Below are positions 1 through 32,823 of a stretch of 32,823 nt of DNA, one piece after another. Within the stretch, counting starts at the first letter, position 1. The number at the start of each line of letters is the position of its first letter. Source of the stretch: Thiotrichales bacterium (GTDB lineage Bacteria; Pseudomonadota; Gammaproteobacteria; GCF-002020875); NCBI GenBank assembly GCA_018658305.1, contig JABHVM010000044.1:1-32823 (forward strand). Reading direction: 5' to 3'. Under the pieces are notes generated by a model that saw only the letters and a list, made by a program, of their open reading frames with translations, made no database searches and was not told the origin of the DNA. The position numbers were made by a program, and so were the translations under genes.

Positions 1-755
1 CGCTGCTTCAAGAGCTGGAAAATCTCCTCTTCAAAACCAAAATAGCTTCCTAAACTAAAACTAACCTCTGGAAACTGTTCCACCAAAAGCTCCGTTTGGC
101 GCTCTATTCTTTTGATTAAAGTTCCAGTGAATAGATAGTATGGAAGTATAGCAATTCTACTAATTCCACTATTAATCTGCCGTTCTACCGCAGACTCTAA
201 ACGAGGGTTGGTAATTCCTGTAAAGGCAAGATCAACCTGCTCAACCATTCCCATTTCAAAAAGCCAACGACTCAGCATTGCCATCTCTCCATTTGCCTGA
301 CGATCAGATGATCCTCGCGCCAATACGATTGCGCCTGTTTTTCTGGGGTCTGGAAAATAGAGATCTTTTAATGCGCTCCGTAGAGAGCGGATCATTATAG
401 ATAAAATTTCATCATTTACCCCAAGATGTTTTGCATACTGAAATTTAGTATTCGGATATTTTTTAGTAGCCGCTTCTATAAATTCTGGAATCTCCTCTTT
501 GACATGTCCTGCCGCATTTAGAATCAAGGGGACAACTGTAACACAATCTGCCTTTTCTGCTGCCTTCTCTAACCCTTCAGCAATTAATGGTGTTGCTAGC
601 TCTATAAAACAGAGATCGATATCCCATTGCGCATTCTTCTGCTGCCACTGCTGACTAAACTCTCTTATCTCTTGGTTACCAGCCTCATTGCGTGAACCAT
701 GCCCAACCAACAATATTCGACTCTTACTCATAACTTGACTCATAGTTTTACTCAT
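1..755 (-). CDS. cbiX: Sirohydrochlorin cobaltochelatase CbiX, long two-domain form (partial, runs off left edge)
   Basis: Inserts Co2+ into sirohydrochlorin, the first committed step of early-cobalt-insertion (anaerobic-type) cobalamin synthesis. I translated it from the minus strand: about 251 residues are visible and the 3' end lies outside the window. The first domain has the GHGSR motif (His19) and the AAGHVKEEIP metal-site motif (His84). A second homologous domain follows, with ARGSSD and an LPYYLFTG segment, as in the long CbiX class; its first motif lacks the histidine. The start is uncertain: ATG at 755, 743 or 731, because the 5' end reads MSKTMSQVMSKS, a near-repeat of one 12-nt unit. 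It begins 10 nt after the cobM/cbiF stop and is the last visible gene of the B12-riboswitch operon. A plain ferrochelatase-type SirB is a less likely reading. Confidence 0.88.
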   Translation of the reverse strand, partial: MSKTMSQVMSKSRILLVGHGSRNEAGNQEIREFSQQWQQKNAQWDIDLCFIELATPLIAEGLEKAAEKADCVTVVPLILNAAGHVKEEIPEFIEAATKKYPNTKFQYAKHLGVNDEILSIMIRSLRSALKDLYFPDPRKTGAIVLARGSSDRQANGEMAMLSRWLFEMGMVEQVDLAFTGITNPRLESAVERQINSGISRIAILPYYLFTGTLIKRIERQTELLVEQFPEVSFSLGSYFGFEEEIFQLLKQ

Positions 756-765
756 AATGTTAATC

Positions 766-1545
766 TCACTTTTCTACTTTACGAAAACGGTGCTGAAACT
801 CTGGATCATACAACTTTGATTTTTTGAGCTCTTGCCAATCTCTTGAGCCTAGAGTTGGACTCACTACAATCATCGCCTGTGATCCAATTTTTTCAGCTCT
901 ACATAGCTCTCGAATGTCACTCAATTTACCTCGCACAACCTTCTCCTCACCAGGCCAGCTCGCTTTCTGTACAACTAGCACAGGGCTATCTACTGCCCAT
1001 CCTGCTGCTGCCAAATCATCCTGAACTTTTTTTAGTAGAGTGATGGAGAGGAAGATACAGATTGTTGTGTGGTGGGATGCGAGCTCAACGAGTGACTCGC
1101 CCTCTGGCATAGGGGTACGCCCCTCAACTCTAGTTAAAATGACCGTCTGAGTCACCTCTGGCAGAGTTAGGGTCTCTACTCCTGCTGCCACCGATGCCAT
1201 TGCTGAGGAGACTCCAGGTACGACTGCAACTTCTATGTTCGCACGATCCAATGGCTGCACCATCTCAATCAGTGCTCCATACAAGCTTGGATCTCCCGTC
1301 TGCAGGCGCACAACCGTCTCACAACTCTCTGCCTGTTCAATCAGCCAATCCGTTATTTCAGTTAAGGTCATCCCTTTAGAATCTTGAATCTTGCAACTCT
1401 CACTTGCCCAGCGCATAGCTGCCTCTGAGACTAATGAGCCTGCGAATAGAATCGCGCCAGCCCGCTCTACTAAGGAACGACCTTTAACTGTTATTAACTC
1501 AGGATCACCAGGACCAGCCCCTACAAACCATACCTTTCCTCTCAA
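766..1545 (-). CDS. cobM: (Cobalt-)precorrin-4 C11-methyltransferase CobM/CbiF
   Basis: SAM-dependent methylation of C-11 of precorrin-4 or cobalt-precorrin-4 in corrin ring synthesis, in the cytoplasm. The 259-residue length fits the family. Near the N terminus it carries the tetrapyrrole-methylase signature GAGPGDPELITVKG, and around residue 83 the GDPSLYGA motif of the SAM pocket; VVPGVSS follows. The ATG overlaps the cobO stop by 4 nt (ATGA), so the two are translationally coupled. The neighbouring CbiX inserts cobalt early, so the physiological substrate is probably cobalt-precorrin-4, and cbiF would be the equivalent name. Sequence alone does not separate the two names. Confidence 0.93.
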   Translation of the reverse strand: MRGKVWFVGAGPGDPELITVKGRSLVERAGAILFAGSLVSEAAMRWASESCKIQDSKGMTLTEITDWLIEQAESCETVVRLQTGDPSLYGALIEMVQPLDRANIEVAVVPGVSSAMASVAAGVETLTLPEVTQTVILTRVEGRTPMPEGESLVELASHHTTICIFLSITLLKKVQDDLAAAGWAVDSPVLVVQKASWPGEEKVVRGKLSDIRELCRAEKIGSQAMIVVSPTLGSRDWQELKKSKLYDPEFQHRFRKVEK

Positions 1546-2081
1546 AACTCTATCCCCTGTTGCGCCTTAATTCCACTATCTGAATAGGCATGCTTAATTT
1601 TTTTCATCTCTGTTACCGTATCTGCAATCTCTATAACTTCTAAAGCAGCATTGCGTCCTGTTAAAATAAGGTGCATCCAGGTAGGACGCTCCTTGCTGAT
1701 AAACTGTGCGATCTCCTGACCACTAATCCAACCATATCCAGAACAGTAGTTGATCTCATCAAATATCAAAAGATCAAACTCATAGGAACGAACCTTCTCT
1801 TTGCAAAGCTCCCAGATCTCACGGCTAGTCTTGATATCTTGTTCTGGATTTTCTGTATCCCAAGTAAATCCATCTCCCAGTGAGTGCCACTCTATATTCT
1901 CAAACTTTTTAGCTGCCTCCTGCTCTCCAGTTCTCCATTTTCCTTTTATGAACTGAATCACACATACTTTCATACCCCAACCAGCAGCACGAAAGGCTAC
2001 TCCAAATGCGCTAGAGGATTTCCCTTTACCTTCACCAGTGTGAACCAAAACCACTCCATCTCTCTTCTCTCTTGCTTTCAT
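1542..2081 (-). CDS. cobO: Cob(I)yrinic acid a,c-diamide adenosyltransferase (CobO/BtuR/CobA type)
   Basis: Transfers the adenosyl group of ATP to the cobalt of cob(I)yrinate a,c-diamide, giving adenosylated corrinoid. The P-loop GEGKGKSS, FIKGKW, and the LLIFDEINYC and LILTGRNA motifs are all characteristic of this family. The frame is open upstream to 2180, but that would overlap the conserved C terminus of cobB by 98 nt. The ATG at 2081 lies one nucleotide past the cobB stop (TGAGATG), so I prefer it, giving 179 residues. In this form the P-loop starts at about residue 16, against about 36 in E. coli BtuR as I recall it, so the N-terminal helix region is short. Its stop overlaps the cobM start. 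Confidence 0.92.
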   Translation of the reverse strand: MKAREKRDGVVLVHTGEGKGKSSSAFGVAFRAAGWGMKVCVIQFIKGKWRTGEQEAAKKFENIEWHSLGDGFTWDTENPEQDIKTSREIWELCKEKVRSYEFDLLIFDEINYCSGYGWISGQEIAQFISKERPTWMHLILTGRNAALEVIEIADTVTEMKKIKHAYSDSGIKAQQGIEF

Positions 2082-2082
2082 C

Positions 2083-3390
2083 TCAAGTAAACCATCCTGC
2101 AATTTGTGTTGGGGAGCTTGGAAAATACCAGTGAATATAAGATGCTCTAACTCCTCTGTAATGAACCCCTTTATGTCCACGACTTAAACTAAATGCTGGC
2201 TCTATACTATCACCATCTTCTAAAGTTGAAGATAGCATTGAGTGATGAAATTCATGCCCTCGAGCGCCAACCTCTTCATCTCTATAACCAAGAGAGACTA
2301 AGCTTTGCTTCATCTCTGTTTTGATAGGGAGTGCTCCAGCCATCTGCCACTCAACTCCAGCATGATCAGTTAATGACTCTCCCAATAACATCATACCTCC
2401 ACACTCAGCTAATAGCGCTCCTCCGCTTTCGATAAAAGCACGAATTGAGCCTAAACTTTTTGAGCTAGCTAACTGCTCGGCATAGAGTTCTGGATAACCT
2501 CCAGGCAACCATACCCCATCTGCATCAAACGGAACCTCCTCACCAGCAACAGGGGAGAAAAACTTAATTGTAGCTCCCTCACTCTCCAGCCAACGAATAT
2601 TTTCTGAGTAGATAAAACAACAAGCCTCATCTTTAGCAACTGCAATCAATCTCTCTTGTAAGAGCTTATCTGTTTTTTTATTAGCTGGTTGGTTATTATT
2701 ATTAGAAGAGATGGTAGCAGATAATATCGTTGATTTAGTAGCTATAAAAGTATCATCAACAATATGTAGTGACTTACTCAGCTCAGGTATATTCTGCTCT
2801 TGAGGTCTCACCAACCCTAAATGTCGCTCTGGAAGTGACTGAATATTCTTCTCTAGCCAGCCAATAAGTGGTGGTAACTCATACTCAGCCAGTGCGCTCT
2901 GGAGCAACTTAGCATGGTGTGCGGAGCCAACTCTATTAGCAATAACCCCACTAATTTTTCCACCTTTTGCCTTGGCAAACTCAACAAAACCAGAGAGTAG
3001 TGGCACAATAGAGCCACTCATCCCTTTAGCATCTATCACCAACCAAATTTCGAGATTGAGTTCTACCGCAAGGTGGAGTGATGAACCGCGCTCGCCAACT
3101 CCAGATCTCCCATCAAACAGCCCCATAACTCCCTCAACTAAGATAAATTCAGAATTATTTACATTATTGATAAGGCGCAGAGACTCTTCTTCGCCAACCA
3201 TATAGCTATCTAAATTTTTAGACTCCACTCCTGTTATCGCTTTGTGCCAGAGTGGATCTAAAAAATCTGGACCTGCCTTAAATGGGATGACAGATATATT
3301 TTTCTGTTTTAACAGCTGCAGAAGTGCAACGGTTACGGATGTCTTTCCGCAACCAGATTGCACTCCTGCAAGGAGGACTCTTCTACTCAA
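2083..3390 (-). CDS. cobB: Cobyrinate a,c-diamide synthase (CobB/CbiA)
   Basis: ATP- and glutamine-dependent amidation of the a and c carboxylates of (hydrogeno)cobyrinic acid. The 435 residues split into an N-terminal dethiobiotin-synthetase-like ATPase (P-loop GVQSGCGKTS at residues 9-18, VEGVMGLFDG at 85-94) and a C-terminal class I-type glutaminase domain (LPGGYPELYA, catalytic Cys330 in LLAECGGMM). The C terminus ends in SYIHWYFPSSP, typical of the family. Residues about 225-242 form an Asn/Ser/Lys-rich linker between the domains. It lies 15 nt downstream of cbtA and one nucleotide upstream of the preferred cobO start. In the early-cobalt route it would act as CbiA. Confidence 0.95.
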   Translation of the reverse strand: MSRRVLLAGVQSGCGKTSVTVALLQLLKQKNISVIPFKAGPDFLDPLWHKAITGVESKNLDSYMVGEEESLRLINNVNNSEFILVEGVMGLFDGRSGVGERGSSLHLAVELNLEIWLVIDAKGMSGSIVPLLSGFVEFAKAKGGKISGVIANRVGSAHHAKLLQSALAEYELPPLIGWLEKNIQSLPERHLGLVRPQEQNIPELSKSLHIVDDTFIATKSTILSATISSNNNNQPANKKTDKLLQERLIAVAKDEACCFIYSENIRWLESEGATIKFFSPVAGEEVPFDADGVWLPGGYPELYAEQLASSKSLGSIRAFIESGGALLAECGGMMLLGESLTDHAGVEWQMAGALPIKTEMKQSLVSLGYRDEEVGARGHEFHHSMLSSTLEDGDSIEPAFSLSRGHKGVHYRGVRASYIHWYFPSSPTQIAGWFT

Positions 3391-3405
3391 ATGAGGATCT
3401 GTATT

Positions 3406-4125
3406 TTAGCCTTGCAGTGCACGGCTATCACTGCTCGAAAGTCTCTGCATCATAAATCCAGCGACTCCTCCCAGTGCAGCCCAAAATAGACCATTAGCGA
3501 TAGCAGTTGCCCAAAAAAATGAGTGAGTCAATGCTTCGGGGGCAAGGCTAGAGTGCTCTGCTGGCAGTGGTGCGCCAACAATATGTGGAACCACCAAGAG
3601 TATTAAACCAACCCCTCTTAGCAACTGACTCTTAGCAAATATAACCAGACTAAGACCAATAATTGTCGCCAAGACTGTAGCGCCCCACCAAAGCTGTCGA
3701 TCTGCCAAATCAGCAGAGACAGTTCCAGGGATCTCTGGCAGCAGACCTAATGATGGTGCAACAAAGAATGCCGCATAGCCACCAAGCCCCCACAAGATAC
3801 CATTGCGCAGACCACTACGCTGCTTCAGTTGAATTGCAGCAGTCAAAAGTAGTGCGAAACCTATCCCACCGAGAACATTAGCTAAAACAGTATATCCCGT
3901 TCGTTCAGCACCATCTGCTGGAGCCCATCCCTCTTCTTCGATATCATGTGAGTGTGAGTGCGAATGAGAGTGTCCATCGGCAGCAAGAGCTACCGGCTCT
4001 CCAGCAACCTCATAGGTCTCTGCCTCTAAGATAATTGGTACAACTTGTAACTGCTGCAGTGCTGAAAGCAGTAGACCCGCAACAATGCCCGCAATCACTG
4101 CGGAAAATATTAAATTTTTAAACAT
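3406..4125 (-). CDS. cbtA: CbtA-family predicted cobalt transporter subunit
   Basis: Integral membrane protein of the CbtA family, which is predicted from genomic context to import cobalt together with CbtB. Its 239 residues hold several hydrophobic segments: residues about 4-22, 80-99, 110-130, 147-164, 168-183 and 208-226. A run of alternating histidines (His52, 54, 56, 58, 60, in HSHSHSHSHD) lies in the first extracytoplasmic loop and is a likely Co2+-binding stretch. It follows cbtB after about 105 nt and precedes cobB in the riboswitch operon. The transport role is a family-level prediction, not visible in the sequence itself. Confidence 0.88.
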   Translation of the reverse strand: MFKNLIFSAVIAGIVAGLLLSALQQLQVVPIILEAETYEVAGEPVALAADGHSHSHSHSHDIEEEGWAPADGAERTGYTVLANVLGGIGFALLLTAAIQLKQRSGLRNGILWGLGGYAAFFVAPSLGLLPEIPGTVSADLADRQLWWGATVLATIIGLSLVIFAKSQLLRGVGLILLVVPHIVGAPLPAEHSSLAPEALTHSFFWATAIANGLFWAALGGVAGFMMQRLSSSDSRALQG

Positions 4126-4185
4126 AGTAAACTCCTGTTGTCAGCGGACAGCTCTCAGCCAAAAGTAGTTTTTAATCTAATTCTA

Positions 4186-4204
4186 CTTACTGTTGCTTAC
4201 TGTT
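4186..4204. repeat. Short tandem repeat between cbtB and cbtA
   Basis: CTTACTGTT occurs twice with a 10-nt period (4186-4194 and 4196-4204), in the roughly 105-nt gap separating cbtB from cbtA. The same gap has a short inverted motif, TGTC-AGCG-GACA, at about 4139-4150. No function can be assigned; it may be part of a dispersed intergenic repeat. Confidence 0.35.
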
Positions 4205-4229
4205 TACCGCTCACTTAATAACTAACTTT

Positions 4230-4421
4230 TTAGTGGCAAGGAAATGCAAATGAGTGGCGAGTATCATGTGCCGCATTATGGGCGATATCCGCTTGTCCTT
4301 GCATAAATCCAACACCGAAGAGGATAGTAAGTCCTAAAAGAACTGCACCGACCACCGCAGGAAATTGACTCTGTTCTAAAGTAGCATCTACTGGAGACGC
4401 AACTGCTGTTGTATTATTCAT
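4230..4421 (-). CDS. cbtB: CbtB-family small cobalt transporter subunit
   Basis: A 63-residue protein with one hydrophobic helix (about residues 21-41) and a C-terminal histidine cluster (His48, His52, His56, Cys62, His63) in the HNAAHDTRHSFAFPCH pattern that defines CbtB. It is thought to pair with CbtA in cobalt uptake and to present metal through the tail. It is the first gene after the B12 riboswitch. A good Shine-Dalgarno site (TTTAGGAG, 4431-4438) sits 9 nt before the ATG at 4421. Confidence 0.9.
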   Translation of the reverse strand: MNNTTAVASPVDATLEQSQFPAVVGAVLLGLTILFGVGFMQGQADIAHNAAHDTRHSFAFPCH

Positions 4422-4440
4422 AAAATAAAACTCCTAAATT

Positions 4441-4487
4441 ATACGCACCCGTATGTTGAAATATAAATATATATTGAAATATAAATA
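4441..4487 (-). promoter_or_regulatory. Probable expression platform of the B12 riboswitch (hairpin plus AT-rich direct repeats)
   Basis: Between the aptamer and the cbtB Shine-Dalgarno site lie a 5-bp hairpin (4441-4445 with 4450-4454) directly upstream of AATTTAGGAG, and two copies of TTGAAATATAAATA on the plus strand (4456-4469 and 4474-4487, period 18). No G+C-rich stem with a U-tract is seen, so translational rather than transcriptional control is the better guess. This is inference from layout only. Confidence 0.4.
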
Positions 4488-4493
4488 CTCTTT

Positions 4494-4650
4494 GGCAGGT
4501 CTCCGGACTCGTGACATTCATACTACACCTTCCCATCACTATAGACAGTGGTATATTGTAGTACTTCAGCGTCACCTACCGTTGCGGGGGCAGTATCGGA
4601 TTTACACCGATTTCCCTTTTCATCTCCATTTTGTCAAATGGGGACACCAA
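4494..4650 (-). ncRNA. Cobalamin (AdoCbl-type) riboswitch
   Basis: On the minus strand the segment runs from GGTGTCCCC through GGGAAATCGGTG, AAATCCGATACTGCCCCCGC (core) and AACGGTA, then GATGGGAAGG, and ends in GAGTCCGGAGACCTGCC, the conserved 3' B12-box region. These are the hallmark conserved blocks of the cobalamin aptamer, in the right order and spacing. It lies between the promoter at 4662-4690 and cbtB, so it should switch off the cobalt transport and cobalamin operon when adenosylcobalamin is plentiful. Confidence 0.95.
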
Positions 4651-4661
4651 CTAGTTCTCAG

Positions 4662-4690
4662 ATATTAGAGTAAAAACAGTTTTCTGTCAA
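4662..4690 (-). promoter_or_regulatory. Sigma70-type promoter for the riboswitch/cobalamin operon
   Basis: On the minus strand there is TTGACA (4685-4690), a 17-nt spacer and TAATAT (4662-4667). The -35 box is perfect and the spacing ideal. The predicted start site, about 4655, lies a few bases before the riboswitch. Confidence 0.8.
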
Positions 4691-4734
4691 TATTTAGTTT
4701 AGATGCTTGCTAGTCTAGAGAATCATAAAACAGA

Positions 4735-4763
4735 TTGACACACACCTAATTCAGAAGTAAAGT
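4735..4763 (+). promoter_or_regulatory. Candidate promoter for the membrane protein/sppA unit
   Basis: TTGACA (4735-4740), a 17-nt gap and TAAAGT (4758-4763). The -35 is perfect and the -10 is a 4/6 match. It would give a leader of under 20 nt before the ATG at 4787, and no Shine-Dalgarno site is visible there. Confidence 0.5.
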
Positions 4764-4786
4764 TCGAGTATGTCATCACTATTAAT

Positions 4787-5221
4787 ATGGTAGAGCTGTG
4801 GGAACTTTTAAGTAGTTGGTTATCTGCCAATGAGGAGCTGCTCTTCTGGATGGCGGCTGGCTCTGCGCTGATGTTAATAGGATCGATCGCAGCTCTACCG
4901 TGGTTAGTTGGTAAAATTCCTAGTGACTACTTTAATCATGAGAACGAGCCTGACAGTACGCTTCTACAAAAATCACCTCTAACTCGCTTAACAATCTATA
5001 TTGTTCGTAATATATTTGGGTTAATATTAGTAGTGGCTGGCCTTCTGATGTTGGTACTTCCTGGGCAGGGAATATTAACCCTACTCCTCGGGATTATGGT
5101 TGCAGATTTCCCAGGAAAATATCGTTTAGAGCAGTGGATAATTCGTCAGCGTGGTATTCTTAGTGCAATAAATTGGTTTCGCAAACGAGGCGGGCACACC
5201 CCACTAAAACTTACAACTTAA
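4787..5221 (+). CDS. PGPGW-type small membrane protein
   Basis: A 144-residue inner-membrane protein with hydrophobic segments at about residues 20-42 and 70-100. The second ends in the family-like stretch LPGQGILTLLLG followed by DFPGKYRLEQWI. This resembles the putative transmembrane PGPGW family, though here the motif reads PGQG. No enzymatic residues are evident and the function is unknown. No clear Shine-Dalgarno site precedes the ATG. It lies 28 nt upstream of the S49 peptidase gene on the same strand, so the two are probably co-transcribed. Confidence 0.7.
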   Translation: MVELWELLSSWLSANEELLFWMAAGSALMLIGSIAALPWLVGKIPSDYFNHENEPDSTLLQKSPLTRLTIYIVRNIFGLILVVAGLLMLVLPGQGILTLLLGIMVADFPGKYRLEQWIIRQRGILSAINWFRKRGGHTPLKLTT

Positions 5222-5249
5222 ACTTATAAGATAGAGAAGAGTAGAGATA

Positions 5250-6203
5250 ATGGACAGCAGTAATGGCTTAAATAGAGAGAGCAGAGATGAGTTGCTCTTA
5301 GAAATTCGCAAAACAGTTAAGAGTGAAGTTAAGCGCGGGATGCGCCGAAAGAGTTGGTTAAAAAATATTCTCTATATGGTGATAGCGGGATACTTAACTC
5401 TTCTGATGCTAGTCTCTGCTGGAGTAGTTGAGTATATAGATCCAGAAGAGCGGATTGCATTAATAAAAATAAAAGGGGTTATTAGTAGCGAAACTGTGAA
5501 TAGCGCAGATATCTTGAATCCTGAAATTCGTTCTGCTCTAAAAGATAAGAGAGTTAAACATTTAGTGCTCCAACTGAACTCACCTGGAGGAACTCCTGCG
5601 CAGGCAGAGAGAATTTGGCAGGCTATACGAGCGGCAAAACAGGAGTATCCAGATAAGAAAATTATTGTGACTATTGATGAACTCTGTGCCTCAGCTTGCT
5701 ACTATATCGCCAGTGCTGCAGATGAGATTCACGCCACCAAAGTATCTCTCATAGGATCAATTGGCGTGCGCATGGGAGGATTTGGTTTTGTCGATGCGAT
5801 GAGAGAGCTCGGTATTGAGCAGCGCGAACTGACCGCCGGTGAATTTAAAGCACTACTTGATCCATTCTCTCCGCGCAATGAAGAGGCGGATAAATTCTTA
5901 AAAGAGCATATCCTAACCGTCACTCACAACATATTTATAGATAGAGTTAAGAGTGGGCGTGGTGAGCTCCTTACTACTGAGACCGATCTTTTTAACGGCT
6001 TGATTTGGGCTGGAGAAGAGGCTAAGGAGCTTGGCTTAACTGACGGTTTTCTCTCATCTTATGAGATAGCTAAAGCAGAGGGGGTTGAGAATATAGTTGA
6101 CTACACTCCAAAGATTGATCTATTTGAACAGTACGCCAATCAACTTGCTACCTCACTTAGCTCTGCTTGGCATCAAGTTCGTTCCAGTTATCTAGTACTA
6201 TAA
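5250..6203 (+). CDS. sppA: S49-family signal peptide peptidase (SppA-like, short form)
   Basis: Membrane-anchored serine/lysine peptidase that degrades cleaved signal peptides or membrane-protein fragments on the outer face of the inner membrane. The 317-residue length matches the short, single-domain form. There is one transmembrane helix at about residues 38-58. The protease core shows LQLNSPGGTP (109-116), the nucleophile Ser148 in CASACYYIASAAD, SLIGSIGV (166-173) and the probable general base Lys200 in TAGEFKALLDPFS. AGAAGAG lies about 9-15 nt before the ATG. The gene ends 9 nt before the convergent ubiX stop. The SohB branch of the family is an alternative name. Confidence 0.87.
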   Translation: MDSSNGLNRESRDELLLEIRKTVKSEVKRGMRRKSWLKNILYMVIAGYLTLLMLVSAGVVEYIDPEERIALIKIKGVISSETVNSADILNPEIRSALKDKRVKHLVLQLNSPGGTPAQAERIWQAIRAAKQEYPDKKIIVTIDELCASACYYIASAADEIHATKVSLIGSIGVRMGGFGFVDAMRELGIEQRELTAGEFKALLDPFSPRNEEADKFLKEHILTVTHNIFIDRVKSGRGELLTTETDLFNGLIWAGEEAKELGLTDGFLSSYEIAKAEGVENIVDYTPKIDLFEQYANQLATSLSSAWHQVRSSYLVL

Positions 6204-6212
6204 AATCACAAC

Positions 6213-6836
6213 TTAAATATCATCTGCCCACGCAGGAAGCAGTCTATGCTCAATATTGAGCTGATCTAAAATTCTGGCTACGATAAAATCTACTAAGTCT
6301 TGAATAGATTTAGGATGTTGGTAGAAGCCTGGATTTGGAGGAAGAATTACTACTCCTAACTTTGAGAGCTTAGCCATATTCTCCAGATGAATAGTAGAGT
6401 ATGGTGTCTCTCTTGGTACCAATATTAACTCTCTACGCTCTTTGATTATCACATCTGCCGCTCGCTCTAACAGATTATCGCTACTACCGTGAGCAATGGA
6501 GGAGAGGGTCCCCATTGAGCAGGGACATACTACCATCGCTCGAGCAGCGCTACTACCACTAGCTGCTGGAGAGAGCCAATCATTTTTCCCATACAGAAGC
6601 AGCTGCCCCTCTTCTGCCCCAAACAACTCCGCAAGTATCTGCTGCTGCTCGGATATAGAGTCTGGTAAAGAGAGTGACTCCTCCATCTCCATTACTATGC
6701 GCCCAGCATCAGAGAGCATTAACCATACTCGCTGCTCTGCTGCGATAAGATGCTCTAGTAAGCGCAGACTATATCCAGCTCCCGATGCGCCTGTAACCGC
6801 CAGAGCCACCGTATTGTCTCTACTATATTTTTCCAA
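6213..6836 (-). CDS. ubiX: Flavin prenyltransferase UbiX
   Basis: Joins dimethylallyl phosphate to FMN, forming the prenylated FMN cofactor used by UbiD in ubiquinone synthesis. The 207-residue protein begins with the flavoprotein motif VTGASGAGYSLRLLE, and has CPCSMGTLSSIAHG and LVPRETPYSTIHLENM, which are diagnostic of the UbiX/Pad1 family. It overlaps the upstream ycgN-like gene by 14 nt. Its client enzyme UbiD is encoded about 20 kb away at 26358-27827. Confidence 0.95.
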   Translation of the reverse strand: MEKYSRDNTVALAVTGASGAGYSLRLLEHLIAAEQRVWLMLSDAGRIVMEMEESLSLPDSISEQQQILAELFGAEEGQLLLYGKNDWLSPAASGSSAARAMVVCPCSMGTLSSIAHGSSDNLLERAADVIIKERRELILVPRETPYSTIHLENMAKLSKLGVVILPPNPGFYQHPKSIQDLVDFIVARILDQLNIEHRLLPAWADDI

Positions 6837-7284
6837 TTAGATAATCCTCCAGATCTTCTGTTCCATCTTGTAACATAGCAAAACTACGGACTGAGACTCC
6901 TACTGTATGTACCGCTTGCCCACTTCCATTATCACTAATCAGGGGATGCCAACTGGGAAGTGGCTTCCCTTCAGAGACTAATCGATAGCTGCAGGTAGAT
7001 GGAAGCCAATGAAACTCTGCTGTTCGTTCTGGAGTTAGGTGAACACAGTTAGGTTCATTTATATTTCTATTAGGATAATCACTACAGCGACAAGATTCTA
7101 GATCCAATAGTCTGCAAGCGATGCTAGTATAGAACACCTCTCCATCATCTTCATCTTCTAACTTTTGGAGACAGCAACGAGCACAACCGTCACAGATTGC
7201 CTCCCACTCTCTGCTGCTCAGCTCTGTTAATTGGTAGCGTTCCCAGAAGCGGTCTCGCATCGCTGCTTCGCTCTCAATATTCAC
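6823..7284 (-). CDS. YcgN/UPF0260-family cysteine-cluster protein
   Basis: A 153-residue cytoplasmic protein of the YcgN (UPF0260) type. It has the N-terminal FWERYQL and a cysteine cluster CDGCARCC at about residues 30-37, further conserved cysteines in ACRLLDLESCRCSDYPNR, and WLPSTCSYRL plus PLPSWHPLISD. The cysteines suggest a metal or Fe-S site (CxxCxxCC zinc-cluster-like), but the biochemical role is not established. It lies 4 nt after ubiB and overlaps ubiX, so it sits inside a ubiquinone operon. That is suggestive context, not proof of a role there. Confidence 0.88.
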   Translation of the reverse strand: MNIESEAAMRDRFWERYQLTELSSREWEAICDGCARCCLQKLEDEDDGEVFYTSIACRLLDLESCRCSDYPNRNINEPNCVHLTPERTAEFHWLPSTCSYRLVSEGKPLPSWHPLISDNGSGQAVHTVGVSVRSFAMLQDGTEDLEDYLIGKI

Positions 7285-7288
7285 CTCT

Positions 7289-8956
7289 TCAGTCTCTGCG
7301 CCTATTGGGCCAGTTTTTTACCAGAATCGCCACTGCTATACCAGCCAGAACAACTCCAGAAGTATGATAGCCAAAATTAAGTAGAAGAGTGCTACTCACT
7401 AGCATACTGCCGGCAACAATAGCTGAGTAGGTGGTGCGTTGATTAGAGAGTAGATTTCGATTAATCTTCTCTAACTGCTCAGACTTCCACTGCAGGGCTA
7501 ACTTTCCGCTCTGTGCCTGTTGCAGGATCTCGTATACCATTACTGGAATCTCTGGAATCTGAGTAATCAAATCTGGAGCATCTTTTTCAAAACGCTCTTT
7601 AAGACCACTAAATCCTTTGCGTTTAGCAATCCAATTCTCAAGAAATGGTTTGGCTGTTGCCCAGAGATCAAGATCAGGATAGAGCTGTTTTCCAAGCCCC
7701 TCTATATAGAGTAGAGTCTTCTGCAACAGAACCAACTGCGGTTGAACCTCCATTCCAAACCTGCGCCCTGTACGAAATAACTTGAGGAGAAGAAGTGCGA
7801 AAGATATTTCACTAAAGGGTCTCTCAAAAATTGGTTCACAAACACTACGAAACGCTGACTCCAGCTCACCAATAGATGAATTTGCTGGAACCCAGCCAGA
7901 GTCAAGGTGAAGCTGCGCCACTTTTCTGTAGTCGCGATTGAAGAAAGCTAGAAAGTTCTCTGCTAGGTAACGTTGATCATCTTCAGTTAGGCTTCCCATA
8001 ATGCCGAAATCAACAGCAACATATTTTGGATCTTTGGGATCTTTCGCATCGACTAAAATATTTCCAGGATGCATATCCGCATGGAAAAAATTATCTCTAA
8101 AGACCTGGGTAAAGAATATTTCAACTCCTAATTCAGAGAGTCGTTGCATATCAACATTAGCTGTTCTGAGGGCTGCTATATCGCCAACGGGAATTCCGTG
8201 CACCTGCTCCATCACCAAGATGTTTTCTCTGGTAAGTGACCAGTCAGGTTCTGGAACTATAAGATCACTACTTGCGTGATCACTAAAATTTCTTCTAACT
8301 TGCGATAGGCTTGCTGCCTCGCGCATCATATCAAGCTCATCAAGGATAACCTGCTCATAATCTGCGACGATATGTTTAAGATGGAGCCTACGCCCCTCAC
8401 TCCAAAAACTCTCTGCGAGTGCAGCCATCTGTTTTGCCAACCCCAGATCACTATGAATCTGCTTCTCAATGTCTGGGCGAACTACCTTAACTACAACTTT
8501 GCGCCCATCTTTAGTAGTTGCTGTATGTACTTGAGCAATAGATGCAGATGCGAGCGGATCGATATCAAAAGATGAGAAGATATTTTCAACACTATCACCA
8601 AGAGCTTGCTCTACAATCTGTTTAGCTCTATCGCCACTAAATGGAGGGACTGAGTCTTGCAATTTAGCTAACTCATCGGCTATTGCATCTGGCAGTAGGT
8701 CACGCCTAGTTGAGAACATCTGCCCTAATTTCACAAAAATAGGTCCGAGATCTTCTAGCGCTAACCTGATTCTCTCCCCCTGTATAGAGTCATCCGTAAT
8801 ACCTCTATCTCGCCGCATCCAATAGAGTGGTGAAATATAGAGGAGAAAACGCAACGGTCTAAATAGGTGTAGAGTAAATATTATCTCATCCAGCCGATGG
8901 CGAGCTAATACGCGTTGAATCACCAACATTCGCCAAATTTGTTTAGGCTTAATCAT
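7289..8956 (-). CDS. ubiB: UbiB, atypical kinase-like ubiquinone biosynthesis protein
   Basis: ABC1/ADCK-family membrane-associated ATPase needed for ubiquinone synthesis. It is 555 residues long, close to the family norm. Visible marks are the family-specific KxGQ motif (KLGQ, 76-79), VKVVRPDI, the catalytic loop FFHADMHPGNILVD, and AVDFGIMG, the DFG equivalent. Two C-terminal hydrophobic helices lie at about residues 510-550. It follows ubiE after 17 nt. No ubiJ-like SCP2 gene lies between ubiE and ubiB, unlike in E. coli. Confidence 0.96.
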   Translation of the reverse strand: MIKPKQIWRMLVIQRVLARHRLDEIIFTLHLFRPLRFLLYISPLYWMRRDRGITDDSIQGERIRLALEDLGPIFVKLGQMFSTRRDLLPDAIADELAKLQDSVPPFSGDRAKQIVEQALGDSVENIFSSFDIDPLASASIAQVHTATTKDGRKVVVKVVRPDIEKQIHSDLGLAKQMAALAESFWSEGRRLHLKHIVADYEQVILDELDMMREAASLSQVRRNFSDHASSDLIVPEPDWSLTRENILVMEQVHGIPVGDIAALRTANVDMQRLSELGVEIFFTQVFRDNFFHADMHPGNILVDAKDPKDPKYVAVDFGIMGSLTEDDQRYLAENFLAFFNRDYRKVAQLHLDSGWVPANSSIGELESAFRSVCEPIFERPFSEISFALLLLKLFRTGRRFGMEVQPQLVLLQKTLLYIEGLGKQLYPDLDLWATAKPFLENWIAKRKGFSGLKERFEKDAPDLITQIPEIPVMVYEILQQAQSGKLALQWKSEQLEKINRNLLSNQRTTYSAIVAGSMLVSSTLLLNFGYHTSGVVLAGIAVAILVKNWPNRRRD

Positions 8957-8973
8957 CTAATAAACTTTCTCGA

Positions 8974-9738
8974 TTACTCAGCTTTAAAACCACGATGGAG
9001 AGCAACAATTCCACCAGTCATATTAAAATATTCTGTACGATCAAAACCAGCACTATCCATCATCGAACGGAGTGTGTTTTGATCTGGGTGCATACGGATA
9101 GACTCTGCCAAATATTGATAACTGTCTTCATCCTTAGCAATTACTTTACCAATCATCGGAAGAATATTAAATGAGTAAAAATCATAGGCAGATTTTAGTT
9201 TATCATTTGTTGGTTTTGAGAACTCTAATACTAAGAGTCTGCCACCTGGCTTAAGGGCTTTGTAGATAGAGCGCAGAGCTTGATCTTTATCAGTCACATT
9301 CCGCAAACCAAAGGAGATAGTGATACAGTCAAAACTATTTTCTGAGAATGGAATCTGTTCGGCATTAATCTGAACATACTCAACATTACCTAGCACCCCC
9401 TCGTTAATCAACCGATCTCGACCTTTGCGCAACATACTCTCATTGATATCTGAGAGAATAACTTTTCCGCTACTCCCAACAATTTTAGCAAACTGCAGAG
9501 AGAGGTCTCCAGTACCGCCTGCAAGGTCTAAAATATGTTGCCCTTTCATAGCACCACTCATCTCTATTGCAGATTTTTTCCAGAGACGATGAACTCCCAT
9601 AGACATCAGATCATTCATTAAGTCATAACTATCAACTACCGAATCAAAGACTCCACGAACTCTTTTCGCCTTATCCTTTACAGAGACATCCTCATATCCA
9701 AAGTGAGTCTTCTCTCGATTCATCTGTTCTCGATTCAT
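8974..9738 (-). CDS. ubiE: UbiE, C-methyltransferase for ubiquinone/menaquinone
   Basis: SAM-dependent C-methylation of the benzoquinol (and possibly demethylmenaquinol) ring. The 254 residues align closely with E. coli UbiE as I recall it, including [13 protein letters not shown], the SAM motif [12 protein letters not shown] (about 69-80), [11 protein letters not shown] and ESIRMHPDQ. The start is ambiguous: ATGAATCGAGA occurs twice in tandem (period 15 nt), giving ATG at 9738 or 9723. It lies 4 nt after the DUF971 gene and 17 nt before ubiB. Confidence 0.96.
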
Positions 9739-9742
9739 AATA

Positions 9743-10135
9743 TTAAGTGGCTAAGCGTTCTGAAGTTGTCATTCGCTCAATACCCTCTGCCTCTAAGCGA
9801 GCGAGATAATCTTTCCAGTAACTATCCATATTTTTCCCAAGTTGGTAGAGCCAATCCCAAGAGTAGATTCCAGTATCATGCTTATCATCAAAAACTAACG
9901 ATACTGCATAACGACCAACTGGTTCAATTCGTTGTATTTCGACCTCCTCCTTACCAACTTGCAAAACTTCATCTCCTGGTGCGTGCCCGCGTACCTCTGC
10001 TGATGGAGAGTATACTCTCAGATATTCTGCACTGTAGTTCCAGCTATTACCATCTTCATAACTGAGGGTGAGGGTACGAGACTCTTTGTCATAAACAATG
10101 TCTGTTGGTACTGGTGTATTAGTTGCTTCGCTCAT
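9743..10135 (-). CDS. DUF971 (GBBH-like N-terminal domain) protein
   Basis: A 130-residue soluble protein made of one DUF971 domain. Marks are [17 protein letters not shown] near the N terminus, [17 protein letters not shown] in the middle, and [15 protein letters not shown] towards the end. The fold is related to the N-terminal domain of gamma-butyrobetaine hydroxylase, but the catalytic domain is absent and the role is unknown. Lying between hslU and ubiE fits the order I recall from Pseudomonas. AAAAGGT gives a Shine-Dalgarno site about 9 nt before the ATG. Confidence 0.88.
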
Positions 10136-10173
10136 AATTTTTAACCTTTTAGTCTGTTAGTTATTTAAGTGAA

Positions 10174-11508
10174 TTATAGTATGTATCGACTTAGATCTTC
10201 ATTCTCTGCTAACTCTGATAACGAATCTTTAACATAGCTAGAATCAATTACTATCTTATCACCAGAACGATCCGATGCCTCAAATGATATATCTTCTAGT
10301 AGACGCTCCATCACTGTATGCAATCTTCGTGCGCCGATATTTTCAGTATTCTCATTTACTTGCCATGAGAACTCTGCAATTTGGTGAATTCCATCTTCAG
10401 CAAAACTTAACTCAACACCATCTGTCTTCATTAATGCTACATACTGCTCGGTTAAAGATGCATCTGGTTCGGATAGAATACTCTTGAAGTCATCAACACT
10501 CAACGCTTTTAGCTCAACTCTAATTGGCAGCCTACCTTGCAACTCAGGAATAAGATCAGACGGCTTAGAGAGATGAAATGCTCCAGAGGCGATGAATAGA
10601 ATATGGTCTGTTTTAATCATTCCATATTTTGTACTGACTGTACTTCCCTCAACTAGAGGTAATAGATCTCGTTGCACCCCTTCGCGCGACACCTCTCCTC
10701 CGCTTGATCCTTCACTGCGTCTTGCAACTTTATCTATCTCATCTAAAAAAACTATTCCGTTCTGCTCCACACTCTCAACTGCTCGATGCTTAATATCCTC
10801 ATCATCAACCATTTTGTGCGACTCCTCTTCAACAAGAAGTTTGAGTGCATTTGAGATCTGCATTTTTTTAGCCTTAGCTGGACGATCTCCCATTCCCTGA
10901 AAAATATTCTGGAGCTGTGAAGTCATCTCTTCCATTCCTGGAGGCCCCATAATCTCAACTCCAACAGTTGGTGATGCTATATCGATCTCTATCTCCTTTT
11001 CATCAAGATCACCCTCGCGTAATTTTTTACGGAACTTCTGCCTCGTAGCAGACTCTTTTTCGACAACTTCATCGCCTTCATCTGCGCCACGCCGTGGTGG
11101 AATTAAGACATCAAGAATTCGATCTTCCGCAGCATCTTCGGCACGACTACGCACCCCATTCACTGCCTGCTCGCGCACTCGCTTAATTGCAATATCTGCA
11201 AGGTCACGAATAATAGAGTCTACATCACGACCCACATATCCAACCTCAGTAAATTTAGTTGCCTCTACTTTTATAAACGGAGCATTAGATAGGCGTGCTA
11301 GACGACGAGCTATCTCTGTTTTCCCAACTCCAGTAGGTCCAATCATCAGAATATTTTTAGGAGTTATCTCTGGGCGTAACTCCTCAGAGACCTGCATTCT
11401 ACGCCAGCGGTTACGCAGCGCAATCGCTACTGCTCGCTTTGCATCATCTTGTCCAATAATATGTTTATTTAGTTCTTTAACAATCTGTTTCGGGGTTAAC
11501 TCACTCAC
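10174..11508 (-). CDS. hslU: HslU, ATPase subunit of the HslUV protease
   Basis: AAA+ unfoldase that feeds proteins into the HslV peptidase. The 444-residue length matches the family. The Walker A motif GPTGVGKT is at 57-64, [15 protein letters not shown] at 82-96 (pore GYVG loop), and Walker B FLDEID at 254-259. The charged intermediate I domain lies at about 110-240. The C-terminal tail DLSRYIL is the docking peptide that inserts into HslV. Its ATG overlaps the hslV stop by 4 nt. Confidence 0.98.
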
Positions 11509-12053
11509 TTATTTTTTCCTTTTAACTCTTCTGTTACTAAGCTTCGATTAGTAAAAACACAGATGTCTGCCGCTATATCCATACTCTTCTCAACAATCTT
11601 TTGAGGAGTCATTTTACTATTTTCTAATAGAGATCGTGCTGCAGCTAGTGCATAGTTACCACCAGACCCGATAGCTATAGCTCCATGTTCTGGCTCTATA
11701 ACATCACCGTTACCTGTAATTACTAGAGTCTCATTCTCATCTGCCACCAAGAGCAGAGCTTCTAATTTCCGCAATATTCGATCTGTACGCCAATCTTTAG
11801 CCAGCTCAACAGCAGAGCGCACCATATGTCCAGAGTACTTCTCGAGCTTACCTTCAAAGCGCTCAATCAAGGTAAATGCATCTGCCGTGCCTCCAGCAAA
11901 ACCAGCTATAACCTTATCATGATAGAGACGACGAATTTTTCGGGCATTACCTTTCATCACGGTATTCCCCATTGAGACCTGTCCATCACCACCTATTACC
12001 ACATGGTTGCCGCGCCGCACGCAGAGAATTGTTGTACCGTGATACTGCTCCAT
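11505..12053 (-). CDS. hslV: HslV, peptidase subunit of the HslUV protease
   Basis: N-terminal-nucleophile threonine peptidase that forms the dodecameric core of HslUV. Here Thr7 in [14 protein letters not shown] would become Thr1 after loss of a six-residue propeptide. [23 protein letters not shown] and [13 protein letters not shown] are family signatures. The protein is 182 residues. AAGGA lies 5 nt before the ATG. I see no clear sigma32-type heat-shock promoter upstream, although hslVU is heat-induced in E. coli. The 170 nt upstream hold the terminator of the next gene. Confidence 0.98.
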
Positions 12054-12163
12054 ACATTTTATTCCTTAAATGATTTTTTATCTATTTTACAGCTTCTACT
12101 AGAGACTATCTACTACCAGATATCAGTTACTAGAACTCTTTAATTAAAAGTGCATTCTACAGC

Positions 12164-12201
12164 AAAAGAGCGGCGACTCCCAGATGGAAGTGCGCCGCTC
12201 T
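12164..12201 (-). terminator. Rho-independent terminator of the 61-residue orphan gene
   Basis: A perfect 9-bp inverted repeat (AGAGCGGCG at 12167-12175, CGCCGCTCT at 12193-12201) with a 17-nt loop is followed on the minus strand by TTTT (12164-12167). It lies 22 nt past the stop codon at 12223 and isolates that gene from hslV. Confidence 0.85.
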
Positions 12202-12222
12202 CTATTTTCAAGTAAAGCTAAG

Positions 12223-12408
12223 TTACGCTCTACGATCTACCACTACATCGTACGCCCCAGATTTTTTCATACTATGGATAAATGCTTTGGTGGTATTAAC
12301 ATTCCACCCTATCTCACATTCATGCGATGTTCCACCAATCGCCTCGTCAGCTTTTTTTCTTGCAGCTACCAATCTTTTATCCATATCAACTCTTGATAAA
12401 AATTCCAT
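12223..12408 (-). CDS. Orphan small protein, 61 residues, unknown function
   Basis: I do not recognise this protein. It begins MEFLSRVDMDKRL and is charged, with a likely helix (DKRLVAARKKADEA), then GGTSHECEIGWNVNTT and a basic tail. There is one cysteine and no membrane segment. I chose the ATG at 12408 because AAAGGAG (12415-12421) precedes it by 6 nt. The longer open frame to 12483 would begin upstream of the predicted transcription start at about 12468. The gene has its own promoter and a strong terminator, so it looks like a real monocistronic unit rather than a chance ORF. Confidence 0.7.
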   Translation of the reverse strand: MEFLSRVDMDKRLVAARKKADEAIGGTSHECEIGWNVNTTKAFIHSMKKSGAYDVVVDRRA

Positions 12409-12474
12409 TATTATATCTCCTTTAGTCGATAAATTAACACCAATCAAAGTCCGTTTTTCAACGGTCGTGAACCC

Positions 12475-12503
12475 ACTATACACTATTTTAAAACTAATAT
12501 CAA
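12475..12503 (-). promoter_or_regulatory. Sigma70-type promoter for the 61-residue gene
   Basis: On the minus strand: TTGATA (12498-12503), a 17-nt spacer and TATAGT (12475-12480), each a 5/6 match to consensus. The predicted leader is about 60 nt and contains a small hairpin (CCGTT-GAAA-AACGG, about 12451-12464). Confidence 0.65.
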
Positions 12504-12537
12504 ATTATTTTATACGCCTATAAGTAAATAAGTATAT

Positions 12538-12543
12538 TATAAT
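12538..12543 (+). promoter_or_regulatory. Candidate -10 box for the coiled-coil/ankyrin unit
   Basis: A perfect TATAAT lies 35 nt before the GTG start, in a very AT-rich tract. No convincing -35 box is found at 16-18 nt upstream, so the promoter may be weak or activator-dependent. Confidence 0.4.
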
Positions 12544-12577
12544 AGAGACTTAATCTTACCCACGGCAGAGGCTAAAA

Positions 12578-13249
12578 GTGTTAAGATTAGCCGCTATGAC
12601 TACGGCTAAAATTGTATTTCCAGAAAAAGGCACTGTCTCTTATTATGAGAGTGAAGAGCACGAAGACACTCCATATCATAAACGCAGAACAGACGGTCTC
12701 AATTCAACCGCTGGAATGTCTACTGATGAGCTAATTCTCTACAGTATCGATTACTTTCATCGCTCACTGGAGAAGCGTGGGGAGATGGGCGCGCGCACAG
12801 CACTATGGACCAACCGAGTTATCAAAAGTGGTATGGCTGGCTTGATGCTTATTGCTGCCTCTATTCTGGTTTTGGTATTTGTTGTATCTAAACAGATGAG
12901 CGATATAGCCCTTGTGACTACTAAGATGGATACTCAGATGGCACAGATGGTAACTGATATTCGTGAGATGTCCACCTATGTAAACTCTATCGGTGATAGC
13001 GTATCTACCTTACCAATTATTGTTGAGGAGATCTCCAATATGGAACGCAATGTCAGCGAGATGGGAGATTATGTCAGTCAAGTCTCAGAAACCATGACTC
13101 ACACTGATCAAGTGGTGGAACAGATGGTGGTTAATATTGATGAGATGGAGAGCAATCTCTCAAATGTTACCTTGATTGTCCGAGGCATGGATCAGAGTAT
13201 TGATCGTGTATCTCGACCTTTCCGTATATTCAACAAGATGATCCCATGA
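12578..13249 (+). CDS. Membrane-anchored methionine-rich coiled-coil protein A (unknown family)
   Basis: I do not recognise this family. The 223-residue product has a cytoplasmic-looking charged N terminus (about 1-84), one transmembrane helix (about 85-103), and a long alpha-helical C-terminal part rich in Met and hydrophobic heptads (MDTQMAQM, SNMERNVSEMGDYV, EQMVVNIDEMESN), probably periplasmic. It ends in SRPFRIFNKMIP. The GTG at 12578 has AGAGG 6 nt upstream; ATG at 12596 is an alternative with a weaker site, giving 217 residues. Its stop overlaps the next start by 4 nt (ATGA). It shares layout and tail pattern with the next protein, suggesting tandem paralogues. A chemoreceptor is unlikely: there is no ligand domain and no cytoplasmic signalling hairpin. 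Confidence 0.78.
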   Translation: MLRLAAMTTAKIVFPEKGTVSYYESEEHEDTPYHKRRTDGLNSTAGMSTDELILYSIDYFHRSLEKRGEMGARTALWTNRVIKSGMAGLMLIAASILVLVFVVSKQMSDIALVTTKMDTQMAQMVTDIREMSTYVNSIGDSVSTLPIIVEEISNMERNVSEMGDYVSQVSETMTHTDQVVEQMVVNIDEMESNLSNVTLIVRGMDQSIDRVSRPFRIFNKMIP

Positions 13250-13851
13250 GTAGTAAAGATAAAAAAGAAGAGTTGGATGATCTTACTCTAGATTTAGATC
13301 AGATGAACGAGTCTAAAATTGGAGAGCAGGTAGCTCGTTCGCTTTATGCACAGATGTGCTACTTCCATGAAGAGACGGAAGAGCAACATATAATATCCAC
13401 CGATGACACCAAACGAACCTCCATGATGGTACAGGGAATTGGAACTCTCCTCCTTGTGTTTGTAATTGTGATCGCCTTCTATATCAATCAACTCTCAGGT
13501 CTATTTATTGAGATTGTAGAGAATATGGATAGTATGAATAATAAAGTGGCAAATATGACTCAAGAGGTCTCTCACATTAAAAATGATATTGTCCATATGA
13601 ACGATAGTGTTAGCCATATGCATGAAGTACTTGCAAACATGCAGCATCTCAATAAACATGTAGATGGAATGAGACAAAATATGGGAAATATGACTACGAA
13701 GTTAGTTCATATGGATCAGATGGGAGGAGAAGTTGGTAGCACATTAGAGAAAATGAATAGAGAGATGAGCAAGATAAATAATACGACTGGACATATGGGA
13801 GTGCGGATGAGACAGATAGCTAAACCAGTAAAGCACTTCCCTAAACCTTAA
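13246..13851 (+). CDS. Membrane-anchored methionine-rich coiled-coil protein B (unknown family)
   Basis: A 201-residue partner of the preceding gene, coupled to it by a 4-nt overlap. The acidic/basic N terminus (1-60) is followed by one transmembrane helix (about 62-80). A near-perfect coiled coil then runs from about residue 93 to 155, with Met, Ile, Val or Leu every seven residues at both core positions. The core Met is mostly preceded by Asn or His (ANM, VHM, SHM, QNM, GNM). It ends AKPVKHFPKP, similar to the tail of protein A. The pair probably form a hetero-oligomer across the periplasm. Function is unknown; metal or oxidant sensing by the Met/His-rich coil is only a guess. Confidence 0.78.
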   Translation: MSSKDKKEELDDLTLDLDQMNESKIGEQVARSLYAQMCYFHEETEEQHIISTDDTKRTSMMVQGIGTLLLVFVIVIAFYINQLSGLFIEIVENMDSMNNKVANMTQEVSHIKNDIVHMNDSVSHMHEVLANMQHLNKHVDGMRQNMGNMTTKLVHMDQMGGEVGSTLEKMNREMSKINNTTGHMGVRMRQIAKPVKHFPKP

Positions 13852-13867
13852 AAGATATGGAAAAATT

Positions 13868-14404
13868 ATGAGATTTAATATTATAAAATATATCTCACTA
13901 CTTCTGATTTCAACGACTGTATCAGCTAATAGTGGAGATTTAAATAGTAGTACAAGTAGCAGCACAATGTCTACCTCGAATATATATGATAATAGTCGCT
14001 CACAGACTAATTATATAGAGAGTAAAGAGATTGGGAATCTGCATAAGCTTGTTCGCTATAACGATCTAGCTGCCGTTATCCAACTATCTAGTATGGATAA
14101 CATCTCAACCATGGTTAATATAAAAGGTGGGTTTGGTAAGACCGCTCTCCTCTTCTCGCGTACAGCAGAGATGGACGAAGCATTGCTCTCTCTTGGAGCA
14201 GATCCAGCAATTACTAACAGCTTTGGTAATACTCATCTTCTCCACCTAGTTCAGTTAAACGACCTCACTAGAGTAGAGATTTTACTTCAGTATGGGGCAG
14301 ATCCAGCTGTAACCAACAAGTTTGGCAATACTCCGCTGCGCGAAGCAGAGTGGCGTAGCAATAGTAAGATGATCTACCTCCTTAAGCACTATATAAATAA
14401 ATAG
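13868..14404 (+). CDS. Exported ankyrin-repeat protein
   Basis: A 178-residue protein with a cleavable signal peptide (about residues 1-20, cleavage after VSA). A Ser/Thr/Asn-rich linker spans about 21-55. Two to three ankyrin repeats follow at about 88-178, recognised by LLSLGADPAITNSFGNTHLLH and LLQYGADPAVTNKFGNTPLREA. It starts 16 nt after protein B with GGA about 8 nt before the ATG, so it is probably the third gene of that unit. Ankyrin repeats bind proteins, so a periplasmic role in docking onto the coiled-coil pair is reasonable but inferred. It ends 31 nt before the convergent xerC stop, with no clear terminator hairpin between. Confidence 0.8.
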   Translation: MRFNIIKYISLLLISTTVSANSGDLNSSTSSSTMSTSNIYDNSRSQTNYIESKEIGNLHKLVRYNDLAAVIQLSSMDNISTMVNIKGGFGKTALLFSRTAEMDEALLSLGADPAITNSFGNTHLLHLVQLNDLTRVEILLQYGADPAVTNKFGNTPLREAEWRSNSKMIYLLKHYINK

Positions 14405-14435
14405 CTCACAACCTATTTTTCTCTTAATTTGTACT

Positions 14436-15428
14436 CTAGTCTCTACGCGGTTTCTTGTTAGATTTTTGTGCTTTAATTTGTGCTCTAGGGTGAGCCTTGT
14501 CATAGACTGCAGCTAAATGTTGAAAATCTAAATTAGTATATACTTGAGTAGTGGTTATATTTTCATGCCCCAACATCTCCTGTACTGCGCGCAGATTTCC
14601 GCTAGACTCTAGAATATGGGTAGCAAAAGAGTGACGGAGAATGTGAGGATGAATGTGACTCTCTAGCCCACGATCTTTTCCAATTTTATCTAAACGCTGT
14701 TGAATAGTTCTGTGTGCAATCCTTCCTCCTCGCTTACTTACAAACAGCGCCTGCTCACCGTCATCAGCTAACTCATCTCGCACCTCAAGCCATCGCTCTA
14801 TAGCCAGTTGCGCTTTCTCTCCCACTGGCACTTCACGCTCTTTATTACCTTTACCCAACACCCTCACTATACCGCTATGGATGCTATTAACAACATCCAG
14901 ATCAATACGAGCCAACTCAGCAAGACGCAGTCCAGATGAGTATAGTAGCTCAAACATTGCGAGATCTCTCAGTAGAAGATGCTCCAAATTTGATTCGCCA
15001 TTGCTTGATTTAGAAGTAGATTCAGATGATGGATAGTGAAGCAGACTCTCTAGTTGGTCTGCATCTAGAGTTGAGGGAAGTGGTCGCTCGCCTTTAGGAG
15101 ATAAAACCCCAACTGCTGGATTATGATCCATCAGCTGCTCTCGAATGAAATATATATAGAGTGAACGAATAGCAGATAAATTACGCTGAATTGAGCGGCT
15201 ACCAATTCCTAAACGGTGGCGGTGAGCTACGAAGCCACGAATTTGGTTGGAGCTACACTCTATTACCTTTAATCCATTCTCACTCTTAATAAGATAGTTG
15301 CAAAAATTATCAAGATCACGACGATATGCCGCTATAGTGTGTTGAGAGAGTCCCCGTTCGGCGGCACCGAGATGCTCTATAAATTTACTTAACCACTCAC
15401 TCTCCAACTCACTTTTTAGCATACACAT
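14436..15428 (-). CDS. xerC: Tyrosine recombinase XerC
   Basis: Site-specific recombinase that with XerD resolves chromosome dimers at dif. The catalytic set is complete: Arg168 (SSGLRLAEL), Lys193, His262 and Arg265 (HPHILRHSF), His288 (LGHENI), Tyr297 (QVYTNL). At 330 residues it is longer than the usual ~300, owing to a Ser-rich insertion at about 134-149 and a basic tail. The first ATG (15428) overlaps the DUF484 stop by 20 nt; ATG at 15422 is an alternative. The DUF484 neighbour, the order and the N terminus all favour XerC over XerD. Confidence 0.95.
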   Translation of the reverse strand: MCMLKSELESEWLSKFIEHLGAAERGLSQHTIAAYRRDLDNFCNYLIKSENGLKVIECSSNQIRGFVAHRHRLGIGSRSIQRNLSAIRSLYIYFIREQLMDHNPAVGVLSPKGERPLPSTLDADQLESLLHYPSSESTSKSSNGESNLEHLLLRDLAMFELLYSSGLRLAELARIDLDVVNSIHSGIVRVLGKGNKEREVPVGEKAQLAIERWLEVRDELADDGEQALFVSKRGGRIAHRTIQQRLDKIGKDRGLESHIHPHILRHSFATHILESSGNLRAVQEMLGHENITTTQVYTNLDFQHLAAVYDKAHPRAQIKAQKSNKKPRRD

Positions 15429-16089
15429 GCATTAGTGCTGCACTCACTAAAGTAGCAATTTGAGAGAGAAAGTGAGTTCCCATCTTCTCATGATAGTGTT
15501 CTGGGTTTTTATTTCCGAGTGCAATAATTCCTCGTTTTTGGGTATCATCTCCAAATCCATTTAGTGGAAGCAGAGCTACCGATGCACCATGCGTTATATC
15601 ATCTCCAAAAACAGTAGAGCGTTGCTCTTCTGAGAGCTGTCCACAAAACGGGGTACTATTATGGAGCAATTTTTCAAACTTATCATGAGTTTTACTATTC
15701 TCCTCATTTGGAAGAAGCACCACTACCTGTTCAACTCCAAAACTATCTTTAAGGCTATCGTATAGAGCCGCAACCACCTCGTCACTACTACCACACTCCA
15801 TCAGCTCAATAGTTAAGCGATGCAAACTTTCACTCAGCGAGTCATTTTCACGCGCTAGATGGAGGAGATTTAAAATCTCAGCATTTAATTGCGTATTCTT
15901 TTTCCGCAGCTCTCCCACTTGTCGTTCAATCAGAGATATCGCTCCACCACTACTGTGCGGAATATCAATCTCTGTTAAAAGCTTAGTATGGCTCTCAAAA
16001 AAATTTGGGTTCTGCTGGAGATACTCTATAACTTTTTTCTCACTTGGCAGCCTACTCTTTACCGTTTTACTCTTTATATCTCCACTCAT
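15409..16089 (-). CDS. DUF484-family protein (GAF-like)
   Basis: A 226-residue cytoplasmic protein of the DUF484 family, usually found between dapF and xerC, as here. The N-terminal helical part has VIEYLQQNPNFFESH and ERQVGELRKKNTQL, a short coiled coil at about 50-75. The rest resembles a GAF domain, ending in ALGNKNPEHYHEKMGTHFLSQIA. The biochemical role is unknown. Its ATG overlaps the dapF stop by 4 nt. Confidence 0.92.
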   Translation of the reverse strand: MSGDIKSKTVKSRLPSEKKVIEYLQQNPNFFESHTKLLTEIDIPHSSGGAISLIERQVGELRKKNTQLNAEILNLLHLARENDSLSESLHRLTIELMECGSSDEVVAALYDSLKDSFGVEQVVVLLPNEENSKTHDKFEKLLHNSTPFCGQLSEEQRSTVFGDDITHGASVALLPLNGFGDDTQKRGIIALGNKNPEHYHEKMGTHFLSQIATLVSAALMHVYAKK

Positions 16090-16919
16090 AACTCTATAAC
16101 CCCTTCAAATACGCTCTCTGCTGGACCACTCATCATTACTGATGACCCTGAATATCCATCCCACTCTATCTCAAGAGTTCCACCCTGTAGCTCTACGGTT
16201 ACACTTGTACAGAGCAAGTCTTGCTGAATTCCTGAGACCACAGCAGCACAGGCTCCTGTTCCACAAGCTAGAGTCTCCCCTACCCCTCGCTCATATACCC
16301 GAAGCTTAATTCTGCCTGACGACTCTATCTGCATAAACCCGACATTAACTCGCCGTGGAAAATCTGGGTGTGACTCTAGTTTAGGGCCTAACTTTTCAAC
16401 AATTTCATCATTAAAATTATCTACTGTTAATACTAAATGAGGATTACCCATTGAGACAGCACCTATCTGCAACTCTTCTTCATCTTGTTTTATAGTGTAC
16501 TGAACAGCCTGCTGATCAGCTAAAAATGGTATTTTTTCTGGCTCTAAAATTGGTGCGCCCATATCAACCGTAACCAAACCATCTTTCCGCAGCTGTAACA
16601 CAATTACACCACTTGCGGTCTCAACTCTGATTCTATCTTTTTTGGTCAAGCCTTGCTCTTGTACAAACTTAGCGAAACAGCGCGCCCCATTCCCACACTG
16701 CTCAACCTCACCCCCATCTTGATTCCATATTCTATAGCGAAAATCACACTCTCCATTCTCAGCAGCCTCAACTAATAAAAGCTGATCACACCCAACTCCA
16801 AAATGGCGATCTGCAATAAACTTTACATCTTTTGCAGTTGGTTCATAGCCAGTCTTAATTCCGTTAATGACTACAAAGTCATTACCAAGTCCATGCATCT
16901 TGGTAAATGGCAGTATCAC
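16086..16919 (-). CDS. dapF: Diaminopimelate epimerase DapF
   Basis: Converts LL- to meso-diaminopimelate, used for peptidoglycan and as the direct precursor of lysine. The 277-residue protein shows both catalytic cysteines: Cys75 in EQCGNGARCF and Cys219 in LACGTGACAA. MHGLGNDFVV at the N terminus is typical. It is coupled by a 4-nt overlap to lysA upstream, which consumes its product. Confidence 0.98.
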   Translation of the reverse strand: MILPFTKMHGLGNDFVVINGIKTGYEPTAKDVKFIADRHFGVGCDQLLLVEAAENGECDFRYRIWNQDGGEVEQCGNGARCFAKFVQEQGLTKKDRIRVETASGVIVLQLRKDGLVTVDMGAPILEPEKIPFLADQQAVQYTIKQDEEELQIGAVSMGNPHLVLTVDNFNDEIVEKLGPKLESHPDFPRRVNVGFMQIESSGRIKLRVYERGVGETLACGTGACAAVVSGIQQDLLCTSVTVELQGGTLEIEWDGYSGSSVMMSGPAESVFEGVIEL

Positions 16920-18226
16920 TCAACACCTCTATCAATTACATGCTCGCCTGCAAAAAGTGATTCGATACTCTCGCGCTCGCGCACCACCCAGTGCTTATCT
17001 CCAGACACCATAATCTCTGCAGCACGAGGGCGCGAATTGTAAGTTGAGCTCATTGCAAAACCGTAAGCTCCTGATGAGAGAACTGCAAGCAGATCACCCT
17101 CTTCCACATTAAGCTTTCGATCTTTACCAAGAAAATCTCCAGTCTCACAGATTGGCCCGACTAGATCATAAACTTGCGCACCGTGACTCTCTAGATTGAC
17201 TCCAGAGCTGCGTTCCTCAACCACTACAATATTCTGCCATGCTTGATAGAGAGCAGGTCGAATCAAGTCATTCATCGCGCCATCGACTATACAGAAGTTC
17301 TTCTCCTCACCCTTCTTAATAAATTCAACTCTAGTCAACATCACCCCTGCATTACCAACCATCGCTCGCCCAGGCTCCATAATTATCTCTAAGCTTCGCC
17401 CAGCCAACTTTGCTGTAACCCTCTGCACATACTCAGCAGGTAGCGGTGGATTATCATTTTTGTAATCTATTCCCAAACCACCACCAACATCTATATGGTG
17501 GAGCTCTATACCCACCTCACTTAATTGATCTACTAACAATAGAACTCGATCCAGCGCATCTTCAAAAGGGGAGAGAGAGGTAAGTTGAGATCCTATGTGA
17601 CAATCTATTCCAACAATATTTAGATTGGACATAGTTGCTGCTCTACGGTAGACCTCCAATGCTTGCTCAATAGCGATACCAAATTTATTGGAGCGCAGGC
17701 CGGTAGAGATATATGGATGAGTTCCAGCATCTACATCTGGATTTACGCGCAGAGATATCGGAGCGTTAATGCCCATCTCAGCAGCTACACGGTTGACTCG
17801 CTCTAACTCTGATTCGGACTCAATGTTAAAACAGCGAATCCCGACCTCTAGCGCACGCTTTATCTCAATAGCTTTTTTGCCAACTCCAGAGAATACTACT
17901 TTACCCGCCTCACCACCTGCCTTTAGGACTCGTTCAAGCTCACCAACCGAGACAATATCAAATCCTGCTCCCTGTTCTGCTAGTAGCGCAAGGATTGCAA
18001 GATTGGAGTTTGCTTTTACTGCATAACAGATTAGATGATCTTCGCCATTAAAGCCGCTCTCAAATGCCTCCCACTGCTTCCTAATTGAGGATTCAGAGTA
18101 GACAAAAAGAGGGGTTGAGTGCTGTTCAGCAAGTTGTGTTAAAGGGATATCTTCCGCATAGAGTAAACCATCTCGACGCTCAAAAAATTTGCTCATACCT
18201 GATTCGGTTATTACTGTTGTTCTCAT
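16916..18226 (-). CDS. lysA: Diaminopimelate decarboxylase LysA
   Basis: PLP enzyme for the last step of lysine synthesis (meso-DAP to lysine plus CO2). The PLP lysine is Lys71 in YAVKANSN; HIGSQ, the glycine-rich GGGLGI and CETGD active-site motifs follow in order. The protein has 436 residues from the ATG at 18226. An internal ATG at 18196 (MSKFFERRDG) gives a start closer to family length, so the first ten residues are doubtful. It follows the LptM-like lipoprotein gene after about 90 nt. Confidence 0.97.
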   Translation of the reverse strand: MRTTVITESGMSKFFERRDGLLYAEDIPLTQLAEQHSTPLFVYSESSIRKQWEAFESGFNGEDHLICYAVKANSNLAILALLAEQGAGFDIVSVGELERVLKAGGEAGKVVFSGVGKKAIEIKRALEVGIRCFNIESESELERVNRVAAEMGINAPISLRVNPDVDAGTHPYISTGLRSNKFGIAIEQALEVYRRAATMSNLNIVGIDCHIGSQLTSLSPFEDALDRVLLLVDQLSEVGIELHHIDVGGGLGIDYKNDNPPLPAEYVQRVTAKLAGRSLEIIMEPGRAMVGNAGVMLTRVEFIKKGEEKNFCIVDGAMNDLIRPALYQAWQNIVVVEERSSGVNLESHGAQVYDLVGPICETGDFLGKDRKLNVEEGDLLAVLSSGAYGFAMSSTYNSRPRAAEIMVSGDKHWVVRERESIESLFAGEHVIDRGVE

Positions 18227-18314
18227 ATCTAATCTTCTCTACTGGCTAACCCAGCACAATACATTTCAAAAATACAGCTACCCATTTTTTATTATGATAA
18301 TTAACTGTTCTTAA

Positions 18315-18710
18315 TTATTGATTGGCAAGCTGCTGTTGAAGAGTAAGCTCACCAATACGGAAACGCTTACGATTAATCTCTTTAATTAGATCTCCCGCAA
18401 TCTTATCGCTATTACGAAGAAGAATTTCATCAGAGCCCGCATCTGGGCCCAACTCTGCTACTCGTTGTGCCAACTGCTGTTCAAGCCCTTTTAAGGAGCC
18501 ATGAAGCTCAACCATCTCTTGATGGCGCTGGCGGCGTTGAGCTGCCTCAGCTCTCAATTCATCAGCTTTGTTTACATCGGCATACAGCGCCTGCTGCTCT
18601 AGTTTATCTGCTTGCAAATTATCAGGCAGATATAAATTACCAGCCTGCCCACATCCAGCAAGGAGTACTGTAGATATTGTTATAAAAATACTGTTTTTGA
18701 TCTTGTTCAT
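18315..18710 (-). CDS. lptM: LptM (YifL)-like lipoprotein with a long C-terminal extension
   Basis: The signal peptide with lipobox LLAGC (Cys20) is followed by GQAGNLYLPD, close to the GCGxKGPLYxP start of LptM, which in E. coli helps mature the LptD-LptE outer-membrane translocon. Placement just upstream of lysA-dapF also matches lptM. LptM is normally about 50-70 residues, but this protein has 131. Residues about 35-95 are Glu/Ala/Gln/Arg-rich and probably helical or coiled-coil, and a further predicted helix reaches the C terminus. A GTG at 18728 could add six residues. The N-terminal match is good, but the function of the extension is unknown. Confidence 0.72.
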   Translation of the reverse strand: MNKIKNSIFITISTVLLAGCGQAGNLYLPDNLQADKLEQQALYADVNKADELRAEAAQRRQRHQEMVELHGSLKGLEQQLAQRVAELGPDAGSDEILLRNSDKIAGDLIKEINRKRFRIGELTLQQQLANQ

Positions 18711-18718
18711 ATCACTAA

Positions 18719-18724
18719 AGTATA
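18719..18724 (-). promoter_or_regulatory. Candidate extended -10 promoter for lptM-lysA
   Basis: TGTTATACT on the minus strand (TATACT at 18719-18724) is an extended -10 match, with TTGTAT about 19 nt further upstream. Initiation would fall about 1-3 nt before the ATG at 18710, implying a leaderless or near-leaderless message. Read-through from the ccm operon is the alternative. Confidence 0.3.
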
Positions 18725-18795
18725 ACACTATAAATTAAACCTCATACAAACTTCCGACTACGAGATATACACTACTGGGAGTGGACACAACTGGA

Positions 18796-18945
18796 CTAAC
18801 GGGGTAGATAAAAAATCAGCAGTAAGCAGAACAGGATTAAAACCACAAAAAAGCGTTTGAACTTCTTTAACTGGAGTGCCCCTCGCTCCTCTTCTCTCCG
18901 TTTCTCTCCGAGAGGATCATTTAAATATTCGTCTTCTATACTCAT
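18796..18945 (-). CDS. Small single-pass membrane protein, 49 residues, unknown function
   Basis: Read directly from the minus strand: begins MSIEDEYLNDPLGEKRREEE, then a basic stretch (KKFKR at 27-31) and one strongly hydrophobic helix (about 32-47), ending LPR. This is a charged cytoplasmic head with an N-in anchor by the positive-inside rule. The start overlaps the stop of the preceding 18-codon ORF by 4 nt (ATGA), and that ORF begins right after ccmI, so it probably belongs to the ccm transcript. Not recognised. Composition and coupling argue for a real gene. Confidence 0.55.
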   Translation of the reverse strand: MSIEDEYLNDPLGEKRREEERGALQLKKFKRFFVVLILFCLLLIFYLPR

Positions 18946-18998
18946 AATTGAGTCCATATAATTACTGCAATCACTCCAATAGCAATATAGATTAGCAT
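18942..18998 (-). CDS. Tiny hydrophobic ORF directly after ccmI (18 residues)
   Basis: ATG follows the ccmI TAG with no gap and in the same frame; it encodes MLIYIAIGVIAVIIWTQL and then TGA. It is almost entirely a transmembrane-length helix. It may be a real small membrane peptide, a coupling leader for the 49-residue gene, or a former ccmI tail cut off by the TAG. No Shine-Dalgarno site is evident, so translation would rely on re-initiation. Confidence 0.35.
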   Translation of the reverse strand: MLIYIAIGVIAVIIWTQL

Positions 18999-20285
18999 CT
19001 ACTTAAAGCCATTGATAACAATCTTGACCGTACTGTTGCTACTAGTTGAGACTGTTGCTTCCCCTACTAAATTTCCGCTTCCACCAATTGCGACTCCGCT
19101 CTTGGTTATCTTTGCACCAACTAACACTTCATCTACAGATGATATATTGTTGCCAGGCATAACTGCCATTGAGTCGTCAAGGGTTATAGTTAGAGGTAAA
19201 TCTGCTGCGGTAAGACGCTGTGCAGCTAATGGAGGCCCTCTTCTCCCGACTGCTTTAGCATAGATAAATAGAGTATCACTTGGCGCTACATCATTCGCAA
19301 ATGCAGGGTCTAACTCTATAGATAGGGTTATTGCAGAACCTCCACTAGCTGTTGGTGTCGCTACTTTTGCAGTTGCAACTTGAACGGACTGTGGAATCAA
19401 CTCTCTCTTCTCTAAACCAAGTTTTTGCTGCGCTCCAAATGCTGCTTCATTTATTATTCTAGCAACCTCAACATCATCACTCGGAATTGTATCAGCTAGT
19501 CGCTCCCAAAAACCTATCGCCTCTTGCTGTTTATCTAAATCTGCATAGGCGTTACCAGCAACCCAGAGAGCATCTTTGTTAGTTGGTGAAATATCTAAAG
19601 CACGCTCCAGCTGCACCAATGGTGAGCCGACCCAAGAGCCACTCTCTCTTGCTTGAGCTTTACCATACTCCACAAATAGATCCGCCTCTACATTGCCTGA
19701 AAGTTTATCAATAGCCTTTTCATAAATACCAACAACCTCGGAGCTTCGCCCCATAAACTCATAAGATTTGGCTAACATCATCCAACCTTTATTATTATTT
19801 GGCTCTTGCTCTAATTTCTCTTCTAGCTTAGACACTGCATCTTCGAAGTTCTGCTTACTCTGCTCTTCTGCAGAGTGCTGTTTTTGAGCAGAACTTGCAA
19901 TAGTAAGATCTATAGCTGCTGGCTCACCAATTTTTGCATAAATACCATAAGAGATAATGGGAATAATTAATAGCGTAAAGAGTGCTGCCATACGCCCTGC
20001 AGACGCTCTATTGACCGCAACCACATCATCTGCCATCTCCATATCTGCTAAAAGCTCACGCTTTAAGTCATTCTCTGCTTGCCCAAACTGCTTGCTATCT
20101 ATGGAGCCACTCTCTAGATCTACTTCCAGCTCCTCTATGCGTTGCTGAAAAATAACTCGATTAGTCTCCTTGCGTGCAATACCCACATCTCTACTCCGCC
20201 CCAATAGAGGAGGCAGAAGGAACAACATTGCAATCGCGATCATCGCGGCACTACCAACCCAAAATATCATATCATCACCCATCAC
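18999..20285 (-). CDS. ccmI: Cytochrome c maturation protein CcmI (CycH)
   Basis: Membrane-anchored apocytochrome c chaperone of the Ccm haem-ligation complex. The 428 residues hold two transmembrane helices (about 7-28 and 99-117) flanking a cytoplasmic leucine-zipper-like loop. A TPR region follows at about 150-290 (NNKGWMMLAKSYEFMGR, NKDALWVAGNAYADL). The C-terminal periplasmic domain has LFIYAKAVGRRGPPLAAQRL, typical of the long fused CcmI. It is coupled to ccmH by an ATGA overlap. Confidence 0.94.
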   Translation of the reverse strand: MMGDDMIFWVGSAAMIAIAMLFLLPPLLGRSRDVGIARKETNRVIFQQRIEELEVDLESGSIDSKQFGQAENDLKRELLADMEMADDVVAVNRASAGRMAALFTLLIIPIISYGIYAKIGEPAAIDLTIASSAQKQHSAEEQSKQNFEDAVSKLEEKLEQEPNNNKGWMMLAKSYEFMGRSSEVVGIYEKAIDKLSGNVEADLFVEYGKAQARESGSWVGSPLVQLERALDISPTNKDALWVAGNAYADLDKQQEAIGFWERLADTIPSDDVEVARIINEAAFGAQQKLGLEKRELIPQSVQVATAKVATPTASGGSAITLSIELDPAFANDVAPSDTLFIYAKAVGRRGPPLAAQRLTAADLPLTITLDDSMAVMPGNNISSVDEVLVGAKITKSGVAIGGSGNLVGEATVSTSSNSTVKIVINGFK

Positions 20286-20779
20286 TTTAATACCTCGTCT
20301 AATTTATGTTGATCTTCTACACTTAAATTATCTATACTGCTCTGTTCAACATCTTTAGATCTACTGCGCAGGCGCATTATCAAAAGCAGAATTCCAGCCA
20401 CCACCAATATAAGAGGAAGCCCCCAGAGTAGCCAAGTGCGTGAATCCATTTGTGGGCGATATAGCACAAAATCCCCATAACGCACTACAAACCACTCTCT
20501 AATCTCATCATCTGTCTTACCCTGCTTCAACATCTCATATACTTTGTTGCGATGGTCGCGGGCTAAATCTGCATTAGATCCTGCAATACTTGTATTTTGA
20601 CATTTCACACAACGGATCTCTTCAATTAACAGTTTAAAACGATCCTCTTCTGCTTGAGTATCAAAAGATAGGCTATCGATTGGTGCTGAGTTGACGCTAG
20701 ATGATACTCCAAAACCAAATAGAGCTAATACCAAAACTGCCGCGTTTAATCCGTTTAATTTCATAACCATCATTTTCAT
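20282..20779 (-). CDS. ccmH: Cytochrome c maturation protein CcmH (CycL)
   Basis: Periplasmic, membrane-tethered thiol-disulfide protein that reduces the CXXCH of apocytochrome c before haem attachment. It is 165 residues: signal peptide (about 1-31), the redox motif Cys57-Cys60 in EIRCVKCQNTSIAGSNA, REWFVVRYGDFVLYRP, then one C-terminal transmembrane helix (about 115-135). This is the short, single-domain form, with the TPR domain supplied by separate ccmI. Internal ATGs at residues 3, 4 and 6 make the exact start uncertain. Confidence 0.95.
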   Translation of the reverse strand: MKMMVMKLNGLNAAVLVLALFGFGVSSSVNSAPIDSLSFDTQAEEDRFKLLIEEIRCVKCQNTSIAGSNADLARDHRNKVYEMLKQGKTDDEIREWFVVRYGDFVLYRPQMDSRTWLLWGLPLILVVAGILLLIMRLRSRSKDVEQSSIDNLSVEDQHKLDEVLK

Positions 20780-20802
20780 CCTTTAATTTACTAATCGCTC
20801 TT

Positions 20803-21426
20803 CTAGTTACTCTTAGAGAGGCACTTGCCATCTGCCGCACGCATAGCTCTAACAATTGTGAGAATATTAGAGACATTATTTTTCATCTCTTGTCTATTCT
20901 CAGGGTTTGGAGTAGCAACATCGTTTAGTGGTCCTGTCATTCGTTCACAGATCCGCCCCTCTACATCTAATACAAAAGTCTCTGGAGCACCTGTTACTGC
21001 CCACTCCAATCCTGCAACATTATCTCCATCATCACCAGTTTTCTTATATGGATTGCCTAATATTGCAAGCCATTCCAGTGCAAGTTTTCTGCTCCCACCA
21101 GACTCTTCACGATCTTTCCAGTTAATACTATTAATGACCACCTCATCCTTTGCGGCTAATCGCATCAATACATCATGCTCTGCACGACATGATGGACACC
21201 AAGTAGCCCAAACATTGAGCAAGGTAACGTCGCCATTCAGATCTTCTCTACTGAAGTTAGTATCAGGTATCAGCAGATCTGGAAGGTTAAACTCAGGCGC
21301 CATTTTTCCAATCATTGGAGAGTCATCGCTCTCTAAACCAGGCTGAAGTTTTAAGCCGACGAACAGCAGCACAAAAAGTAAGCCTACAACAATAATTGGC
21401 ATAATGGCTCGTGAACGACTACTCAT
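20803..21426 (-). CDS. ccmG: Thiol:disulfide interchange protein CcmG/DsbE
   Basis: Thioredoxin-fold reductant of the cytochrome c maturation pathway, anchored in the inner membrane and acting in the periplasm. It is 207 residues, with an N-terminal anchor at about 8-25, the active site WCPSC (Cys77, Cys80) in [14 protein letters not shown], and the cis-proline loop [10 protein letters not shown]. Its start overlaps the argH stop by 4 nt, and ccmH follows 23 nt later. Confidence 0.95.
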
Positions 21427-22841
21427 ACAATATCTCCAGATTTTTTTATTGCTGATTGGTTAGTGCGCGCTCTAGCAATTGCTGCTCGCACCTGCTGAGG
21501 AGCGGTTCCACCGCGATGGTTGCGGGCAGCTACAGAACCCTCTAAAGTTAACACTTCAAACACATCCTCTTCTATTAGATCAGAGAACTGCTGCAACTCA
21601 CTTAAACTCATCTCTGCCAGATCTTTGCCTTGCTCAATCCCATAACGAACTGCCTTACCTACAATCTCATGCGAATCTCTAAATGGCACTCCTGCACGCA
21701 CTACATAGTCTGCAAGGTCTGTCGCTGTTGAGAATCCTTTTGCTGCTGCGGCACGAGTGTTATCTCTATTAACCACCACTGTTGGCATCATATCTGCGTA
21801 AACTTTTAACGATCCTTTAAGGGTATCAACAGTATCAAACAGAGGTTCTTTATCTTCCTGATTATCTTTATTGTAAGCGAGAGGCTGTCCTTTCATAAGG
21901 GTCAACAAGCCTATCAAGTGTCCATAGACTCGTCCAGTTTTCCCTCTTACTAGCTCTGGCACATCAGGGTTTTTCTTCTGCGGCATAATCGATGAACCTG
22001 TACAAAAACTATCTGGTAACTCTATAAAGCTGAACGGATCCGATGTCCAAAGCACTAGCTCTTCAGAGAAACGGGATAGATGCATCATTATCAGTGCTGC
22101 GGCGGAACTAAACTCAATAGAGAAATCTCTATCACTTACCGCATCCAGCGAGTTTTCGGCGGCTGATTCAAAACCTAGTAACTGGGCAGTCATATCACGA
22201 TCAATCGGATAAGTAGTGCCGGCTAGGGCAGCTGCGCCCAACGGCATCACATTCATTCTGTGGCTACAGTCTATCAAGCGGCTATGGTCTCGCACCAACA
22301 TCTCATACCAAGCCATTATATGGTGTCCGAAAGTTACGGGCTGTGCGGTCTGAAGATGAGTAAAGCCTGGCATAATTGTATCTGCCTCTCGTTCTGCTAA
22401 AGATAGAAGCCCATCTTGAAGGCGCTCTAACTCTACCAATATATTACCGATCTCATCACGCAACCAGAGTCTAATATCTGTCGCAACTTGGTCATTCCGT
22501 GAACGCCCCGTATGGAGCTTTTTACCCACAGAGCCAATATTCTGCACTAAACGAGACTCTATATTCATATGGAGATCTTCTAGCGCTATAGACCAGTTAA
22601 ACTTGCCCTCGGCTATCTCTCTACCAATATTATCTAATCCACTAATAATTTGATCCCGCTCATCTATACTGACTACGCCCACCTCTGCCAACATCGTGAC
22701 ATGGGCAATAGAACCTTTAATGTCATATTCTGCCATTCGTTGATCAAAGGTTACTGAGGCGGTAAACGCCTCTACAAATGCATCTGTGGACTCAGTAAAA
22801 CGCCCTGTCCACGGCTTCTCAATTAATTCGCTATTTTCCAT
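21423..22841 (-). CDS. argH: Argininosuccinate lyase ArgH
   Basis: Cleaves argininosuccinate to arginine and fumarate, the last step of arginine synthesis. The 472-residue protein begins with [11 protein letters not shown] and contains [14 protein letters not shown] and the superfamily signature [12 protein letters not shown] (about 281-292). It lies between the thioredoxin-like gene (14 nt gap) and ccmG (4-nt overlap), so an amino-acid gene is embedded in a cytochrome-maturation transcript. Confidence 0.98.
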
Positions 22842-22855
22842 TCTTTAACTACGGC

Positions 22856-23419
22856 TCACTCTGCTTTGTTGCTACTACTGTTAATTTTAATATTTTTAGA
22901 TAAAATCTTTTTAACCTTACCCAATGAATTAGATGCGAGGTTGATAGATTCATCAATATAGGCACTCACAAAATCTCGCACCCCTAATCCAACCATTCGT
23001 CTCTGTATCTCTTGCCCCTTATCATCTAGAAATAGTAGAGTTGGAGTAACCCACACTTCATACTCTTGACTAATATCACTCGCAGATACTGTCTCTCCAG
23101 AAAAATTCACAAGATCATCAAAGCCATCTAGATGAAGTTTACGAATTAGAACTTTGCTATCATAATCTCTATTCTTTAATAATGGCTCTAGATAGTCAGA
23201 CTCCATAACCATACAGTATGGGCACTCCTCTGCGGAGAACATCAAAATCATAGGAACCCCTAGCTCTTGCGCCAATGCGCCATCCTTCTTGAGGTTAGTA
23301 CTTAACTTTATCTCTCCCTCTTGAGACGCGCTCTCTCTCGCTCCAGCAGTAGACGACACAGCAAAGACTATTATAAATGAAAAAATGGATAGCAGAGCCA
23401 TCCATCTAGATATTGGCAT
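22856..23419 (-). CDS. Exported thioredoxin-fold protein (CPYC; SoxW/DsbD-gamma-like)
   Basis: A 187-residue periplasmic protein with a signal peptide or N-anchor (about 8-27). The thioredoxin domain has active site Cys66-Cys69 in SAEECPYCMVME and cis-Pro in VWVTPTLLFLDDKG. The C terminus is basic. CPYC and the preceding pattern resemble thioredoxin-related proteins such as SoxW, but no sox gene is in the window. Co-transcription with ccmGHI suggests reduction of periplasmic thiols, perhaps apocytochromes. TTAGGAG gives a Shine-Dalgarno site before the ATG. Confidence 0.82.
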   Translation of the reverse strand: MPISRWMALLSIFSFIIVFAVSSTAGARESASQEGEIKLSTNLKKDGALAQELGVPMILMFSAEECPYCMVMESDYLEPLLKNRDYDSKVLIRKLHLDGFDDLVNFSGETVSASDISQEYEVWVTPTLLFLDDKGQEIQRRMVGLGVRDFVSAYIDESINLASNSLGKVKKILSKNIKINSSSNKAE

Positions 23420-23525
23420 TGTTTAACTCCTAACTAGATCCCGCAAGCAATTGTATGTATAGTATGCTCTATTGTAACTCGAAAACGTAAAACAGTTCTA
23501 ATAAATATCACTGAGACTCACTATT

Positions 23526-24491
23526 ATGTCATCTACTATACCATCAAGCACCTCTTCAAACCCCACTACTCTACGCATTGCTACAAGAAAAAGCCCGCTT
23601 GCGCTATGGCAAGCTGAACATGTTAAGCAGCGCCTTCTTGCTCTAAATAGCAATTTAGAAGTTGAGCTAGTCACTATGTCGACTCGCGGGGATAAAATCC
23701 TTGATACACCACTCGCTAAAATTGGTGGTAAAGGGCTCTTCATTAAGGAGCTTGAAGCACAGATGCTGGAAGGCAAATGTGATATTGCGGTTCACTCAAT
23801 GAAAGATGTTCCAATGGAGTTTCCAGAAGGGCTCTTTTTAGCCGCAATTTTAGAGCGCGAAGTTCCATTAGATGCGTTTGTCTCCAACCAATATGAGAGT
23901 ATTGCAACACTCCCACAAGGTGCAAAAGTTGGCACTTGTAGCCTTAGACGCAAATGTCAACTACTAGAGATGCGCCCTGATCTAGAGATTTTAGATCTGC
24001 GAGGCAATGTAAATACCCGTCTGCGTAAACTTGATGATGGTGAGTTTGATGCGATCATTTTAGCGTCAGCAGGGTTAATTAGACTTGGAATGGAAGATAG
24101 GATTAGCGACCAGATTGCTCCAGAGATGATTCTTCCTGCAGTAGGGCAAGGGGCTGTTGGAATTGAAGCGCGCACTGGTGATGAGAAAACAATGGAGTTA
24201 ATTGCTCCACTTATCCATCAAGATACAACCACTCGTCTCCTTGCAGAACGAGGACTCAACAACCGTCTTGAGGGTGGTTGCCAAGTTCCAATTGCAAGTT
24301 ACTCTGAACTTGAGGGAGATCAAATATATCTTCGTGGTTTAGTTGGTTCAGTAGATGGCTCTACTATACTCCGTAGCGAAGCACGAGGAGCACAAACTGA
24401 TGCTGAGGCTATAGGGATTAAGGTTGCAGAGGAGCTACTTGCACAGGGTGCTGATAAAATTTTACAAGAACTCTATGCAGAGCAAGAGTAA
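23526..24491 (+). CDS. hemC: Porphobilinogen deaminase HemC
   Basis: Polymerises four porphobilinogens into hydroxymethylbilane. It is 321 residues. [19 protein letters not shown] starts the fold after a Ser/Thr-rich N-terminal extension of about 15 residues. [16 protein letters not shown] and the cofactor-carrying Cys252 in EGGCQVPIA are all present. It is divergent from the thioredoxin-like gene (about 105 nt apart) and overlaps hemD. Its product feeds both haem and the cobalamin operon at the left end. Confidence 0.97.
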
Positions 24492-25272
24492 CCTAACTTC
24501 AAAATTAGCGGGGCAGACCATTATGGTCACTCGTCCAGTAGAGCAGGCGCAACCCCTTATTGAGCTAATCGAATCTTATAGTGGAAGTGTCTATCCATTT
24601 CCAGTACTAGAGATTGTGCCACTAGAAGATGATAGCGCAGCACAAACACTGTTCAAGAATCTTGAACAGTTTGATATCGCCATCTTTATCAGTGCCAATG
24701 CGGTTCGTATTGGTCTATCCTCTATTGAACACTTACCCACTTCGCTACAACTAGCAGCAGTTGGCAAAGCGACCGCTAGGGCATTGCAGGCAATCGGGCT
24801 CAACGCAGACATTATGCCACAGCACCGTTTTGATAGTGAGGGGCTACTCGATACCCCTGCACTCACAAATGTATCTGGCAAAAAAATTATCATCATTCGT
24901 GGAGAGGGAGGGCGTGAACTGCTCGCTACCACCCTGCGCGAACGGGGCGCAGAGGTCAGCTATGCAGAAACCTATCGAAGAGTTATTCCGAAGAGAGATC
25001 CACTACCTTTAATAGATAAATTAAAACAGGAAAGTATCAGCGCCATCGTTGTTACCAGTGGTCAGAGCCTAGATAACCTGATCCAGATTGTAAGTGAAAC
25101 CGATGAGAATCAAATCGAACTTCTCCTCCAACAGCAACTAATAGTCATCAGTCAGCGTACTGCTGAAATCGCCTTAGAGAGAGGATTTAAGCAGAAACCA
25201 CTTCTAGCAGAAGAGCCCACTGATGCTGCAATTGTTGAGGAGTTACTCAGATTTACCAGCGATCTCAAATGA
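24475..25272 (+). CDS. hemD: Uroporphyrinogen-III synthase HemD
   Basis: Closes and rearranges hydroxymethylbilane to uroporphyrinogen III, the branch point to haem and cobalamin. Marks are [18 protein letters not shown] near the N terminus, [11 protein letters not shown], and [11 protein letters not shown]. The frame is open from a TTG at 24424, but the ATG at 24475 overlaps hemC by only 17 nt and puts the domain at the expected place, giving 265 residues. The 3' end overlaps the convergent reductase gene by 30 nt. Confidence 0.93.
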
Positions 25273-26262
25273 GTCTGAATGTAGATTGTCCGGTGATATA
25301 TTACATAGCAAAAACTCTCTCTTGCCAGAGTCTACCATTACTGGAGGTCCGGCCATATAGACATCTATATTGAACATATCTGGATGGTCTGCTGATACTG
25401 CCTCATGCACATATCCAGTTCGTCCATCCCATGCTGCTTCATCAGACGCATCTGAGAGCACTGGGATATATCTGATATTTTCATGCTGCTCTGCCCACTC
25501 CTCTGCAAGACTATTTAGATAGAGATCTTGCAAATCTCTTGCTCCCCAGTAGATAAATATTTTGTTTTCAAGTCCAAGCTCAATCGCATGCTCTACCATT
25601 CCTTTGATTGGAGCAAACCCTGTACCCCCTGCCACTAGGACAATATCATTGTCGCTATCCTCACGCAAGAAGAAGGTTCCAAGTGGACCTTCAATACGAA
25701 GTATCTCTTTCTCTTGCATATCTTTAAATACATGCGGAGTAAATTTTCCACCCTCAACCATACGAATGTGGAGCTCTATTTCTGAGTCGTTATGCGGTGC
25801 ATTAGCGATAGAGAAAGCACGACGACTCTCATCTTCCATTATTATCTCAATATATTGACCTGCAAGAAACTGAAGAGTATCCTCTTCAGGCTGCTTTAGA
25901 AATATACGCATTACATCATCGGCAAGCTTCTCTATCCGAGACACTTTAACTGGCATAGTACGCACTTCAATCTCATCTGCTCCTGCTACTTCATGCACCT
26001 CTACCACTAAGTCGCTATTTGCCTCAGCTTTACAGCAGATAACCACGCCATCAGCAACCTCATCCGCAGTTAAAACATCAGGCTTATAATCGTCTTGATA
26101 GCTAAAGTCCCCACTTACTTTTGCTTTACAGTTTCCACAAAAACCATTTTGGCAGCCGTAAGGAAAACTGACCCCATGCTCTAAAGCCCCGTCTAGAATA
26201 TTGTCTCCATCTTTTAGCTGAAACTCATTACCGCTTGGTTGTAGTGTAACTTTGTTGCTCAT
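25243..26262 (-). CDS. 2Fe-2S/FAD/NAD(P)H reductase, AscD-like (CDP-6-deoxy-delta-3,4-glucoseen reductase family)
   Basis: A 339-residue soluble electron-transfer protein. The N-terminal plant-type ferredoxin domain has Cys37, Cys42 and Cys45 (YGCQNGFCGNC) and a fourth ligand at Cys76 or Cys77. The FAD-binding barrel carries RRAFSIAN (about 148-155), and the NAD(P) domain has LVAGGTGFAPIKG (about 209-221). The family name comes from 3,6-dideoxyhexose synthesis, but no sugar gene is nearby. It lies next to ubiD, where E. coli has the flavin reductase fre, so a flavin or UbiD-linked reduction is a plausible inference. It overlaps hemD tail-to-tail by 30 nt. Confidence 0.88.
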   Translation of the reverse strand: MSNKVTLQPSGNEFQLKDGDNILDGALEHGVSFPYGCQNGFCGNCKAKVSGDFSYQDDYKPDVLTADEVADGVVICCKAEANSDLVVEVHEVAGADEIEVRTMPVKVSRIEKLADDVMRIFLKQPEEDTLQFLAGQYIEIIMEDESRRAFSIANAPHNDSEIELHIRMVEGGKFTPHVFKDMQEKEILRIEGPLGTFFLREDSDNDIVLVAGGTGFAPIKGMVEHAIELGLENKIFIYWGARDLQDLYLNSLAEEWAEQHENIRYIPVLSDASDEAAWDGRTGYVHEAVSADHPDMFNIDVYMAGPPVMVDSGKREFLLCNISPDNLHSDSFEIAGKSE

Positions 26263-26357
26263 TCTCTTTTCCTTATATAAAAAATATCCAATTAACCTAC
26301 TAAATTTGTCAGCTATTATACCGATCTTTGCTATCTTGTGTTTTCTTATTCTTAAAT

Positions 26358-27827
26358 TTAATTAGTTATTCCTAGCTCTGCCCAGATCTCATCTACTCGA
26401 CTTACCACTGCCTCATCCATCTTAATAGGTGAACCCCACTCACGAGAGCTCTCACCTTCCCATTTATTGGTGGCATCCAATCCCATCTTAGAACCCAAAC
26501 CAGATACTGGCGAAGCGAAATCAAGATAGTCGATTGGTGTATTCTCGATAAGTGTTGTATCGCGAGCTGGATCTACTCTTGTAGTTATTGCCCAGATAAC
26601 ATCTTGCCAATTACGGAGATCTATATCCTCATCCAATACAATGATAAATTTGGTATACATAAACTGACGCAAAAATGACCAAACTCCCATCATAACTCGC
26701 TTGGCATGTCCTGGATACTGCTTGTTGATACTAACCAGCGCCATTCTATATGAGCATCCCTCTGGCGGCAGATAGAAGTCAACGATTTCTGGAAACTGTT
26801 TTTTCAAAATGGGGACAAAAACCTCATTCAATGCAACTCCCAATACTGCCGGCTCATCTGGTGGACGACCAGTATATGTAGAGTGGTAGATAGGGTTTTT
26901 ACGGTGAGTGATGCGTTCTATAGTAAAGACTGGGAACTGCTCAATCTCGTTGTAATACCCAGTATGATCCCCAAAAGGTCCCTCATCAGCTAGCTCATCA
27001 GGGTCAATTGTCCCCTCTAAAATAATTTCCGCTTTAGCTGGAACCTGTAGATCAGAACCGATAGATTTAACCAACTCAGTCTTAGAGCCACGAAGTAGTC
27101 CAGCAAATGCATATTCTGAAAGAGCGTCAGGTACAGGAGTGACCGCTGCCAAAATAGTTGCCGGATCTGCCCCCAACACAACTGAGACTGGAAATGGCTT
27201 ACCTGGATGTGTCAATTTCCACTCTCTAAAATCTATGGCGCCCCCACGATGTGAAAGCCAGCGCATAATCACTCTATTTTTACCGATCACTTGCTGTCGA
27301 TAGATTCCCAAATTTTGTCGCTCGCGTGCAGGACCTTTAGTTACAACCAATCCCCAAGTGATCAGCGGCGCTACATCTCCGGGCCAACAGGTCTGAATTG
27401 GGAATTTATTTAAATCAACCTCATCCCCCTCAATTACTATCTCTTGACACGCTCCTCGCGAACGCACTTTAGGCGACATATTCAAGACTTGTTTAAAAAT
27501 CGGCAACTTTTCCAAAGCATCCCTGAAACCTTTTGGTGGATCTGGCTCTTTTAGATAGGCGAGAATTTTACCGACTTCACGCAGATGCTCTACCGATTCT
27601 TGTCCCATTCCTAACGCTACTCGCTTAGGAGTACCGAACAAGTTAGCAAGTAGTGGAATTGAGCTATTTTTGGGATTTTCAAAAAGGAGTGCTGGACCGC
27701 CCGCCTTTAAAACTCTATCTGCAATCTCGGTGACCTCTAGATACGGATCAACCTCTCGCTTAATGCGGACCAGCTCTCCCTGCTCCTCTAGCTGATCAAT
27801 AAACTCTCTAAGATCTGACGCGTTCAT
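26358..27827 (-). CDS. ubiD: UbiD, 4-hydroxy-3-polyprenylbenzoate decarboxylase
   Basis: prFMN-dependent decarboxylation in ubiquinone synthesis; the cofactor is supplied by UbiX (6213-6836). The 489-residue length matches the family. Marks are [22 protein letters not shown] at the start, [24 protein letters not shown], and [11 protein letters not shown] with the acidic active-site region. The ATG overlaps the stop of the DUF2914 lipoprotein gene by 4 nt. Confidence 0.97.
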
Positions 27828-28465
27828 TTAGTATAAATAAAACTCTCTTGATGCAGTACGCTTCCATCTTTAGTGATAACTTTAACCGTCCATTCACCCT
27901 GCCAACCACTCATTAAATTCTTACTTGACCACACTCTCCAGCGCTTACCACGCACTTTACCAAGTGCTACTTTTGCCATCTCTCTGCCCTCATACTCCCA
28001 AAGATGGCTAATCTCTGCGCCCACCTGATTTTTTAAGTCACTAAAATAGAAAATTTTTCTCTTGTCTGTAGTGAGAAGGCAGATTGAATCAACAGGCTCT
28101 CTCTCTTTTCTAGATACAGCGCTAGTAAAGCTTCCACGAGATACCGCTGCGGATTTTGTCCACTCTGAACAGGCAACCGTCTCTGCCGCTTCGGCTGGAG
28201 ATTCAACTAACTCTATTGACTCTTTAAATTCTGCAGGCTCTGTAGACTTTGTAGACTCTTCTATACTTATAGACTTTTCTATATTTATAGACTCTGCCAC
28301 TAACTCTAGCGGCTCTACGACTATCTGCTCCACCTCTACACTCTCTACGCTTCTAACTTCAGCATCTATTATATTAGGCTCAGTCTCAACTTCAGTAGTA
28401 TCCGAACACCCAATCAATAGCAGAGCAGAGAATATTACTGCTATTAAACCTCTTATATTACTCAT
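27824..28465 (-). CDS. DUF2914-domain lipoprotein with acidic Glu/Ser linker
   Basis: A 213-residue putative lipoprotein with signal peptide and lipobox LLLIGC (Cys20). A low-complexity linker rich in Glu, Ser and Val follows (about 21-100). The C-terminal DUF2914 domain (about 115-213) shows [38 protein letters not shown] and GEWTVKVI. The role is unknown; DUF2914 looks like a small beta-domain. The antisense strand of the linker is also open, only because of the repetitive codons. It is coupled to ubiD by ATGA. Confidence 0.85.
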
Positions 28466-28512
28466 TTTTTAGCCTCAATTTATTAAATCTTTCAATACTT
28501 AAAATAACCTTT

Positions 28513-29502
28513 CTATAGTGCAATTGCACTCAATACGGCTCGTTTTGGAGCTGGATATCCCTCTATTGTGAGAGTTTGATCTGCTGGATCTAAAAAATCT
28601 ATCAATGATTCAAACCTCATCCACTCAGTTACACGCTGCTCTTCAACTCTGGTATCACTAATATCGATACAGTGCACCTCTTTAAACCCAGCCCTTTCTA
28701 ACCAGTGCACCAACTCCGCAATCGATGGAATAAACCAAACATTGCGCATTTTAGCATAACGCCCAGCAGGAACTAAAATTTCTCCTTTTTTTCCATCTAT
28801 CACTAGAGTCTCTAAGATCAATTCACCACCAGATCGTAATGTTCCTCGCAACTGCTCTAAATGGTCAAACGGAGACTTACGATGATACAGCACTCCCATA
28901 GAGAAAGTTGTGTCAAACTTATGCAGTTTGCTTGGCACTGACTCTAGACCAACTGGTAAAAAATGGACTGAGTGCTCAGGAATATAGTTAGTAACAGCAT
29001 TAAACTGACAGAGAAATAGTAGATTAGGATCTACCCCCACCACCAAATCTGCGCCTGCACCTGCCATACGCAGTGCATAGTAACCATTGCCGCACCCTAC
29101 ATCTAAAACCATCCTCCCAGATAATGGTTGAATCTTATCTGCCAACCTACCCCACTTTAGATCTGAACGCCATTCACTATCTATATCTACACCAAAAATA
29201 TCAAACGGCCCCTTGCGCCAAGGATGTAAATTTTGCAGACTCTGTGCCAGAGTAGATCGCTCTTGCTCCGTAAGCTGATCTGCTTCCCCAACTCTTACCT
29301 GTGCAGAGTTAAGATCAACACTGTGAGCCAACTTAAGTTGGGGCAGTTCAGCTAAGGCGCCTAACCAACGAGGTAAGTTTCCATTGCGCCCATCTTCAAA
29401 CAGAGGAGGGAGCTCACTCGCCAGCAGCTTACTCCATTCACTCATATCCAGCTCATCTAAAACTCGCAGTGTCCGTTCTAAGTTAAGTGGAAGCTGACTC
29501 AT
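28513..29502 (-). CDS. cmoB: CmoB, tRNA U34 carboxymethyltransferase
   Basis: Uses carboxy-SAM to turn 5-hydroxyuridine at tRNA position 34 into 5-oxyacetyluridine. It is 329 residues from the ATG at 29502; a GTG one codon earlier directly abuts the cmoA stop. Marks are HPWRKGPFDIFGVDIDSEWRSDLKW, the SAM-fold motif VLDVGCGNGYYALRM and FSMGVLYHRKSPFDHLEQL. Its carboxy-SAM donor comes from CmoA, encoded directly upstream. Confidence 0.96.
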   Translation of the reverse strand: MSQLPLNLERTLRVLDELDMSEWSKLLASELPPLFEDGRNGNLPRWLGALAELPQLKLAHSVDLNSAQVRVGEADQLTEQERSTLAQSLQNLHPWRKGPFDIFGVDIDSEWRSDLKWGRLADKIQPLSGRMVLDVGCGNGYYALRMAGAGADLVVGVDPNLLFLCQFNAVTNYIPEHSVHFLPVGLESVPSKLHKFDTTFSMGVLYHRKSPFDHLEQLRGTLRSGGELILETLVIDGKKGEILVPAGRYAKMRNVWFIPSIAELVHWLERAGFKEVHCIDISDTRVEEQRVTEWMRFESLIDFLDPADQTLTIEGYPAPKRAVLSAIAL

Positions 29503-29505
29503 CAC

Positions 29506-30243
29506 TTAACGCAACGCAAGAATAGATACAAAGTTAAGTGCCTGAAAGATTACCTGCACCCTGTTAAATCCTACTTTATGCAGACGCTCTATATGTCTCT
29601 CTACAGTCTCGCTTACTAACACATCCTCTAGCGCACTGCGTTTCTGACTAATCTCCATCTCACTATATCCATTAGCGCGTTTAAATGAGTGGTGCAGATT
29701 ATTGATTCTCTGTTGCTGTTCTGGATCATTAAAATTTATCTTCTCAGAGAGCATAAATGCTCCTCCAGCGTTAATGCCTGTTGCGATCTTATGCAGTATA
29801 GCTTCTCTTTCAGCAAGTGGAATAAATTGGAGAGTAAAGTTCATAATAACTAATGATGCATTCTCAACTGTAGTATCACGCAGATCTTCACAACGCAGCT
29901 CAACTGGGTATCCCGTACTAAAGGATTTTCTACACTGCTCAACCATAGCAGTAGAGTTATCAACAGCCACCAACTCACAATCTCGCTCCTCCGCAATTTT
30001 ACGCATAGCTAGAGTGGCTCCTCCCAGTGATGTACCAAGATCATATCCTCTACTCTGCTCTTGGAGATAGGTCTCTGCCAACACTCCAACTAATGACAAC
30101 ACCATTCCGTAACCAGGAACAGAGCGGCTAATCATATCTTCAAAAACCCCAACCACCTCTTTATCAAAACGAAAATTCTCAATCAGATCGTGGGTGTGGC
30201 TATAGATGGAATCTCTCTTCACTCTCTTTTGTAACTCCTGCAC
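29506..30243 (-). CDS. cmoA: CmoA, carboxy-S-adenosyl-L-methionine synthase
   Basis: Makes carboxy-SAM from SAM and prephenate for the neighbouring CmoB. The 245-residue protein has FRFDKEVVGVFEDMISRSVPGY near the N terminus, the SAM motif YDLGTSLGGATLAMRKI, VAVDNSTAMVEQC, and NFTLQFIPLAERE. The start overlaps the prlC stop by one base (TAATG). Order prlC-cmoA-cmoB with no gaps implies one transcript. Confidence 0.96.
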   Translation of the reverse strand: MQELQKRVKRDSIYSHTHDLIENFRFDKEVVGVFEDMISRSVPGYGMVLSLVGVLAETYLQEQSRGYDLGTSLGGATLAMRKIAEERDCELVAVDNSTAMVEQCRKSFSTGYPVELRCEDLRDTTVENASLVIMNFTLQFIPLAEREAILHKIATGINAGGAFMLSEKINFNDPEQQQRINNLHHSFKRANGYSEMEISQKRSALEDVLVSETVERHIERLHKVGFNRVQVIFQALNFVSILALR

Positions 30244-32288
30244 TAATTAATTCCTGAATGTCGTAGCAGTGCATCTATCTGAGGCTCACGCCCACGGAAC
30301 TCTATAAAGAGCTCCATCGGATCGCGCGCTCCACCCTGCTCTAAGATTGAAGATAAGAAACGCAACCCCGCTTCTTTATCAAAAATTCCGCTCTCTTCAA
30401 AACTTGAGAATGCGTCTGAACTCAACACCTCAGCCCATTTGTAACTGTAATATCCTGCAGCATAACCGCCTGCGAAGATGTGGGAGAAGCTGTGAGGAAA
30501 GCGGTTAAAAGATGGAGGAGACATTACGGAAACTGATTCTCTGACCTCGTCCAGCACCTCATATATTGCTCTTTTAGGATTAAGGTGAATCTTAAAATCG
30601 AAGAGCGAAAACTCTAACTGACGCACCATCACCATCCCCGATTGAAAATTACGCGATGCAAGCAGCTGCTCAAACTTATCTTGCGGCAGCGGATCTCCAC
30701 TCTGATAGTGCCCTGAAAATAGAGGGAGCGCCTCCTCTTGCCAACACCAGTTCTCCATAAATTGGCTCGGTAACTCTACCGCATCCCACGGAACCCCTGC
30801 AATTCCAGAGATGCTTGGAAAATCTATCTGAGTCAACATATGGTGTAGCCCATGCCCAAGCTCGTGAAAAAGTGTTAACACTTCATCGTGTGTCAACAGT
30901 GCGGGATCGTCCCCCAGTGGTGGAGTGAAGTTACAGGTGAGGTAGGCAACTGGAATTTGCACGCCTAAATCTGTTTTGTGACGAGTAACACAATCGTCCA
31001 TCCACGCTCCTCCCCGTTTATGTTGACGAGAGTAGAGGTCTGTATAGAACTCTCCACGCACCTCTCCGATCTCATCAGTAATACGGAAAAATTGAACACT
31101 CTGTTCCCAGACATCAACACCATCAATCTGTTTAATATTGATTCCATATAGACGATGCACAATTTCAAACATCCCCTCCATCACTCGCTCAATTGGAAAC
31201 CACGGTTTCAGCTCCTCTTCCGACAAACTGTAACGATCCTGTTTAAGTTTTTCTGAATAGTAGGCAACATCCCACGCCTGGAGCTCATCAACCGTAGCAA
31301 AATCTCGCAACTCTTGTAACTCAGCTTTTGCCACCATCAAAGAGCGATCTGCTAGATCTTCTAAAAAAGAGAGCACCTGCTCTGAAGAGTCTGCCATTTT
31401 AGTTGAGAGCGAATACTCGGCATAATTGGCAAATCCCAAGAGCTCTGCTTTCTCTTGGCGCAATTTACGAATCTCCTCCATAACTGGAGTATTATCAAAT
31501 TTAATATCATGTGGACCTTGATCTGAAGCACGAGTCACAAATGCTTCATAGAGTTCTGCCCGCAACTCACGGTTATCCGCATAGGTCATCACCGCAATAT
31601 AGGATGGAAAATCTAAAGTAAAGAGCCAACCATCTTCACCCTCCTCTATCTTCTCTCGCTCCTCCGCACTCTGCCGAGCCTGCGCCTTAGCAGAGTCTGA
31701 CAGCCCCACGAGCAATGACTCATCTCGAACAAGTTTTTCCCAGCTATTGGTAGCGTCTAAAACATTCTCCCCAAATTTTGAGGTGAGCTTAGAGAGCTCT
31801 TGGCTTATTTCACGATAACGCTCCTGCTCGGCTGGTTGTAGATCAATCCCCGAAAGGTGAAAATCTCGTAGAGCATTCTCAATAATTTTTTTCTGCGATG
31901 GCTCCAACATCCGAAACTTTTTACTCTCAGAGATATTTTGAAACAGCGTATAGAGCCCCTTATGTTGCCCCATCTCAGTTGCGTAATCAGAGAGCAGTGG
32001 AAGCACCTCATTATAAGCATCTCGCAACTCTGGACTATTCTTAACAGAATTAAGATGACTAACTGGCGACCAAGCGCGCCCGAGTTTATCCTCCATTGTC
32101 TCTAACGGCTGAATCACACTGTCCCAATCTGCCTCAACCTCACTGCTCAACAACTGTTCCACCATAGCACGATTATCTGCCAATAGCGTCTCAATAGCAG
32201 GCTTAACCTGCTCAGGTTTAATTGCCGAAAAATTAGGAAGCCCATCAAGAGCAAGAAGAGGATTATTTAATATAGTATTAGTAGTCAT
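30243..32288 (-). CDS. prlC: Oligopeptidase A (PrlC), M3 family zinc metallopeptidase
   Basis: Cytoplasmic zinc endopeptidase that degrades oligopeptides and cleaved signal peptides. At 681 residues it is almost exactly the E. coli length (680). The zinc site HELGH lies at about residue 470 in LFHELGHGLHHM, with the third-ligand glutamate about 28 residues later (AVELPSQFMENW). It starts MTTNTILNNPLLALDGLPNFSAI, typical of PrlC. No clear Shine-Dalgarno site is visible before the ATG. Confidence 0.97.
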   Translation of the reverse strand: MTTNTILNNPLLALDGLPNFSAIKPEQVKPAIETLLADNRAMVEQLLSSEVEADWDSVIQPLETMEDKLGRAWSPVSHLNSVKNSPELRDAYNEVLPLLSDYATEMGQHKGLYTLFQNISESKKFRMLEPSQKKIIENALRDFHLSGIDLQPAEQERYREISQELSKLTSKFGENVLDATNSWEKLVRDESLLVGLSDSAKAQARQSAEEREKIEEGEDGWLFTLDFPSYIAVMTYADNRELRAELYEAFVTRASDQGPHDIKFDNTPVMEEIRKLRQEKAELLGFANYAEYSLSTKMADSSEQVLSFLEDLADRSLMVAKAELQELRDFATVDELQAWDVAYYSEKLKQDRYSLSEEELKPWFPIERVMEGMFEIVHRLYGINIKQIDGVDVWEQSVQFFRITDEIGEVRGEFYTDLYSRQHKRGGAWMDDCVTRHKTDLGVQIPVAYLTCNFTPPLGDDPALLTHDEVLTLFHELGHGLHHMLTQIDFPSISGIAGVPWDAVELPSQFMENWCWQEEALPLFSGHYQSGDPLPQDKFEQLLASRNFQSGMVMVRQLEFSLFDFKIHLNPKRAIYEVLDEVRESVSVMSPPSFNRFPHSFSHIFAGGYAAGYYSYKWAEVLSSDAFSSFEESGIFDKEAGLRFLSSILEQGGARDPMELFIEFRGREPQIDALLRHSGIN

Positions 32289-32360
32289 AATATAGCTATT
32301 TTACAGCAACTATAAACTTATTATTTAGCAAACATTACAGCTCTCTCATCCGAAACCCAA

Positions 32361-32507
32361 AGGGGGTCAGGTCTTTACTTTTGCACTATACGCTAGTTCA
32401 GTCAGCTATGCTGTTCCACTTCCCTGCTTATAACTAGATTACTCTCATTCAATATTGATACTGTGCTTACCCAATAACCAGAATAAATAAATTGCACTCT
32501 GACCCTA
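32361..32507. mobile_element. Small non-coding element with GGGTCAG inverted ends (MITE- or RAYT-associated-like remnant)
   Basis: GGGTCAG at 32364-32370 is matched by CTGACCC at 32499-32505. The outer sequences extend the similarity: left GGGGGTCAGGTCTTTACTTTTGCA, given here as two parts GGGGGTCAG (32362-32370) and GTCTTTACTTTTGCA (32371-32385); right, reverse-complemented, AGGGTCAGAGTGCAATTT. From memory such ends commonly flank IS200/Y1-type (REP-associated) transposase genes in gammaproteobacteria. The roughly 145 bp here has no ORF, so it would be a non-autonomous or decayed copy. Confidence 0.5.
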
Positions 32508-32623
32508 ATTATTTCTCTACTCCTGAGAATATAAAAAGTCAATTTACAATTATTGATGCATCACACCTCGAAGTTCCTCGGAGCTCTGATGAGGTTCTAG
32601 TTGAATGGTTGCGCAAACAATGA
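32507..32623 (+). pseudogene. 5'-truncated ORF ending two bases before the attC core (possible broken cassette gene)
   Basis: This reading frame is open from 32459 to the TGA at 32621-32623 but has no ATG. The coding-like part reads NYFSTPENIKSQFTIIDA and then SHLEVPRSSDEVLVEWLRKQ. It begins where the GGGTCAG element ends, so the 5' part of a gene seems to have been replaced by the element. The stop lies just at the edge of the attC site, as in integron cassettes. The product is not recognised; a TTG at 32492 is an unconvincing start. Confidence 0.45.
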
Positions 32624-32696
32624 TCTAACAAGGCAATTACAGACCGATCCAAAAACCGCTGCGCGTTTTTTGGGCGGCTGAATTGCGACGTTAGGC
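32623..32696 (+). other. Integron-type attC recombination site
   Basis: R'' box ATCTAAC (32623-32629) fits RYYYAAC; R' box GTTAGGC (32690-32696) fits GTTRRRY. Between them are complementary L boxes, GCAATT (32633-32638) with AATTGC (32681-32686), then an imperfect stem (CAG..CCG with CGG..CTG; CCAAAAA with TTTTTTGG) around the loop CCGCTGCGCG. The length of about 74 bp is within the attC range. It follows directly on an ORF stop, the usual cassette layout. Confidence 0.8.
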
Positions 32697-32823
32697 TTTG
32701 AAAACCAAAAAAATATAAACCGCACAATTATGTTACAATTGATCTTAATTTAAAAACTATAAATAATGCTGAGTTAACTTTCATATTAATTCGATATATT
32801 TATAGATACTTACATTATTTTAG
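32697..32823. other. Sequence beyond attC; no gene seen
   Basis: An AT-rich 127-bp tail. It would be the 5' part of the next cassette if an array continues outside the window. The only ATG-led frame near the attC is seven codons long. Nothing else can be supported. Confidence 0.4.

Follow-up and report, generated by a model that had tools for sequence, protein, structure and literature searches.

An attC site and cassette remnant beside prlC in a Thiotrichales genome, probably part of an integrase-less cassette fragment

At the right end of a contig from a Thiotrichales bacterium, sequence resembling an integron attC site lies close to the chromosomal gene prlC, which raises the question of whether it marks the edge of a complete integron, a single displaced cassette or cassette DNA that has lost its integrase. 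The window analyzed here is the complete contig (C43, 32,823 nucleotides) of a genome (G000) assembled into 96 contigs with a total size of 1.65 Mb and a completeness of 95%. Elsewhere in the window, an Rfam scan returned a cobalamin riboswitch (RF00174, 4477-4666, minus strand, 114.8 bits) as its sole match.

In integrons, attC acts through its bottom strand, which forms a hairpin; the integrase IntI, guided by extrahelical bases, binds the paired R boxes, makes its cut adjacent to the conserved GTT and links the cassette with either attI or a further attC. The first-pass annotation had assigned 32507-32696 to an attC site and a truncated, cassette-like ORF. The attC part of this span stood (32623-32696), whereas 32507-32622 resolved into the tail of a dispersed repeat (to about 32516) and the ORF remnant. 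The R'' and R' boxes are inverted and exactly 60 bp apart, as described in that annotation, which had also recognized matching L boxes and a long imperfect hairpin: the L'' and L' arms are complementary and pair, with the spacers unpaired. Folding as single-stranded DNA favours the bottom strand, at -21.3 kcal/mol (z -5.3, with none of 200 shuffled sequences as good), over the top strand (-18.9 kcal/mol, z -4.1). In the folded bottom strand, the R''/L'' arm has two unpaired T residues, opposite A32639 and A32643, which match the expectation for extrahelical bases and agree with the fold check proposed earlier. For the proposed covariance-model search, a pattern search through other genomes of the class supplied attC sites, their folds were inspected and 23 of them were aligned to build a model without the window's own site. 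This model gave a high score of 43.6 bits with an E-value of 8.4e-10 (the E-values are rough, given a short calibration). Of 100 Markov copies of the window, a single one contained a box pair whose stem was as stable and as long. The site is thus a genuine but ordinary integron attC (Table 1), and it may be active in recombination.

Table 1. Features at the right end of the 32,823-nucleotide window.
Feature	Position	Strand	Basis
prlC (thimet oligopeptidase family, Peptidase_M3), end of conserved chromosomal block	30243..32288	-	Pfam
Dispersed repeat element with GGGGTCAGGTCTTTACTTTTGCA ... TGCACTCTGACCCT ends, truncating the cassette ORF on its 5' side	32359..32516	.	about 20 partial copies in own genome
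Cassette ORF 3' remnant, 36 codons (FSTPENIK...VEWLRKQ) and stop	32513..32623	+	translation
attC site, 74 bp	32623..32696	+	R boxes, paired L arms, fold, covariance model
R'' box ATCTAAC (RYYYAAC)	32623..32629	+	sequence
L'' arm; two A residues face unpaired bottom-strand T's (putative extrahelical bases)	32633..32646	+	fold
Hairpin variable terminal part	32647..32674	+	fold
L' arm	32675..32686	+	fold
R' box GTTAGGC (GTTRRRY)	32690..32696	+	sequence
Putative attC recombination point	between G32690 and T32691	+	R' box
AT-rich stretch 3' of attC, probably start of next cassette; contig end	32697..32823	+	no long frame with start codon

The ORF in front of attC ends at R'', its stop codon (TGA, 32621-32623) sharing its last base with the first base of the box, which bears out the overlap noted from the sequence. 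Upstream it reads open into the repeat without a start codon of its own; the 5' half of the cassette and its left GTT boundary are replaced by the repeat. The contig end therefore holds a cassette remnant and not a whole cassette, in agreement with the truncation first proposed, and no conserved chromosomal gene at this locus includes the ORF. The remnant has no Pfam match of its own. Its best distant match, over about 34 residues (E 0.0016 per genome), is to the C-terminal end of an α/β hydrolase of 260 aa, which weakly suggests that the cassette encoded an enzyme of this type. The cluster shows at least one attC at this end, the contig stopping 127 bp later.

No plasmid record matched positions 32300-32823 at the DNA level or the ORF remnant at the protein level, and an exact pattern search of the genome for the R'/L' arm found no second occurrence beyond the contig-end attC. 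A DNA search of 56 relatives with the contig tail returned just a short chance-like match and a degenerate attC-like stretch. The latter (L135, G050:C9, 983-1045, minus strand) resembles the window's site and has lost its R'' end beside transposase-like sequence.

The repeat that truncates the cassette is probably RAYT-associated, because at contig C22 of the same genome its ends (171-195 and 1066-1092) flank a Y1_Tnp gene (263-580). Like RAYT-associated REP-like repeats, it is a short dispersed element with GGGTCAG-type ends found on both sides of a Y1 transposase gene; unlike them, the copy beside the cassette has no transposase and merely truncates the cassette.

On the other side of the repeat lies prlC, whose orthologues in five congeners are 69-77% identical. 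In four of these genomes (G002, G003, G004 and G005), prlC and the gamma-carbonic-anhydrase-like gene yrdA are directly divergent with little space between them. In the present genome, yrdA is located at the left edge of another contig, C74, with aroE as the next gene, as in G005, and C74 starts within another, different copy of the dispersed repeat. Because prlC and yrdA are adjacent in the congeners and yrdA opens C74, the two contigs flank the same ancestral junction. The boundary to accessory DNA that had been proposed here is thus real: the conserved block stops at prlC, and the gene that normally adjoins it is on a different contig. No read or contig connects C43 with C74, and cassette DNA probably fills the gap that the assembly does not span. 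The 127 bp following attC are unlike the C74 sequence before yrdA, and more than a single cassette therefore separates the two genes.

No protein of the assembly matched the integron-integrase family above the cut-off, the only recombinases being of the Xer type. The sole candidate in the window (14436-15428) scored best as XerC and was rejected as IntI, so that the earlier statement that the window lacks an integrase holds. Among the congeners, four of five carry intI in whole or in part: G002 and G004 have full-length genes, and G001 and G005 have C-terminal pieces located at contig ends. Each is located near a contig end and beside a different chromosomal gene, namely a thioredoxin-like gene and cobalamin (cob) genes in G002 (L191, G002:C13), priA in G004 (L190, G004:C1), the mla operon in G001 (L134, G001:C380) and pyruvate kinase in G005 (L133, G005:C20). 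A loose box-and-fold scan of these integrase contigs detected few sites, because the contigs mostly end at the arrays. On the priA contig of G004, the region at about 10700-12400 also shows frames with recurring peptide-like units (SSPRVWGT / RFIPTGVGNT), of the kind that a CRISPR array typically gives when translated.

The covariance model also detected attC sites elsewhere in the genus. In the same genome, a second site (L186, G000:C20, 136-234, minus strand) stands behind a DUF4136 lipoprotein ORF (241-897, minus strand) at a contig edge, upstream of an HD-GYP/tsaE/mutL/miaA/hfq block, and the following cassette is interrupted where the contig stops. Further sites were found in G001 (C221), G004 (C42) and G003 (C17). 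The G003 locus (L189, G003:C17:50000-56084, 5688-6085) is a complete small cassette adjoining recG, with an 83-aa ORF bounded on one side by GTTAGGC and on the other by an attC that ends in GTTAACC; no intI was found in this 98%-complete genome. In G001 (L187, 2802-3138), an attC with a degenerate R'' follows a DEAD-box helicase gene and is succeeded by a small antitoxin-like ORF.

Between the two options left by the first-pass annotation, an array edge or an attC without integrase, we favour the second. With a probability of roughly 0.7, the contig end is part of an integrase-less (CALIN-like) cassette fragment inside the prlC-yrdA insertion, in a genus that commonly carries integrons. This reading is best because the repeat and prlC occupy the usual integrase side, the left flank of the cassette, and it agrees with the lack of intI in the assembly; the genome as a whole may be truly devoid of the gene. 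The contig edge would then be the 3' end of a cassette, consisting of the last 36 or so codons of an ORF, probably for an α/β hydrolase, and its attC. This cassette was apparently parted from its integrase and damaged, the RAYT-associated repeat having presumably replaced its 5' part, and it most likely lies within the unspanned DNA between prlC and yrdA.

Such an arrangement resembles a CALIN in combining a genuine attC and the end of a cassette ORF with no detected intI, and in its chromosomal position adjoining housekeeping genes, as in Xanthomonas, where about half of the genomes have CALINs at loci away from intI (PMC12444791). It differs in that a single attC is seen before the contig end, under the default minimum of at least two sites that IntegronFinder 2 sets for a CALIN, single sites being accepted as possibly real (PMC9024848). 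Also against an integrase-less fragment, about 5% of the genome is missing, and an intI may exist unassembled or unbinned. With the sedentary chromosomal integrons of Gammaproteobacteria, the locus shares the anatomy of its attC and has congeners with intI and attC sites; it differs from them in that no intI or attI was seen in the genome and the cassette is broken by the repeat.

The same evidence bears on the strongest competing explanation, which has a minor share of the probability: the contig end would be the edge of a complete chromosomal integron, with intI and further cassettes in the missing DNA, rearranged so that intI is off its usual left flank. The frequency of intI among the congeners, mostly at or near contig edges, and the 95% completeness of the genome would accommodate this, as would the tendency of draft assemblies to split integrons at arrays and so to inflate CALIN counts (PMC9024848). 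However, the canonical position of intI is upstream of the first cassette, a flank that is occupied here by the repeat and then by prlC, no intI occurs in the assembly, and at the genome's second attC locus (C20), flank, ORF and attC likewise follow in this order without intI.

It is rather improbable that the contig is chimeric, a multi-copy repeat having joined prlC to a cassette from elsewhere. The junction falls exactly at a repeat with many partial copies, the contig ends soon after attC, and C74, read from yrdA, runs into this repeat as well. Against this, the repeat copies are short and only about 86-97% identical, and the C43 copy differs from that of C74, so that they offer no evident long exact overlap for a misjoin; even in a chimera, the attC would stay genuine.

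Somewhat less probable still is a lone cassette put by an integrase into a non-classical genomic site (attG) outside any array. In the part of PMC12444791 that cites Loot et al. 2024, cassettes are described as integrating at attG sites scattered over genomes, and the intergenic location with no intI nearby would suit such an event. The left junction, which would show the G/TT joint, has nevertheless been replaced by the repeat, leaving no positive evidence, and prlC and yrdA are separated by more than a single cassette.

We consider it slightly more doubtful again that cassettes leave the integron by means of RAYT-associated repeats, the prlC-yrdA insertion being a cassette segment framed by two repeat copies and mobilized as a whole; if true, such a repeat-bounded segment would be a transposon-like, IntI-free route for cassette spread. 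The least credible explanation, that the site arose by chance or is a different hairpin (a terminator or REP) mimicking attC, can appeal to the chance occurrence of degenerate boxes and to a second folded box pair picked by the loose scan at 16918-17049, but nothing else in the window scored above 8.4 bits with the covariance model and related attC sites exist in the same genus and class.

Taken alone, the probable integrase-less cassette fragment contributes a further attC to a class that is already well known. It also illustrates how metagenome assemblies break at cassette arrays and so lose the interesting part, and it records integron cassettes for a gammaproteobacterial genus that has received little study and whose intI-bearing members each have intI next to a different chromosomal gene.
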